Below are positions 1 to 64,000 of a stretch of DNA of 64,000 nucleotides, piece after piece (the stretch's first letter is position 1; each line of letters starts with the position of its first letter). The position numbers and the translations under genes are program-made. The notes below the pieces were generated by a model. The model was not told the DNA's origin and made no database searches. It worked only from the letters and a program-made list of their open reading frames with translations. The stretch comes from Membranipora membranacea (taxonomy: Eukaryota > Bryozoa > Gymnolaemata > Cheilostomatida > Membraniporidae). Where the stretch lies: assembly GCA_914767715.1 (NCBI GenBank), contig OU612075.1:1240001-1304000 (forward strand). The letters run 5' to 3'.

Positions 1-38
1 AGTATAATGTTGATAGCTGATAATTGAGAAGTGCTTAC

Positions 39-166
39 AAACTTTTCTGTTGGCCTCAATGAAGACCACAGCAGTCCTAGTACCATATTAATGATTTCTG
101 TGTGATGTCCATATATGACAGCTTCATCACTCAAGGTCATATATCTACAGTGTACTAAACAGGCAT
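39..166 (-). CDS. Exon of an unrecognised repeated gene (exon b, copy 0)
   Basis: This is a 128-bp predicted exon, spliced in phase after the exon at 589-688. It follows an AG (attttag) and ends at gtaagc. It reads ACLVHCRYMTLSDEAVIYG, then HHTEIINMVLGLLWSSLRP, then TEKF. The same exon is present at 57992-58119 (intact) and at 63784-63912 (one extra base, frameshifted). If the donor is not used, the frame stays open to the window edge. Function is unknown. Confidence 0.5.
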
Positions 167-588
167 CTAAAATTAAAGAAATAATGTGGTAATTAAGGAT
201 AATAGTCAAGTGTAATTCTCAATATTACTATGACGTACTATATATTAAGGATGTGGTCTTCATGTAGGTATGAACAGGCTTAGAGGGACATCAGTTTATA
301 AATAAGTAACGATGTATGGGATCTACACAGCGAGTTCCTAGAGCAGTTGGCGTATCTTAACATGTAACTGATTTATTGAGCTCGGTCAGGTTGCCAGACA
401 ACTCATGACGTTTATAACTTGTGTAAATCAGCCTTCAATAATATGGAGTTGTTATCTCTCTGAACTTCTACTGCAGAGAGTAAATAACTCCCATTTGTAG
501 TAATATTGTGTAATAAGATTAATATTCTATTAACAACCAAATTGCACCACATGTATACTACAAAGTATAACCAGTTATGATAGATTAC

Positions 589-688
589 CTTGTGACTCTC
601 TGCTGATATTCTTATAAGCTCTGACACAGCCAGCTGTGTCTGGTGATTTGGATTTCATGAACTCCACACAAACTTCATCATCATTATA
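589..688 (-). CDS. Exon of an unrecognised repeated gene (exon a, copy 0)
   Basis: This is a 100-bp predicted exon. On the minus strand it follows an AG (ctaatag) and ends at a GT donor (gtaatc), leaving phase 1. It reads YNDDEVCVEF, then MKSKSPDTAGCV, then RAYKNISRESQ. The phase joins exactly to the exon at 39-166. The copy at 58552-58651 keeps the same length and frame with only a few changes, which supports real coding sequence. I do not recognise the family. No upstream first exon was identified. Confidence 0.5.
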
Positions 689-1197
689 CTATTAGCTGTA
701 ATATAAAGTGAAACATATAAGCTCTGACATCAGAATTAATGACCGGGTTTTCATAATTTTTATGTGTATTTGCATTTCATATTGTTTATGAGAACAACTT
801 GCTGTGTGTTGTAGTTGACAGATTTAATGGTGTATGAGACGAGCCAAATCAAGTCATCCCATTCACCAGTAAATCAGTCAATAAACAATTAAAAATATAA
901 GTAAAAGCACATGCTGACAGAAGAAAATCACACAACGGCGAATGCCAGAGAACTCCAGATAAACATACAGCAAAAAAACTGACAACTTATCCTGTCAAGT
1001 ATGACATCATTACTTAGAAGGTGAGGAAGTGCACACTATCCACATAAAATATATACTATAAGGATATTGTGCAAATCCAGTGATCCAAAGCTACTGTATA
1101 TACACTCCTAGGGTTCGGTCAGTGAGGTGGCTAGCCTCAATACTGTGGGATTATCATCACATAGGATATATCTAAGACCAAGTTATATCTAGTCGTC

Positions 1198-1288
1198 CTG
1201 TATTCAGCATTGCTCTCCTCCACTGATAAGCTTCAGAACTCCTGATTGCGGCTTATCAGTGGAGGGGAGCAACCCCAAATACGGGCCA
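1198..1288. repeat. Short hairpin element, family H, copy 1
   Basis: The arms read ctctcctccactgataagc and gcttatcagtggaggggag and pair around a short loop. The outer parts resemble tattcagcattgctc and gagcaaccccaaata. Relatives occur at 13600-13692, 28866-28944, 45767-45832, 48924-48999 and 59160-59252, with a half-copy at 39514-39541. All share an arm of the type gagttgctcccctc. Confidence 0.7.
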
Positions 1289-2034
1289 TCTGTTATCTTG
1301 GCTAACTTGAGCTTTAACTACTGCTGCCACTCAGGGAAATACGTGCTTATCGCATTCTGCATAGCTCAAAACTAACAAAATGAGCAGTTTCACCCACTGG
1401 GCAAATAATTTGCACAAACTGACTGTCAAAATCAGGATATACAATTAATGATCTAGCAGAAATAGTGAAATAATTACCGCCTTGCTAGTTGGGTTTGATG
1501 ACAGCAACACCTAGTGCATTGATTTCATACTCTGATTTTGACATCAGTTTGTGCAAATCATCAATTAGTTGTCTTGGACCTACACAGAGTCCACATAGCA
1601 CACATTTCCCTGGATGGCAGCAGCATTTTAAGTATACTTGATCTAGGTATCACTTACTTGGTTCTTAAATGTCATGACAATGACAGCGTTTCATTGTATG
1701 ATTCAGAATATCTCTTTTTCATACAAACTACAGACAACTCCTGATCTGAGCATCTCAATCCATCTCTGGTCTGTGTGCTGACCACATCATTCATCAGCTA
1801 GAAGTTACAGAAAATGAGCAACAAATTAGAGTATAGCTCATGATAATTGGTCTTGTGTCATCTTTAGTCGAATCATCATGATAACATATCTCAAGTTTGC
1901 AAAAAAGGTGAATAATATTTGTAACCTCTTGGAGAATAGGACTGGAGGCTTACCTGTCCAGCATAGACAATATGTACAGGTGAGCAGAGTGATAAAACAT
2001 AACTGACTGACTTAATACAGTATTTATGTTGTTA

Positions 2035-2334
2035 TGTATGTATGTATATTGTATTGTTATCAATACTTGATAAAATTCATTGTTGTTTTGCTCTGTGATG
2101 CCAAAAGAATATAAAATAAATTATAAATAAAAAAATATAAAAAGTATCTATAAAACGTCTAACTTATAAGATGGAATTAAGCAGCCGAGCACACCCTGTT
2201 CTGAAACAGTTTTTACGAATGTTTACTCGCTGCTTGGGAATACAGAATCTACCAGAGTGCAGTCTCACTAGCTCGATTGGTGGATTGAGGCTAGTAAAGG
2301 TACGCAGACATTTACTTTTAAAACGTTCCTGGTA
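2035..2334. other. 300-bp segment absent from the paralogous unit
   Basis: Compared with 60360-60400, copy 0 has 300 extra bases, flanked by gtta on the left and gta on the right. It contains a short tatg repeat and no clear terminal repeats or coding sequence. It could be an insertion here or a deletion in the other copy. Confidence 0.55.
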
Positions 2335-3814
2335 CTCTTTTTATCATGCGTTTTCAGGTCTGTTTACATTGATAAGCTTTAGGTCGCCTTAAGATATTAC
2401 CGAATGGTGGCTAAGTGTCCTCATCATCTCACCAGTCTGAGTGTTGAGTCTGTAATGTAACTGAGAAAAAAGGAAGGACTAGTAATATAAGTCACACACC
2501 TGTATAGAGATGGTGACTTGTCAGTAAAGTCTCTAGTATCAGAGTGTCTCTCTCAACTCTCTGGTGTGTGAGGTGACTTCCTGTTAGTGTAGCCTGAGAT
2601 CTATAATATGGTTGCATAGCCTGACATCACATCTCCTTTCTTCAATATTTGAGCTCTGCTGCTGTCTTCTTAGCTCAAAGAAACTTTCAATATCAACCTA
2701 CAATCAGTCCCAGCCGGCAATGAATAGCCAGCAACCTTTTCACAACGTTGCCAATTGGGAGCTGTATAGGTGCCAAAGTTCCTCTCCAAAACTCCGTTTT
2801 GAAGAGGTAGCTTGCCTGGAGCCAAATTATCGTTTCTGTGGCAACATTTTCCAGAAGTTGTACACTCTTTGGTTGTCCAACTGGATACTTTGCAAATTTC
2901 TTGTCACATATCTTCACTTATGCGTTGAAAGAAAGATTGCTGGTACACTTCTAAACTTTGGATGATAAAAATAATCAATGAATTTGAGAGCAAGAGCTGC
3001 TATTTTTTTCCTCCACTACAAATTTGAACTTGGTTGTGGTATCGAATGAATTAGCCTTTTTTCAGACATAAGACATACATTTATATGTAAATATACATAT
3101 TTGTGTGTCAATCAGTCTGTCTAAGGATGAAAAAGTCTAGTCTATTCCTTACTGATTGACCTAACAACTGAAGGCTTTCTCATGAACTCTAGGCAAAGTT
3201 GTCAAGAAGGATGATGATGGCAGATCTCTGTTTATTTATAATTTATGTGCACTGAATTAGATTCTTCTCTTAGAATGGAAATAGTATCATAGCGTTATAC
3301 GGTTAGGACACTAAACACAGAGACCCATCTGACTGTTATCTGATTGGCTGTCCCTAGTAGCATGAATAATAAGCCTGAGAAATTGTCTTGTTTACAAAAT
3401 TGCAAACATTAATTATACCCCTACAGTGTCGATTATTAGGGCATTTCTAGATTGCTACTAGGGACTGGCTATTTTTGCAGGCCCTTTGTTTTGCAAAAGA
3501 AAGCTAATGATGCAATTCCAGATATGGAATTCAATGTTTATGTGATTTACCTGTCTTACAATCTTGTACTAAACTGACACCAATATCTATTTAGTAGTCA
3601 ATTGTCGTTGTATTGTAATATTATAGTCTGTTGAATGCAATTACTAGCACGATGGGTCTTTGTTTTGTAAGGAGTTATCTGTCCTTAAATTTCGATCTAC
3701 TGGCCAATCGTGTTACAGGTCAACAGTTCAAATGTTTATAATAAATTTTGGAGGCAAGTTTGAAAATTCTTCAGACAACATTTAAAACTATTTTTGGAAA
3801 GAATCCTATTTCAG

Positions 3815-6144
3815 CGGGTAGGTACGAAAAACCGAACCACGAACTCACGAACTACGAACCCTCTAAAAACCGAACTCATGATTATCCTCTCCTGCTTAAA
3901 TCAATTTGCTCAAAGTTTAAATTGTCAGTAGCCAATGAAATGTCATGTTTTTGATAAGTGACCAATAATATAACAGACACCAAACTTTGACTTTTAATAG
4001 AGCTCATTGCATCCTAACTAGGTGCACAAGCTCAAAGTCACTTGATGAAAAATTATGGAGAGCAAGATGGCACAGTTTGGTACACACCAAGCAGATGTCA
4101 AATTAGTCATGATGAATCCAAATGAACTTTTGCATTGGAGAGAGGAATGGTTTGACTATATATTCCTGCAAGTTTGAAAATGATGGAAGTATGTGGAGCT
4201 ACTACAGAAGGCTGTAATGGAGGACACACCTCACTTATTTATTAGAAATGGTCACAGTTTAATAAATTGGAGCCCCTTTGACTCGTCACAGGAGGAGCAG
4301 AAGGCTGCCACCTGAATCATCACATCTCAGCAGAGTTAACAAGTATGTACTATGGGTGTTGGCCTATCTTGAAATATTGTTTTGAAGGTTCATGGCTGTT
4401 CTTTGGTTTCAAACCAATGAATGAACTAAACCTCAGTTTAGTTCATTGTTCAAACAAAGCATGAGAGGGAAAGTAGGACCTCTAATATACATTATAATTC
4501 TTCTATAAAAAATTGAGCTTATTTACTATATAACTATAACTGTTAGGTCTTACATACAGCATTTTGTGCTACTCTAAGAGATATCGGATCAGTCTTGCCT
4601 CTCTGAAATTTACATTAGCTTGATCAGGCTTGATCATCTATGAAATGATTCTATGAAAGTGGTTAGGCAAATACTATATTAACTGCATATTGCAATAACT
4701 AACATAAGAAATCTTGTGTTTGTAGATATCAATATGGGCCCTTACTCATTACAACTTCAGCTATTGATTTCTCTGACTCGTACCACAGAATACCAAAAAA
4801 TGCCTGTTTTTCTTATTTTGGTCAGATGGTCAGACTAACATGCTCAATGCTGTACTATAGCTGTGTAACGAAATCAGGTTCAAGCTCTGGTGGCCCGGAC
4901 TAAACTGATAATGATAATATCCTAGTCTTCTGCAACGGCCTCGTGTAAACCAACTACATTGTAATTAAGCTGCAAGTTGGGTCAGGTATGTCCCAAAATT
5001 AATTGGTGTATTATTCATTTTATCCCAGCCGAGCATGATTGATAGATGTAATGTGGTGTGAACTTCACCAGTCACCACTAGCCATAAAAAAGCAAATAAT
5101 ATTAACCGGCAATGACGAAACGGGAAGCTTGCCTCATGCTGCCCTAAAGCTATGAGTAGAGCGCAGTGAGCAAAAAGTGAGTTATAAATTTTAACTGATA
5201 ATAACATGACATATAATATCAAACACATCTCTTTGAATTTGAATGTGATATTTTCTGGTCTTTTTTAGTTACGCAGTACCAGAAGACACAGCACAAACCT
5301 CGTGATAGCTGGTGTGCAACAGTTATGGCTTGATAGTTAGCTTACTGTCATTAACAACATACATTGTCACTGGATAGGAACTGCTTTATGTCCCCAATGG
5401 TCTACCATAACATGTGTATTCACAGCCATGAATGCTCACACTTCAGTAATAATCCACCTGAGCCATTACTATTCTCTCAGGCCTTTTGTCTGCCTCTCAT
5501 TTTGCCTCTATTTCAGGCACCATAATATACAAATAAGTTCATTGAATACACGTGTAAACACCATCAACAGTCTCTTCTCTGAACCATTACCTCTATTTGA
5601 ATGCGCATATAATATGTTATCTGCTTGGATCACCTTATCACTCAAACAGTGCAATGATCACATAAACAGAGTATTTGCAAGCATCATTTAGTGAGTAAAA
5701 GGATCACTGCGTGCATTTGTGCATAATCACTCAATTTTCCAGGATCAGTCGCACCACAATGGTAATAATCACTAAGTTTGAACTTGGTGGCTCCCAGCTC
5801 TCGGGAACCTCTGTCTCAATCTTGAAATCGTTCAAGCCATGATCTAGCCTGGTGTCTTCTCTAGAACAAAATTCCCTTCTTTGTTCAGTCGGAGACAAAC
5901 TCCCTGCTCCCCTCCCTATTCCCTTCCCTCTCTCCCTGCTCCTATGTCCTAAACTCTCTGCTGGGATTGGAGTTGTCCTCTACCATTTGCCAAAGTGCAA
6001 GAGAGGATAACTGTTCATCAAAGTTTGGACATTTTGTTACAAAGATCATCATTGGACGAAATTATGTTACCAGACACATTGAAGGTTCGGATTTTTAAAG
6101 GTTCGTAGCTTGTGAGTTCGTGGTTCGGTTTTTCGTACCTACCG
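3815..6144. mobile_element. 2.33-kb DNA transposon, 8-bp TSD (hAT-like), non-autonomous
   Basis: The left end reads cgggtaggtacgaaaaaccg and the right end is its near-exact inverse, ending ttttcgtacctaccg. The inverted repeats run about 45-60 bp and continue through gaaccacgaactc. Both ends are flanked by the identical 8-bp direct repeat tatttcag (3807-3814 and 6145-6152), which fixes the boundaries. An 8-bp duplication fits hAT-type transposases. No transposase frame is visible, only short open frames such as a 40-codon ATG frame at about 4053-4177, so it is probably mobilised in trans or dead. Confidence 0.82.
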
Positions 6145-6714
6145 TATTTCAGCACACACCTATCACATCTACAACAGCAAAACCTACTGAACCTCTGCTA
6201 GATATTGCTTACTATCTATTTTCTGCTGATGAGCTTTGTTAGCCAGTGTTAACCTGTCAACCTGCTGTTATTAGTTACTGGAGAAGAGTAGTAACCAGAC
6301 ACACCAACAATCAATCAACAACTTATCAACTATACTGTTGACTGTGAGTACTTTTCTTTCTCTGCTGTACCATTATGACTACTTCAGGAAATGCAGGGGG
6401 TCTTTCAAATAGAAAGAGCGATGCTTTACTAAAGCAAGTTATCACAACTATCACATTGCTCAAAATTAGACACAATTTCGTTCCCAGATTGCTCACTCAG
6501 AATGTAAATAGTTCCATCTATCTATGGCTGAGCGATTTGAGAGCGAGAGCCTGGCAGGGATCACTCACTCACTGAGTGAGCAATCAGTTGGTGATTTTGG
6601 CTGTTTCTAATTGAAAGACCCCATAGGTAGTCCTATGACAGTACCACTCTGTCTGTTTATTTATGAATAATTATTTAATATACATGAAACTGATGTATCT
6701 TATACTTGTGTGTT

Positions 6715-7233
6715 ATTAAGGCCCAGTCCGCAGTCAGTAGAATATAAGTAGGCCTATCTTTTATTGGTGTCAAACCAAGTGTGCAGACAGTAGTATTTTA
6801 TGTATCTTATTCTTGTGCCCTGAAGGCCCAGTCTGCACATACACTCAGTAGAATATTAGGTATTTTGTAATTGTGTTGATGGCCAAGTCTGCAGTCAGTA
6901 GTATTTTATGTATCTTGTACTTGTAACATAGAGGCCTAGTCTGTATATGCACTCAGTAGAATATTAGGTATCTTGTAAGTGTATCATAAAGGCTCAGTTT
7001 GCAGTCAGTAGTATTTTATGTATCTTGTACTTTTGCCCTGAAGGCCCAGTCTGCACATACACTCAGTAGAATATTAGGTATCTTGTAAGTGTGTTGATGG
7101 CCAAGTCTGCAGTCTGTAGTATTTTATGTATCTTGTACCTGTGCCCTGAAGGCCCAGTCTGCACATACACTCAGTAGGATATTAGGTATCTTGTAAGTGT
7201 GTTGAAGGCCAAGTCTGCAGTCAGTAGAAAATT
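6715..7233. repeat. Satellite array, period about 109 bp
   Basis: Blocks containing aggcccagtctgcacatac and cagtagtattttatgtatc recur at about 108-110 bp spacing (about 6821, 6926, 7039, 7147). Each is built of two related half-units of about 55 bp. There are about 4.7 copies. One more partial unit continues at 7559-7605, on the other side of the inserted MITE. Confidence 0.8.
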
Positions 7234-7558
7234 CATTACAAAATAAAGTACAGTTGTGAAATACCCTTTACCAGTGGTTCTTACATATCGTAGCAGCGGG
7301 TGGATTGTGTATACCCACAAATGAGTGTAGCAAAAGTAGAGAGCTGAGCCTAGCATACACGCGCCCCAGCATGCAATCACATGAATCCAACATGCATTCA
7401 GACAAGCACACTTTGCCTGCCATTGTACTCCTTTGTTCACCAAACAAAAGGCCTTTTGTTACACAACTCTCATAGGTGCATTGGGGCATGTCTCCCTGAC
7501 ATCGGCCCCCAGGGCCTATCCAACATACTACAGCATAGGTGTACTTTATTTTGTAATG
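7234..7558. mobile_element. MITE family M1, copy 1 (325 bp)
   Basis: It starts cattacaaaataaagtac and ends with the inverse, gtactttattttgtaatg, giving an 18-bp perfect terminal inverted repeat. A second full copy lies at 24358-24683. It has no coding capacity. It sits inside the 109-bp satellite array, so it inserted after the array formed. The target duplication is not clear. Confidence 0.85.
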
Positions 7559-7610
7559 TATGTGTCTTGTACTTGTAACATAGAGGCCTAGTCTGTATAT
7601 GCACTCACAC

Positions 7611-7697
7611 GTGTGTCAAAACACTGGTGACCAACATGAGTAACATACAGTATGACTTAGCATCAAGCTTTCACTTAGCTTGGTAATAGAAATATAC
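7611..7697. repeat. Resumption of long repeat unit copy 0
   Basis: This segment matches 60757-60848 (ctggtgaccaacatgagtaa, then catacagtatgacttagcat). It shows that 2706-7610 interrupts the unit. The match ends where the caspase-gene-derived segment begins. Confidence 0.75.
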
Positions 7698-8123
7698 AAT
7701 GGGTGCTGCTGTCCTGATTCTCCATTGTATGTAATTCTGTACTTGAGGCTGAGTGTTTCCGACCGCCTCGGTGGTTTTCAAAACTACAATGAAACCAAAA
7801 AGATTACTTTTGAAAAAAGGTTTCAACAGTACATTGGCCTTTCAAAGTGTAAACAACCAGCTTCTGTAAAGAAAATGGAGCGGCATATTCTTCCCACCTT
7901 CAAAATTTTATTTAAGCCAAAGATATAATTTGGACTTTGGAGAGTGATGTAACAGTCAAAATCACATTGTGTTGAGCTATTTTTAATTTACAATCTTTAA
8001 TCATTTTTACCTGGTACCCATTCTATAGTTGTGGTAGTATTACCATCAGGATATCTGGGATCTGTCAGAGATTGTGGATGTTCTCCAGCTCTTCTCATAT
8101 TAACTCCAGGTCTGAGGTATAAC
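7698..8123. repeat. Duplicated 3' end of the caspase gene (flank plus part of last exon)
   Basis: This matches 27167-27582 in the same orientation with modest divergence. It covers the 3' flank of the ROCO-caspase gene and the end of its last exon. It stops abruptly at 8123, at the edge of the element 8124-9916. The same pair of sequences at both loci argues for a segmental copy rather than two independent insertions. Confidence 0.8.
8006..8123 (-). pseudogene. Fragment of the caspase p10 terminal exon
   Basis: The minus strand reads LYLRPGVNMRRAGEHPQSL, then TDPRYPDGNTTTTIEWVP. This is nearly identical to the C-terminus encoded at 27460-27583. Only the 3' part of the exon is present and no other caspase exon lies nearby, so it cannot encode a protease. 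It is either a truncated duplication or the remains of a second gene copy cut by the neighbouring element. Confidence 0.8.
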
Positions 8124-9916
8124 CATAGAGTTATTATATACTCTAGAGTGGACAATGTGTACAAAAATAGCATTAGTTTTTGTCCTACTTAATTATTGCG
8201 AAATCCATGACGCGACGCAATCCGGTTGTGCAAGGCTAATGCCTGTATCATATAATTTATCATTGAGGATTTAGGAATCGGGTATGAAAATTTAAGTTTT
8301 TCGGAAAAATTTTCATGGCCCACTATGTGGAACACTTGTAGGTATTTTCACTTGCAGCCATCGGAAAATTTTTCTATGTTTTCCCATCAAAATAAGCCAA
8401 AACTCCAACCGCAAACACATCATTGTGATGAAAAAAATTACCGGGCTAGCTTGTTTTTTCTACTGCCACTTGCCAGCCATATAAGCTGTGTCCTGTCTCT
8501 CTTACTCATATGTTACACATTCAGTGGGTCTTTTATTTTTGATTAAATGAAGTACAAGTAGCCTGTGAACAAGTGATCAGAGGTGTAAAAGTATGCCGCT
8601 TGCCTCATTTTCAGTCACAGTGTACATAAAGTCCGGATTCAGATTTGCTCTCCAGATAACATTACTTTATTGGGGATATTATAATAAGTTTTTCTGTTTC
8701 TTATGTCGAAGAAGATCAATTAAGATTGGTCCTAAAATCAGATGTGGTGTTACTGTCAGTCCTCATTGCTCATAAGATCACTTTCTGCCTCTCTTATATT
8801 TTTATAGCATCAATCCACTTCTGACGGAGAATCACAGCTGTATGAAATGCTAACCCTGGTCATTTCAAAGGATTACACACTACTACACTAATCAATCTTC
8901 CCTCAATACTATGCAAACAAATACACATGTATACGTCAACTGCCAGTGCCTTGACTGGAGTGTATACAAAATATTCTTTATGATACTGAAGTTGCCATCT
9001 CAACTAATTTACAACACAAACAAACAACCATAGTCATAATTAGCATACCAGAAAATTGTATCAAACATCCACAACAACCGACCGCTCTGAAGCAAATGGT
9101 CCCTTATTTCAAGTATGGTGAGAATTCAGAAATATCCGTCAACTTAAAATGTCACCTTAGTGAGTGTTTGTTCTGTAAAATCTGGAGTCAGTCTGGATAG
9201 GTATGTGAGTTTTCCATTCAAAGATTCACTTGATACTCAGCGACTTATCAAAAACGACATGCATTCATTTATACGCTTTCAAAACCTGCTGTGTATGGTT
9301 GAATGGTTTTGCGAATTCAAAAACTAGAGGACACCACTAGAGAGGGAATTTAGAACTCTAAATGCCATATCTAGACGCCGAATCTTATGTCAGAACCGTA
9401 TGTAAATTGCTTCTGCAAATGGCGGAACTTAGAGGCCGACTTTTAACCTCCAGTCAGTTTTTCCAGAAGCTATGTGTACACCATGTACTGAACAAATAAC
9501 ATTAACTCACTTGATGGCTAACATAAGAGTAAAAGAGACAGAATACAACTTATGGTTGGGAGAAACGTGGAAAAAACAAGCTAGCCCACTAATTTTTTGT
9601 CATCACAATGATGTGTTTGCGGTTGGGGTTTTGGCTTATTTTGATTGGAAAACATAAAAAAATTTTCCAATGGCTGCAAGTGAAAATACCTACAAGTGTT
9701 TCACATTGTGTGACATGAAAAAGTTACGCAAAAATGGCTATAAGCGCTCTAAAACATAAATTGTCATGCTCAATACCTATATTCTCAATTATAAGTTATA
9801 TAATACGGGCACTAGCCATGCACAACCAGATTGCGTCGCGTCATGGATTTCGCAATAATTAAGTAGGACGTTTTGAGCACTGCATTGTCCACTCTAGAGT
9901 ATATAATAACTCTATG
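8124..9916. mobile_element. 1.8-kb inverted-repeat element
   Basis: The left end catagagttattatatactc is mirrored at the right end by gagtatataataactctatg. Pairing continues, with gaps, over about 340 bp per arm. Examples are aattattgcgaaatccatga / tcatggatttcgcaataatt, and the arms at about 8320-8460 against 9545-9705. Its left flank ggtataac and right flank agtacaac agree at 6 of 8 bases, a weak hint of a target duplication. No transposase is visible. It abuts the truncated caspase exon copy. Confidence 0.75.
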
Positions 9917-10160
9917 AGTACAACCCTCAGTATAACAGCTCTGCTAGGTTGGCTTTGCCACTAGTACGACCCTCAGTATAAAAGCTCTGCTAGGTTGGCT
10001 TTGCCACCAGTACGGCACTCAGTATAACCGCTCTGCTAGGTTGGCTTTGCCACCAGTACAACCCTCAATACAACAGCTCTGCTAGGTTGGCTTTGCCACC
10101 AGTACGACCCTCACTATAACAGCTCTGCTAGGTTGGCTTGGCCACCAGCACGACCCTCTC
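9917..10160. repeat. 46-bp tandem repeat, 5 copies plus a partial
   Basis: Unit starts at 9917, 9963, 10009, 10055 and 10101 are exactly 46 bp apart, with a decayed copy at 10147. The core reads agctctgctaggttggcttt. The array lies directly against the right end of the 8124-9916 element. Confidence 0.9.
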
Positions 10161-10892
10161 TAGGTTGACGCCCTGACAGTTGCTAGTCTGCAGGAGTTGT
10201 CTATCCAGGAGTTATCCTCTCTCGGCTCATTTATGGCGAGTTTGTTTCCCTAGATGTTGTTAGCCTGAAAACCAAACCCTAGCCAGGAAACAGCCAGGTG
10301 TTCCACCCTTTTGATATTTCCCGTACCACATTGGATAGCAACAAAAACTCTGAAAAGAGGACAGCAGATTTTTAAGTATGAGTTGTCTTCCGTTTTGCAA
10401 CTTTCCACTTTTCTCATTTACTTTATTTTCAGTGTTGCCACTTTTTGCACTTTCACTTCAAGAATCCATCCTTTTGGTCATTGACAATTGATACAGGAAA
10501 ATTGCCATGATTGAACCCATCTTCAGTGTGTTCCTCCATCTGTTACAGTTTACTATGTTTCTTTTTGTGTGTTTCTCCTGTTATCATTGAGTTGATGTTT
10601 ATATATGTTGTATAAGTATATTGGACATTGATTGCCTGATTGAAAGCTGATTCTTCTTCTCCAATGAGTAAGCAAGGACCTTACTTAACTAATAGCTTTG
10701 CCCTGCCAAAAGACCTGTTGCTTTTTCCTTGCAAGCTTACTATCGTGATGTTATCGTGTGTAATTTTTTATGAAAGTTGCCCTTCCTTTTTTTTGCAGAA
10801 ACATCCAAAAGCTCAGCCATTTTATTTTTGCATGAATGCTGGTATAATATTTCTATATTCACACACAGTGGATGGTGATGGGACCAATGAAG
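10161..10892. other. No gene seen
   Basis: About 730 bp without repeats or coding signal that I can support. It would be the place for upstream exons of the WD-repeat gene, but none was recognised. Confidence 0.4.
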
Positions 10893-11046
10893 GGAGTTCA
10901 TTGATGGGACTATCAATCAAGTGGTGTTTATGAAAACTCGAGCTTATAGCAAAGGCGCTGCGTCTCTGATAGCCTCAGGACCAAGAGGGTGTATACACTT
11001 CGGGAATGTGTTCCAAGATGGACATCTGCTAGCCAAGTTCAAAGGA
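10893..11046 (+). CDS. WDR exon 1 seen (WD40 blade)
   Basis: It reads EFIDGTINQVVFMKTR, then AYSKGAASLIASGPRG, then CIHFGNVFQDGHLLAKFKG, and ends at gtaagt in phase 0. The 5' edge is uncertain. A stop in frame at 10888-10890 requires the exon to start after it, and the nearest AG has a poor pyrimidine tract. Confidence 0.55.
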
Positions 11047-11459
11047 GTAAGTGCTGTCACTTTTATTTCGTTAAACTTGATGGAATCTATATTGGTATTG
11101 TTGTCATATTTGAGAGCTAAAAATCATGTGGGTCTAGACCTCCGATCGAGTGTCTCTTTTTAATGTCTATTTCTGCGGTGTTTCTCTGAATCTGTCCATT
11201 AACAAAATCTAAGGGGTGAGACTGCATTGACTGCGTTGAGTTGCTCTCGATGGCATTCCACTCTGCGCACCCTTGGGGTACCAGCAAACCCAGTAGTCAT
11301 TGACCGGCAGGGAAATTCAAACCTAACACCTGCAACACTCGCATGTTGAAGGGCAGGCACTCTAACTTCACCATCTCCTAACCAATCTCAATGAAAAGAG
11401 AATGACGGCAAATCTCAATCAAAGTAAAGGTACCTAAACTTAAATTATGTTTGTTGTAG

Positions 11460-11604
11460 AGTAAGCACTCTAATGTAATGATCACTACGCTAGTACTGGA
11501 CGGTGGAGATCAGGTATTATATAGTGGAGATAACTTTGGATTTATACACTGCTGGAATGTATCAGACTATGGACTCAATCAAAAAGAAACTAAACCACCA
11601 GAGT
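11460..11604 (+). CDS. WDR exon 2 (WD40 blade)
   Basis: It starts after ttgttgtag in phase 0 and ends at gtaagt in phase 1. It reads SKHSNVMITTLVLDGGDQV, then LYSGDNFGFIHCWNVSDYGL. The W-N ending is the typical end of a WD40 repeat strand. Confidence 0.7.
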
Positions 11605-12023
11605 GTAAGTGTCAACCTGATTGGCTGTAGAATGTGTATCATATGATGTAAAATCATATTGAAATATTCCTAGGAGCTTCAATGCTAGGGTGCTTTAAGT
11701 AGTACGAAGTTGCATTCCAATTGCGCCCATACTACCGCAGGAAACACAGCCAAACATCCTCAGACTTCCAACCTTGGACTGCAAAATGACCGTCCTCTAG
11801 TATTGAAAGCTTTGCCCATCGAACTATCTTTGTCAACTTTGTTATACCCTTATGTAATGAGATATGGGCATGACAATCCAGGAACACAATAACTGGGCTT
11901 CTTCCAGCCTTTTGATCAAAGACAATTTTGTCTCAGCAATTGCTGTCTTATTAATATTTATAAAGTGGTGTGATCGACTGCACCCTGTCCTCAGTTACGC
12001 ACAAACTCTTATTTAGTTTTCAG

Positions 12024-12152
12024 TGATTACAACATGGCGAGCCCATGTGGAGGTAATAAACTAACTAGATTTTACAGATGAACACAAGCTGCTGATCACA
12101 GCCTCTAATGACTGCTCCGTCAGACTGTGGAACAAAGATGGTGACTATATCG
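12024..12152 (+). CDS. WDR exon 3 with in-frame stop
   Basis: It follows ttttcag. The frame reads ITTWRAHVEVIN, then TAA at 12062-12064, then LDFTDEHKLLITASNDCSV and RLWNKDGDYI, ending at gtatgt in phase 1. The residues on both sides of the stop are one continuous blade in one frame, so a single codon change is the simplest explanation. A 25-base intron (12053-12077) would avoid the stop but breaks phase. Confidence 0.65.
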
Positions 12153-12617
12153 GTATGTTGGAATGTTAATTATGTCTCATCAACATCTCTAGGTGTTAGA
12201 TCGATCAATTTTCTTTTAAAGATTCTGTAATGTCTTTGCTCAAGAAGACTGTGTCAGGGGCAGAAAAATCTATCAGCGAGCTAGTTTTCTAAAAAATTAA
12301 CTTAATGTAGCGGAAAAGGTAGATTGAGCTGTGCAGTAAATCTCAATAACTACCAAGTTGTGTTAATTGTGATGAGATAGTGATTGTCTGACATTTCTTA
12401 TGATTTTTCCTCGGACTTTCCCGATTCGAATAGTGAACATGTGCTTCACAAATTGAGCGATATCTTACTTTAATGATTTGTTTGGCTAGACAGATTAGTA
12501 TATCTAAGTGTTATTTATACAGACATGACATCCTGCAGATATGTTTTAGTGTAAGTGTAATTCATTCCTGGTCAGTTTGTTCATCAAACTGTTTAATAAT
12601 ATTGTTTTATATAGTAG

Positions 12618-13065
12618 TTTTTAAAGACTTACCCAAAGACCAAAGCATGTTATAGTCAGGCAGTTCCTTATGATAAAGTTGTGTCAGATTTGCAGGGTAA
12701 AAAAATTCAGTGCTCTATATGAAATATTGATAGTGAAAAGAGTGCCTGTCATAAGGGAAGGTAAATCTCCTTCTCTACATTATGATGTTCCAGTCTCCCG
12801 GATATGCAATACAAGGAAATTTAATAAGCACATATTATTTAATGAGAAAAATTTAATAAGTAAACTAATAAGCACTTCCGGGAGACTGTGACATCATAAT
12901 GCAGAGAATGAGAGTTATTTTCCCTTTGTACAGGCACTCTTTCCACAATCAATAATTCATGCCAAGTAGAGCATTGAATTTTGCCACCATTCAAATCTGA
13001 CACAACTTTAATATAAGTAACTGCCTGACTATAACATGCTTTGGTCTTTGGGTAGTCTTTAAATT
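12618..13065. mobile_element. Foldback MITE (about 450 bp)
   Basis: The left arm tttaaagacttacccaaaga is mirrored by ctttgggtagtctttaaa at the right. Pairing continues for about 200 bp per arm: ccaaagcatgttatagtcag / ctgactataacatgctttgg, and tgatgttccagtctcccgga / cgggagactgtgacatca. It lies in an intron of the WDR gene and has no coding capacity. Confidence 0.8.
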
Positions 13066-13599
13066 AATTTTCTCAGATATATTGTTTGATATTTCATTCA
13101 TTTTGCTTAACCTCTGCTATTACTATATTTATAAGATATTGCAGATATAAGATTTATGTAACACAGAGATGATTTCAGATCTGTCCCCTTCATAGTACTT
13201 GTATCTTCATTGCAGATCTTTTATTTACAAAACCAGGTTTTTTTTGTTCCAAACAATAGTAGTTTACTTATCTCTAGTGCTAGGACCAGTATATTTTGGC
13301 AAAATTCACCATCATGCTCGAGTCTTCCAGGTGGTTTCGACAATATAATTCACCAAAAAATTTTCTCCATAAGCTCCAAAGGTACTCAGGTCACATATGA
13401 GGGAGGAGGGGGGAGGGTCTAAAGGCTCCGACATTGAAGGCTCTGTGACAGGGCCAAGAAAGCCAATAACAGGGGTCTGTGTCAGGCTGGATTTTTGTGA
13501 CTTGTCTGTCCCAGTAACTTACATGTCAGATAGAAATGATAAGAGGAATGTTCTGATATTAGCCACCCCCACCCACCCTCGACTAGATCAAGTTTGATT

Positions 13600-13692
13600 T
13601 ATTTGCCAGCATTTGGAGTTGCTCCCCCACTGGTCACGCCGCTGGCTGCATGCCGCTGTGACGTGACCAGGGGAGGAGGCGCATCTTAATGC
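13600..13692. repeat. Short hairpin element, family H, copy 2
   Basis: The arms run from tttgccagcatttggagttg to tgcaggcaaac, with pairing ccactggtcacg / cgtgaccagggg around a ggctgcatgccgct loop. It belongs to the family described at 1198. Confidence 0.65.
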
Positions 13693-13769
13693 AGGCAAAC
13701 AGATCAAACTTTATCTACCCCCCTTACCTAACCACCATTAATATTTGTTATATATTCTCTAATTATAAT

Positions 13770-13930
13770 TTAGAGACAGGTCGACTTCAGCTTGTAACCC
13801 GAGACATACTGGTATCAGGTAAGATATCGCTATGTGTAGCCTGTACTTTACTCTCCCCTGTATCAGAGGTTTGTTAGGGTGCACCCTGCCCCCCACCCTG
13901 ATAAGGGTGATAGTTGAGTTCAGGATTACA
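13770..13930. repeat. Dispersed 160-bp repeat R1, copy 1
   Basis: It shares cttgtaacccgagacat, aagatatcgctatg, tgtactttactctcccctgt and gtgatagttgag with 15059-15228. It has no open frame and no clear inverted ends. Both copies lie in introns of the WDR gene. Confidence 0.75.
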
Positions 13931-13966
13931 CCATTAATATTGTTATATATTCTCGGCGTATTGTAG

Positions 13967-14148
13967 GTACATTTGAACAGCCAGAGCCGTGGGATATATA
14001 CAATGTTAGCACCTGGCAGCACCCTATGGCTCCGTTTGATGTGCTGGTTGACCCGATGTCTATGCCTCAACATCCGGTGATTGAGGGGAAGATAAACACA
14101 CATCAAGTCGTACACGAGGACTCAGCTGCTAACTCTGACGGGGAAGAG
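13967..14148 (+). CDS. WDR exon 4 (C-terminal extension)
   Basis: It starts after attgtag, joins in phase 1 to exon 3, and ends at gtatac in phase 0. It reads TFEQPEPWDIYNVSTWQ, then HPMAPFDVLVDPMSMPQHPV, then IEGKINTHQVVHEDSAANSD and GEE. A proline-rich segment following the last blade is what identifies the family. The donor is immediately followed by a microsatellite. Confidence 0.7.
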
Positions 14149-14397
14149 GTATACATCATATATATCATATACATCATATATATCATATACATCATATACA
14201 TTGTATGCATCATGTACATCATGTACATCATATATATCATATACATCATATGCATCATATACACCGTATACATCATATACATCATATACATCGTATACAC
14301 CGTATACACCATATACATCATATACATCGTATACATCATCTACAGCATGTACATCATGTACATGCATATACATCATATACATCGTTATGTATATGTT
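14149..14397. repeat. Microsatellite/minisatellite of atatacatc type
   Basis: About 250 bp are built from 9-bp units such as atatacatc, with variants (gtatacacc, atgtacatc). It starts at the donor of WDR exon 4. Long frames open in several phases on both strands are an artefact of the repeat. Confidence 0.92.
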
Positions 14398-14704
14398 ATT
14401 GTATGATCACATGACGCTTGTTAGTATGCGTAACTCTGACATATTTAACTATGAAATGATTATCTATCAGAGATACACATAATAGAGGGGATTTATATTT
14501 TATTTTCCCTCTCCTGAGCATGTCTATAGGACTTTTAACTGCCAATAGCTACAATGCTACCAAACTAATCAGGGTCATCATCAGAGTGGCTTATATCGCA
14601 AAAGAGAGACGTAACAACCACAAGTTTCGGTTTCTAAAAATACTGATATGTTGTCATAGAGATTAGTTTCGTTATCACTTCTTTTCATTTTATTCTAATT
14701 GTAG

Positions 14705-14829
14705 GAGATACAGAGAGAGATCCAGGCCAGACTGAACCACGCCCGACAGACTTTCCATGTAGATGACGCTACGATAACCAAACAACTCAGAGACAGAACG
14801 TTTACAGCGCCACCTAAAGTGGGCAAAAG
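14705..14829 (+). CDS. WDR exon 5 (helical tail)
   Basis: It starts after attgtag in phase 0 and ends at gttagt in phase 2. It reads EIQREIQARLNHARQTFHV, then DDATITKQLRDRTFTAPPKV, then GK. Its charged pattern suggests a helical segment after the propellers. Confidence 0.65.
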
Positions 14830-15058
14830 GTTAGTAATGTTCCTCAGTAGCTTTACATTCCGGTCTTATAGCTATGCGAACAAAATCACTAGTAGTTCGC
14901 TAACAATATATTACATTAAAACAAGAATCTCATTTTTTGTTTCGAGTCGACTCCCTTTCTAAACAAGGCGCACCAGCTGTATTTAAGACTGCATGTTTAA
15001 TGAAGCCAAATAATGTTGAAGGAAGGCAATATTTAAAAAGATTTATTGAATGTTAAAT

Positions 15059-15228
15059 ATAGAGACAGATCGTCTTCAGCTTATAACCCGAGACACGCCG
15101 GTATCGGGTAAGATATCGCTATGGGTAGCCTGTACTTTACTCTCCCCTGTATCAGAGGATTGGTGGGGGCGCACCTTGCTCCCCCTCCCTGGTCACGGTG
15201 ATAGTTGAGTACGGGATTACACACTGTA
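15059..15228. repeat. Dispersed 160-bp repeat R1, copy 2
   Basis: Second copy of the repeat at 13770-13930, diverged by point changes and small indels. Confidence 0.75.
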
Positions 15229-15566
15229 TAATTATGTAGAATTATCATTTCTCTGTCTTATTACCTAATCACATAGTTTTTACACTAAAAAGCAGTTTTC
15301 TTATCTACCCATTATTACCATATATTCCGTACTGACTCATGGAAAGACATGTGACAGCATGGAAAGACATGCTGACAAGCTGGAAAGACAGCTAAACCTA
15401 CTACAAGGGGTCCCAGCAATGGGCCATGTAAGGCCAATAACCCTAACACGTACGCTGTGTTTCATAGGGTGGCAATGGTGGATTGGAATGTACTGTGGGA
15501 TGAGAGAACACAACTCCGAGTAGTGAATAGCGGGCTATCTAATTAGCGCCATCGACTCATTCTTTT

Positions 15567-15735
15567 TTGGGGATGGTGAGATGGCGCAATCGGTTAGCGC
15601 GCTTGCTATTCACTGCCAGGCGATTAGTGCCGCAGGAGTTGTGGGTTCGAGTCCCACTGGGGGAGCTTTCATTGTTGATTGTTCCGGCCCCCAGCACCCT
15701 CGGGTGTATACCTCTCCTTAGGAGCAGCCAGGTAG
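15567..15735 (+). mobile_element. tRNA-derived SINE
   Basis: It contains an internal box A-like tggcgcaatcgg with the tail gttagcgcgc, and about 60 bases later a box B, ggttcgagtccc, inside a good T-arm (gtggg...cccac). The 5' end does not pair with the 3' tggggga, so no acceptor stem forms and it is not a functional tRNA gene. The downstream body (ccggcccccagcaccctcgg) is the non-tRNA part. It lies in a WDR intron. Confidence 0.72.
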
Positions 15736-16013
15736 AATGATGATGCTGATTTAATATGTTGAAACAGATAATTGTGATATTACCAAAAAATAGTTACCAA
15801 GTCAAAATTTGTGAGTCACAAGTTTAGGAGTCCAAGACAAAACTCAGGAATAAAATGGCGTCTAAACCTATAATTTACAGTTTAGGAAGATTCTGACACT
15901 TATGTGTTTAGTTGCTGCTGCAGTAAGGTTCTTTTTTTACACAAGGCATTAGGTAGCTTGTCGTTTTCATAAGTTAACTTTAGGGTCATCATTAACTTCA
16001 TTTCAGGTGACGA

Positions 16014-16122
16014 GTCACAGTCCAAGTCACAGTCCAAGTCACAGTCCAAGTCAGGTTCAAGTCAGGCCTAAGTCAGGCTTAAGTCAGGCCTAAGTCAGGC
16101 TTAAGTCAGGCTTAAGTCATGG
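16014..16122. repeat. 12-bp minisatellite (aagtcaggc type)
   Basis: Units of the type aagtcacagtcc and aagtcaggccta/aagtcaggctta repeat about nine times. Non-coding. Confidence 0.9.
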
Positions 16123-16714
16123 TCATGTCCTCAGTCACTACTCACTCTGCTGCCAATCCACAAGACCCATGTCTTCACAATTCACCAACAAGTGACGTAA
16201 TTAAGCTAAAGTCTTAATTTTGACAAAAATTTAGATTGCACATTGTATCATAGCAGGTTCCAGTTAATATTGTGATCACAATAGAAATTTAAAGCACCAT
16301 AACCCCGAATGTCTATTGATAACTGTTTGAGTTCGCGCCTGGCTCAAATATAATATTTTTTCTGATATTTATGTCAATGTTGCAGACCTAGCATCAAGTC
16401 ATTCTGAATGTTAAAGGCTTCCATTAGTTACAGCTTCTATCCTTTATATCTAACACATTTGATCACCTTGAGCCAAAGCGAAGCTCTCTTTTGTTTTTGT
16501 TATACATCGGTGCAACAGGCTTCCTGCCTTTAAAAGTCGTTCCTGAGAAAGCGCAGCAGCATCGGCAGCGGCTTTTGAGATGACACTCATATTTGTGTAC
16601 GAAATAGTCTCATTATTCAGAAAAAAACAGTGGAGTGAATTCAAGCGGTACTGTTCCTCTCTCCCGCGGAGTATGATTGTGATCCTGTCTTATCAAAGTC
16701 TATTCTTATTTCAG

Positions 16715-16756
16715 ACTACGTCAGGAAAAGCTGAATGGTAGACCGGGGAGGTCCGA
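16715..16756 (+). CDS. WDR exon 6 (short, basic)
   Basis: A 42-bp exon after tatttcag, ending at gtgagt. It reads LRQEKLNGRPGRS and joins exon 5 and exon 7 in phase 2. Assigned by phase and splice signals only, so less certain. Confidence 0.45.
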
Positions 16757-18591
16757 GTGAGTATCAGATGTTACGATGTTACGATCTCAGTACTTGTCCA
16801 CAGCCTGACCCTCCACGGCTCAAAATTAACAAAAACAATCCCTTCGATTTCTACGCTGCTGAAGATGTGGGAGCATAACTCCTAAATATGAGGCCTTCGT
16901 GAGCATATTCTCATATCCTGGATTGCTAGGTGTTTATTTATGCTTGAATGTTTTTGCCATCTGGGAGGCCACAAGTAAGTCAGTGTAGGGATTCTCTTGT
17001 ATTAATGGTGGACGATCTCAAACTTTTTTCCTTTTACTATCATGGTGTACTATCAAACTGTCAGCTTGCAGGTTTGTTCTTGTTTTATTTTTTCAAATCA
17101 TAGAGGTTTCCATCAAGAAGCTTTTGCCTGTACATGACATGTAGCTTTGAAGGCAACGATACTTTCCAGACTATTTATTTTGTTGTATGCTGTGTAAATT
17201 ATTTGTGCTTCAGATTTTTTTCCAACGATATTTTGTTATTTATAGAATTTGATGAATCTTTAACTTCAAAGCCGTCCGATAAATTGATTAATCCGACCAA
17301 TCAGATCAAATTTTACTTTTTTTTACCACAGCGGCTGCCCTTTTTCAAAGTGCCAGTCTAATATGCCTCAATGGCAGTTCTTTCTCAAAACTAAATTATA
17401 TATACTCTGATAATAAAGATTGTCTAAGTACCTGACGTGACGTTTTGGTGCCTATTGTTTTTGTCAAATTGAAATCTGACTAGTTGTTCTGAAAGCTTGC
17501 AAAGTGACAATTGACATACAAATAGTAATAATGATAATAAAAAGAAATTATATTTAGAATCATCATATTATTATTGTTGAACTCCAAATCGCACACTGAC
17601 CGGATAATAGAAGCTAGGAGGTCTGTGATATTGTTGTTGTTGATATGAGGAGTTTAGAGACGTTGACAGTTGACTCTGTTTTATCATCTGTCGGCTATAT
17701 CTCTTGATGTTATTGCATGGTTAGCTAATTTGTTCTTGTCCTTATGGTCTAATGTTTACTTTATGTAGCCTGGTAATTTGTGAGCAGAGGCGTCCTGAAG
17801 TCCTGCAAACAGGGGAATGTTCGCTAGTTAAAAAGATTTATAAAAAAGAAAATCAAACAATAAAACCAACTGGTAAAATTTTTCTTCTTATAAATATATT
17901 GGTCAATGTCGTCTATTTTCTTACTAAATTTACATTAATTTGCCTACTACTGACTAGAGAACAGAACTAGAGAACATCAGTCTGCTGGTAGAGAACATAA
18001 TTGAATGTGAAAATGGGAAAACAGACTCTGTCCTCCTTTCCATCCTGTATGTCCTATATTACTAGATAATGACCCAGAGAGTTATGTAACATCTCTGTGA
18101 CCCGAATCTACCCACAGCACAGCTGGGTCAGCTTTCTGGAAGAACAATCTGATGCTTTTATTTACGTCAAGGACAAAGTTACCCCCTAACACAAATGACA
18201 GAGTGGGCTAGCCGAAATAAATGAATTTAATATTGTGAAAAAGTCGAAGGTATTTAAGCAAACGCAGGCATGCTTTAAAATCCATATAGTTTTGTTTTAT
18301 TAATATCATGTAGATAAACACTTCATACATTTACTCCTTGTATTCTGGTGTCCCTCCAACATGTCAATAACACCAAGTGATATCTGGTGTATCGAAAGAT
18401 TTGAGATCCATCCTTGGTGCTGCTAGGGAGAACACTGTACATAACATTCTGTACGCAAGGATTGGCTCTACTGTAAAACTCCTATAAAGTCCATAGTCTC
18501 ACATGCGTAACTGTCTTGGTTATTTGGTTATTTACCTATACATCATTGTATATACTGGTGAGGTAATAATTTTGATATTTGGTTAATACAG

Positions 18592-18662
18592 TACCAAGCT
18601 TTCAGCTGTCAAACCATTCAGGATGGTGAAAGTCCACGAGATAGCCAACATTTATACTACTG
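18592..18662 (+). CDS. WDR exon 7
   Basis: It starts after attaatacag and ends at gtaagt. It reads TKLSAVKPFRMVKVHEIANI, then YTT, continuing in phase from exon 6. A decayed duplicate lies at 19366-19434. Confidence 0.5.
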
Positions 18663-19365
18663 GTAAGTACCACTGATAGGCTCATACTGTAATAGCCAAA
18701 TTATATGCTTACAAATGAGCCATTTCTTGTAAATTACTTGGCTTTTCAAATCAGTATTATTCTCATTTTGCTGAAAAGTTGGGAATTATCCCGAAAACAA
18801 GGTATGTCCTCCTTTTCATCCTGTATGTCCTATATAACTAGATAATGACCCATAGAGTTATGTAATGTATCTGTGACCCCAATCTACCCACCGACCAACT
18901 GGGTCAGCTTTCTGGCTCATACATATAATGCTATTATTTATAGCAAAAATAGTTACCTCCTAGCACACATGGCAGGGTGGGCTAGCCTAAATAATTGAAT
19001 TAAATATGTGTAAAAAGTCGAAGGTATTTGAGCGAACCCAGGCGTGCTTTAGAATTCAGCTATTTTTGTTTTATTAATATCATGTAGATGAACGGTTCAT
19101 ACATTTACTTCTTGTATTCTGGTGTCTCTCCTACATGTCAATAGCATCCTGTAATATCTGGTGTATCGAAAGATTTGAGTTCCACCCTTGGTGCTGTTGG
19201 GGAGAACACTGTACATAACATCATGTATGCAAGGATTGGCTCTACTGTAAAACTCCTATAAAGTTCATAGTTTCACATGCGTAACTGTCTTGAATATTTG
19301 GTTATTTACCTACTCATCATTATATATACGCGCGACAGAATGATTTTGATATCTGATTAATACAG

Positions 19366-19434
19366 TACTAAGCTTTCAGCTGCCAAACCATTCAGAATGG
19401 TGAAAACTCACATGATAGCCAGCTCATACTACTG
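19366..19434 (+). pseudogene. Decayed duplicate of WDR exon 7
   Basis: It keeps the acceptor and the reading TKLSAAKPFRMVKTHMIAS. It is two bases shorter than the exon at 18592-18662 and so loses the frame. Its donor is weaker (gtaaat). Confidence 0.65.
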
Positions 19435-19735
19435 GTAAATACCAACAATAGGCTCATACTGTAATAGCCAGATAATATGCTTATAAATGTGCCGTTTTTT
19501 CTACATTACTTGGCTTTTGCAACTCAGATTTTCTCAAATTAGTTGAGTTTTGTAGGAAAATTAGGAATTATCCCAAAAACAAGCTATGTCCTCCTTTTCA
19601 TCCTGTATGTCCTATATACCTAGATAATGACACAAAGAGTTATGTAACATCCTTGTGACCCGAATCAAGTATAACTGGGTCAACATTCTGGTGCAGCAAT
19701 GTTAATAATTATCCCCTAGCACACATGACAGGGTG

Positions 19736-21324
19736 GGGGGGCAGGTAAAAACAATCTAGAAGATATTATTTTTCTCAAAATTGGTGAGCAGCAAATTTTT
19801 TGTCAAGCTGCAATTCAATGTGCTTCAATAACTTTTTGGAAATGCCACTAATTTAAAGATTGTGTATCGATGATTTTGTTGACACCATACTGGGGAACTG
19901 TGAACCATTAGCTATATCGTAGCAGCTCAAATAGCATAGAGAAAGGGGTATTGATTAATGCCTATCTACCTGAATTTGGAAATCCAGCCAGGATGGAACT
20001 CATTTTCAGAGAAAGAAAAAAATTGTTTAAATGCAGTAACTAAACTATCCTAAAAAGTATTCTACACATTTTTTGGTCCACTTTCCCAATGAGAACAATC
20101 CTTAACATTTCAAACATTGCTATTCATCTCATTTGACTCCTCCGTACCCACTTGTTTTCCTGTACCAAGGCTATTAGGTGAAAAGTATTTCACATATTTA
20201 TTGAGGATTTGATATAAGAGTGATATAAGTATGCTATGAGCGGACAAGTAACACAAATCTTTTTGAAAGTATAGAAAAATGAAAATTAGCAAAATTAGAA
20301 CATTTTATGATAACTAAAAAGAACATCTAGTCAGTCATTTCGTCGCAATTCATTTACAACCGCTGTTGATAAAGTAAAGTAAAGGAATGTGAGAAAGGAG
20401 ATACTCTAAGACAACATAAACAGTACTCTAAAAGCATTAAGTATCACATTGAATGTTAAATTGATGTGCATGAATAAATGGTAATAATACAACTGGTCAC
20501 AACTTAGTAGAATGTTTAGAATTTTAATTCGGTGTGGCTGTTAGAGTTACATAATTTGTTCAGATGGAGATGTGTTCATATCATTGGAGAACTATAGTGG
20601 TATAAGACACATGAAAATGACCTGAATTCCATCTTACATGAAGTTGTCTATCTTATATGTGTGGCAAGACAACTCCTACAAGTTGTTATACCTCTCGTAA
20701 CCAGTAGGTTTTAGGTAATCATCAGTTCCACTCATTTAAATAAGGTCACTTTATGAATAAGCGTGTCTGCAGATTAACAAGACTTTCCTGGCTAGTCAGT
20801 AAGTGAGTAGTCAAGTAGGCGAATAAGAGAGAAAGCTTCCTTGTGGCTGATTACAGATATTATGTTACTCTCAGACACATATGCATCTTGGGATCGAGAT
20901 TTCTCAAACTGCAGACAAACTTCTAAAAGAATAAGACGCAAAAATCAGTCTGATGTAACATGATAAATTTTATATGACATTAGTTAAGAATACCACCTTG
21001 ACCTCATTGTTCCGCCAAACTAAAAATTCATCAGATACAACTACTGAGTAAATGTTCTAGCATCTAAACAGTTGTGATGTTAGAACTAACTTCTCACTGA
21101 TATTGTATCTCAATGTCCTTAATCTTCTTCCAAAGAGATTGACTGCGGTCAGATCTTTCCGGAGTACAGGAAGAGACTGAAGTAAAATTGGGTCTGACTT
21201 TTATTAATACAATTTGCGGTGAGCATCATTCATTTGCATTTATTGATAGACCTGACAATGGCAGGTCAATATTTTACTATCTCTTCCCTGCCAAGATATA
21301 ATCCGATGATTATCATAGTATATA
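19736..21324. other. No gene seen
   Basis: AT-rich sequence with no supported exon or repeat. It may be intron or intergenic sequence. Confidence 0.4.
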
Positions 21325-21527
21325 CTTAAAGACTTAGTTTCAGGCTGCTTTTTTGTATCACTTCTTATTCTCTATATTTTATTCTATCAGGCCGTCACCT
21401 TGGAAGTTTGAGAGGCCATAACTTCCTCAATATTGGGATTCTAAAGCTGGAATTCGCTTACATGATAGAATAGAATATGGAGAATAAGATGTGATACAAA
21501 ATAGTAGCCTCAAACTAAGTCTTTAAG
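21325..21527. mobile_element. Small foldback MITE (203 bp)
   Basis: The left arm cttaaagacttagtttcagg is mirrored by caaactaagtctttaag at the right. The inner arms tgtatcacttcttattctc / gagaataagatgtgatac also pair. Arms are about 70 bp. No coding capacity. Confidence 0.8.
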
Positions 21528-22682
21528 TCTTCAGGGTTGAACAAGAATTATTCATAGGAATCACTTTTTTGCTTTTATCTATTCTAGATTTGCAAGTTTC
21601 AATTATCAGTATTAGTTATTATCAGTATATCTTTAACTACAGAGAGTTTTGAAGAGATTGGTAGATTTATACCGGCTTACCAGAATATTTAGATTTTCTT
21701 CTCAGAAACACCAGATAACTCCTGATCTATGGCTCATATTCAATATATGGTCTGCTACTGTCCACATCACAACTCAGCTATATTCTATAACACACAAACA
21801 GATAACGCTAGAAGCCATAATATGTAACTTTATGGCGACCTTGTGTTTAATCAGCCCGACACGATAGGGCTACCCGACATACAGAAAAAAAGTTTTTGCA
21901 AAACTAGTGGTCTGTTGTCTGTTAGTATTGAGAACTGAGAACTGAATAGTGGGAGCTTATTAGCTGAGCAGTGGGAGCTTATTAGCTGCCAAGCGGAGAC
22001 AAACAGGACAGGTGAACTGATAGTTTAAGTGCTCAATCTTGATCTGTTTGATTGAAGTATAATTTAACTATCAGCTACATTACCCACATTCTAACGCTGA
22101 TGGTAATGTAATGTGATTACCATCCGATTAGAGTTTGTGTACTAGTGAACTACTGGATAAAAATGGATAAAATGAAAACATATAATATGGTATCAATGTT
22201 GTTCTTCCTGTACATGGATGTCGTTGTTCTAATCTATGTGCTAAGCTTCAGTTTATGTAATCAGTTATCACACCCATTAATAGCAGCCATCAACAGACTG
22301 TCAGCATCATATCAGTCGGAGCGCTGAGTCCATTGATATGAATTGATGGATTAGTGGTAAAATACACAGTATGGCTATTTGTCGAGAAATAACGTCAGTT
22401 AATAATTTTGTGTCAGTAATTGGATCTAGCTAAAATTCTGGCAGCTTTAACGTTACGTATTGTCTGATGGCCCAGTAACAAAGTTTAAAAATTCAGACAA
22501 GCTACTTGACAAAAGTTTACAAGGGGTCGGCTGCAGCATTACTAAACTTTGTGATCAATCAAAGATGAGCATTTGTTTCCAGCTACCATACATAAATTGC
22601 CATATGTTCAGGGTTCCTCTAATCCATGAATATATATCAGTGGCTGAGTCTGATATAGAACATACCTTAGGCCTATACAGTA
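21528..22682. other. Non-coding; weak echo of the long repeat unit
   Basis: About 21640-21790 weakly resembles 1690-1800 (tcctgatct, ggtctg...tgtccacatca). It probably represents an old, decayed copy of part of the long unit. No supported gene. Confidence 0.35.
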
Positions 22683-23208
22683 TAATAGACAGTTTTCTGA
22701 GCTCTGATTTAGGCCTCAATTCGGAGTTGTCTTCTCTCCAGTTTGGTACTTTTAACCAATGCCGCATAGGAAAAACGTGCTGAAAAGAGGGTTATCTTGA
22801 TAACCGCTTATAATAGGATGAAAATTATTTTTGATTCAGAATCTGCAGCATTGAAAACTCATATGGACATAGTTTGGGAAAACATTTTAGTATTTGGATA
22901 GTCAATTATAGCATTTTCTACCTGTTTTGCGGACAATTTGGCAAAATTTTTCATGAATTTCGTCACAAAAAATTAAGATTTATCAACATTATCAAGCCTC
23001 CAATGATTTGGAAACCCTGTCTCCCAGGGTTTTCAATGGTGCAGACCCTGAATCAAAACTCATTTTTATCCTAGCATAAGCGGTTTTCAAGATAACCCTC
23101 TTTCAGCAGGTTTTTCCTATGCGGCGTGGGTTAAAAGAACCAAACTGGAGAGTGGACAACTCCAAATTGAGGCATAAACAAGAGCTCAGAAAACTGTCTA
23201 TTTATAAA
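22683..23208. mobile_element. Foldback element (about 525 bp)
   Basis: The left arm (22683-22868) and right arm (23022-23208) are inverted copies of about 190 bp. Examples are atagacagttttctgagctc / gagctcagaaaactgtctat, and agagggttatcttgataacc / caagataaccctcttt. The loop holds no coding sequence. Confidence 0.82.
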
Positions 23209-23465
23209 TATAATTCTAACTTTCTTCTCCCTTATTTATAGAGGGAAAAGCCCTCATCTCATTAACGCATATGACTACAGATAAAAATGCACAAGATAAT
23301 TCTTGTATATTACCATTTATGGTATCATAAGCAGGCCTACTACTATTAATTAGAAAAGAATGCAGTAGCTGTATCCTAGTATTGGTATTGCAACACACAT
23401 TCCAACAGTGTTAGCCAAATGAGACACTCCTTTTATTTAAAATTTCCTTAGTGTTCATGTCAGTA

Positions 23466-23790
23466 GAATTATTGGTAAGGCTAACAGAGCACTACGGTTT
23501 ATCAAATGAGGTCTTAGATGGGCTCCTGTCAGATCAAAATCACTGGCCTTCAAGACTGTTGTTAAGCCTACACTGGAATATGCTGTACAGGTGTGGCCCC
23601 ACATTAGGTAGCACTTCAGAAAAAAACATTGAGAGGGTTCAACGGGATGCAGTAAAGTGGATTTACTTCCTTTATAAGAGAGATAGTGTAACAGAGTGTA
23701 CATGTGTGAAAATGGTATACCGACTAAGCTAATTAGACGTGATGAGCTTGATACTCAGTTTTTGCGTAAAGCTGAAGCTAAGTCTTCAAG
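23466..23790 (+). pseudogene. LINE reverse-transcriptase C-terminal fragment
   Basis: It reads IIGKANRALRFIK, a stop, then GLRWAPVRSKSLAFKTVVKP and TLEYAVQVWPH. After frame breaks it continues as ENIERVQRDAVKWIYF-like sequence. This is the typical end of a non-LTR reverse transcriptase (A.R.L.F..R and P.LEYA..VW, then ERVQR.A). Stops and frameshifts make it dead. It belongs to the CR1/L2/Jockey-like type, clade not resolved. Confidence 0.75.
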
Positions 23791-24214
23791 GTGAACTTAT
23801 CAGACTACATTCGAAGTACACATGATTATAACACGTGTGGCAAATCAGCAGGCAACATCATGTAAATCCCTGGCGTTATAGCTACTATAACTGTATAAGG
23901 GAAAAGGTATGTCTCTACACATCGTAAGCTCACACTACTGCATTTACTCTTGGCCAAAGCACAGATAGTGACTCTTTTCTTTTTTCCAGTCACTAAGTCA
24001 TACATTTTGATAACAAGTATTGTATTACCGGTGATATTAGTAATATATTAGTAATTACTCTCACTAATGTGCATCTCTTTTTTTGACTGCCATGTGACTA
24101 TGATTATCACCAATGGAATAGTTATCTTTTTGCACCCGTAACACGGACATTAAGGATTATACGGAAGGAAAGCGTTCAACGTCTTCAAAGGTATACAATC
24201 ACCAACACCAGAGG

Positions 24215-24290
24215 ACCAACTTACCATGCCTGCCTTAACAAGCTTTGTTCGGTGGTCCCAACAAAGCTTGTTAAGACAGGCTACAACTAA
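24215..24290. repeat. Perfect short palindrome
   Basis: Arms gcctgccttaacaagctttg and caaagcttgttaagacaggc face each other around a ttcggtggtcccaa loop. Confidence 0.8.
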
Positions 24291-24357
24291 CCATCATGCC
24301 CCCATCGGATGGTAAACTGGAACAATGTTCTACTCTTAAACCCGATGCCAAAAAAAA

Positions 24358-24683
24358 CATTACAAAATAAAGTACAGTTGTGAAATACCCTTAACTAGTG
24401 GTTCCCACATATTGTAGCAAAGGGTTGATAGTGTATACCCACAAATGAGTTTAGCAAAAGTGGAGAACTGAGGCTATCATACACTTTCCCCAACCACCCA
24501 ATCAACCACCCAATATGTAATCAGACAGGCAAACTTTGCCTGCCATTCTACTCCTTTGTTCACCAAACAAAAGGCCTTTTGTTATACAAGTCTCATAACA
24601 TAAGTGTCTTGGGACATGTTTGAAGTCAGACTCCCAGACATAGGCCCCCAGGGTATTTTAGAACTGTACTTTATCTTGTAATG
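24358..24683. mobile_element. MITE family M1, copy 2 (326 bp)
   Basis: It matches 7234-7558 over its full length, including the 18-bp inverted ends (cattacaaaataaagtac and ctttatcttgtaatg, one mismatch). Non-coding. Confidence 0.85.
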
Positions 24684-24825
24684 AATGGAGCACATCCCTA
24701 ACGCCCCCCTATGCGGTCTAGCGTGATTTCATCGTTGATGTAAGCATGATTAGCACAACAAGTTCCATTTTATTGGCAAATTGTAACTCTCTCAGAGCTC
24801 TCAGAGTTCATTGCTCAGAGACTCT

Positions 24826-25035
24826 CTGTCAAAGTCAAATGAGTACTCAGGGTGTTCATAGTCATGGCCACCTGGGGGATCTGCCCAGCAGTACACTTTG
24901 CCCATGTCCACTAACCAATGGTTGATAGTGGACATGGGCAAAGTGTACTGCTGGGCAGGTGCCCATGTATGTATGTTCATGGTTCAGACAAATTTGCAGT
25001 ACTCGGTACTGCAATTTGTCTGAACCACCAGAGAG
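24826..25035. repeat. Two adjacent palindromes
   Basis: gcccagcagtacactttgcc...gtccacta is followed by its inverse up to 24957, an arm of about 33 bp. Directly after, ggttcagacaaatttgcagt is mirrored by actgcaatttgtctgaacc (24987-25027). Together they form a cruciform-prone block. Confidence 0.8.
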
Positions 25036-26360
25036 AATTCATATGTTTGAAACTCAGTCCATTGGCAACTGTAGTCCATGACAAAGTCAGCATTGTCTCT
25101 GTGGTCACTGAAAGGACATGGCTGCCTAGACTAGCTGAGATAATCGGTTAATAAGGTAGTACGATGTACTAAAAACATGTTACTCCAAGTGAAAATGGAC
25201 GGAAATCCCACATGTAAATGAAATTGGTTGGCTCGCTGATATAAAAAGATATACGGGCACATAACTCTCACCATAGATAAGACAGTGTAGTGACTTGATT
25301 TTCTTGTACATTCATACCCTGATAGCCCGGTTTGGACTGCAGGTTTTCCACAACACATTCCAGAAATCGTGAACCAGAGTGTGGGTAGATTGGGTATGTG
25401 CACTGATAATATCAACCCAGTATAGTTTGTGCAGATGCAGATTGCTGCTTAACTGCTGTGTTTACTCATCTAAAGGTAATACGTGTGCCAGGTGTTCTAA
25501 TACATGATTATGCCACCATTACTTTAACATGCATCATTCCATTCCACTAAGCAATTGATGTTAGAGATCAGATTGTTGGCTGGGCGCCATATCTGATATT
25601 GCATCACCTACCTACATAGCTTGGGGTACGGGGATATGCACCATAAACTCCGTTTCTTCCCCCACTTAATCATACTGAAAGAAATCTGTTATAAATGGTT
25701 GAGAAGCAAACTTCATGCAGCCGGCCAAGCAAATTTCTAGGTTCTTGTTTTCATTGACAACCTGATGCAGTAAATACAAGCGAACCATTTTAACAACAGC
25801 TCATAGGGGCAAAAATGGCGTGGTTATAGGGTCATCTGATATCATATAGGGTGATAAGTCCAAACATCCGGTGTTACTAAATAAGGGTACTTTTTCATGT
25901 ATAGACCATGTAGCCTGGGGGGTCGACCCGACAGCTTGCCCAGGCTAGACCATATGCATGAGTTGGACAATGATTGTAATTATGTATTCGGTGGATATTT
26001 TAGTTGTCTTCTTACATCTCGAGGGAAGATAAGTCCTTTCAACTCAAGTATTTATCTATCTATCATCTATCTGAGAAAAGAATCAAGTATAAATCACATA
26101 TTTGGTGATAACAAAAGGTTTACATGCCAAGTTTTATTTTTGTTAGCAACATACCTACAAATGCACAAGGATAAGTGATAACAAATTCAAAATTTCTATA
26201 AACGTAGCATCATTAAAAAATCGATGAAAATGAGACTTGAAACATTTAATATTAGAGTACTCAAGTCAGAGAACCAAAAAACAGCATATGATTCATTGTA
26301 TTACACATAATATGGTTTAAACCGATATGTACAGATATAGAATTTATGAACTACTGCATA
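25036..26360. other. No gene seen
   Basis: About 1.3 kb with no supported exon, repeat or RNA gene. Confidence 0.4.
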
Positions 26361-27020
26361 TCACACAGCAGTAGGATAACATCATAGTATAACTGCTGCC
26401 TAAAGTATAACTCCACATATATAATAATATCATAGTAAATAATATATCATAGATAATTATAACAATGTATAAATATAAACTGTCTCACCATCATAAAAGG
26501 TTGGCTACATCATGACTGAGGGTGATGGAGGTTAACAGAAATGCAGCATAGAGAGGATTAATGGAAAATACACACTATACAAAACTCCCTTAGTTAGAAG
26601 CCGCAATATATATTATGATGTAACAAAATACAGCATACAACACAGGGAGGCAAATGCAGGGTACGATTAATTATGTATGTTACACACTATACAGATCAAA
26701 ACCGCCATGGTTGTACAATATGTTGAGCTGTAGACCTATGAAAACTACAGTAAATCACACAGCAGTAGGATAACATCATAGTATAACTGCTGCCTAAAGT
26801 ATAACTCACACCAGCTGCCTCCACATATATAATAATATCATAGTAAATAATATATCATAGATAATTATAACAAAATACAAACTGTCTCACCATCATGAAA
26901 GGTTGGCTACATCATGACTGAGGGTGATGGAGGTTAACAGAAATGCAGCATAGAGAGGATTAATGGAATATACACACTATACAAAACTCCCTTAGTTAGA
27001 AGCCGTAATATATATTATCA
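26361..27020. repeat. Tandem duplication, offset 394 bp
   Basis: 26361-26620 recurs at 26755-27020 (cagcagtaggataacatcat, then aggttggctacatcatgact) with few differences. Non-coding, in the 3' flank of the ROCO-caspase gene. Confidence 0.85.
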
Positions 27021-27061
27021 GAGAGCTTATAGATTAATATAAATGTATCAGGTATGCCCTG

Positions 27062-27160
27062 TTCATGGGCTCGGAGCCGGGCCTGCTCTCGGACTAGGAG
27101 TAGGCCGTGTTCTCGGTCTAGGAGTAGGCCTTGTTCTCGGTCTAGGAGTAGGTCTAGGTC
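27062..27160. repeat. 24-bp minisatellite
   Basis: Unit of the type ttctcggtctaggagtaggc, about four copies. It gives arginine-rich open frames on both strands that I regard as artefacts. Confidence 0.85.
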
Positions 27161-27166
27161 TCACTA

Positions 27167-27459
27167 TGGGTGCTGCTGTCCTGATTCTCCATCGTATGTA
27201 ATTCCGTACTGGAGGCCGAATGTTTCCGACAGCCTCGGTGGTTTTCAAATCTACAATGAAACCAAAAAGATTACATTGGAAAAAGATTTCAACAGTACTT
27301 TGGCATTTCAAAGTGTAAACAACCAGCTTCTGTAAAAATAATGGAGCGGCGTATTCTTCCCACCTTCAAAATTTCATTTAAGCCAAAGATATAATTTGGA
27401 CTTTGGAGAGTGATGTAAAAATCCAGATCACATTGTGTTAAGCTATTTGTAGTTTGCTA
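27167..27459. other. 3' flank of the ROCO-caspase gene, shared with 7698-8005
   Basis: Non-coding sequence directly downstream of the stop codon. It is duplicated with part of the last exon at 7698-8123. It probably includes the 3' UTR. No convincing polyadenylation signal was identified. Confidence 0.55.
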
Positions 27460-27711
27460 TTAATTTTTACCTGGTAACCATTCTATAGTTGTGGTAGTAC
27501 TACCATCAGGATATCTGGGATCTGTCAGAGATTGTGGATGTTCTCCAGCTCTTCTCATATTAACTCCAGGTCTGAGGTATAACTTTCTTACGTCTGTGAG
27601 AGTAGATATCATCTTAGGCATCTGAGCTACGTAAGCTGCTTTCAGACCAGGATTAGCTGCACGTAAAGCCTGTGTTTGCTCTACTCCATATCTACTGACA
27701 GCCTCTCTTAC
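27460..27711 (-). CDS. ROCO-caspase exon 13 (p10 end and C-terminus)
   Basis: It starts after cacaaag in phase 0. VREAVSRYGVEQTQ leads to VAQMPKMISTLTDVRKLYL, which matches the caspase p10 end (QMP...STL...LYF). A 38-residue extension follows (RPGVNMRRAGEHPQSLTDPR onward) and stops at TAA 27460-27462. The sequence CCAG|GTAAAA just before the stop could also be a donor, so a further 3' exon is possible but none was seen. Confidence 0.85.
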   Translation of the reverse strand, partial: VREAVSRYGVEQTQALRAANPGLKAAYVAQMPKMISTLTDVRKLYLRPGVNMRRAGEHPQSLTDPRYPDGSTTTTIEWLPGKN

Positions 27712-30700
27712 CTTTGTGTAGAAAATGAAAATTATACCAAAGGCATCAATATGGAGATGGGCGCATATGCTATACAATTCAAATATAAGCATAATCAAGT
27801 CGAGATCAAATGTTGATTTGGAATGTAAGGTCAATACATCTCACATCTGGTGTGGATGGCGTTCTCGTAGCTGAGGGTTTTTGTTGACCCTGACAGAATC
27901 AAGTTTTATATGGCAAGGTTTAACTCTCATTCAAGTTCACTAACCTAGTCCATATTAAATTAATGCGTTATAATACTCACTAGCTCCCCCAAAGTTACGA
28001 CATCAAACTGTCCTGCAAACTTGTAGAGCGTTACGACCAGTGCTCTGATGAATGCCGATCCTGTTTCAGATGATCTGGGAGACACAAATGCTACAAAACA
28101 AGTATTCATTATGATGTTAACCTGATTACAATGGGCATTAAACCTGATTTTATGACATCACATAGATTGGGAGAGGGAAGTTGTGGAAAAGATGATTATA
28201 AATAGTTGATAAAGTAAATTGCGTGGAAAAGGCTCGAATTTGGACTCATATACTCTTGAATACCTTACTCCTTTATCATTTTTGTTAACAGCCATTGTAT
28301 GAGAGGAACTACCAAATATAAAACTTACTGTCAAAACTTGACTGCATAATTATCAGATCAGCCACTGATATTGTCTCATTGATACTGTCTACTTCAGGTA
28401 ACAGCTGCATGACATCACTTCCTGTCTGATACAGATCTCCTTCTCTAGGTGCTGATGATGTCACTACTAGATCAGATGTAGTGGGGAGAGGTTCAGGTGC
28501 AGCTGCACTCAGCTCCGAGATTGAGGGAACTGAGTCTGTGTTATCTAACAACATCTCTCTGCTACCTGTAAGGACGATCACCAGAAACTGATACCAGAAC
28601 ACAGTACTAAACATAAATCATATAGATAGACACATACACACAGTAATCTGGTGTTTTTAGTGTAAGTTGTATTGACCTACTAAATATGTATCAAATCAGA
28701 TCTCATTGATTTGTATGGAGCTGCTTACACTTGACTGCACAGTTGTCAGACCTGGGAGAGCAACTCCAAATTAGAACTATGAGTTCAGACTTGATCGATA
28801 TAGCAACATGGCAGAGCAGCATTGAGTAAATGTTACATATTTAATTGATCAATTTTGATCAACTTGCCTGCGTTAGGAGTTGCCCCTCCTTTACTGCGAC
28901 GTGACCAGTAGAGAGGGGCAACTCCAAACTCAGGCAAATGGATCAAACTTGATCTACATTATTACCATCAACAATCACACTTACAACATGTTTAATATAT
29001 ATATCCAATACTCTCAAAGGCCACATGTGTTGATGTTTGACAGCTTTCAAGATTGTGAAATATTTCAGATGCTGCTCATTACTTAACACGGGATAAACTT
29101 TACCTGGAGACCGTGGCTGGCTGCTCAAACTAAAAGATAGGATAATATTTCACTTACTTCCAGCACAAGCTTGTATTACGATGAGTTTTGGTTTGCCCCG
29201 CATGGCTGGGAAATTTCTTGCGGAGACCATCTTGCATATGTCTGTGAGCTTGACCAATTTACTGTCCACACCTGCCACACAGCCTTCAGTGCCATGACTT
29301 GTGATCATCAGTACAAACACTCCGAGGTTCTTATAGACAGATTCTCCTGTTTCATCTACCAGTTGTGTCTCTCTGTGAATTGCCTCCACCATTTCCTGAA
29401 ATATAAATCAAGTTGTGACATCAATAAGCTACACCTGCAAGGTTAACAACATTATCACAAAAAATGTGTGTACGTGACAAGAAAGAGTATTTTTAGTTAC
29501 GGATAATGATTGCATCTATAAGTAAGGTAAAGAAATAGATAAGTGAATGCAACTATATTTTACACTCATGTTAGATTTACACGATCAATACCTTTGCTGT
29601 GTAGTTCTGATGACCACCTACAACAACAAACCCAAGCTTCACTAAAAGAGCTCTCATATTTCTGTAGTCATGTTCTGAGCCTTTCCTGTATGAGCCGTTG
29701 GGCAGTTTGTACTCATTAGATATTAGGAGTGCTCTCCCCCGTGTCTCAGTCATCGTATACTGGAAATAAAAGGCAAATATATAAGTACCAACACAATCTG
29801 TGTTTTGCTCATACTCGACTAAATAAATAATTGAGGCTGTGATAAATCAGCTGACATCACAAAGTTTATCTGTCTTGTAAAATGATAAAAAGAATTTCTG
29901 AATATTATGTAATTGATAGGGAGGGAGAATGTACGCATGTAATTTTAAGCACATGAGATTCACAGCATCTTGCAAAAGATATAATTATCACATTAAATAA
30001 CACAATGAAAAGACATAAAAATATACTGCAGGAGTCAGTGTAACCTGATTGGCTGAGAGTCCGACAGTATTTATCTGAGGGTCCTGAATTATAAGAGCTG
30101 GCTTCTCTCTCATCTCCTTCATTATCTCCTCAATCATTGCTCTGTCTACGGCTGCGGCTTCTAGAAGTGAAAAATCAAAATTCCGATGAGTCTTGTGGTT
30201 TTTAGAAAGTGGATATCAAGCCTTCTCATTCTCAAGATTATTATCATTAATCAAGCTACTTTTGAGCAGGCCTGTTTATCTATGTTGTGTCACAATCTCA
30301 GCTATAACAGAACATAACACTGTATACATACAGAGACAAAGATTTGTACATACGGTCAGAGGCTGGTGGTGATGTAGGATTCTGACCAGTATTTATCATT
30401 GCTGTTTGTGAAGGTTGAGAACTTTGACGATGTGGGATCGATCTCAGATAGTCCTTGATTTGTGTCTTCTCATCAGCCGTCAACTCGAAACCTGTAAAAT
30501 TGAAAATTAAGTTTATACTTATGTTCGCAAGTATTAAGAAAAGCCTTGTAGTATAAATTTTAAGTTTTCAATAAATTCTCTGGATCTGATCTTCCAGCGA
30601 TAGAAAAGACTAACTTTGTAGTTAATACTGTTATAGATATTATAATTTAAGATATAGGTATTCAATTAAAGTTATCTTCACTTGATATGCCCGAAAAAGT

Positions 30701-33700
30701 AAAAAGACTTACTAGGAAATCTGAGTGGAGAAGGGACTACAAGAGATCCTCCGTTAGATCTGGCGTTAAGACATTCAACAGGCTCTACACCTGGGAAGGT
30801 CCTCAATCTACTTCTGAGTGGAGGGTCTGTGGCAGGGTCTGATGGTGGTGTGTACCAATCTGGATCTGTGTCACAGTCTGGTTTTTCTTCTCCTGTGTAG
30901 ATACAGTGGGCACAGAAGAACTTACAGACGGGATGAGCAGCTACCCATACAGACTTCAGGTTCTTTATTACAGCTTCTAAGACATCGATAGCTTGTTTCC
31001 AGCAGGATTCTAGCTGATCTACTGGGGTGTCAGAGTAGAGGAGAACTTCTCGCTTGTTGTGATTGTGAAGCAGTATTGTGATCTTCTGACCATGATGAAC
31101 AAGTGCTCCATTCTTTGCAGCTCGTATCTTGTACCTAGGGTCTGTGAACTGATTCAAGAATGCAACGACAAGCAAGTGGTAGACATAAGAGGGAGGGGGT
31201 AAACCAATAAACCGGATAGCCAGTTTAACTCTCAGAAGACCAGCTGTGGTGGGAAGGAGCTCAATGACATCCGATGATAGGTACGGTATGATGAACTTAT
31301 CCCTTAATGATGTTTTTATTGGTCCACAGAGAAGGTAGAAAGTCTGCAGGAGACAGATCGCCACATCTCTTGGGAATATCTGATTGTCATAGAGACTCAT
31401 AAGAAGACACTCATCAAGGACTCCACTTCTTTTGAAGCATTCGACCATTGAGATGTACTTCTCCGCACTAACTATCTTATTGCCAAACTCAAAAGGCTCA
31501 AACTCATCAATACGTTGATCCCACATTTCTTCCCGTTTGTGATCGAACAGGGTAGCTATCACTTCGGTGATTGCAGATGTTTTGTGAAACACGATCCCCT
31601 TCAACATGTCCTCTTTTTCAAACCACATTAATCTGCCCTCATTGTGCATGTATCTAATGACAATCTCAACATGTTTTTCTGCTGGAAATTTGGCGAGAAT
31701 GTCAGAAACATATATAAAGGGCATTTCGGCCTGATTCTCAATAAAACTGGCTATTTTCTCCCATATGAAAGGAATCTTCACGCTATGATCCAGGCACTTC
31801 TCAGACAATGCTTTGAGTAGAGCATAAATGCTATTGAGGTCATTCAAGTCATTGCTCACCACATATGTATGCATAGCGCTGAATATTGTATTCCTCTTAT
31901 TAGAAAAACACTCAATCTCCGAGATTAAGTTCATTCTTCTTTGTGCTGCTAGTGTCCTCTCCTCTTCAAGCATCCTTGAACGTAGCTTTTCCACAGACTC
32001 CAGGAGCTCAGATTTCCGTAGATTAAAGTCTTCTATTGTTAGTTTGTCTCTGTGTGTGAGAACAAGGAACGGGGGTCCCAACTTTGGGCAGGAGATGTAC
32101 AGGTGGGAGAGAAAATCTGTGCAAAGCTGTTTAGTGGCCTCTTCAATGTTCTTGGACCTGACTAGCTGGTCAAACTGTTCCATATTCACTACAACAATAG
32201 GGATATAACTGGGCCTTATGGTGAGCTGATATGAGAGGTGATAAACTTTATCACCTCCCAAGTCAAACATTCTCAGCATATTCTGCCCTACAGGGATTTC
32301 ATTGACTTCAAACACTTTGGTTGTCTCATCGTCCCAAGCAGACTCATCTCGATGTGTGAGCTGTCGTGTCTGACTCTTCAGACTCCTTATCAGACTAGTT
32401 TTTCCCGCCATTCTGTTCCCGATGACTGCGGCAGATATGATTGGTCGCCTGACACCAGATTTCTCATCTAGATCTGTGTAGTATTTCCTGATTGCAGCTA
32501 ATCCTTGCTCACAGACTGCATATGGAGGAGATTTGAGATTAAAACATCTTCTACAGTCCAGTTCTATCAGGTTTGGTAAGTCTATCACTGCTGGATTAAG
32601 GTCCTCTAGAGATCTTATGTAAAGCAGATTCAGATGTGTGAGAGACTTCAGTCTGGTCACAACAGCAGGCAGATATCTGAATTTGTTGTGGCTGAGATCT
32701 AACTTCTCTAGTCTGGTCAGACTATCCAGCCTATAGGAATTAGAATAGATGAAATGAAGGTGATGTCAATGAAGCAATTAGAGACAAACCAATAATCCAT
32801 ATACAATAATGTAGGTAACACTAAAGTGTGGACTGACAGACTTACACATTTGATGTACAAATCAAACGTTAAAATTGCTGACATAACCTAGCCTTGTCAC
32901 GCCTTGTCATTTTTTTGGTTTTTTTTTGTGAAAAAAACCAAAACCCGTGGCCGCGTGACAAGACTAGACACAACCAACTATGATGGGCCATGTTTATTTT
33001 CTGCATTTAACGCATGAACTGAATTCTAACTTTTCTAAATTGTATACCCTTTATACCATCCACCAATATTTTTCAAAGTTATGATTTTGGCTTTTAAAAT
33101 GATTTGATTTGAGGTTGTTGAACCTGAGATATAACTTCTCTAGTCGGGCCAGACTATCCAGCCTATAAGATTAATAATAGATGAAATGAAGGTGATGTCG
33201 ATAGAGCAATAAGAGACAAAACATTATTCTGTATAATAATGTAATGTGGACTGACAGACTTACACATTGGATGTAAATACCCAATGCTAAAATTTCAGGC
33301 ATAACTACCTATGATTGGCCATATTTTCTTTCTGCATTTAAACTTTTCTGGATGGTCTACCCTTCAAACTATCCACTAATATATTTCATACGCCATGAGA
33401 CCTTTGATCAATATCTTTGTTGGGATATCGGGGTGTTTAACCTCAAAAGGTTGCAAATTTTTGGTTAATTTTTTGCAGACTCTGCCAAATCTGTTAAAAC
33501 TATGTTAACTGGTGGGGATCGTTTTATATGTTGTAATTTAGAATTTGAAGTTTTGATAATATTAATTCCTTTTAAGATAGTTGGGTGATTTGTATCATAG
33601 CAGGATGCGGTTGAATCTCATCATAAGTAAATTGTAGGATAAAGCTAAAGTGACCTGTCTTAAAAATTAAGTTGAATAGGGTAGTTTTTTCCTCAGATTA

Positions 33701-36700
33701 TCAGATGAGACCATGAATATGCAATTTATTATTTATGTTATCACTGGAGCAGAGTGCACATTTTTGGTAGATGGCCAGGGAAATTAGGATAGAATCTAAA
33801 CGCAAAGATATTATATATGCATCTTATGCTCAACTACTTAATTGAACCAGTATTTAATTTAATTTAATTAGATAACCACTATATCATTTATAACGATAAG
33901 TATTAGTAAAAGACAATCCAGCTTTGAATTAAGTACACATACTACATAGGTCATGCCTTAAATGATTTTTTGAAAGAAAAACTTTGCATTTTAATTTCAT
34001 AATAATCCAAAACAATCCTACATTTAAATCAATACACCTGGAATTTTTATGTAAGGAAAATTCCCCACATCCTCCTGCGCTGAGCTTCAAGGCGTTTGAT
34101 GAGGTATTTATCTTTTAACATATATTTTATATTTAATTTGAATCGTTATAGAAATACAGAACTTCAAACACCTATTTCTAAAATAATATAGGGCAAATCT
34201 TTGGCTATCCTAAAATATGAGGAAAAGGGCGGTTAGCTAAAACACCAGAAAAAATTGTATTCTGCTCCTTCAACGGTCAACATTAATTTTTGCAGGACTT
34301 TGATTTCACCTGATTATCAAGGGACATAACGTCAACAAACACAACAAACTGAACTATAGGAGAGTTTACTATTGAAAAATAGGAATCAGGAGTGGTGTAA
34401 AGGTGAAGACTTCTAACTTGAATACAACACACCTCGCATGCAGTAAAAAGATCCCCTCTGCCTCTTCAATATTCTTTGACTTTACTCATATTTATTTTTG
34501 TTATCCCCTGTCTATACAACAACAGTTTAAACACCAAAATCTCTCAGCATATTCAATGTTTGTGACAAAATAAACCATCAAACCAAAGAATTACCAGATC
34601 TTTGGCGGGCAAGGGTATGGAGAGCGGTTTGAGTACCATGGGTCCAAGCACCTGTATCCTAGAGGGAACAGCTCTCTCCACATCGAACACTTAAACTTAG
34701 ACCATGAAAATTAAATTGGAAATTCCTCTATACTAATTTAACCACGCTGGTCAAATTTAAAACCGGGAAGCAGGCATGACAATGCCATTAAACTTACCTC
34801 TTGTAACCAAAAAATATTAAAAAAACATCGCATGAGCTAGCAAAACAAAGTCTTTAAAGCTTTAATTTGAATTGAGGGGATAAAAACAAAACTAATAAAC
34901 ATTGTGGTTCATTCATTTGAATTAATTAACATGGAGAAAGGAAATACAAAGACTATCCTCAATCAAGTTTCAAGTTTCCTGACACATCTTATATTATAAT
35001 TTCAAACATCAAATTACATTAAAAAATTAAAAACGTTAATTTTACTCAATAAAATCATAATAGATGCCGTAGTTCAATGTTTTATTGATTGTTGAATCTA
35101 TCACAGGACCAGGTTGAGACTTCATTGGTCAACTTTTTTAGGACCAACAAATTTTCCTAATCTAATTTGAATGCCCCTGCAAACCGCTGACAGTGAAGTG
35201 AACAATTTGTATCCCTTTCTGTCTGATATGAACATCATTACGACAAGAACTGGTCCTATAAGAGCCTCATGAGTCAAAAATTGAAGCTGATAAAATATGA
35301 AGTTATAAAATTGACGATAATCTATTCCATTGGAACCCGCCTATTTAAAAATTCAATTAGTGGTTTTTTTAGCACAGACCGAGATGAGGCTACACTGATA
35401 TTCTTGTCTCAAATAATTCAGCTAAAATAAACTGCTGTCAAATTGTACCAAATTGATACCTCCTTCTGGTTCATGATAAATTAATACAACCAGAACTAAC
35501 ACTAGACGAGATTGGACAAGAGAGCTACTTTATTAGTCTAGTTCTGATCCATCATCCCCCCTCCCAAATTTTACATATATCTTAAGTATGCACAATTGGT
35601 GAGCACAAAAATAGGAATGTGGAATAAATAATTTTGGTCAAGCTGGTGAAAATTGAAGTTTTAAAGTTATTGATATTTTGACTTTTTTGGAAACTATTTT
35701 TCGTCACAGCTGCTTTATTAGGCTAGCTATGATCCATCATCTTCCCAAATTTTAGCTTTACCAGAATGCAAAATGGAATTTGTGATGACAAAAATAGGAA
35801 TCGGGAATAGATAAATTTGGTGAAGCTGATAGAATGTGAAGTTTTAAAATTGTGGATAATATATTCTTCTGGAACCCGCCTATCTTTTTATACAGCCTCG
35901 TGAGTCAAAAATTCAACTTCAGATAATCATGGAGGGAAAAAGCATTCAAACTTATCTGAAGCTCTTATCTATTGAGATACACACACCAGACTCACCTGTC
36001 ATCTAGAGATGATAGCTTACAGCGAGACAGACTCAGCACTCTGAGGGAGGTAAGACTGTATATAACAGAAGGCAGACCACCCACTGAGAAGTTATTACGT
36101 CCTATACGCAGCTCCTCCAGCTGACTCAGCTCAGACAGTCTGTCAAATATGTACAAAATAATGTTATATGTAATCAACACGTACAAGATGAAAGATCCCT
36201 GATTAAATTATATCCTATAATATTAACACGCGTAACAAAATAGCATTATATCTTTACCAATTTAAATCATATATAAAATGGATACAACTTGAAAATTCAA
36301 TTAGTGGTTATTTTAGCACAGACCGAGATGAGGCTACACTGATTTTCTTGTCTCAAATAATTCAGCTAAAATAAACTGCTGTCAAATTGTACCAAATTGA
36401 TACCTCCTTCTGTTTTATGATAAATTAATACAAACAGAACTGACACTAGATGAGATCGGACAAAAGAGCTACTTTATTAGTCTAGTTCTGATCCATCATC
36501 CCCCCTCCCAAATTTTACATATATCTTAAGTATGCACAATTGGTGAGCACAAAAATAGGAATGTGGAATAAATAATTTTGGTCAAGCTGATAGAATGTGA
36601 AGTTTTAAAATTGTGGATAATATATTCTTCTGGAACCCTCCTATCTTTTTATACAGCCTCGTGAGTCAAAAATTCTACTTCAGATAATTATGGGGGGAAA

Positions 36701-39387
36701 AAGCCTTCATACTTATCTGAGGCTCTTATCTAATGAGATACACACACCAGACTCACCTGTCATCTAATGATGATAGCTGACAGTCAGACAGACTCAGCAC
36801 TCTGAGGGAGGTAAGACTGTATATAACAGGAGGCAGACCACCCACTGAGAAGTGATTATGGAGTATATGCAGCTTCTCCAGCTGACTAAGCTTAGACAGT
36901 CTGTCAAATATGTACAAAATAATGTTATATGTAATCAAGACGTACAAGATGAAAGATCCCTGATTAAATAATATCCTATAATATTAACACGTGTCACAAA
37001 ATAGCATTATATCTTTACCAATTTAAATCATATATAAAATGGATACAACTTGAAAATTCAATTAGTGGTTATTTTAGCACAGACCGAGATGAGGCTACAC
37101 TGATTTTCTTGTCTCAAATAATTCAGCTAAAATAAACTGCTGTCAAATTGTACCAAATTGATACCTCCTTCTGTTTTATGATAAATTAATACAAACAGAA
37201 CTGACACTAGATGAGATCGGACAAAAGAGCTACTTTATTAGTCTAGTTCTGATCCATCATCCCCCCTCCCAAATTTTACATATATCTTAAGTATGCACAA
37301 TTGGTGAGCACAAAAATAGGAATGTGGAATAAATAATTTTGGTCAAGCTGATAGAATGTGAAGTTTTAAAATTGTGGATAATATATTCTTCTGGAACCCT
37401 CCTATCTTTTTATACAGCCTCGTGAGTCAAAAATTCAACTTCAGATAATCATGGAGGGAAAAAGCATTCATACTTATCTGTAGCTCTTATCTAATGAGAT
37501 ACACACACCAGACTCACCTGTCATCTAGAGATGATAGCTGACAGAAAGTTAGACTCAGCACTCTGAGGGAGGTAAGACTGTATATAACAGGAGGCAGACC
37601 ACCCACTGAGAAGTTATTATTTATTATCCACAGCTCCTCCAGCTGACTGAGCTTAGACAGTCTGTAAAATATGTACAAAATAATATTATATGTAATCAAT
37701 CAGTACAGGATACAAGATTTCAGATATTTCTCATAATGTATCATCAAATATCATATTATATTACACAGTTACTCCATCTAACTTAGTCTATCAAATATAA
37801 TTAGCCAGTAATTGATTTATCTATGTCCCATTGCTATCATAATATACTAATCAAATAATTTGGACATATTATGTCTAAATTATCTATATTTGATTATAAG
37901 AATATCATATATCATGTTATCTCTTTTACAGTTAGGTAATTTGAAAATAAGACTTTGTTGAAATGAATTTGTATTTTGAAAAACACAAATTTTTGCATTC
38001 ACAACTGATGAATGAATTAGAAATAATCATAACAATGATTACAATTTCCATCTAATTCTACTCACCCTGTAAGTGATCCACTGGTAGACCTCAGATAGAG
38101 ATGTGTAAGATGAGGAGCTATAGACCTCAGACTATCAGATACCTCACTGTGATATATAACCATGTGAGTTATAGAGTGAGATCCTACTCTACTCTTTATC
38201 TCACTGATAGTCTGAGGTTTGGTAGTAACTGTGATCCCATTAGCCTCACCTCTACGTCTGATACACAGATCACCGAATATATCTACTCCCGCACTCTCTA
38301 CCTCTGCCTCTCCACTGTGTCTGTACCAGACATTATATTCTATAATATAATAATATTAATCATATATAATCAGTGCTGTCATCCTAATAAGGTCTAGTTA
38401 ATGTGTAATCTGGTATTTATCAGATTATACTGATAATCATCTTGTCCCTTGTGATATGATATGATTATGGGCTATTAGCATCTTATGATGTATGAGATCA
38501 AAACTCCTAACATTATATTAAGGTTTTTCTGTACAGCCTGACACTTCCTGGTATAAACAATTGCTGTGGCGATGGTTTACCAGGACGTTGGTAGGTTATA
38601 AAATAACTTATTGGCTTCTGTATAGAAATAACCAACATAAAAATAAATTCTTGTTAATGTGTAATCTGGTATTTATCTGTTTATACTGATAATCATCTTG
38701 TCTCTCATCATATGATATGATAATATGATTATGGGCTGATTAGCTATTAGCTTATTATGATGCATGAGATCACAACACCAGACTAAATAAAAAATCCTTT
38801 ACTGTATAGCCTCACAATTCCTGGTATGGCCAATTGTTGTGGTGATGGTTTTATCAGGACGTTTAAAGGTAGTGGTTTTGAATAAATTATTGGCTTCTGT
38901 ATAGAAATAACTAACATACAATTTGACTGTCTGTTTTCTGTACTGAAAATACAATTGCGTGCAAATGGCTAAATAATCTTGCGAGATGGGAGCATACCCT
39001 ATTGATTTACAAGCTCAAGATTTGGAATCATCATATCTTGTCGAGAACGAAATGGAAATTTTAATTTCATCTGTCTACTTAGCTCCATAATGAGATCTGC
39101 CTTTGATTGCCCCAAACCTAGTGAGAGTCCCCTGAGTAAAGTACAGGGGGTCATAATAGTGAAGAGGTTATTTTTGTCGTTATGAAGCTTGTATGAGCGG
39201 GGGGGGGGGAACTAAGCTGGTATTAGCAAAAAATTTGTGGTTACTTACTCGATTCCTCATCCCTGTCCTCGTCCTCACTCTCACTCTCAATCTCAATCTT
39301 ATTCTCATCCTCATCAACACCATCACTCTCACTCTTATTTTTTTTCTCACTCCTTCTCTTGATTAACCGTTTACTTGCACCGAGCAT
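27460..39387 (-). CDS. LRR-Roc-COR-caspase fusion protein (about 1373 aa, 13 exons)
   Basis: The gene model joins 39249-39387, 38066-38339, 37518-37661, 36757-36900, 35996-36139, 30713-32730, 30354-30491, 30045-30160, 29592-29759, 29158-29395, 28329-28565, 27981-28090 and 27460-27711. Every junction keeps phase. Predicted order: charged N-terminus (1-46), unknown region ending in an LRR-like stretch (47-138), LRRs (139-about 350), Roc GTPase (about 375-590) with P-loop GNRMAGKT (386-393), DLGG (438-441) and THRD (507-510), COR (about 595-870), linker (about 900-1040), caspase p20 (about 1046-1174) and p10 (1254-1373). Active-site His1129 lies in SHG and Cys1172 in QACAG. From family knowledge, Roc-COR is a GTP-driven dimerisation switch and caspases are activated by proximity. 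I infer a cytosolic sensor that activates its own protease. No kinase domain and no CARD, DED or death domain were recognised. The start ATG (39385-39387) may follow a 5' UTR intron, since ctttcag precedes it. Confidence 0.85.
27981..28090 (-). CDS. ROCO-caspase exon 12 (caspase p10, first part)
   Basis: It starts after ttgtag in phase 1 and ends at gtgagt in phase 0. It reads FVSPRSSETGSAFIRALVV, then TLYKFAGQFDVVTLGEL. This is the p10 substrate-pocket strand (S-W/Y-R...G-S-W/F). Here Pro stands where Trp or Tyr is usual (SPR), and Ala replaces Trp in GSAF. Confidence 0.85.
28329..28565 (-). CDS. ROCO-caspase exon 11 (p20-p10 linker)
   Basis: It joins exon 10 in phase to give QACAGSSREMLLDNTD, followed by a Ser/Pro/Thr-rich stretch (SVPSISELSAAAPEPLPTTS) and VADLIIMQSSFD. 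Such linkers are cut after Asp in caspase maturation. DNTD and several later Asp residues are candidates. At about 80 residues it is long for a caspase linker. Confidence 0.8.
28866..28944. repeat. Short hairpin element, family H, copy 3
   Basis: Arms ggagttgcccctcctttact and agagaggggcaactccaaac face a gcgacgtgacc loop. It lies within the intron between exons 10 and 11. Confidence 0.75.
29158..29395 (-). CDS. ROCO-caspase exon 10 (p20 with catalytic dyad)
   Basis: It starts EMVEAIHRETQLVDETGESV. FVLMITSHGTEGCVAGVD holds the catalytic His, and KPKLIVIQACAG holds the catalytic Cys in QACxG. Both catalytic residues are intact, so an active protease is expected. It ends at gtaagt in phase 1. 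Confidence 0.92.
29592..29759 (-). CDS. ROCO-caspase exon 9 (caspase p20, first part)
   Basis: It reads YTMTETRGRALLISNEYKLP, then NGSYRKGSEHDYRNMRALLV, then KLGFVVVGGHQNYTAK. RG.ALLI.N, R.GSE.D and L..LGF are the classic start of the caspase large subunit. Arg in YRKGSEHD corresponds to an S1-pocket arginine. Both ends are phase 0. Confidence 0.88.
30045..30160 (-). CDS. ROCO-caspase exon 8 (pre-caspase segment)
   Basis: It starts after acttctag in phase 1 and ends AATCAG before gttaca, a weaker donor, in phase 0. It reads AAAVDRAMIEEIMKEMREKP, then ALIIQDPQINTVGLSANQ. It leads directly into the p20 start. Confidence 0.7.
30354..30491 (-). CDS. ROCO-caspase exon 7 (linker)
   Basis: It starts after attttacag and ends at gtatgt, phase 1 on both sides. 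It reads FELTADEKTQIKDYLRSIP, then a Ser/Gln/Pro-rich stretch to PTSPPASD. Too short for a death-fold domain and probably flexible. Confidence 0.75.
30713..32730 (-). CDS. ROCO-caspase exon 6 (last LRRs, Roc, COR)
   Basis: A 2018-bp exon after ctatag, ending at gtaagt in phase 1. It opens with two to three LRRs (LDSLTRLEKLDLSHNKF, then LTHLNLLYIRSLEDL). The Roc domain follows: P-loop GNRMAGKTSLIRSL, switch region MFDLGGDKVYH, base-recognition THRD. Then comes COR (IPFIWEKIASFIENQ onward, including a winged-helix-like MHNEGRLMWFEKED). THRD resembles the THLD of LRRK-type Roc domains. No kinase follows. It ends in a proline-rich, charged tail (DPDWYTPPSDPATDPPLRSR). Confidence 0.92.
32890..32975. 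repeat. Imperfect intronic palindrome
   Basis: cttgtcacgccttgtca and ttttttggtttttttttg face gaaaaaaaccaaaa and cgcgtgacaagac. A small, degenerate foldback. Confidence 0.5.
33120..33300 (-). pseudogene. Decayed partial copy of the exon 6 start
   Basis: It resembles 32696-32880, the start of exon 6 plus its upstream intron. The minus strand reads LDSLARLEKLYLRFNN after an AG, then loses similarity without a donor. It is probably a leftover LRR exon duplication, not used in the model. Confidence 0.6.
35996..36139 (-). CDS. LRR cassette exon 5
   Basis: Same size and phase. Variable strands read LEELRIGRNNF and LSLSRCKL. The next exon in the transcript is 30713-32730, across an intron of about 3.3 kb. 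Confidence 0.85.
36757..36900 (-). CDS. LRR cassette exon 4
   Basis: Same size and phase as exon 3. It differs at LEKLHILHNHF (against LEELWIINNNF) and LSLSDCQL (against LSLTFCQL). About 15 of 144 bases differ, most of them amino-acid changing, while the flanking intron is nearly unchanged. Confidence 0.85.
37518..37661 (-). CDS. LRR cassette exon 3
   Basis: A 144-bp exon, phase 2 at both ends, encoding two LRRs: LSKLSQLEELWIINNNFSVG, then GLPPVIYSLTSLRVLSLTFC, then QLSSLDD. Being a multiple of three with equal phases, it can be added or skipped without breaking the frame. First of three tandem cassettes in transcript order. Confidence 0.85.
38066..38339 (-). CDS. ROCO-caspase exon 2 (N-terminal region, first LRR-like strand)
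   Basis: It starts after ttatattatag and ends at gtgagt in phase 2. It reads YNVWYRHSGEAEVESAGVDI, continues FGDLCIRRRGEANGI, and ends SIAPHLTHLYLRSTSGSLT. The end resembles an LRR strand (LTHLYL). The rest (residues 48-115) matches no family I recognise. Confidence 0.65.
39249..39387 (-). CDS. ROCO-caspase exon 1 (start, charged N-terminus)
   Basis: It begins MLGASKRLIKRRSEKK, a basic cluster, then becomes acidic (VDEDENKIEIESESEDEDRD). It ends in phase 1 at gtaagt. The basic patch could be a nuclear-localisation-like signal. The acidic tail is low complexity. Confidence 0.65.
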
Positions 39388-40465
39388 CTTAGCTGAAAGC
39401 AGATAGTATATGTAATACAGTCTCAAGTGAGAGATAAAGCGGGACATGGATTGCACGAGTCAGAGACAATGACTGATTAGCTCGAGTTTTATTCATTAGT
39501 CTGTATTTTGACTGGAGGGGAGCAACTCCAAAAGCTGGCAGTTGGACCACAATGTACCTATACCTCCCAATATATGCCAATTTATAGAGAACATCAGTCT
39601 GAACTAAGCTTTAAACACACATATAGATTTTGTTCCATCCTTGAAATTGGAGAAGTAGGTGCAATTTTTCAATAACAAAACATACGCCATATTTCCTAAT
39701 GGTAAGACAATATAATATGCAATCAATGCACAAATATTTCAAACACATGTATCAACAATTTGAAAAGTTCTTTGAAACATCTTTCTAATGCATTAAAATT
39801 TACTAGATCCTACACCAGTTTCCACTTACTAGCTAGAAATACTAAACTTAGAAACAAGAGTTAGAAAAGATACTAGTGGATTATGTTATACAGTCTATCT
39901 GTCTACTGTCCAGACAACGATCTACAATATACAGATAAATGGAAGAGTCTGTGCCACAATGTTTAGGACGGGAACACAAAAGGAGGGCTAGATTTATTCA
40001 AAAAAGCTCAATGCTGCAGAACCATTATCTTTGGTCATTCAACTTTTTAATACAAATAGGTGCCGGGCCTGAATCTCAAGCACTCTTCACTAACCTCTAT
40101 CGTAGAGATCAGAATACTGATAGAGAGGTTCACCACTAGGACTGCTCTGTGCTGAGTATATCTGAAGTCACCATGTATAGTGATTTATCAATGACGAGAT
40201 CAGATCACAATGTCCTGTAAGAAATGCGGGTATAAAATCATCAGATGTCTGAGGGGGAATATGGACCGAGCCTGATACTGGGTAAAATATTTAATCACAG
40301 TTTGAAAAATTAATGCAATTTATTAATTAACTATTGATGCAACAGCATAGAGTTTGTTTTCAGTAATGAAAACAATCTGCCCCTAAGTCCAAAGTTTATC
40401 TTCTGTGAGATGTATCCATAAATGCTACATGAAGCATACTAAATCTGAAAATTGGTTCTAGAACT
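39388..40465. other. 5' flank of the ROCO-caspase gene
   Basis: No supported coding sequence. 39514-39541 (gaggggagcaactcc) is a half-copy of hairpin family H. A 5' UTR exon and promoter should lie here or upstream, but no clear TATA box was identified. Confidence 0.4.
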
Positions 40466-40864
40466 AAGGCTTGGTTCACATTGTCCCAGATGACACTAGG
40501 ATGCCATCCCAGATGGTCCCAGTCACATTATAAAATTCATCCCAGATAGCCATCCCAGATAGCCATCCCAGTCAATGTGAATCAGAAAATGACACAATCC
40601 CAAACTGTCTGGGTCCGTCTGGGATAGCATCGGGAAAGTTTGTAAGCGTCAAACTTTCCCGATGCTATCCCAGACGGACCCAGACAGTTTGGGATTGTGT
40701 CATTTTCTGGTTCACATTGACTGGGATGGCTATCTGGGATGGCTATCTGGGATGGCTATCTGGGATGACTATCTGGGATGAATTTTATAATGTGACTGGG
40801 ACCATCTGGGATAAGCATCTGGGATGGCATCCTAGTGTCATCTGGGACAATGTGAACAAGCCAT
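40466..40864. mobile_element. Near-perfect palindromic foldback element (about 395 bp)
   Basis: The left half from ggcttggttcacattgtccc is mirrored to gggacaatgtgaacaagcc at the right. The two arms are about 185 bp around gtttgtaagcgtcaaac. Inside each arm is a short tandem repeat of ctatctgggatgg type (two to four copies). The flanks may carry a TA duplication. It has no coding capacity. Near-identity of the arms suggests a recent insertion or arm conversion. Confidence 0.85.
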
Positions 40865-43800
40865 AAGACACATTTCGTTTGACTGTTACATCAAGGTGGA
40901 TCAGGACTTGTGTTCTGTAATCTACAATGGTTATCAATCTTCTAACACTCACTGGTATGTTAGGGAGGCTTCGTGCTGAGCTTTTCTGAAGGTATCAGTG
41001 ACCAGTTGGGGTTGATGATATCACAGCTTTGATGATCTCCTAAGTCAATCTTCTCACTATGAGATTTGGTTTAGTAGTAAGATCTGCTCACATTAACTGT
41101 AATTTAATAATTGAGTATCTGATTATGGGCAGAACTGGATGTATATGACAGTGGTCCAGTTAATGCTAACAATCACAACCTCATGACCTGATCACTAGAT
41201 GGACTTTATACAAGGAAGTTCTGTCATTGACATATCGACTCGACCGACTCGGCTCATTAGGTCATGAGATTAAAATCTAGTTGTTTAATTCATCAATCAA
41301 TCCTGTTTGTGGGGAATTACATTTAACATTTGTTTATTGGATCAAGTTTCACCAAAGCACACCAATGACTTTGATTCAAAGTCGTTACATCCAGTTTTGC
41401 TATAAAATAACTTTCTTGAGAATACATTTTGTTTCACAATAAATATGTCCTTATCGCAAAGCAAAAACACCTGACTCGGATCATTAGGTCAAAAGATTAA
41501 AATCTAGAATGTGCTTTAGCTCAAATCTTGCTTTGTATGCATGTGAAGATCTCATTTCACACAAATACTTAGCTGGTTGAATGAAGTCAATCGAATTTGA
41601 CAACTTCAAAAGAAACTTGGCAGCTTATCAAAGATAAGAGAATCATAAGACTAAAACTTGACAACTAGGTCAAATACAGCTAGCTAGATAGTCATGAAGA
41701 AAGTATATCAGTGATATAAATATTTGTCTAGGAGCCCACACCCTGCTGCACGCAGTGATTTTATGGCACTTTATCTGATCCACCCTAAAGTCTGGGAAGA
41801 CTGATGAGGCTACAAGTGTGACTGTGATTTGTATACATAAATGCTAAATGCCACAGACTAAATTTTAGCGATGGTTCTTAAACTAAGAGGAAAAAATCTT
41901 TTGGTTGGTACTTCCTGTTTATCTTAGCAAAGACCACAATGGAGGGGCTTAATCATGAAATGAGCCTGTGCTGCGATTTTAGCCGTTTTCATATAAAGGC
42001 TGCATAACGGCTTCATATATGAAGAAGGGGAAGACAACTCAAAGCACTCACACGAGTTTTCAGAGATAATATAATTGTGTGGTTGATGGCGCCGCACCAT
42101 TTGGCGTTGAGTATATCAGGTCTGAGCCTTAGGTGGCATGTGTTCTGTATGATTGGCTGCCCTTATAAGACAAACCTACATGAGCTCTTAATTTTCTGAT
42201 ACTCACTGATATGTTAGATAGGTTCTGTGCTGAGATTTCATGCAAAGAAATTAACAATGAATTCAATTTGAAGTTTTCTGTTGCTAAGCTCGGTCTACAC
42301 AGTGAATGGAGCCAATGTAAGCTGTAAATGAAACAGACAAGATTAGAAAATAACTGGGCTCTATGGTTGGTGGGACTCCCTGGTCAAATCCTGCAAGAGC
42401 ATGACTCAGATGCGTCAGAAAATATCTTTAGCTATAATTCCCAATATAAGTCCATTTGTAAGTTTCACTTCATAGAATCTACATCTCAGGGTCAAATGCC
42501 TAACACTGAATATTAGAGTTTAAAATATTTTTAATGACAGCTGACTGATTGATGACATTCCTACAAGGAAATTCCCCTTATATCGCAAGTCACTTCAAAA
42601 CATTGAAGTAATATTAGAATATCTTTACTACTTTCTGTGGTTGAAGATAATGACAGCTAGAAATGTTAATATCATTATCTATTGAATCAACATCCCACTC
42701 TTCTGTGGTACTCACCAAATATAACAGATCGGATAATTACTGAACAGTCTGTGGAGACAGTGGTTGATCTTCTCGGAATGTTACGTTAGGAATGTTACGA
42801 ATGTTATGAACAGCCTTCTAAATGTTATTGAGCCAAGTGTGGTCTACAATAAATTACAAAACAAGAATACATCATTGTGATTTGTACAACCGAGTGAATA
42901 TGAAGTAATATAAAAAACCTTTTATGACCATACAGTAGTGGTATGTTTATCAAATTCATAAACATTCAAATCTAAGACCTGCTCATATTCATTGTGAGTG
43001 ATAAGTATGGGTGAAGGTAAGGGAAGGTTTAAGTTTCTAAACTTGGAAACAAAATCTGAAAATGACAGCTATCTAAAAGTTAGCCTCATTCATCGAATGG
43101 TGCATGGGAATAGGATAATCATTATTGGCTTTCCCACAACTAAACATCACAGATCAGTTCCAAAATATTATAAGCAAGAAATTACTGTCTATGAATGGCT
43201 ATAACACATTATATCCCTTACCTCGATCACCGACCAGTGACCGATGACTTGTTACCAGTACCTAGTGACCAGTGACCAGTGACCAGTACCCAGCAATCAG
43301 TGATCAGTCTCTCTGTAGATGGTCTTCTCAGTATAGGATTTGGTTCATTAGTAGGATGTGCTCGACTCACTGTAATATGTCACAGATTATCAGAAGATTG
43401 AATTTGGCTTCGGTGAATTTCAATCACAGCAGACATGGCACTGATTATAATTCACAACCATGACAGCCTGATAGATAGATGAGCTTTATACAAGGAAGTT
43501 CTGTCAGGGTCCCAATAAAAACAAAGTGAATGTCATAACTGCTCAATATGTCAAAAGGTTAACATTTAATTTGAGCATGCTAACATAATATATGTATGCA
43601 AAGCTCTCGTTTCAAACAAAACGCATCTGATTGAACAAAGGTGCAGTATTTTATAAGGTCAATATTATTTTATACCAGTATTTATTTTAGACGACCAATA
43701 CCAACTTTGGTTCTACTCACCAATCAGAACAGCTCCATCGATTTCTGGGTATTTATGAAACAGGTGGAGAGAGTGGTGGCTTTTGTAGGTGGAAACTAGA

Positions 43801-44251
43801 TGTACAGTCTGCAAAAGATATTAACCAAAATTTTAGAGTGGATAAGTAATCATGCTCCAAGGCCGCCCAAAGTTGTTAACTAGTTTTGATGGTTTATTGA
43901 ATTACGTTGCATTTGACAACAGAGAATGCCATATCATAAGATTGAATAACTGGCCAATCTTACACAAAGGAAAGAGTTGAGTTACTTGATTACTGTTACT
44001 CCATTTTTTTTGGGTATAATATAGCTGTGGTTAGATTCCCAATTAATTTATCGATTACTTTATCATAGAGCCTTATACTTTTTGGTATCATGTCTCTGGA
44101 AGATGTGGAGGCTGTTCTGCCACGTGATTCGGCTGAAGCGCTCACAAATATTAAAAACAGGGCATGAGTATTAATGAAAATATAAAATGTAATATTATTC
44201 CACTTACTTAATTACCTTAATTGCATTTTTTAGATGCTATCCCAATCTCCA
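40865..44251. other. Non-coding with old duplications
   Basis: 41050-41240 and 43310-43510 are diverged copies of each other (tctcactatgagatttggtt / tctcagtataggatttggtt, and a shared tttatacaaggaagttctgt). 43228-43310 is a short ccagtga minisatellite. I see no exon that I can support. Confidence 0.5.
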
Positions 44252-44446
44252 ATAGAATTGAGAATCTATAATAACTCTGTCTGCAGATTACACTAAATTA
44301 TCTAAAATCTCACTTGTAAGGTTCCTCCCCCTTTAATTACAGACAGTCCTATTCTCTCACACGGAACCACACTTCCCGCAGTTTGATTGGATAAAAAGTG
44401 AACACCTCACATCTCTTATCTATAATAACCAGTCTGTTATCACAGC

Positions 44447-44620
44447 ATGGCTACTTATAGTCAGACTCAATATTCTAACAATGACCCTCAAAGTACTGAT
44501 AGAGCAAATTGTCCATATCATGGTTTCTATGGTGTCCATGGTGTCTATGGTGTCTATGATGTTAAGCACCATATAAGGGTACACATATCATCATCACAGT
44601 GGAGGCCAATGGTGGTGTAG
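44447..44620 (+). pseudogene. Small ORF, copy A (frameshifted)
   Basis: It starts MATYSQTQYSNNDPQSTD and continues CPYHGFYGVHGVYGVYDV, then loses the frame relative to copy B at 47632 and stops at TAG (44618-44620). A small in-frame expansion of ggtgtctat is visible. Confidence 0.5.
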
Positions 44621-45766
44621 CTACAGAATCAAACATGGTCATTTAGGGATCGGTCGGACGAAGGCCCATATCATTTTTCTAGAGCTAAAATCTGAAAACC
44701 TGACAACTATCATAATCATGCTTCACTGTTATCATGCTAGCTGAGTGATATCAGCGTAACAAAATTAGACATCACCCCAGTAGGGAACTGAAAAGATAGC
44801 TTTGTGGCAGAAATCATTTATTTATCTCGAATCAAAGTGAATTGGCTCTCTGTAGTTAAGTTTGTTTAAGGAGTACAGCTTCAGCTTGATGAAACTTTTC
44901 TGCCAGTAAGGAAGTTTTATAAGATTTTAATGCAGGGCACACTTCCTTCAATTATGAAATAGGCATCTAGTTACAACTCTTGCATCTGCCATTTGCCTCA
45001 AAGGCATCTGGTTGTTTAAAATACATCAGGAAATAAACCTTTTAGATGCAGGATATTACTGTCCCAAACCAATCTGAATATTACTGTACTGAAACCATCT
45101 CATCGTACGTTGCGAGCCACTGAGTAAAATCATATTATGCAAGCTGGCGTAAAATGACACATTTATAATACTCTCTACTTGTTTCACCAAGCTAGAACTC
45201 TGCACTCTCTACTTACCTCAATATTTAACATCAAATTGTAGCAGCAGTATTGATACACTGATAGGGATGTACGTCTCAATCACTCTTATAGGACAGGTCT
45301 GCAGAGGTTATCTGATGTCACCATTTGTAGTGATTTATAAGCTCACAATCTACGGTAAGTAATATATAATAATAATTATCTGATCTCTGTAAGTAATATA
45401 TACATACAACAGTTATCTGATGTCTGTAAATATAGTCTGATACAGGTTGCAAGGTTTACAGGCATTTGGTAATTAATGGTGGAAAAATAATGGTTTAGGT
45501 TGAATATAGTCTGCCCTAAAGCCCGCTGTTGCCTGTTCCTCATCAAACTCCCACAATCTGACTATGACACTGACTATGGTAACTTGAAACCCTCAAAAAC
45601 ACCCAACTCAGTCCAACGCTGCAAATGTTTGGGCCACTTGACCTATAAATTGGATATTTTTGACAGCTTACCAATAGCTGAGGGCCAATACATCTCCTAA
45701 TATTATCATATTGGCTGAGATACTAATTAAATTTCACCTTATCCTGCCCTACAGTTGCCTGTATTT

Positions 45767-45832
45767 GGAGTTGCTCCACTCTACCCAACAATAAGTTGCC
45801 AGCAGGAAGACAGAGCAACTCGGAATACAGAT
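45767..45832. repeat. Short hairpin element, family H, copy 5
   Basis: ctgtatttggagttgctcc faces gagcaactcggaatacag. Also present in duplication copy B at 48924-48999, so it predates the duplication. Confidence 0.7.
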
Positions 45833-46975
45833 ATATTTGATTTAACTACCTATCATACGCTACCCTGTCATACTTGGTATAAAATCACCAACGGATGTAA
45901 GAGTTTGAAATGACTGAAATATCGTATATTTCTGCACACTGATTCAATATTTAAACTTGCGACAAACTCTACTTACCCTGCTCCTTGCCATCTGATCAGA
46001 GAGAAGAGAGCACTGTTACAATCTTACAGGTAAGTTCTGTAGAGTGGTCTCGATATGCAGCAGTTGTTCAATAAGAGCTATCACCTACTGTAAGTAATAA
46101 ATGTGAATAATTAAGATATGACTTGAGAGGCAATACTCTAAAATATTCTGTTACACTTCAGCAGTTTGGCGATTGCTAGTGGTACGACATTGGTATGGGT
46201 TCGATAAAGCTAAGGCCTAAGGTTTATGTTTATGCTCATTCACAATCACTAACTTACCTTGTCAGGATAAGATGGTATAACTTATTATATTAGATTCACT
46301 CACCGGACAGTTACTATTGGAGAGAGAAGATTCTACACCAGTCAATATTAGATTATACCAAGTTCTAGAGGAAGGATGGAGCTCACAGGCACAATGCTAC
46401 TGGCTCATTGATGACAGCCAGCTTGATATGAAATCTAAATAAAAAAGTTTCTCTCTATATCATGTGATATTAGACTCGAGTATTAAACACAAGTTGAACT
46501 TGGTACCACTTATCAAAGAAAGCCTGTGACCACAAGTTGAGCATTTATAACATTATTGCATTGATTCAGCAAAAGGTTGAGTGTTTAACCACAGTCTAAT
46601 ATTGATAGTGGTTTTACGCTGATAATATAATGCCTCTAACGGTATGAAATAAGGGGCGCCTGTACAGCTAATATAAAAACAATGAAGCGAAGTCATAGAT
46701 AACGGGTACATAAATAATGCTCAAGCCTCGTCCCTGTTTTTGAGGAATGGTGTCACTACTACACCCACTGTGTCCCTCATAGGAAATATCAACTGATGAT
46801 CAATTTGCAAAAGTACTGTTATACCACTATGTGCAGATTTTTTTTGCACAGAACCAGATGTAATTCAAGGCAGGCTCTACTTACACTTATAGAGAAGAGA
46901 TTATTGATACAGATGTACTACAAGCAAACTGATAGGGGAGATCTACTGGGTTTATCTGAATGTCACCAGATGATA

Positions 46976-47094
46976 GCAGGTGTCAGCAGGTGTCAGCAGG
47001 TGTCAGCAGGTGTCAGCAGGTGTCAGCAGGTGTCAGCAGGTGTCAGCAGGTGTCACCAGGTGTCAGCAGGTGTCACCAGGTGTCAGCAGGTGCA
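46976..47094. repeat. 10-bp minisatellite
   Basis: About twelve copies of ggtgtcagca, with two ggtgtcacca variants. It lies between the two copies of the 2.5-kb duplication. Confidence 0.95.
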
Positions 47095-47631
47095 GTATTT
47101 TTTCCTAAGAATCTATCACAGTCAACTGCTGCAAATATAAACATAAATAGTATTTGTGAGTAAACATTTTATGTGCTAATAGACACAGAGACTGCTGTTA
47201 CAAAACTAGTGGTTTGTTGAGGTTGGAGTATTTGTTGTCTGATAATGAGAGGAAACTTCACAGGGAACTTCATCTGTGTTGACTTGTAAGAAGTTACTCC
47301 CCCTCTCATTGTTGACAATTAGGAAAGTGTGTATTGGGTATAGTGTGTACTATGATGACGCCACAACACTTATCGAGTACCATAAAAAGTTAGCATTTTT
47401 ACTTATTTTCTTTTTATTATTTCACTTGGGCTTTCATAGAATTGAGAATCTATAATAACTCTGTCTGCAGATTTCAATAAAATTATCTAAAATATCACTT
47501 GTTAGGTTCCTCCCCCTTTTATTACAGACAGTCCTATTCTCTCACACGGAACCACATTTCCCACAGTTTGATTGGATAAAAAGTGAACACCACCCATCTC
47601 TTATCTATAATAACCAGTCTGTTATCACAGC

Positions 47632-47904
47632 ATGGCTACTTATAGTCAGACTCAATATTCTAACTATGACCCTCTTAGTACTGATAAAAAAAATTGTCCA
47701 TATCATGGTTTCTATAGTGTCCATGGTTCATATATCGTAATACACATATATCATCATAGTGGAGACCAATGGTGGTGTAGCTACAGTCTCAAACATGTTC
47801 ATTTAGGAGTCGGTCAGACAAAGGCCCATAGCATTTTTCTAGAGCTAAAATCTGAAAACCTGACAACTATCATAATCATGCTTCACTGTTATCATGCTAG
47901 CTGA
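47632..47904 (+). CDS. Small hypothetical protein (90 aa)
   Basis: An ATG frame starting MATYSQTQYSNYDPLSTD, then CPYHGFYSVHG and a His/Trp/Cys-rich middle (HHSGDQWWCSYSLKH). A ggataaaaagtg TATA-like motif lies about 55 bp upstream of the ATG in both copies. It has no signal peptide and no family that I recognise. It may be a first coding exon or a chance frame. The broken partner at 44447 lowers confidence. Confidence 0.35.
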   Translation: MATYSQTQYSNYDPLSTDKKNCPYHGFYSVHGSYIVIHIYHHSGDQWWCSYSLKHVHLGVGQTKAHSIFLELKSENLTTIIIMLHCYHAS

Positions 47905-48923
47905 GTGATATCAGCTTAACAAGATTATACAAAACCCCAGTAGGGATCTGAAAAAATGGCTTTGTGGCAGAAATAATTTATTTATCTCGAATCAAAGTGA
48001 ATTGGCTCTCTGTAGTTAAGTTTGTTTAAGGAGTACAGCTTCAGCTTGATGAAACTTTTCTGCCAGTAAGGAAGTATTATAAGATTTTATTGCAGCGCAC
48101 ACTTCCTTCAATTTCGAAATAGGCATCTAGTTACAACTCTTGCATCTGCCATTTGCCTCAAAGGCATCTGGTTGTTTAAAATACATCAGGAAAGAAACCT
48201 TTTAGATGCAGGATATTACTGTCCCAAACCATTCTGAATATTACTTTACTGAACCCATCTGATCGAACGTTACGAGCCAATGAGTAAAATCATATTATGC
48301 AAGCTGGCGTAAAATGACACATTTATAATACTCTCTACTTGTGGAAAAGTTTCACCAAGCTAGAACTCTGCACTCTCTACTTACCTCAATATTCAACATC
48401 AAATTGTAGCAGCAGTATTGATACACTGATGGGATGTACGTCTCAATCACTCTTACAGGACAGGTCTGCAGAGTTTATCTGATGTCACCATTTGTAGTGA
48501 TTTATCAGCTCACAATCTACAGTAAGTAATATATAATAATAATTATCTGATCTCTGTAAGTAATATATTATACATACAACAGTTATCTGATGTCTGTAAA
48601 TATAGTCTGATACAGGTTGAAAGGTTTACAGGCATTTGGTAATTAATGGTGAAAAAATAATGGTTTAGGTTGAATATAGTCTGCCCTAAAGCCCGCTGTC
48701 GCCTGTTCCTCATCAAACTGCCACAATCTGACTATGACACTGACTATGGTAACTTGAAACCCTCAAAAACACCCAACTCAGTCCAACGCTGCAAATGTTT
48801 GGGCCACTTGACCTATAAATTGGATGTTTTTGAGAGCTTACCAATAGCTGAGAGCCAATACATCTCCTAATATTATCATATTGGCTGAGATACTAAATAT
48901 ATTTCACCTTATCCTGCCCTACA

Positions 48924-48999
48924 GTTGCCTGTATTCGGAGTTGCTCCCCTCTACCCAACAATAAGTTGCCAGCAGGAAGACAGAGCAACTCGGAATACA
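48924..48999. repeat. Short hairpin element, family H, copy 6
   Basis: Duplicate of the hairpin at 45767, with cggagttgctcccctc in the left arm. Confidence 0.7.
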
Positions 49000-49928
49000 G
49001 ATATATTTTATTTAACCTGTTCTAACCCATCTCTACCCTATCATACGCTACCCTGACATACTTGGTATAAAATCACCAACGGATGTAAGAGTTTGAAATG
49101 ATTGAAATATCGTATATTTCTGCACACTGATTCAATATTTAAACTTGCGACAAACTCTACTTACCCTGCTCCTTGCCATCTGATCAGAGAGAAGAGAGCA
49201 CTGATACAATCTTACAGGTAAGTTCTGTAGAGTGGACTCGATATGCAGATGTTGTTCAATAAGATCTATCACCTACTCTAAGTAATAAATGTGAATAATT
49301 AAGATATGACTTGAGAGGCAATACTGTTAAATATTCTGTTACACTTCAGCAGTTGGCGATCGCTGGTGGTAAGACATTGGTATGGGTTCGATAAAGCTAA
49401 GGCCTAAGGTCTATGTTTATGCTCATTCACAATCACTAACCTACCTTGTCAGGATAAGATGGTATAACTTATTATATTATATTCACTCACCGGTCAGTTA
49501 CTATTGGAGAGAGAGAAGTTTCTACACCAGTCAATATTAGATTATACCAAGTTCTAGAGGAAGGATGGAGCTCACAGGCACAATGCTACTGGCTCGTTGA
49601 CAACAGACTCGAGTATTAAACACAAGTTGAACTTGGTACCACTTATCAAAAAAAGCCTGTGATCACAAGTTGAGCATTTATAACATTATTGCATTGATTC
49701 AGCAAAAGGTTGAGTGTTTAACCACAGTCTAATATTGGTAGTGGTTTTAGGCTGATAATATAATGCCTCTAACACGTATGAAATAAGGGACGCCTGTACA
49801 GCTATTATAAAAACAATGAAGCGAAGTCATAGATAGCGAGTACATAAATAATACTCAAGCCTCCTCCCTGTTTTCGAGGAATGGTGTCACTACTACACCA
49901 ACTGTGTCACTCATAGGAAATATCAACT

Positions 49929-50469
49929 CGAATAATAAATAAGCAAAGTAAACACCCTCTACTCCAGTTTCTGAAGAAAAACAATTATTCCCGCATTAAA
50001 AATCATGATTGGACACTATAAATGACTGATGATCATAAAAATTAAAAGTTTAATAATATCAGTATATTTGCCTTAAAACTGGTCGGCCATACTTTGACTA
50101 AAGAGTTTAAAAGTTCTCTGATGAGCCTAGCTCTAGATGTTATAGAATGGATGGATGGATGTTGAATGGGTGGAGGTTGATCTAGATTTCATGAAATGCA
50201 TTGCATCATTTAAACGTGTAGGTATATATATGTATAGATATGAGTTATTTGTGAACAAGCAGAAAATCCGATGAGATGTCAAATAATCAGCTCTTTGTAT
50301 TAATGTGTTGCATTGATGATACAACAGTCACAACTGGTAAGTCCAACCAGTCTGTAGCCAACACCACGGCTGTGAAAACAGACATCATTACTCTCGTCAG
50401 GGTGTGAAGAATAACTCACTAACTTCTTCATTCCCGCGTCACTTAAATATGACCACAATAAACATAATA
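49929..50469. other. No gene seen
   Basis: About 540 bp with no supported feature. Confidence 0.4.
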
Positions 50470-50955
50470 ATGATTAAGTTATATTATATATATATTATGT
50501 TATACTGGATATATATATTATGTTATATTGGATATATATATATAATGTTGTATTGGATATATATTATGTTATATTGGATATATATATACTATGTTGTGTT
50601 GGATATATATATTATGTTATATTGGATATATATATTATATTATATTGGATAGATATATTATGTTATATTGGATATATATTATGTTATATTGTATATTTAT
50701 TATGTTATACTGGATATATATTATGTTATATTAAATATATATATTTTATGTTGTATTGGATATATATTATGTTATATTTGATATATATATATTATGTTGT
50801 ATTGGATATATATTATGTTATATTGGATATATATATTATGTTATATTGGATATATATATTATGTTATATTGGATAGATATATTATGTTATATTGGATATA
50901 TATTATGTTATATTGGATATATATATTATATTATATATTATATATATTATGTTAT
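50470..50955. repeat. AT-rich minisatellite (tattggatatatat type)
   Basis: About 17-20 units of variable length (about 22-32 bp) of the form atattatgttatattggata. Long hydrophobic Tyr/Ile frames here are repeat artefacts. Confidence 0.95.
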
Positions 50956-51240
50956 GACTATTGATGCTTAACCAATCTGCTGCCTGTTTCTCCGTACTTT
51001 GCGGCAGCTTGGACTGAATACTGGACAAAGAATTATAAGAGGATTTAGTATCAGTACTAATAGAGTTATATCAAAGAGGCAGCGAACCCAGCATATCACT
51101 ATGTTAATATGTGTTCACATTTAGAGTCAGCCTCTGCTTGAACTTAAGTTGATAGTAGTTTAGAGTCAGACTTCGTTACCATGGTGATCTTTATACCACA
51201 TCTGTCTTTAACTCTGATTGCATCAGGGGAGCTACAGATG

Positions 51241-51573
51241 GTCAACTTAGGACCCTGATAGAAGACGTCCTCAAAGTCAGTCCGCGACTACGTCAGTATA
51301 TACACGTATCGATAAGGGAGTATATCTCAGATCTCATTGCGTAGATAGACCTAGTAACACAGATATATAACTCTTGTGATTGGTTCCAGGTAAATCTTAC
51401 CCTTATCAAGGCAGCCGATTTTTGGACCACAGATATAAGGGGGAAGTTCATCTTTTCATCAATTTTAAACTCCAGGCAGTTCACATATTTGCTCAGTCCA
51501 TTTCCAGTAAGTTTTTTGTCAAGACGGTCTCAAGGCAAATATGACTAGTCAACGGACAGATCATCTTTTTTTT
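51241..51573. repeat. Long repeat unit 1, part before the 5.1-kb insertion
   Basis: It matches about 61575-61690 and 62165-62320 (for example ggaccacag..ataag, ccaggcagttcacatat). The unit resumes at 56675 after the inserted element. Confidence 0.75.
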
Positions 51574-54500
51574 GACGGTTCGTGATATCGGAAGGAACAA
51601 AGCAACACCATATATCAAATCGAAGGGAATTTTCTCCTGAGTAAGAATATTAAGGTAGTAAAGAAAAAAATTTGGGGGGCGGCCATTTTTTTAAGCAAAA
51701 CGAATTTTTTGGGGACTTTTTTGGGCCTGTTTCTACCTTGGATGATAAATATATACTTCCAATGCCTCAGAAATATGCATTTAGATGATATTTATCCATG
51801 GTTAAAAAATAAATTTTGTATCTCTAAAGAAATCAACAAAAAAAACCTTAAACAAATTTAATTTCTGCAAAGTGGTAGTTGTCTCTCCCGTTTTGAATTT
51901 TTTTCATTTTTTGTTGTTTAACAAGGTTTAACTTCAACAAAATTTTACACAGACGGGTCATGAGCAATCTGCCATATCCCAGAAGAGGTACAGCAGTCAT
52001 AGTCACTCCAATCTGAATATACAGCCTTGTTTTAAGCTGGAAAGTCGAAGCAGACGTCGCACCCACAACTACAAGATTGCGGCAAAAGTTTCCTCTCATA
52101 TTCGGCAGCTGCAAGCTTACAATCTGCATTGTGATGACCGGTAGTTGGTCCCTGTCAATTCCTCTAGATCTTTAAGAGCTGGGGGTAGTGCGGTGTATAC
52201 AATCTTTCAGACAGCCCCGGTAATCTCCCGCCCATGATCGTTGATTACAGATGGTTCAATTTTTTTTATTCTGGCTTGGCAATCTCCCATTTGCTTGCCT
52301 CATAGTCAGAGAGACAGACAGAGAATGAAAGTATCTTCTGTGTTCATAGAGAATAGTTGGTTGCTGGCAGATAAAATGACAGGGTATTATAATTTTTAGG
52401 TGCATGAGACTTGCACCACCGTTTCATGCAGTGCAGCTCCCTACAGGATGAAAATTTACATTGATTCTGGAATTCGGGTTTTTTCATATATTGAAACCTG
52501 GTACATTATTTGATTATTATAAGATTTCGGTGAGGTTGTCAAAGAAACCTTACATCAAGGAATTTTATAAAGATTATCACCTATATCTTGACCCCAAAAT
52601 TCAGCAATAATTGGTCAGGACGCTAAATTAACTCTCGAAGCACTACAGCTTTAGCACAAACTGGGTAGCTGCTGAGTTGTTTAATTGCCCGTCTCCAATG
52701 ATACCAAGGCACCATTGAGCAGTTCTTAGCCTGACTTTGACTTGCAGCCGCCCCTGTGTATTTGTCTCAATGACAACTCATGATTAGCCAATATGTTAAG
52801 CCGATGTGTTAAGCCGATGTGTTATGAACACACTTGTGTGAAATGTGACAAACCACCCGGCACAAGTTTTATCCCTCCTTGTTATCCCTCCCCCACACGA
52901 GCATTCCATATAAAGGGCAACTCAAGCACCGAAATCAACAGCATTGCATAGTATCTAGTCTGCCATGTTATTAGATGATTGGAGACTTTTTTGGTTTGCA
53001 TTTGTTCATTGCTTCTGCCAGAAAAGCTTGTCTTGCCATACTTTTAGCAATTTACATGAGCTCCACCAAGACCGTCCGTTCTTGTGAGATGAAGCAGCTT
53101 TTCACGCGGGCAGAGCGTCTTTTTTGGCATCGCCAATGAGTGCAGCTATGACATGGTTAGCTTGTTCGGGACCTATTTCAAAGCTGCATCAGCAGATAAG
53201 TCCCCACTCTTTGCGACTTTTGAATTCAATGATGGCGCACTGCAGTTAAGGGAATATAGATCAACCAATAAGGCACTTTCATTGCTAGCTCACAAAGTTT
53301 TGACAGCCATGAGTGAATGAAACTCAGAGTTTTGATACCCTCCACCGACATGTCTTGCTCTCAGAATTATCCCATATCTGTTTAAACCATGTTCAATTGA
53401 GCACTTCAGGTGATTCAGAAAGATTTAGGTGATCATTAAGGATATGTTCTGAGGCAGGTACTATAAACGATTGGGTTCCTCAGTTATTTAAAAGTTCTAG
53501 GTCCGACTTTATCTCAATTTATCTTAAATTCGAATTTACACTGCCCCTTTTATCTGTAACAGAATGATGGGATAAAATCGGAATAAAAATTATACTGTTT
53601 TCAAAAATTGCCAAAAACCAAGTGTATTAATGCTAATGCTAATACCTTTGGAATGTGTGAAACTGTGATGGTTTTTGGATTATATGGAACTTATTGAGAT
53701 GTCAGGCAACGCAGATACAGCCAGCACAATTTGTTATAACTATTTAAAAATCAGAAAGATTAACTTCACCCCAAACCCTTTTAAAAAATCAAACATTATA
53801 AGTTGAAACTTTAATCTGCTCACAGAGCACGTTTAACTCATTTAATCTAACTTCATTAGCTAACCGCGCACCCGTGTGCCTCCTATCAAATGTCGGCCCT
53901 GTGGAACAAACTGTCCAACAACCTGGAATACAAAAAGACTCCGGCCACCTTCGGCACTCAGGTGCTACTGACTTTTTTTAAAACGGATTTTTGCCACATC
54001 TTGTATGGTGTATGGACTGGTACCTCAAAAAACTAAAACCTTAACACGCTGATTGCGCATGTTGGCCTCATCTCTGCCGCACCCGAATACATTCTAATTT
54101 CAAAATTCTAAATTCATTGTTGCAGTTGAAAACAAACATACCAAATCTTTGAGGCATGTGTTAGAATATGTTCACCTACAGCATAGGTGGGCAACCTTTT
54201 TTGAAAAGGGCCACATTTTACACAGCCCTGCTCAAAAGGCCTCAACAAATATTTCAAACATAAATTTGGAATGTGAGGTATATTTTGGCTCTGCATATTT
54301 TGTACAAACTAAATCAGAATATGTGATAATAAAAACTGCAGTATGTTGCGAAAAAAATTAACTCTCATGAGCTCAAACAAAATACTAATATTTATCTATT
54401 CTTCTGAAGTTTTGTGACATTAAGCTACAATCACAATCTTTCATGTGTTTGAGCAAAGGACAAGGGGAAAATTTCAATTAGGCTTGTCGAATGAAGGAAC

Positions 54501-56674
54501 TCTGTAACATTTCAGATAAAATTCCGGACCACTTGTAACATGACAACTTTTTGTTACAAAGCTGACTGCATAAGCTAAAACTAAATAATTAAATATTTAT
54601 CTAATCGTCTGAAGTTTCGTGACATTAAGTTAAATTTACAATTAATCTTAGTTACAAGTGGTTGAGCAAAGGGCAAGGGGAAATTTTTCATATTTGCCTG
54701 TCTAATATCTTGAGCACTTGTAAGATGACTACATCCAAAAGTTACGAAAGGACATTTTTGTTTTCACTGTTTTGGGTTTAGTTTTTGCAAATTGAAGCTC
54801 TTATTAAATGTAGTATACACTAGTACTGTTATGATGTTTTGTAAAGTGTGGCTTGGGAATTCCCTTGATACGTTAACATGTATGTAGCCTAACTACATGC
54901 ATGATGCAGAATGGCAAATATTATGAAACTCAAACTAAGGATTGTGCTTACAGAGGGGTATGCATTAGTCTCGTCACCCACTTTTTTCTTCTTTTTTTTC
55001 AAAAGTGGCGTTATGACAAAGCCTGCTATGCATGCTTTGACATCCACATCAGGAAAACAAATGAATGAGTAATCATTTTTGAGACAAAAGGCCGCAATAA
55101 GGCCGCAAAAGATTACTCATTAGGCCGCACCGGCAAAAAGGCCGCAGGTTGCCCACAGCTGACCTACAGGATAGGGGTGTTGTTGGTTCGCTGGAGCAAC
55201 CTGATATTAAATCGCTTGCTTTTTGAATGTCTGGCTCTAGTGAGACCTTACTGCCATGTAAAAACTGGTTTAGGAATATGTTACTTGACTTATAAGATAC
55301 TATCTGATCGCTGTAGTGCTAGGCAGTCTGGAGTGAGACTCTTTTCATTATGTATTACTGGCAGCTGTTGTTGTATTGTGCCTCAATAGCTAGATGATCC
55401 TGATCAGACTGTGCTTGTAAATGAAGATCGCATGTCTATCTGGTTTCTCTGTTGAACCTCAGTCATACTCATAGACGCTTGAAAAATTTGTCGACTCACT
55501 TTCATTTTGTTGACAACGAAGAATATACTCTTGGCCTCTCAAAGAGTTAAGGCTCACAACTAAAGACGCATCTCTTGCAGTTCATTCGTTTCATACCCTA
55601 TGTAAGAGATTGCCATGTCAGCAAACCTGGAGACGGTTTGCTTGCTTGTGTAATATTTGTAGCATTTCTTAATGTAGCTCAGTGGCCTTTTGGGACAGTG
55701 CTTTATCAAGTTGTTACTAAACTGTTGGCCTGGGGGATCCTTGCGCATTTTAACTTTCAAGATAATTCGATAAATACGACACCAGAATAATCTGGTCATG
55801 TCTCAGCGGTGCTACTCCAAAGACTAGTCTTTTGGGATTTTGATGTAGGACTGCCTTGTCCGATCACAAATGTTGTTTTACCTTTTGAAGCTCTTATAAT
55901 GACAGTAGGTTACTATACTTTCTTATACACGATTTTTTTAAATTAGAAACAAGGTGACATCAGACAATAATCTTAATCTTCAAAAAATCATTCCAATAAT
56001 CATCATTCATTGAATAGTGAAGGAAATTAATAATGACATATTTAAAGTTTAGCAGAGACAAAATTATACTCAACAATGTTAAGAAGGGTGGCAGCAAGTA
56101 ATTTATTCTAAATCTACATTTGGGAAATTAATTATATTCAAAGATCGGCAAGTGAAAATGCATTTGTAATTCGCTGTCGGACAACTCCGAATGAATACTT
56201 CATATTTGAAATGACCATAGCTTAAAAAATATTTAAGTTTTAGTTTTGAGACTTTCAGGAAGTGAAGCAAACATGTGAATCTAGCCTCTGTATTCTTTTT
56301 GAGTGAATCTGAAAAGCGAAAAAAAAGTCCTCGTCTACAGTATAACCAAATCATACTAATTTTTTGGTGCCCTCAAAATATCCGGCAGCATAAAAATCCA
56401 AGAAAGTTTTTTCAACTATTTTTATGCCACCCACTATATTTTAATCTAAAATAACTGTGTAAATCAAATTTAGTGTGATAGGAACACTCTCTGTGATGTG
56501 TAATGCAAATAGGTATATTTTTGACAAATTTGAAGTTTTCCTCTCTTTAACCCTCCGATTCAGGTGCGCCCCCCAATTAAAATTTTTTACTACCAAAATA
56601 TTCTTATTCCCTAGAGTCTTAGCTTCGATTTGATATATAGTGGTGCTTTGTTCCTTCCGATATCACGAAACGCC
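51574..56674. mobile_element. 5.1-kb inverted-repeat element interrupting unit 1
   Basis: The left end gacggttcgtgatatcggaa is mirrored by ttccgatatcacgaaacgcc at the right. Arms of about 100 bp follow (ggaacaaagcaacaccatat / atatagtggtgctttgttcc, then the poly-G/C stretch ggggggcgg / gcgccccccaa). Removing the block restores alignment with the unit at 62.3-62.5 kb, so it is a real insertion. Coding traces are weak: a minus frame near 53165-53090 reads EQANHVIAALIGDAKKDALP before a stop, vaguely like a Gag-type capsid, and a 93-codon minus frame lies at 51848-52129. Neither is convincing. A hAT-type MITE is nested at 54182-55161. The superfamily is not assigned. Confidence 0.7.
54182..55161. 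mobile_element. hAT-type non-autonomous element (980 bp), nested
   Basis: The ends read cataggtgggcaacc and ggttgcccacagctg, the TGGGCAACC inverted end common in hAT elements. Identical 8-bp flanks acctacag (54174-54181 and 55162-55169) are the target duplication. Subterminal ggccgca and ggcc motifs repeat at the right end. No transposase frame. Confidence 0.88.
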
Positions 56675-57952
56675 TTATTTTTGATGTTCAATTCATTTTT
56701 ATTCTCAATGGGTGACCGCAGAAACTGAGACTGAGTGGTCTGCAATTTTGCCATTTTTTTATTCAATTTTCGAACAAAAGAAATTGCCGAGTAATATAGG
56801 AGCTCTTGCTGAGATGCAGGAAAAACACCTAATTTTTCACCCAAATGCTCAACTCAAGCTAAAATACTATTATGCATTTGAATACGACGGACCTATGACT
56901 GCGTTATGTAAAGACGTTATGACAGGACTACATACCTGGAGGTGTAGTGATATTTGTTCCGGTGACTTCTCTGTATTGTACTGTATACATACTGAGAGGA
57001 GTAAGCGGACACTGGAGCAGCTCCCCTGATTTCTAACAGACTTCTCCAGTCGGCTTATATGTCACCATCTACAGAATGAAGACCAGATAAATTATCATAA
57101 CTTTTACTAGCCCAAAGCTAAAAAAGAGTTATGGCAGTTGTCTCCCCTGTGAATTGACCAGTATGCGTTGTGCTACAGCCTGATATAACATGGAGCTACA
57201 GTGAGTATTAGAATATACTACTTTACAGCCTATATCTAACTATTCACCTTCCATCAGCTGTACCCAGTATTTCCCCATACTCATGCTCATAGAACAAAGA
57301 CAGACTACAGAGATGCTGAGTCGAGGTAACTCTGAGAGGTCAAGAGGTCATCCTATCAGGTTCTGTGAGGATCTTCTTTATGAGAAATGCTTTTTATGTT
57401 TCAGAGTAACAAAGTCAAGAGTGACTCAGTAGAATGATCTAAGAGGGATTATACCTCACACTTACTGGTGAATAACTCTGATATCAGGTGATCCAGTAGG
57501 GGCTAATATACATTCTCTCGGTGATATCCTTTCATCAGAATATCTTCTCTGTGTGTTGAGTCGAACGTATAACTTGGCTCTCAATGTAGAATTGTCACAA
57601 TTTTATAAAATTCTCTGGTGGACTCCATCTGCAAATGCCATATTCAGCATAAAATGGAATGTGTGCTACTATGGAATTCAAGGTTAAATTTTATTTGCAT
57701 TGTGGGATTGATGTTAACATGTCATATTGATCAATGATCAACGTGGAAAAAAACAACCATTCAACTGTATCCCAAAGACTTGCTTTCAGCTTTTCTTCTG
57801 TCCCATCTTCAGAAAATATCCACATTAATAATATCTATTGCGATTTTACATTAGGCAATTGTTTAAATAATTTATGTTTCAAAGTCACATATCTTATATT
57901 GACAAGCCTTGTTTGTGGTAGAGGGAAGGGGTCTCATCTCCCACAAGGCTTG
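56675..57952. repeat. Long repeat unit 1, remaining part
   Basis: It matches 62490-63746 (cttgctgagatgcaggaaaa, then acctggaggtgtagtgatat). It ends with a hairpin (57901-57955). I see no supported exon, although short open frames are shared by both copies. Confidence 0.85.
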
Positions 57953-57955
57953 TCA
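57901..57955. repeat. Unit-boundary hairpin (copy 1)
   Basis: gacaagccttg faces caaggcttgtc around a 33-bp loop. The same hairpin lies at 63693-63747, 5792 bp away, marking the unit period. Confidence 0.8.
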
Positions 57956-57991
57956 GCATATGTTGATAGCTGATATGTGACAAGTGCTTAC

Positions 57992-58119
57992 AAACCTTTC
58001 TGTTGGCCTTAGTGAAGACCACAGCAGTCCTGGTACCATATTAATGATATCTGTGTGATGTCCATATATGACAGCTTCATCACTCAAGGTCATATATCTA
58101 CAGTGTACTATACAGGCAT
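57992..58119 (-). CDS. Exon b of the unknown repeated gene, unit 2
   Basis: 128 bp, same splice sites as 39-166. It reads ACIVHCRYMTLSDEAVIYG, then HHTDIINMVPGLLWSSLRP, then TERF. Changes relative to copy 0 are mostly conservative. Confidence 0.5.
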
Positions 58120-58551
58120 CTGAAATTAAAGAAATAATGTGGTAACTTATGATAATAGTTGTGTAATTCTCAATGTTACTATACTGTACTATATATTGAC
58201 TAGACATTAAGGATGTGGTCTTCATGTAGGTATGAACAGTCTTAGAGGGACATCAGTATATAAATAAGTAACGATGTATGGGATCTACACAACGAGTTCC
58301 TGGAGCAGTTTGCATATCTTAACATGTAACTGATTTATTGAGCTTGGTCAGGTTGGCAGACAACTCATGAAGTTTATAACTTGTGTAAATCAGCCTTCAA
58401 TAATATGGAGTTGTTATCTCTCTGAACTTCTACTTCAGAGAGTAAATAACTCCCATTTGTAGTAATATTGTGTAATAAGATTTAATATTCTATTAACAAC
58501 CAAATTGCACCACATGTATACTACAAAGTATAACCAGTTATGATAGATTAC

Positions 58552-58651
58552 CTTTTGACTCTCTGCTGATACTCTTATAAGCTCTCACACAGCCAGCTGT
58601 GTCTGGTGAGTTGGATTTCATGAACTCCACACAAACTTCATCATCATTATA
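58552..58651 (-). CDS. Exon a of the unknown repeated gene, unit 2
   Basis: 100 bp, same length and phase as 589-688. It reads YNDDEVCVEF, then MKSNSPDTAGCVRAYKSI, then SRESK. It joins exon b at 57992-58119. Confidence 0.5.
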
Positions 58652-59159
58652 CTATTAGCTGTAATATAAAGTGAAACATATAAGCTCTGACATCAGAATT
58701 AATGACCGGGTTTTCATAATTTTTATGTTTATTTGTATTTCATATTGTTTATGAGAACAACTTGCTGTGTGTTTTAGTTGACAGATTTAATGATGTATGA
58801 GACGAGCCAAATCAAGTCATCCCATACACCAGTAAATCAGTCAATAAACAATTAAAAATATAAGTAAAAGCACATGCTGACAGAAGAAAATCACACAACG
58901 GCGAATGTCAGAGAACTCCAGATAAACATACAGCAAAAAAACTGACAACTTATCCTGTCAAGTATGATAGCATTACTAAGAAGGTGAGGAAGCTCTCACT
59001 ATCTACATAAAACATAGACTACAAGGATATTGTGCAAACCAAGTGATCCAAAGCTACTGTATATACACTCCTAGGGTTCGGTCAGTGAGGTAGCTATCCT
59101 CAATACTGTAAGTTTCTCATCACATAGGATATATCTAAGATCATGTCTGATCTAATTGT

Positions 59160-59252
59160 CCTATATTCAGCATTACTCCTCTCTACCGATATTAAACTTC
59201 AGGACTCCTGACTGCGGCTTATCAGTAGAGGGGGAGCAATTCCGAATACAGG
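59160..59252. repeat. Short hairpin element, family H, copy 7
   Basis: The unit-2 counterpart of 1198-1288, more diverged (actcctctctaccgat / gcttatcagtagagggggag). Confidence 0.6.
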
Positions 59253-59283
59253 CCATCTGTTGTTTTGTCTAACTTGTGCTTAA

Positions 59284-59660
59284 AGGGCAACCAAGGTTTC
59301 GCAGCAATGCATTAATGGGTAGTAAATAATGTGCTAGGCAGCATCAGTTTTGTGCATTACGCGATGCAAAACTCAAACTAGTTGCTGACTCTAAGCTAGG
59401 TAACACTTCGGTTTAGGGGAGGTTCCAAGATATTGCTGTAATGATGATAGAGCACAGGCTAAATTATAACAGGAACAGGAAACTGCCCTGTGGTATTCCA
59501 TTTTAGTTGAGTTTGAGTACCTGATGGGTGAAATGTTTCAGAAGAATTCTGGCTGAATAATCATCCGAATTAGATTTTGTCTATTTCCCTTTGCAAAAGG
59601 TGCAATCTGCTATTAATCAATGAGGGCCAATGAGAAGTTGTTTGAAACCCTGGTTGCCCT
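59284..59660. mobile_element. TTAA-flanked MITE (377 bp) with empty site in copy 0
   Basis: The ends agggcaaccaagg and ccctggttgccct are inverted. TTAA flanks both sides (59280-59283 and 59661-59664). Copy 0 has one TTAA at 1314-1317 and no element, which defines the boundaries. TTAA targeting fits piggyBac- or Kolobok-type transposases. No coding capacity. Confidence 0.88.
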
Positions 59661-61380
59661 TTAAACTATTGCTGCCACTCAGGGAAATGTGTGCCTATTG
59701 TAAAGCTTAAAAATTTCAAAAAGAGGCTACCAACTCATCATTGTCACCCAATGAGCAAGTTATTTGCAAAAACTTATCGCCAAAATCAGGGTATACAATT
59801 ATTGATCTGGTTGAAATAATGAAATCATTACCGTCTTACTAGTTATAAATAATGCCGTCAACAACTAGTGCATTAATTTCATACGCTGATTTTTACATCA
59901 GTTTATGCAAATCATTTGCCCATTAAGCCTCAATTAGTTTTCTTTGAGCTACACAGAACTCAAAGATCACACATTTCTCTGAGTGGCAGCAGTATTTTAA
60001 GTATACTTGATCTAGGTATCACTTACTTGGTTCTTACATGTCATGACAATGACAGCGTTTCATTGTCTCTTTTTCACACAAACTACAGACAACTCCCGAT
60101 CTGAGCATCTCAATCCATCTCTGGTCTGTGTGCTGCCCACATCATTCATCAGCTAGAAGTTACAGAAAATGAGCAAAAATTGGAGTATAGCTCATGATAA
60201 TTGGTCTTGTGTCATCTTTACTCGAATCATCATGATAACATATCTCAAGTTTGCAAAAAGGTGAATTATATTTGTAACCTCTTGGAGAATAGGACTGGAG
60301 GCTTACCTGTCCAGTATAGACAATATGTACAGGTGAGCGGAGTGATAAACCATAACTGACTGACTTAATACAGTATTTATGTTGTTACTCTTTTTATCAC
60401 GCGATTTCAGGTCTGTTTATATTGATGAGCTTTAGGTCGCCTTAAGATATCACCGAATGGTTGCTAAGAGTCCTCATCATCTCACCAGTCTGAGTAGTGA
60501 GTCTGTAATGTAGCTGAGATAAAGGAAGGACTAGTAATATAAGTCACACACCTGTATAGAGCTGGTGACTTGTCAGTAAAGTCTCTAGTATCAGAGTGTC
60601 TCTCTCAACTCTCTGGTGTGTGAGGTAACTTCCTGTTAGTGTAGCCTGAGATCTATAATATGGTTGCATAGCCTGACATCACATCTCCTTGCTTCAATAT
60701 TTGAGCTCTGCTGCTGTCTTCTTAGCTCAAAGAAACTTTCAATATCAACCTACAATCGGTGTGTCAAACCACTGGTGACCAACATGAGTAACATACAGTA
60801 TGACTTAGCATCAAGCTTCCATACACTTAGCTTGGTAATAGAAATATGTCACCTTGATGTGCTGATCAGGTACTTATTTCTATATTATCTACTCTCGATC
60901 TATTAATCGGTCAAAAGTATCGTGCAAATACAAATATGTCCATACATGTAGTACATGCTCTGGTGTGCTGACCAGATAGTCCCTTCTAAATTAGTGATGT
61001 AGCTGAATTTGAGATTAGCTAAATATATCTATCGCCATAGTTTCCTCAGGTGTTTGGTGAGTTTGTGCACTTTGCAAACCTACCTAACTTTACTTTCGGT
61101 AAGTGCCAATAAAGCTGTCTTATGCAATAAAGCGACTCAATCGACATTGGAAAAATTAAAGCTAGCGCCAGCTATGTCAGCCAGCTTTTATAAAGTAAAA
61201 CAGTTGAGTAAATATTCAGCTAGTTATAAATTTCACTACTTCAGTCATGTATGAAAAAGAAATTGTCTCCTCTTTTGAATACTTCAATTCTCTAGGGTAT
61301 CACAACATGATAAGACAGTATAGGTACAACAGACCACTTATATCTATATACTACGTAATTATGATCAATTAATTACCTTG

Positions 61381-61480
61381 TGATCCTCTGCTGATATTCT
61401 GATAATCTCAGACACAGCTGTATCTGTTGATCTGAATCTCCTTGACTTCTAAGAAACAGGCCTCATCACACAGCGGTTAT
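61381..61480 (-). pseudogene. Decayed third-type copy of exon a
   Basis: On the minus strand it reads DEACFLEVKEIQI, then a stop before DYQNISRGSQ. It resembles exon a (DEVCVEFMK..., AYKNISRESQ) but has a stop and indels. It indicates an older internal duplication within the unit. Confidence 0.45.
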
Positions 61481-61707
61481 ATATGATATACAACTAAAAC
61501 AGATATCCTCACATATAAAACTCAGATATAAGATCAAATATTGAATCTTATTAAAGATATAAAGCCCAAACCCCCTCCCTACCTCAAAGTCAGTCAGTAT
61601 TAATAAGTGAAGTATGTCTCAGACGTCACCGTGCAGATAAACCTGGGAAAAGAAACACAGATAGTTATAACTATTCTAATTGGTTGCTAACTGGAAAATC
61701 CTCATCT

Positions 61708-62161
61708 AAAAGACTGCTATACGGCCAGCTCTGGCGTATGGGAATGAGACCTGGCCGTAACAAGAACCCTTATAGACAGGGTTAGCTCTTGTGAAATGCG
61801 AATACTAAGGTACTGCATGGGGATAAGCTTAGAGGAACATCGAAGGAATGAAGAGATAACTGCCGAAGCAAATATAATGCCAATCAGGGATGTCATGAGG
61901 AAAAAGAGGCTAGAATGGTATGGTCATGTTTGTCGACGTGAGAGTAATGAAGATATCAGGAGAGTGTACGAGATGAGGGTAGAGGGAAGCAGAGGGCGTG
62001 GACGGCCAAAACAGCGCTGGAGTGACACAATCAATGCCGACCTTCGCTGGCTAGATCTAGAACGAGGTGATACAAGTGACCGAATAAGGTGGAGAAGTTT
62101 GGTGGAACTAGGAGTCAGGCAAAAACCCGCCACCCGATCAGGACATGGCGGTGAAAGGTGA
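61708..62161 (+). pseudogene. LINE 3'-end fragment (RT C-terminal region)
   Basis: It starts KTAIRPALAYGNETWP before a stop. After a break it reads VSSCEMRILRYCMGISLEEH, then VMRKKRLEWYGHVCRRES, then GRGRPKQRWSDTINADLRW. RP.L.YG.E.W, MR.LR, RL.W.GHV.RR and RGRP..RW are the usual C-terminal motifs of non-LTR retrotransposon ORF2. Upstream RT motifs are missing, so it is 5'-truncated and dead. It interrupts the unit relative to 51360-51410. Confidence 0.85.
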
Positions 62162-63692
62162 ACAATTGGTTCAATGTAGATCTTACCGTTATCACAGCAG
62201 CCTATGTTTGGACCACAGTTACAAGGGTAGATAAATATTTGTATGTTTTTCATGAATTCTAAACTAAACTTCAGGCAGTTCATATATTCACTCAGTCGAT
62301 TTCGAGCCTCAAGGCATATACGATTTCATGCTGCAACATCGAGGACAGTTGTTTTAAGGGTAAAAAATCACCTCATTTTACCATTTCTTTTACTGTCAGA
62401 CCAGACCATGGGCTTGGTAATCAGGCGGGATATCTCAGCCACGTGTGACAGATTGAAATAAGGAACTCTATGTTATGATGTCATGTTTAAAGCATTTGTA
62501 CGCAGTGAGTGACCACAAAAACCGAGGTTTTATGGTCTACAATTTGGCCGTTTTTTATACAATTCTCAAACTAAAAAAATTGCCAAGTCATATAGGACCT
62601 CTTGCTGAGATGCAGGAAAAACACCTAATTTTTCACCCAAATGCTCAACTCGAGTTAAATTGAATACGACAGACCGGTGACTGCGTTATGTAAAGACGTT
62701 ATGAGAGGACTACATACCTGGAGGTGTAGTGATATTTGTTCCGGTGACTTCTCTGTATTGTACTGTATACATACTGAGAGAAGTAAACGCACACTGGAGC
62801 GGGTCTCCTGATTGCTAACAGTCTCCAGTCAGCTTATATGTCACTATCTACAGGATATAAACCAGATATATTATCATACCTTTCTACTACCCAAAAGTTA
62901 AATAAGAGTTATAGCAGTCGTCTCCCCTGTGAACTGGCCAGTATGCGTTGTGCTAAAGCCTGATATAACATGGAGCTACAGTGAGTATTAAAATATACTA
63001 CTTTACAGCCTAGATCCAATTATTCACCTTCCATCAGCTGTATCAGTAGTTTATCATACAATACCCATGGAACGAAGACAGACTTTGTCGGTGCTGAGTC
63101 GAGGTAACTCTGAGAGGTCAAGAGGTGATCCTACCAGGCTCTTTGATGTCCTTTCTTATGTGGACCACTATATATGTTTGAGAGAAATGAAATCAGAAGT
63201 AACTCAGTGGAATAATCTATGAGGGATTATACGTCACACTTACTGGTGAATAACTCTGATATCAGGTGATCCAGTAGAGGCTAATATACATTCTCTCTGT
63301 GATATCCTTTCATCAGAATATCTTCTCTGTGTGTTGAGTCGACACAAATCCTGAGTATAACTTGGCTCTCAATGTAGAATTATCATAATTTTTTAGAATT
63401 CCCAGATGGACCCCATCTGAAATTAAATGCCACATTCAGCATACAATGGAATATGTGCTACTAGGGAATTCAAGGTTAAATTTTAGTTGCATTATGGGAT
63501 TGATGTTAACATACCATATTGTTCAATGATCAACGTGGAAAAAAACAACCATTCAACTGTATCCCAAAGACTTGCCTTCAGCTTTTGTTCTGTCCCATCA
63601 TCAGAAAATATCCACATTAACAATATTTATTGCAATTTTACATTAGGCAATTATTTAAATAATTTATGTTTCAAAGTCACATAGCTTATATT

Positions 63693-63747
63693 GACAAGCC
63701 TTGTTTGTGGTAGAGAGAAGGGGTCTCATCTCCCACAAGGCTTGTCA
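63693..63747. repeat. Unit-boundary hairpin (copy 2)
   Basis: Identical stem to 57901-57955 (gacaagccttg / caaggcttgtc). Confidence 0.8.
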
Positions 63748-64000
63748 GTAGATGTTGATAGCTGATATGTGACAAGTGCTTACAAACCTTTCTGTTGGCC
63801 TTAGTGAAAGACCACAGCAGTCCTGGTACCATATTAATGATTTATGTGTGATGTCCATATATGACAGCTTCATCACTCAAGGTCATATATCTACAGTGTA
63901 CTTTACAGGCATCTGAAATTAAAGAAATAATGTGGTAATTAATTATAATAGTTGTGTAATTCTCAATATTACTATACTGTACTATATATTGGCTAGACAT
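63748..64000. repeat. Long repeat unit 3 (start only)
   Basis: It matches 57956-58206 and runs out of the window. It shows that the array continues. Confidence 0.85.
63784..63912 (-). pseudogene. Exon b of the unknown repeated gene, unit 3 (frameshift)
   Basis: Same exon as 57992-58119 but with one extra A (gtgaaagacc against gtgaagacc), giving 129 bp and a frame break. This copy is probably non-functional, or the base is a sequencing error. Confidence 0.5.

Follow-up and report, generated by a model that had tools for sequence, protein, structure and literature searches.

A predicted LRR-Roc-COR-caspase gene in the bryozoan Membranipora membranacea

Introduction

Death receptors of animals normally rely on adaptor domains to relay the signal to caspases that are separate proteins. 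The closest described counterparts of the gene analysed here are the bacterial AP-GTPases, which, in the passages of Kaur et al. 2021 (PMC8195603) that treat them, are LRR-Roc-COR proteins with C-terminal effectors of at least 24 kinds, including a caspase. As described in the same passages (PMC8195603), they share with the present gene the domain order, rapidly evolving LRRs, a C-terminal effector and a predicted immune function; here, however, the gene is spliced and its caspase is of the animal type, and not CHAT. The original prediction knew of no described ROCO-caspase of this layout; that the layout is undescribed is not supported, as a prokaryotic LRR-AP-GTPase(Roc)-COR with a C-terminal caspase is on record in that source and two LRR-Roc-COR-CHAT proteins were found in our searches.

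Other systems share part of the design. In excerpts of PMC2575513, amphioxus has LRRs-caspase and TNFR-caspase hybrid genes, in which a sensor is likewise fused straight to a caspase in an animal, as a 'shortcut' from recognition to death, but ROCO and GTPase are absent from the main text of that paper. The brown-algal LRR-ROCO genes with shuffled LRR exons, as presented in part of PMC11378527, also have tandem phase-2 LRR exons, diversifying selection on the concave face and ROC-COR downstream; their exons are however of 72 bp with one LRR each and the proteins are LRR-ROC-COR only, whereas the exons described below measure 144 nt and hold two repeats each, and the protein here includes a caspase. 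LRRK1/LRRK2, DAPK1, MFHAS1 and the ROCO proteins of placozoans that bear CARD or death domains have the Roc-COR core, often LRRs, and in some cases a link to cell death, but carry other partner domains, and no ROCO-caspase is mentioned in the portions of PMC4104024, PMC6337361 and PMC6320773 that concern them (the word 'caspase' is absent from the main text of the last two). An animal ROCO-caspase was not found among the papers listed in searches of the open-access PMC literature. As judged from sequence, the domain layout has a precedent in bacteria, and the searches made yielded no animal ROCO-caspase.

Exon structure

The window is the whole stretch of 64,000 nucleotides that was analysed. 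The 13 exons with phase-consistent junctions that had been predicted were recovered at the same coordinates, on its minus strand from 39387 to 27460: all 12 introns are GT-AG, the frame is kept at every junction, and the joined frame encodes 1373 aa with a single stop, which is terminal. The LRR-Roc-COR-caspase fusion is a sequence-based gene model, and as such is well supported. Exon 1 (39249..39387, minus strand, as are all exons below) would provide the start and an acidic low-complexity N terminus (aa 1-46); it was assigned from an open frame and a GTAAGT donor, and is the least certain of the exons as to the true start codon. Exon 2 (38066..38339, aa 47-137), the N-terminal part ahead of the LRR cassettes, has no in-frame stop, whereas the two alternative frames contain 8 and 10. 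Exons 3 to 5 hold the cassettes, while exon 6 (30713..32730, aa 282-954) contains the last LRRs, the Roc GTPase, with its P-loop at 32420-32394, and the COR domain.

The two halves of the protein are joined by a linker encoded in exons 7 and 8. Exon 7 (30354..30491, 138 nt, symmetric phase) has a marginal coding score of 0.12 bits per codon; in a set of 2000 stop-free windows drawn from sequence presumed to be non-coding, 95% score below 0.14. The fusion does not depend on this exon, because its ends have equal phases and, if it is skipped, the reading frame of exon 6 continues into exon 8. Exon 8 (30045..30160, coding score 0.42) lies ahead of p20 and takes the exon 6 frame to that of the caspase exons; its donor (GTTACA), as well as that of exon 9 (GTATTG), is weak by eye. 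This region could also be read as the junction of two adjacent genes, an LRR-Roc-COR gene that reads through the donor of exon 6 and ends at a stop at 30681 shortly past it, and an effector caspase whose initiator Met lies in either exon 7 or exon 8. The in-frame Met codons in these exons would yield an ordinary short-prodomain caspase, and the small coding signal of exon 7 points the same way, but the exon 6 donor is a GTAAGT whose phase matches exon 7, or exon 8 if exon 7 is skipped, and introns 6 and 7 are merely 221 and 193 nt long. In addition, neither AATAAA nor ATTAAA occurs on the coding strand from 30969 (within exon 6) to 28996 (beyond exon 10), so that no obvious gene end separates the ROCO and caspase halves. 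We consider two genes improbable; the proposal that the LRRs, Roc, COR and a whole caspase belong to one gene is supported by the joined frame, the domain matches and the lack of a poly(A) hexamer between the halves.

The caspase begins in exon 9 (29592..29759), which encodes the start of p20 with a presumed S1-pocket arginine (YRKGSEHDY), and continues in exon 10 (29158..29395) with the two catalytic residues of p20, the His of SHG and the Cys of QACAG, where the exon frame alone matches Peptidase_C14 with an E value of 5.2e-11. Exon 11 (28329..28565) carries the intersubunit linker and the first p10 strand, exon 12 (27981..28090) further p10 sequence with an arginine (VSPRSSETGSAF) presumed to be the second of the S1 pocket, and exon 13 (27460..27711) the end of p10 and the C terminus. 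The 3' end is uncertain, as a donor at 27471 is in phase with a candidate alternative exon 14 (27063..27250, minus strand), which would add a proline/arginine-rich tail from 27250 and give a protein of 1432 aa in total.

Caspase domain

In the joined protein, Pfam Peptidase_C14 matches residues 1046-1330 with an E value of 3.8e-31, covering profile positions 1-230 of 233, and the motifs SHG, QACAG and SPRSS are located at 1128, 1170 and 1257. The best PDB match of the caspase region is CED-3, and caspase-2 is also among the closest. SHG and QACAG align with SHG and QACRG of CED-3, which places the p20 catalytic His and Cys, while RKGSEHD and SPRSS align with RNGTKAD and SWRNS and retain the p20 and p10 arginines to which we assign the S1-pocket role; the p10 stretch by itself is weak (9.6 bits). 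The caspase with SHG, QACAG and p10 named in the original prediction is supported by the profile coverage and the CED-3 alignment. Caspase activity is not certain, because the p10 SWRN motif has Pro where Trp is usual, and because the pentapeptide reads QACAG, with Ala at the position of the Arg in CED-3. These two substitutions, together with the long linker, would also suit a pseudo-enzyme with a role in regulation or as a scaffold, which we nevertheless hold to be unlikely given that both catalytic residues, His and Cys, are retained along with the presumed S1 arginines and that 230 of the 233 profile positions are covered.

The intersubunit linker holds six Asp, of which the best candidate for self-cleavage is LPEVD/S (Asp 1234), and a further candidate site, AAVD/R (Asp 1006), lies in the linker between COR and p20.

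LRR cassettes

The LRRs are detected in the joined protein by Pfam LRR_4 (E 2.2e-24). Exons 3 (37518..37661), 4 (36757..36900) and 5 (35996..36139) are newly found to be tandem LRR cassettes of 144 nt, each with two repeats and phase 2-2, exon 4 being a tandem duplication 761 bp from exon 3. What looks like a relic of the beginning of an LRR exon also lies at 33051..33162 on the minus strand, within the 3.3-kb intron 5; it reaches a stop after 36 codons and has 78% identity over 213 aligned bases with the first part of exon 6 and the adjoining flank.

The codons of the exposed LRR face differ more between cassettes than the flanking introns do in all three pairs, compared in one allele (11/36 versus 14/342, 10/36 versus 27/334 and 10/36 versus 27/335; P = 2.2e-6, 0.0012 and 0.0011), the exposed positions having been chosen by the LRR consensus once the alignment was known, and the three pairs not being independent. 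This corresponds to a divergence 3.4 to 7.5 times that of the introns, while the remaining codons are not above them. Eight of the ten variable residues fall in the 12 exposed positions of the 47 codons (P = 5.8e-5). Because the exposed codons outpace the introns and the other codons do not, the pattern suggests diversifying selection on a ligand-binding surface of the LRRs, and the repeats in this one allele behave as the rapidly evolving LRRs of the AP-GTPase conflict systems. Relaxed surface constraint in an ordinary signalling protein that is no diversifying receptor would likewise place changes at exposed positions, and agrees with whole-cassette dN/dS values that do not exceed 1 in every pair (0.64, 1.79 and 1.04) and with whole-exon divergence that, at equal flanks, is significantly above the intron in one of three pairs only (exons 3-4), but we give it little weight, since the neutral rate is its ceiling and the exposed codons exceed the introns, unless gene conversion has homogenised the latter.

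Roc-COR domains

The P-loop GNRMAGKT, DLGG and THRD named in the original prediction are all present in the 1373-aa protein, at 386, 438 and 507. The profile check proposed with it had a mixed outcome on the joined protein: in contrast to the strong Peptidase_C14 match, Roc (E 2.1e-5, 25.2 bits versus a cut-off of 27) and COR-A (E 0.0063, 16.9 bits versus 35.3) stay below their cut-offs, and COR-B has no match at E 0.5, unlike the 17 of 17 ROCO relatives scanned, in which Pfam matches it. NCBIfam gives only LRR and GTPase-like matches, far below cut-offs, and PADLOC found no match to the protein. The predicted structure of exon 6, on the other hand, has bacterial Roco and LRRK1/2 as matches over the length of LRR-Roc-COR, aligning with LRRK2 over model residues 1-649 and with CtRoco (6hlu) over 1-650, and isolated CtRoco COR structures match the model as well. 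The motifs, the sub-cut-off Pfam match and the predicted fold together point to a Roc GTPase. The modelled fold also places COR directly after Roc, which is weak by sequence alone. COR-B, the dimerising half of COR, is assigned from this model, which is of moderate confidence (pLDDT 64, mostly 50-70 in the COR-B region).

Proposed function

We propose, with some confidence, that the protein is a self-contained, single-chain intracellular immune or allorecognition death receptor. The LRR face would bind an intracellular non-self or altered-self ligand, and binding would free the LRRs from Roc-COR and drive the nucleotide cycle. Dimerisation through COR would then set two caspase domains side by side, which is reasonable as a proposal. 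The paired caspases may become active and self-cleave in the long linker, with LPEVD/S as the likeliest site, and perhaps make a second cut at AAVD/R; the released protease would kill the cell or trigger a caspase cascade. In excerpts of PMC6337361 and PMC11052575, the Roco protein of C. tepidum is a monomer with GTP and a dimer when nucleotide-free. By analogy, dimers of the present protein would be expected in the GDP or nucleotide-free state and not with GTP, so that GTP-driven dimerisation is unproven and perhaps reversed.

The death-receptor reading is supported because a 1373-aa in-phase frame contains both a strong Peptidase_C14 domain, with CED-3 as best match, and a Roc-COR fold, and because of the catalytic residues, the Asp sites in the linkers, the lack of a poly(A) hexamer, the exposed-codon divergence and the bacterial precedent. 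More tentatively, it is possible, if rather doubtful, that this is an animal one-chain apoptosome built independently of bacteria, in which diversifying LRR exons recognise, the ROCO part sets the threshold and the fused caspase executes with no CARD/DED adaptor; the gene would be a candidate immune or self/non-self locus if the cassettes vary in number and sequence between individuals.

Sensor, switch and executioner seem to be held in one chain, as in the predicted bacterial systems, and if so animals would provide a clear case in which the same design arose or was retained. The protein would also make it possible to test how an output enzyme is controlled by a ROCO GTPase, an open question for LRRK2, with caspase cleavage as a simpler read-out than kinase signalling.

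Relatives and other features of the window

The homologue searches each score only about 8000 candidates, those with the most words in common with the query, and absence from them is not proof. With the full-length protein, 277 proteins were obtained at E 0.001, the best 120 being mostly plant and microbial LRR proteins; in the Pfam annotation of the best 120 of the 277, no PF00656 was seen, while two ROCO proteins carried PF12770 (CHAT). CHAT is a caspase-like peptidase, and P0049 and P0003 are LRR-Roc-COR-CHAT proteins (CHAT E 8.4e-30 and 2.5e-7). When the LRRs were left out, a single match below 0.001 was obtained (E 9.2e-6), P0121 (1573 aa, JGI source), which is also LRR-Roc-COR but has a death domain (Pfam E 9.9e-10), and not a caspase, at its end. 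The caspase part, searched with the length window set for the whole protein, had no match at E 0.001.

Among bacterial and archaeal ROCO loci, 80 of at least 264 relatives were kept. A crude screen of these, which CHAT would escape, found no QACxG/DxCxxG-like motif more than 500 residues past DFGGQ, with four of the 80 frames (L033, L038, L058 and L060) ending less than 300 residues from that motif. Nine of the 80, picked from the frames with the most C-terminal sequence, were scanned with Pfam, which found a single TIR and neither C14 nor CHAT; the TIR belongs to an LRR-Roc-COR-TIR protein of Adonisia turfae (L078). A bacterial ROCO with Peptidase_C14 itself was not seen among the relatives examined. 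A single chain in which LRR, Roc and COR are followed by a C-terminal effector is common to the bryozoan protein, P0049, P0003, L078 and the AP-GTPases in the cited passages of PMC8195603. Four remote relatives were also seen in viral contigs.

Elsewhere in the window, a 3' duplicate at 7696-8123 was considered as the mark of a second complete gene; this was rejected, as the sequence upstream of it showed no similarity to the gene described here, and it is taken for a fragment. Ten further open frames in the window were scanned with Pfam without a match above the cut-off, and Rfam gave one tRNA-like match.

Gene model

Rebuilding the model from sequence confirmed that LRRs, a ROCO part and a caspase lie in one predicted gene: 13 exons on the minus strand, joined from 39387 to 27460, give a 1373-residue frame whose single stop is terminal, with GT...AG borders in 12 of 12 introns and the phase kept at every junction. 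The introns separating exon 6 (ROCO) from exon 9, the first caspase exon, are short (221, 193 and 285 nt), and from 30969 to 28996 the coding strand is free of AATAAA and ATTAAA. After training on exons 6 and 9-13, a codon-usage score backs the modelled frame of exon 8 (0.42 bits per codon) and is marginal for exon 7 (0.12 bits per codon), 95% of the 2000 background windows, stop-free and presumed non-coding, being below 0.14. The phase of exon 7 is equal at both ends, so a transcript lacking it would still read from exon 6 into exon 8 in frame; direct joining of exons 6 and 9 would break the frame, judging from the phases. Exons 8 and 9 seem to have weak donors. The LRR-Roc-COR-caspase fusion is a strong prediction of this model, rather than a fact.

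A possible exon 14, for a proline/arginine-rich tail (27063-27250, minus strand), could be joined in phase to an alternative donor at 27471. Intron 10 contains an imperfect inverted repeat (28847-28954, 82% over 110 aligned bases).

LRR cassettes

Exons 3, 4 and 5, each of 144 nt, in phase 2 on both sides and encoding two LRRs, lie within 761-bp tandem duplications, which take in intron sequence too, and intron 5 holds a relic-like duplicate of the beginning of exon 6 (33162 downward). The amino acid varies at 10 of 47 codons among these exons, and 8 of the 10 lie at exposed sites of the two LxxLxLxxNxL motifs, which have 12 such sites in all (P = 5.8e-5). These sites derive from the LRR consensus, yet were fixed after the alignment was viewed. 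By itself, this clustering could reflect loose constraint. In the three cassette pairs, base differences at exposed codons (11/36, 10/36, 10/36) exceed those of the flanking intron (14/342, 27/334, 27/335; P = 2.2e-6, 0.0012 and 0.0011, respectively), while the remaining codons (4/105, 4/105, 5/105) are not significantly unlike intron (P = 1, 0.19, 0.39). For this reason we take the concave LRR face to be under diversifying selection, a sequence-based reading in which the pairs are non-independent and intron gene conversion could mimic the pattern. Whole exons show a significant excess over equal-length flanks for pair 3-4 only (P = 0.011; the two other pairs, P = 0.59 and 0.48); against a longer intron stretch, exons 3-4 give 15/144 versus 17/615 (P = 0.0002). 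Whole-exon dN/dS is 0.64, 1.79 and 1.04 for the three pairs.

Fragment copy of the 3' end

A fragment at 7696-8123 (minus strand) is 91.6% identical to the 3' end of the gene (27163-27583). Differences number 2 in the 121 coding bases and 26 in the other 300 (P = 0.008), which would fit constraint on the coding part. The sequence upstream of the fragment gave no match to the gene. The adjoining upstream region, at about 8120-9930, is flanked, by eye, by inverted copies of one sequence; since these occur at both bounds, it may be a mobile element terminating at the fragment.

Relatives and published systems

With the part lacking LRRs as query, P0121, an LRR-Roc-COR-Death protein, was the only one of 7994 scored to reach E 0.001; the caspase part gave no match among long proteins. 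Among the matches listed in the full-length search, two ROCO proteins have a C-terminal CHAT domain: P0049 (Roc 277-389, COR-A, COR-B, CHAT 834-1103; CHAT E = 8.4e-30) and P0003 (CHAT E = 2.5e-7). CHAT being a caspase-like peptidase, these proteins, presumed bacterial from the size of their contigs and their company, would show a bacterial version of the design, using another branch of the peptidase clan. A motif screen of 80 ROCO loci from bacteria and archaea, retained out of at least 264 relatives, found a C14-like motif after COR in none. Pfam on 9 of the 80 gave one TIR ending, in an LRR-Roc-COR protein of Adonisia turfae (L078:4882-8730; terminal TIR_2, E = 1.1e-14), which is, judging from the domain match, another effector carried by the LRR-Roc-COR chassis.

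PMC8195603 describes prokaryotic proteins, predicted to be counter-invader systems, with rapidly evolving LRRs, an AP-GTPase (its term for what others name Roc) and COR, whose C-terminal slot is filled by at least 24 domains, including TIR, trypsin and caspase. The original observation is confirmed and its interpretation partly supported: the parts and their order stand in one predicted gene, but the view that the layout is undescribed is not supported, a prokaryotic LRR-Roc-COR-caspase having been described already. In other papers, amphioxus is reported to have hybrids of LRRs and caspase (PMC2575513), at least 17 placozoan ROCO genes are counted, some of which carry CARD, death or other domains (PMC4104024), and brown-algal LRR-ROCO genes have shuffled phase-2 LRR exons with a positively selected concave side (PMC11378527). 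No animal ROCO-caspase was found in the accessible text of the literature searched. Given these precedents, what is new is therefore the joining of LRR-Roc-COR to a p20/p10 caspase within a spliced gene of animal type, together with the diversifying LRR cassettes that precede the ROCO-caspase part.

Possible mechanism

Initiator caspases become active when brought into proximity. In the Membranipora protein, a ligand at the LRRs would trigger the nucleotide cycle, COR dimerisation would activate the caspase, and self-cleavage might release it. Roco proteins dimerise via the C-terminal half of COR, and that of C. tepidum is mainly a monomer with GTP and a dimer without nucleotide, according to PMC6337361 and PMC11052575. 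We retain the earlier idea that the ROCO part pairs two caspases; the responsible nucleotide state should not be assumed.

Other features of the window

An open frame at 61748-62158 (plus strand), without a Pfam match above cut-off, looks like the tail end of a LINE reverse transcriptase. Tandem arrays occupy 6775-7227 (108-base unit), 9917-10158 (46-base unit), 14150-14383 (9-base unit) and 50473-50955 (23-base unit), and a tRNA-like match (Rfam RF00005) lies at 15581-15658 on the plus strand (32.5 bits, cut-off 29).
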